From Methanocorpusculum sp. (GTDB taxonomy: Archaea; Halobacteriota; Methanomicrobia; Methanomicrobiales; Methanocorpusculaceae), in assembly GCA_017622255.1 (NCBI GenBank), contig JAGARL010000098.1:1-6035 (forward strand): a DNA stretch of 6,035 bases, in the 5' to 3' direction. Positions 1 through 6,035 of the stretch are shown piece by piece. The position numbers and the translations under genes were made by a program. The notes below the pieces were generated by a model, which worked only from the letters and a program-made list of their open reading frames with translations, did not search any database and was not told where the DNA came from. Positions within the stretch are counted from its first letter, which is position 1; every line of letters starts with the position of its first letter.

Positions 1-315
1 CGCTTCTGCGGTTTTTCGGGAAATCTCATCTGCCGGACGGCAGGCAAACCGAAGCGAGGAGGAGACCTCATCCGCAACACGGGAGAAAAGCATGTTTCGG
101 GCAGGAAACTCACTGACATATCCGATAGAAACCTCACGCGGAGATTTGCCGTCGATGAGGATGCTTCCTTCCTCCGGAAGAATGAGTCCTGCGGCAAGGT
201 TGAGGAGAGTGGTCTTTCCCGAACCGTTTCTTCCGCGGATGAAGGTCAGCCCTTCCGGGATGCAAAGAGACGGAATTGACAAAACACCGTGTCGGAGAGC
301 AGTTATCTCAATCAT
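1..315 (-). CDS. bioM: ECF-type ABC transporter ATPase, probably BioM (3' part missing)
   Basis: This is the N-terminal 105 residues of an ABC ATPase that continues beyond the left edge. It probably powers biotin uptake from the cytoplasmic face, together with BioY and a BioN-like transmembrane subunit expected outside the window. I translated it by hand from the ATG at 315. The Walker A motif GRNGSGKT is at residues 28-35, followed by LLNLAAGLILPEEGSI, typical of the fold. The signature motif, Walker B and H-loop lie beyond the edge. The region equivalent to the Q-loop reads GYVSEFPARNMLF (residues 65-77), with Glu69 where family members normally have Gln. The start overlaps the end of bioY by 8 bp and has GGAGG 4 nt upstream, which suggests translational coupling. 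The biotin assignment rests on the bioY neighbour; the ATPase alone could serve another ECF transporter. Confidence 0.82.
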   Translation of the reverse strand, partial: MIEITALRHGVLSIPSLCIPEGLTFIRGRNGSGKTTLLNLAAGLILPEEGSILIDGKSPREVSIGYVSEFPARNMLFSRVADEVSSSLRFACRPADEISRKTAEA

Positions 316-820
316 GCATCCTCCGAAGACGGCGGGCGGCAAGAACAGCAGCCGCGGCTTTTACGGCATCCCCTGCGAGATAGGGGAGCACGCAGGCGAT
401 AAACGCCGCCGGAAAAGAGGCGGAAGCCGTCAGCATAAACCAGAGAACCGCTGCCGCATCGTAGATGAGAACGGCTGATACAGCAGCAGCGATGTCTTTT
501 TCCTTCGCAAAAAGAACACCTGAAATAAATGCCGCGGGGATGAAACCGAGCAGAAAACCGCCGGTAGGGCCGAACAGAACACCGATGCCGGAAAGGCCGT
601 TGTGAAACACCGGAAGTCCGAGAAGTCCTGCACCCACATAGAGCAGCACCGGATAGACCGCTTTTTTGTGCATGACACAGGATGCAAGAATGACGAAAAG
701 CGACTGCAGGGTAAACGGCACGGCAAAAACCGGGAGCGAAATCCAGCCGCCGACCGCTATCAGCGCCGCAAAAAGGGCGGTGTAGAGGACAGTCTTTGCG
801 CGGGTTTCGTCTCCGTACAT
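308..820 (-). CDS. bioY: BioY, biotin-binding S component of an ECF transporter
   Basis: BioY is a small membrane protein that binds biotin and works with an ECF ATPase and a T component to import it. The 170-residue length is normal for the family. The N-terminal helix is followed by the family segment VPFTLQSLFVILA (residues 34-46). Next come GLPVF (68-72), the hallmark VLFGPTGGFLLGF (81-93), a lumenal PAAFISG stretch, and a C-terminal LPYLAGDAVK (145-154) leading into a basic tail. About six hydrophobic segments are visible. The ATG at 820 is chosen because the family's N-terminal helix begins soon after it. No Shine-Dalgarno sequence precedes it, and a TATA-like box about 29 nt upstream suggests a leaderless mRNA. 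The 3' end overlaps the ATPase start by 8 bp, so the two form an operon. The gene lies 88 bp after flpA and has no functional link with it. Confidence 0.93.
   Translation of the reverse strand: MYGDETRAKTVLYTALFAALIAVGGWISLPVFAVPFTLQSLFVILASCVMHKKAVYPVLLYVGAGLLGLPVFHNGLSGIGVLFGPTGGFLLGFIPAAFISGVLFAKEKDIAAAVSAVLIYDAAAVLWFMLTASASFPAAFIACVLPYLAGDAVKAAAAVLAARRLRRMHD
320..324 (-). promoter_or_regulatory. Ribosome binding site for the ATPase gene, inside the bioY 3' end
   Basis: On the minus strand GGAGG stands 4 nt before the ATG at 315. It lies within the last codons of bioY, so ribosomes finishing bioY pass over it. Together with the 8-bp gene overlap this supports the chosen start. The spacing is slightly short. 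Confidence 0.55.
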
Positions 821-844
821 TGCATATCATATTGGGTTTTCGGG

Positions 845-853
845 TATATGATA
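845..853 (-). promoter_or_regulatory. TATA-like box of bioY
   Basis: The minus strand reads TATCATATA, centred about 29 nt upstream of the bioY ATG. Archaeal TATA boxes lie about 26 nt before the start of transcription. The transcript would therefore begin within a few bases of the ATG, consistent with the missing Shine-Dalgarno. This is inferred from spacing and AT content only. Confidence 0.45.
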
Positions 854-873
854 GTATGGAGAGAATTCATGAA

Positions 874-891
874 GCAATGCGATAGCATTGC
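874..891. repeat. Perfect 7-bp stem-loop related to the 2659-2954 element
   Basis: GCAATGC and GCATTGC flank the loop GATA. The segment 872-892 matches the reverse complement of the right-arm stem-loop of the inverted-repeat element (2902-2922) at 20 of 21 positions, and it is related to the left-arm one (2711-2728). It sits in the 88-bp gap between flpA and bioY, upstream of the bioY TATA box. Immediately beside it, a run of five T on the minus strand (893-897) lies 11 nt after the flpA stop. The stem could be a remnant of the element, a protein-binding palindrome, or part of an untypical flpA terminator. The T run precedes rather than follows the hairpin in the flpA direction, which argues against an ordinary hairpin terminator. 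Confidence 0.7.
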
Positions 892-908
892 GAAAAATGA
901 GAGGTATT

Positions 909-1508
909 TTATTTCCGGCAGACGATTGCCGCGTGGTCGATGTGATACGGATTCAGCCAGACTCCCTTCTCAACCGTCAGTCCTGCCGCCTCAATCTCCG
1001 CACAGCTCTCCGCAAAGACCTCTTCGGGAGTCTTTCGGATATCCACCGAGCGGGTTTTCAGCATCAGAATCACCTGCCCGCCCTTTTTCAGGAACGGCAG
1101 ATGGCGAATGATAATCTCCGCCTGATTCGGCTGGGCAACATCCTGATAGAGAATATCTGCCGGCTCTAAGAGTGCCGCATACTCTTTTGGACGGGTTGCA
1201 TCGCCGAAAATCGGCACAATATTCTTCCGGCGGGCAGATACGGCAAGCAAATCCTGCATCGGACGCGGAGCAAACTCAACCGCATACACCGCCTCCACAT
1301 AATCTGCCACATGGGAAACCGTCGTCCCGTTTGCCGCTCCCAGATACAGCACCACATCATCCGCTTTCAGGTCGGTTGACTTATCCAGATACCAGAGAGC
1401 GGAAAGCTTACTGCGGTAAGGGTCCCACACGCGGCATCCCTCAAGCATCCGCTCGCCGTACACACCGCCGGCACCCTCAGAGACCAGGGTTTTTCCGATA
1501 CTCTTCAT
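909..1508 (-). CDS. flpA: Fibrillarin-like rRNA/tRNA 2'-O-methyltransferase
   Basis: Fibrillarin is the S-adenosylmethionine-dependent catalytic subunit of the archaeal C/D-box RNP, which 2'-O-methylates rRNA and tRNA at sites chosen by guide RNAs. The Rossmann-fold motifs are clear in 199 residues. The SAM motif VLYLGAANGTTVSHV is at residues 53-67, AVEFAPRPM at 76-84, FGDATRP at 101-107 and YQDVAQPNQ at 121-129. LMLKTRSVD lies at 148-156 and PYHIDHAAIV at 187-196. K34, D123, K151 and the final His of PYHIDH probably form the K-D-K-H catalytic set known for the family. The protein is shorter than the usual 225-230 residues: only about 16 residues precede VYGER, where homologues carry a longer beta-rich domain. 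The ATG at 1508 overlaps the nop5 stop (ATGA) and has a good GGAGG, so the start is secure. Confidence 0.96.
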   Translation of the reverse strand: MKSIGKTLVSEGAGGVYGERMLEGCRVWDPYRSKLSALWYLDKSTDLKADDVVLYLGAANGTTVSHVADYVEAVYAVEFAPRPMQDLLAVSARRKNIVPIFGDATRPKEYAALLEPADILYQDVAQPNQAEIIIRHLPFLKKGGQVILMLKTRSVDIRKTPEEVFAESCAEIEAAGLTVEKGVWLNPYHIDHAAIVCRK

Positions 1509-2341
1509 TCTCCTGCCTCCATAATTTTGTCAATCTTCGCATTCGCATCCGCAACAAATGCCTCATCAAGTTCTCCGCGGTACGCATCCAGCCTGCAGGC
1601 GATTGCAAGCTTTGCCGACAGCACGCGGGCAAGCTTTCCTCTGACCTCCCGCGGAGCATTGTGCACTCTCCGGTGCTGGAAGATGAGACCATGCTTCGGC
1701 GAGGGAGTTCCTGCTCTGATATGGGAGAACAGTGCAGACTCCGCACCTAAAACCTGAATCGATGAGCCGGGCATTTTTGCCATCAGCGAAAGACTGCCGG
1801 CTCTGGAGACCAGACGGGCTGCGACAAGACCGCCGACTAAGGCACTCATATTGGGGATAACCGCATCCGCGGTTCGGGAAACATCCTTCATGAGATTGGT
1901 ACGAAGGGAAGTGAGAGACAGAATCTCGCGGGCAACGCTTTTCATGGAAGGGTTTTTCGACTTGGCAACGGTCTGGATGAACTTCTTCGATGCGGCTCTG
2001 GTATATTTCCGGGATGAGCCGGGCGTGGTGGACTGATGCCACTCCGTTAAGCGTTCCGTTAACAGATTGATGACATCGTCGAGCTCATCGAGCATACGCA
2101 CCATCTGCAGCATCTCGGTATCCTTCTCAGACAAGGCTTTGGCAATGCCTTCGTTTGCCATGAAAACCGAAACCTCGCGGACGGCTGCAAGATATTCTCC
2201 GCGGCTTTTTACAACACCTGCGGCTTCCAGCTCCTTCCAGTCACAGAGCTTTTTCGGCGCCGGATTGGTATTCTGCCTGACGCGGGCTGCAGCCGCTTCT
2301 GCATCAAGCGAGTATGCACCAGATTCCCCATACCAGTTCAT
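1505..2341 (-). CDS. nop5: Nop5 (Nop56/58 family), C/D-box RNP scaffold
   Basis: Nop5 bridges the guide RNA with its L7Ae protein to fibrillarin in the C/D-box methylation complex. The C-terminal Nop domain spans about residues 162-253. It begins IPNMSALVGGLVAARLV, continues through MPGSSIQVLGAESALF and PSPKHGLIFQHRRVH, and ends RGKLARVLSAKLAIACRLDAY. A mostly helical, charged region (about 45-160) matches the coiled-coil part. The protein has 278 residues, against roughly 370-420 for many archaeal Nop5. The loss is mainly in the N-terminal domain, reduced to about 45 residues, which normally holds fibrillarin. In the usually conserved GAEKALF stretch the Lys is Ser here (residue 202). The C-terminus lacks the long Lys-rich tail of some relatives. 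No Shine-Dalgarno precedes the ATG at 2341. The stop overlaps the flpA start by 4 bp. Confidence 0.95.
   Translation of the reverse strand: MNWYGESGAYSLDAEAAAARVRQNTNPAPKKLCDWKELEAAGVVKSRGEYLAAVREVSVFMANEGIAKALSEKDTEMLQMVRMLDELDDVINLLTERLTEWHQSTTPGSSRKYTRAASKKFIQTVAKSKNPSMKSVAREILSLTSLRTNLMKDVSRTADAVIPNMSALVGGLVAARLVSRAGSLSLMAKMPGSSIQVLGAESALFSHIRAGTPSPKHGLIFQHRRVHNAPREVRGKLARVLSAKLAIACRLDAYRGELDEAFVADANAKIDKIMEAGE
1516..1520 (-). promoter_or_regulatory. Ribosome binding site of flpA
   Basis: GGAGG on the minus strand stands 7 nt before the flpA ATG, inside the last codons of nop5. It fixes the short fibrillarin start and supports translational coupling to nop5 through the ATGA overlap. Confidence 0.75.
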
Positions 2342-2649
2342 GAAATAGTGTTTGTTCTTCCTGACTGATTATTGTGCCGCGTAGATTTGGTAAATTCACC
2401 GCGTGACTTTTCGGAACACCCGGGATTTTCCGGAAAGAGTTTCGGAAAAATCGCGGCATCCGAATCTTTTACGGCGCACGTTTATCTAAACCGAACAACA
2501 GAATAACAGAGTAGAGGTGAGACACAAACGAAAACACCAAGCTGATTCATGCAGAAGGAAACATGGATTAAACCCTCTCAAAACCATGCACAAAGGCAAA
2601 TTGTACCAGTAAAATTACGTCACATTTCCTTCTTTTGTTTTTATTTTGT
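2342..2649. other. Non-coding upstream region of nop5
   Basis: No convincing gene lies here. An imperfect hairpin is formed by GATTTTCCG (2424-2432) and CGGAAAAATC (2443-2452) with a 10-nt loop. The short palindrome GTTTATCTAAAC (2480-2491) could hold a TATA box. If used for nop5 it would give a leader of roughly 115-120 nt containing the hairpin. A weaker AT-rich patch, AATAATC on the minus strand near 2370, is about 29 nt before the nop5 ATG and would suit a leaderless start. The end of the region (about 2626-2658) is T-rich on the plus strand and runs into the inverted-repeat element. I cannot choose between the promoter candidates. Confidence 0.4.
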
Positions 2650-2658
2650 GTTTATTTA
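2650..2658 (+). repeat. Left 9-bp direct repeat flanking the element (putative target duplication)
   Basis: GTTTATTTA abuts the left terminal inverted repeat and is repeated exactly at 2955-2963, abutting the right one. If the following G is counted with the flanks rather than the element, the repeat is 10 bp. The surroundings are AT-rich, so some chance similarity is possible, but both copies sit exactly at the element borders. Confidence 0.75.
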
Positions 2659-2676
2659 GGCTTTGCTCCTAAATTG
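2659..2676 (+). repeat. Left terminal inverted repeat
   Basis: GGCTTTGCTCCTAAATTG is the exact reverse complement of 2937-2954, 18 of 18 positions. Confidence 0.88.
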
Positions 2677-2710
2677 TGTTATTGTAATGGATTTCTAACA
2701 ACCATTCAAA

Positions 2711-2763
2711 GCAACACGATAGTGTTGCGTGAACAGCGGAGGAGCGATAAGCGACGAAGCGAC
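2711..2763 (+). repeat. Left internal inverted arm with stem-loop
   Basis: The arm opens with the stem GCAACAC-GATA-GTGTTGC (2711-2728) and ends with three AGCGA units (2741-2763). It pairs with 2868-2920 at 44 of 53 positions, and the last 23 nt match at 22 of 23. Confidence 0.85.
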
Positions 2764-2791
2764 ATCACTATAAGGGAAATATATCTTGTAA

Positions 2792-2840
2792 ATTCGCGTA
2801 GATTCGCGTGTAAGTTCAAAAAACGCGAATTCACGCGAAT
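2792..2840. repeat. Central palindrome of the element
   Basis: ATTCGCGT occurs twice (2792-2799 and 2802-2809). Its complement ACGCGAAT occurs twice in mirrored positions (2823-2830 and 2833-2840). The two 18-nt halves pair at 16 of 18 positions around a 13-nt loop. The 10-bp step between the direct copies is one helical turn, which would place both sites on the same face of the DNA. Confidence 0.8.
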
Positions 2841-2867
2841 AACAAAAATACGTTTTGGAGACGCGCT

Positions 2868-2920
2868 GTCGCTTCGTCGCTAATCGCTCCTTCGCTGATT
2901 ACGCAATGCTGTCGCATTGC
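2868..2920 (-). repeat. Right internal inverted arm with stem-loop
   Basis: This is the inverted partner of 2711-2763. Its stem-loop GCAATGC-TGTC-GCATTGC (2903-2920) differs from the left one by paired changes that keep all seven base pairs. Confidence 0.85.
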
Positions 2921-2936
2921 TTAATGAGGTGTTATG

Positions 2937-2954
2937 CAATTTAGGAGCAAAGCC
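2937..2954 (-). repeat. Right terminal inverted repeat
   Basis: CAATTTAGGAGCAAAGCC is the exact reverse complement of the left end and is followed directly by the second copy of GTTTATTTA. Confidence 0.88.
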
Positions 2955-2963
2955 GTTTATTTA
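2955..2963 (+). repeat. Right 9-bp direct repeat flanking the element
   Basis: This is the second exact copy of GTTTATTTA. A further looser copy, TTTATTTAG, occurs at 2967-2975, so the region is locally repetitive. Confidence 0.72.
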
Positions 2964-3060
2964 GTTTTTATTTAGCTTAGGTATTAGCAATGCTTTGCAG
3001 GAGCGTATTTCCCACACACTCCAACAATCAACCCAACCGGGAACTAAGAGAAAAGAGTTG

Positions 3061-3082
3061 AAAAAAATAAATTGGGTTTATT
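3061..3082 (-). terminator. Terminator of hppA
   Basis: On the minus strand, 13 nt after the hppA stop, AATAAA-CCCAA-TTTATT forms a weak AT hairpin that runs directly into further T residues, giving seven T in a row at the end. Archaeal RNA polymerase stops at T-rich tracts, so the tract alone may suffice. A small CTGA/TCAG hairpin (3083-3094) lies between it and the stop codon. Confidence 0.6.
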
Positions 3083-3095
3083 CTGAAATCTCAGC

Positions 3096-5180
3096 TTATA
3101 ACATCAGAATGACTGGAACGAAAACCAGTGCAATCATAGACATAAGCTTAATCAGAATGTTGATGGACGGACCGGAGGTATCCTTGAACGGATCTCCAAC
3201 AGTGTCACCTACAACTGCTGCCTTGTGAGCCTCAGAGCCCTTTCCACCGTAGTTACCGAGTTCAACAAACTTCTTTGCATTGTCCCATGCTCCGCCTGCG
3301 TTTGCCATAGTGATTGCAAGGAGGAAACCGGAAACAAGGGAACCGACTAAGAGACCGCCAAGTGCGAGCGGGCCTAATACAAGACCGACAAGGATTGGTG
3401 CAACGATTGCAAGGACACCCGGTGCAATCATCTTCTTGATTGCAGAGTTGGTACAGATCTTAATGGTGGACTCGTAGTCCGGATCTGCAGTTCCTTCCAT
3501 TAATCCCTTAATGTTCTTGAACTGGTTGCGGACTTCAACGACAACCTTCTCTGCTGCGGAACCGACTGCGGTCATAGTGAGTGCAGAGAAGAGGAACGGA
3601 AGCATACCGCCGATGAGAATACCGATAAAGACGCTGGTGTTTAAGATATCGATTGCTTCGATACCGACTGCAAGAGAGTATGCACTGAAGAGTGCAAGAC
3701 CAGTGAGTGCTGCAGATCCGATTGCGAATCCCTTACCGATTGCTGCAGTGGTGTTTCCGACTGCGTCAAGGGTGTCAGTGATCTCACGGACCTTCGGGTC
3801 CTGGTGGGACATCTCAGCAATACCGCCTGCATTGTCTGCGACCGGACCGTATGCGTCAACTGCAAGGGAGATACCAAGAGTAGAGAGCATACCGACAGCT
3901 GCGATACCAATACCGTACATACCGGCGAACTGGTATGCGATGAAGATTGCAACAGAGATGATTAAAACCGGCCAGATGGTAGATTCCATTCCCTTTGCGA
4001 AACCGCTGATAATGTCGGTTGCAGCTCCGGTCTGACAGGACTCTGCGATCTTCTTGGTCGGCTTGTAGTCGAAGGAAGTGTAGTACTCAGTGATGAGACC
4101 AATTGCGAATCCGCCGACAAGACCTGCGATGGTTGCGAACCAGATACCCATACCAAGGCATCCTGCACCCATGGTGATCATGGTGAAGTTGCCGTAGAGG
4201 AGGAAGCTGGTGAATGCATAGGTTCCAAGGAGGGAAACAATGATTGCAATGATAGTTCCGGTGTTGAATGCCTTGTGAATTGCAGAGGATTCATTCTTGG
4301 AGGTTCTGACGAACAGAGTTCCAATGATTGCTGCAATGATACCGAATGCAGAGATGAACATCGGCAGGAGGATGAGTGCGAGTGCATCAAGAGTCTCACC
4401 GAAGGTGGTTGCTGCGAATAATGCTGCTGCTCCTCCGAGTGCCATTGCTGCAATGATGGAACCGACGTAGGACTCGAATAAGTCTGCGCCCATTCCTGCG
4501 ACATCACCGACGTTGTCACCGACATTGTCTGCGATAACAGCTGGGTTTCTCGGGTCATCTTCCGGAATGCCTGCCTCGACTTTACCGACGAGGTCAGCAC
4601 CGACATCTGCTGCCTTGGTGAAGATACCGCCGCCGACACGTGCAAAGAGTGCGACAGAGGATGCACCAAAACCAAAGGATGCCATTGCGGAAACGACTGC
4701 ATTGACTGCGGTTAAGTCACCAAATCCGCCGAATGCGACGACGAGGATGATGAAGAGTGCAGAAAGACCGAGTAATCCAAGACCGACGACGGACATACCC
4801 ATGACGGATCCGGATGCGAAGGAAACTTTAACTGCTGCTGCGATACCGCGTTTTGCTGCGTTGGTGGTTCTAACGTTTGCTTTGGTTGCACTGGTCATAC
4901 CAATGTATCCTGCGCACATAGAGAGAGCTGCACCGATAAGGTAGCAGAGTGCGTTGATTGGTGCGATGAGCACTGCGAGGATAATGGCGACGACAATTGC
5001 AAAAGCTGCGATAGCTTTGTACTGGCTCTTCAGGAAGACGCGGGCGCCAAGGTGAATAGCGTCTGCAATCTTGATCATTTTCTGATCTTCCACTTTCTCC
5101 TTCTTTACAACAGAGAAGGAGTAAAGGGCGAAGAGAAGGCCGATTACGGCACAAACTGGAACAAGATATACTAAGTCCAT
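3096..5180 (-). CDS. hppA: Membrane-bound ion-pumping pyrophosphatase, K+-dependent type
   Basis: This integral membrane enzyme hydrolyses cytoplasmic pyrophosphate and pumps H+ or Na+ out. It recovers energy from biosynthetic PPi and pulls those reactions forward. The 694 residues are hydrophobic, with about 16 membrane helices expected, and full length for the family. The PPi/Mg site is intact. It comprises [13 protein letters not shown] (192-204), DNVGDNVGD (218-226), [17 protein letters not shown] (441-457), [14 protein letters not shown] (627-640) and [17 protein letters not shown] (656-672). [10 protein letters not shown] (475-484) has Ala479 and Gly482, where K+-independent enzymes have Lys and Thr, so K+ stimulation is expected. 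The ion-gate region [11 protein letters not shown] has Glu236 at the Thermotoga Na+-pump position. The ATG at 5180 has GGAGG 10 nt upstream and begins the first helix directly. The gene stands alone, with its own promoter and terminator. Confidence 0.97.
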
Positions 5181-5190
5181 ATGTCGAAAA

Positions 5191-5195
5191 CCTCC
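5191..5195 (-). promoter_or_regulatory. Ribosome binding site of hppA
   Basis: GGAGG on the minus strand, followed by T, is separated from the hppA ATG by 10 nt. The spacing is slightly long but supports the start at 5180. Confidence 0.7.
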
Positions 5196-5219
5196 ATCAA
5201 ATTATATTGACGGCTTCTC

Positions 5220-5229
5220 CTTATATTAA
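5220..5229 (-). promoter_or_regulatory. TATA-like box of hppA
   Basis: The minus strand reads TTAATATAAG. A start of transcription about 26 nt downstream would fall near 5198 and give a short leader that still contains the GGAGG. The word ATTAATAT recurs 25 bp further upstream (5248-5255), which may be a second TATA-like site or an AT-rich element of a strong promoter. Confidence 0.5.
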
Positions 5230-5315
5230 TGGACGGCTGAGATAATAATATTAATGTCAATTATCCGCATTACCGCAGGGGATTCTGCCGGAAAAATCGG
5301 ACGAAAAACCGCACC

Positions 5316-5323
5316 CTTAAATA
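5316..5323 (+). promoter_or_regulatory. TATA-like box of the MFS transporter gene
   Basis: CTTAAATA, preceded by the GC-richer ACCGCACC, lies about 32 nt before the ATG at 5352. Initiation about 26 nt downstream would give a leader of only some 6 nt, agreeing with the absence of a Shine-Dalgarno sequence. Confidence 0.5.
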
Positions 5324-5329
5324 GCAATA

Positions 5330-5349
5330 CTCTGTTATCCAATACAGAG
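5330..5349. promoter_or_regulatory. Inverted repeat over the presumed MFS transcription start, possible operator
   Basis: CTCTGT (5330-5335) and ACAGAG (5344-5349) are perfect 6-bp inverted repeats 8 nt apart. They lie between the TATA-like box and the start codon and cover the expected initiation site. A repressor bound here would block transcription, as is common for drug-exporter genes. No regulator gene is visible in the window, and a chance palindrome of this size is possible. Confidence 0.4.
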
Positions 5350-5351
5350 AA

Positions 5352-6035
5352 ATGAACCCCCAGAAATATCTCCCCGCATGGGCAATCGTACTTCTAATTG
5401 TAATTCTCACCACCATTCCGCCGTTTTCAACTGATATGTATCTGCCGGCGCTGCCGGAAATGGTTACATACTTCGGAACTACAGATGCAATCCTGAACAT
5501 GACCTTGTACGGCTTCATGTTCTTCCAGGCAGTTTCCATGCTTGCCTTGGGCCCTATCAGCGACAAGTACGGAAGAAAACCGGTTCTTGCCGTCAGCATC
5601 ATCATCTATATTATAAGCAGTTTCTTTGCCGCCGCCGCACCGACCATTGAACTGTTCATCCTCGCCCGCATGGTTCAGGGAGCATCAAGCGGCGGTATGA
5701 TGGTTATCTCCATCGCGCTGATTAAGGACTGTTTCGAGGAGAAGGTCAGAAATACGGTGCTGACACTCTCGGTGGTGCTTGGGGTTATCGGTCCTGTGGC
5801 ATCGCCGGTTCTTGGTGCATACTTAATCGAGGCGGTAAACTGGCAGTCAACACTTGCATTCCCCGGAGTTCTGACGATTCTCTGTCTGATAATCACCCTT
5901 CTGTTCACCGAATCCCTGCCGGCGGAGGAGAAGCTTTCCGGCAGTATTCCCTCTGTCTTTAAGCGGATGATTGGCATCTGCAGACACAAGAGCTTCATGG
6001 CGTTCCTGCTTTCGATGGGAATGTTTTCCCTGCCG
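5352..6035 (+). CDS. Bcr/CflA-type MFS multidrug exporter (3' end missing)
   Basis: This is the first 228 residues of a major facilitator transporter, probably a drug:H+ antiporter of the 12-helix DHA1 group in the cytoplasmic membrane. I translated it by hand from the ATG at 5352; the frame stays open to the right edge. The first helix leads into STDMYLPALP (26-35), a hallmark of the Bcr/CflA branch. Motif A is GPISDKYGRKPV (67-78), motif B is ARMVQGASSGG (105-115), and the antiporter motif C is VLGVIGPVASPVLGAYL (142-158). Six helices are complete by about residue 187, and the central loop with EEKLSG follows. About 170 residues are missing. It is divergent from hppA with 171 bp between the starts. 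The substrate cannot be read from the sequence; related proteins export bicyclomycin, chloramphenicol or sulfonamides. Confidence 0.92.
   Translation, partial: MNPQKYLPAWAIVLLIVILTTIPPFSTDMYLPALPEMVTYFGTTDAILNMTLYGFMFFQAVSMLALGPISDKYGRKPVLAVSIIIYIISSFFAAAAPTIELFILARMVQGASSGGMMVISIALIKDCFEEKVRNTVLTLSVVLGVIGPVASPVLGAYLIEAVNWQSTLAFPGVLTILCLIITLLFTESLPAEEKLSGSIPSVFKRMIGICRHKSFMAFLLSMGMFSLP

Follow-up and report, generated by a model that had tools for sequence, protein, structure and literature searches.

The window, the whole 6,035-nucleotide stretch of Methanocorpusculum DNA that was analysed, carries fibrillarin, nop5 and hppA genes on its minus strand, and a 296-bp element lies downstream of hppA and ∼310 bp upstream of nop5 (Table 1). 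The terminal arms of the element, each 18 nt long, are 100% complementary in a repeat search of the window, which bears out the exact terminal inverted repeats (TIRs), bordered on both flanks by GTTTATTTA, that the first-pass annotation had described. Two further pairs of arms are nested within them, one of 56 nt (2709–2764 with 2867–2922, 84% complementary) and one of 12 nt (2788–2799 with 2823–2834, 92%). With a folding energy of −155 kcal/mol, the plus strand of the element is far more stable than its shuffled versions, which averaged −76 (z −17); none of 200 shuffles folded as well. A full 9/9 match between flanks has a chance of 1.3 × 10−5 for random 9-mer pairs at eight loci and of 7.3 × 10−5 (3 of 41,237) for local pairs drawn from the window's T-rich surroundings; being rare even locally, it is hardly explained by low complexity alone. 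In a mechanical listing of open reading frames, the only frame of at least 50 residues overlapping the element encodes 82 aa on the plus strand (2635–2883), and the element has no transposase gene of its own. A lone palindromic piece of the same core, GAAGCAATGCGATAGCATTGCG, is present at 860–895 of the window, between a bioY-like gene (identified by eye) and the fibrillarin gene, without ends.

Table 1. Features of the element and of the neighbouring genes, with positions in the window
Feature	Position	Strand	Basis
Left target site duplication GTTTATTTA	2650–2658	.	direct repeat of 2955–2963, 9/9
Left 18-bp TIR GGCTTTGCTCCTAAATTG, outer family M1	2659–2676	+	repeat search; first 12 bases as at both ends of the G014 transposon
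Remaining M1-type subterminal sequence	2677–2688	+	position between TIR and M2 end; alignment
Remnant of left end of M2 (second family) GGATTTCTAACAACC	2689–2703	+	motif also ends M2 elements and resembles IS copy ends
Core common with M2 elements, long imperfect inverted repeat	2707–2934	+	identity to M2 elements; core loci classed
Left inner arm with palindrome GCAACACGATAGTGTTGC	2709–2764	+	repeat search
Right inner arm with near-palindrome GCAATGCTGTCGCATTGC	2867–2922	-	repeat search
Right 18-bp TIR CAATTTAGGAGCAAAGCC	2937–2954	-	repeat search
Right target site duplication GTTTATTTA	2955–2963	.	9/9 with left copy
Fibrillarin	909–1508	-	Pfam
Nop (nop5)	1505–2341	-	Pfam
H_PPase (hppA)	3096–5180	-	Pfam

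Prokaryotic MITEs are short, non-coding elements with TIRs and a target duplication, which occur in several copies and depend on an autonomous element for mobilisation in trans (PMC10969869, in extract). The element has the structural features and the several copies, and would presumably also be mobilised in trans. A 314-bp query matched six of the 25 genomes of the genus, including the window's own (G000; 1.50 Mb in 322 contigs, 79% complete). The best other match lies in the sister genome G013 (isolate RGIG1678, goat cecum) at C17:148449–148744, and is 94% identical over query positions 10–305, exactly end to end. G013 yielded at least 60 match pieces, a figure in which the inverted repeats let one locus count twice and for which 29 of 61 first-look candidates were scored; many match pieces cover the core only, at about query 58–285. 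Contigs C19, C27, C29 and C58 of G013 (L066–L068 and L080) start 141–149 bases in from the outer edge of an M1 end; the assembly is thus probably broken up by these repeats, and the copy numbers are likely to be too low. The 18-base end, with up to one mismatch, was found in five of 232 genomes of the order, all within one of its 40 genera, and a reversed control pattern gave none. With up to two mismatches it was found in eight of the 25 genus genomes, where the matches in G016 and G024 read GGCTTTGCACC and that in G006:C25, inside a long open frame, is likely due to chance. A scan of genome contigs for the end returned 26 stretches, 12 from Methanocorpusculum and 14 from other organisms, the latter being set aside because ∼15 chance matches are expected in 257 billion bases. 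A 17-base end was also present in 11 stretches of viral contigs.

The nested inverted structure, which had been noted as more elaborate than that of a simple MITE, is, as judged from alignments, a mosaic in which M1 ends surround the core of a second MITE family, M2; this build is new here. Many copies of the core have other ends, GAGGATTTCTAACAACC, that define the M2 family, and the core of the window is 71–80% identical to nine M2 elements over the longest matching stretch. Among the loci examined, 30 distinct core loci (E 1e-10, at least 100 bases; a subset of the matches to the 314-bp query) were classed by their ends; two of these loci, L118 and L119, agree in match and identity and could represent a single ancestral insertion. 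M1 ends on both sides with a left M2 remnant were found at two loci (the window and G013:C17), M1 ends on both sides at one and on one side at five, M2 ends on both sides at six and on one side at nine, and no recognised ends at seven. M1 ends also enclose another core, with both ends present at three of six such loci, none of which carries the first core. At G000:C108, an M2 end interrupts a diverged M1 end after 26 bp, and the M2 remnant in the window starts at nearly the same distance inside its M1 end. This broken end is the arrangement expected of an M2 insertion and suggests a nested insertion.

Similar ends also bound insertion sequences. GAGAAT(T/A)TCTAACAACC ends, which resemble those of M2 elements, bound a 1.2–1.3-kb IS5-type unit in G020 and G011 (with part of the G011 stretch read), with flanks of TATAT and AAATA, and the G020 transposase scores 149.2 bits on NCBIfam model NF033581 (cut-off 140), a different model from that discussed below for the M1-type transposons. 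These units differ from the window element in having a 5-bp rather than a 9-bp duplication, and their right end is not kept in the window. Among 13 M2-type end pairs, an exact 5-bp flank match was found at the two IS (TATAT, AAATA) and at one MITE (ACACA), and a 17-bp match at one; the other nine have no match directly at the ends, giving 3–6 bp only with shifted ends, or none.

Ten short TIR pairs, including that of the window, were compared for their flanking 9-mers, which agree at 9/9 in two, 8/9 in two, 7/9 in one and at most 2/9 in five. Six of these pairs and two coding transposons make up the set of eight in which duplication length was tabulated; the four short pairs outside it (L007, 135 bp; L035, 127 bp; L040, 98 bp; and the inner 189-bp pair of L074) have flanks agreeing at 1, 2, 8 and 1 of 9 positions, respectively. 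An exact 9-bp duplication was present in four of the eight, a duplication of 5–8 or 10–13 bp from the ends in none, and one of 4 bp in two. Besides the window, the exact cases are the short copy at G013:C54, flanked by TACCATACC, and the two coding transposons with similar ends. The single 7/9 case is the 94% identical copy at G013:C17. The site of this copy is continuous at 97% identity in G000, 98% in G007 (M. parvum SIG11) and 89% in G014, and reads TGCAAAAAAAGAGAGTTATT in G000 and G014, with one extra A in G007. The empty sequence TGCAAAAAAAGAGAG is thus occupied as CAAAAAAAG, the element, and CAAAAAAG, with one A lost in a run on one side of the duplication. For the G013:C17 copy, the empty site is therefore clean, and G000, from which the window comes, carries one such empty allele. 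A clean empty allele was found at one of five sites queried; a second, at G014:C3, lies in a rearranged region in which relatives have other sequence.

At the site of the window itself, the nop5–hppA gap measures 380 bp in G007, without an insert, versus 674 bp in the window. On the hppA side, the gap can be aligned in G007, G013 and G014, all of which lack the insert there, and is too diverged to show a single GTTTATTTA; in G013 and G014 a gene other than nop5 seems to follow it. The site is unoccupied in G007, with a divergence too great for a base-exact empty site. Transposition, proposed at first from the precise borders, thus stands on the same ends bounding copies at other loci, on the recurring exact 9-bp duplications and on the closest copy's site, which in G000 and at least two related genomes is uninterrupted and holds one target copy. 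The accompanying suggestion of recent activity is only partly borne out: the duplication is perfect, but the nearest other copy found is 94% identical, too low a figure for both to stem from a single very recent burst.

Transposases with a PF01609 domain occur in 10 of the 25 genus genomes, and two are encoded within larger transposons with M1-like ends. The first, a 4512-bp unit on G014:C3 (L108:3739–8250), has the ends GGCTTTGCTCCTTT and an exact 9-bp duplication, CCTCATAGC, and is also present in G013:C39 (L109) with the same flanking bases. Two IS5-type transposases are encoded in it: a DDE_Tnp_1 protein, whose frame spans 427 aa (397 aa when counted from the first ATG), and another of 445 aa with 34% identity to the first. 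The unit also carries genes for a 55-aa DUF2080 "transposase-associated" protein and for two products assigned to no family, a 157-aa frame and a 177-aa protein. The start of one gene of this 4.5-kb unit resembles, by eye, a tail-fibre protein, with no family match. The second transposon, of 4678 bp in G004 (L217:2506–7183), has the ends GGCGTTGCACCTTT, an exact 9-bp duplication, CTTCCGACG, and a 401-aa transposase alongside other frames. This relative has GGCGTTGCACC ends and, by eye, a DUF2080-like protein and a GIY-YIG nuclease-like protein, the last with no Pfam match. A short motif is repeated near the ends of both units, GGAGCA in that of G014 and TGCACCTTT in that of G004. The outer 12 bases of the MITE end are identical to those of both G014 ends, with 16 and 13 of 18 matching overall; the G004 ends match at 12 and 13 of 18, only the first three in a run. 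The search for an insertion sequence with the same ends, which the first-pass annotation had proposed, thus gave 4.5–4.7-kb transposons with similar ends; none of the coding elements found has ends that read exactly GGCTTTGCTCCTAAATT.

At E 1e-15 or better, the 427-aa frame has relatives in five of the 232 genomes of the order, of which four belong to this genus. In G000 a related transposase is present only as a fragment at a contig end, beside a putative differing end, GGCGTTGCCC, seen by eye. Both G007 (79% complete) and G012 (isolate RGIG409, cattle colon; 83%) have M1 ends and gave no relative of the 427-aa transposase at E 1e-15. Viral contigs gave 16 pattern matches and no confirmed relative, plasmids no relative at E 1e-20, and solved structures no sequence match at E 0.1. 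A protein collection returned 2099 proteins at E 0.001, so the wider family is common; among the 120 matches listed the best is 99% and the next 55% identical.

The family of the ends, which had not been recognised at first, can now be narrowed to IS903-like ends of the IS5 family. An E. coli IS5-family element, located through an IS903 end sequence and taken here to be IS903, was used for comparison. It has 18-bp ends, GGCTTTGTTGAATAAATC, and a 9-bp duplication, GGTTAACTA, and its end agrees with the MITE end at 11 of 18 positions, the first seven in a run. The G014 and G004 transposases score best on the same NCBIfam model as the E. coli transposase, NF033579 (cut-off 140 bits), with 140.8 bits for the 427-aa and 103.8 for the 445-aa protein of G014, 132.2 for that of G004, 107.5 for the G000 fragment and 352.2 for the E. 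coli protein. Likeness thus extends to the 9-bp duplication, to 18-bp ends starting GGCTTTG and to the best-scoring model; local identity between the partner transposases and the E. coli protein is only 21–25%. Members of the IS903 group have ends of 15–27 bp, 9-bp duplications and lengths of 1050–1054 bp (eight entries; PMC3281130). The two candidate partner transposons share the 9-bp duplications of that group; unlike its ∼1.05-kb members, they measure 4512 and 4678 bp, carry additional genes and have subterminal motifs that recur. Since size and gene content differ, the outer family would work like IS903 but is not filed in the IS903 group.

Taken together, these data establish a real element of a known kind, whose past transposition is well supported and whose mosaic build is instructive. 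It is very probably a 296-bp non-autonomous MITE with 18-bp IS903-like ends, a 9-bp duplication and a core from a second family, and its likely mobiliser in trans is a transposase of the IS5 family (IS903-type), such as the one from the G014 transposon. We infer that this transposase, encoded elsewhere, would bind GGCTTTGCTCC at both ends and join them to target DNA whose two strands are cut 9 bp apart. Before this, an M2 element may have landed ∼27 bp inside an M1 element and then lost its right end, after which the outer M1 ends would have moved the whole unit.

It might be supposed instead that the mobile unit is the inner M2 element alone, its outer M1 ends being incidental host sequence. 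M2-type ends are indeed found at 17 of the 30 core loci (six on both sides, nine on one and two as left remnants in mosaics), with M1 ends on both sides at only three and on one side at five, and 5-bp duplications mark one M2 element (ACACA) and the candidate partner IS copies (TATAT, AAATA). The window, however, lacks a right M2 end and its 9-bp duplication sits outside the M1 ends, and the M1–M2–M1 unit recurs at a second locus whose empty site is defined by the M1 ends, which makes this supposition improbable. A structured RNA, a terminator or a REP-type regulatory element, kept for its function with no transposon involved, would account for the very stable fold, for core pieces without recognised ends at seven of 30 loci and for the short palindrome at 860–895. 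It is very improbable given that the target duplications and the empty site require insertion, that the G007 nop5–hppA gap has no element, and that no Rfam family reached its gathering score (the best, MIR7996, scored 33.8 bits versus 119). A secondary regulatory effect of the element may exist all the same.

With the M1 ends taken as the mobile ones, the partner might still belong elsewhere. Elements of the IS6 and IS1 families can also have GG... ends and 8–9-bp duplications, and the duplication length and GGC start would by themselves suit such a partner. Yet DDE_Tnp_IS240 (PF13610) was found in none of the 25 genus genomes versus 5 of 14 controls, and DDE_Tnp_IS1 (PF03400) in none of the 25 versus 2 of 14, counts that include 13 genus assemblies outside the ≥90% complete class. 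PF01609 transposases occur in the 10 genomes noted above; in G014 and G004 they are part of transposons whose ends are of this kind. An IS6- or IS1-family partner is accordingly extremely improbable, and an IS903-type transposase remains the preferred one.

The window element is unlike described MITEs in joining the ends of one family to the core of another, and Methanocorpusculum is absent from the archaea named for MITEs in the extract of PMC10969869. Tn3-derived miniature elements, or TIMEs, generate mosaic transposons (PMC4133298, in extract), and the present case resembles them in that miniature elements give rise to mosaic non-autonomous units; it differs in its transposase family and in that the ends of one miniature element here enclose the core of a different one. 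Surveys of archaeal IS exist (e.g. PMC2246112). Titles and abstract openings in the open-licence literature on Methanocorpusculum IS, MITEs and mobile elements included none on such elements, which, for a search of open-licence literature only, is weak evidence of novelty. If the mosaic reading is right, a miniature element can change its transposase by landing in another and travelling under its ends, and a class of strong intergenic hairpins in gut Methanocorpusculum that otherwise invite a regulatory-RNA reading would be explained. A broader view, which we regard as possible but rather doubtful, is that the MITEs of this genus are modular, with one hairpin core under two sets of ends, one set of ends around at least two cores, and a core that escapes its own transposase through borrowed ends; the outer ends would then represent an archaeal branch of cargo-carrying IS903-like transposons, one with two transposases. 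The two larger transposons would be a candidate archaeal genetic tool, and pose the question of why an IS903-like element should have two transposases and cargo.

Several minor observations concern the M2 ends. A tyrosine-recombinase gene adjoins an M2 end outside the G014 transposon (L108:2452–3399), with the same gene in the same place in G013. Mobilisation of the core by this integrase was considered and dropped because similar ends were found around IS5-type insertion sequences; REP/IS200-type hairpin mobility, considered for the palindromes near the core ends, was set aside on the same grounds. The M2-type element at L198:2110–2488 (G013:C22) is flanked by a 17-bp exact direct repeat, AGTTATTCTATAAGAAT, far longer than the 5 bp of its relatives. 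At L103 (G011:C10), the GAGAATTTCTAACAACCC end of the IS5-type IS recurs and is followed by a different transposase, in a 436-aa open frame; two transposases may thus share these ends.
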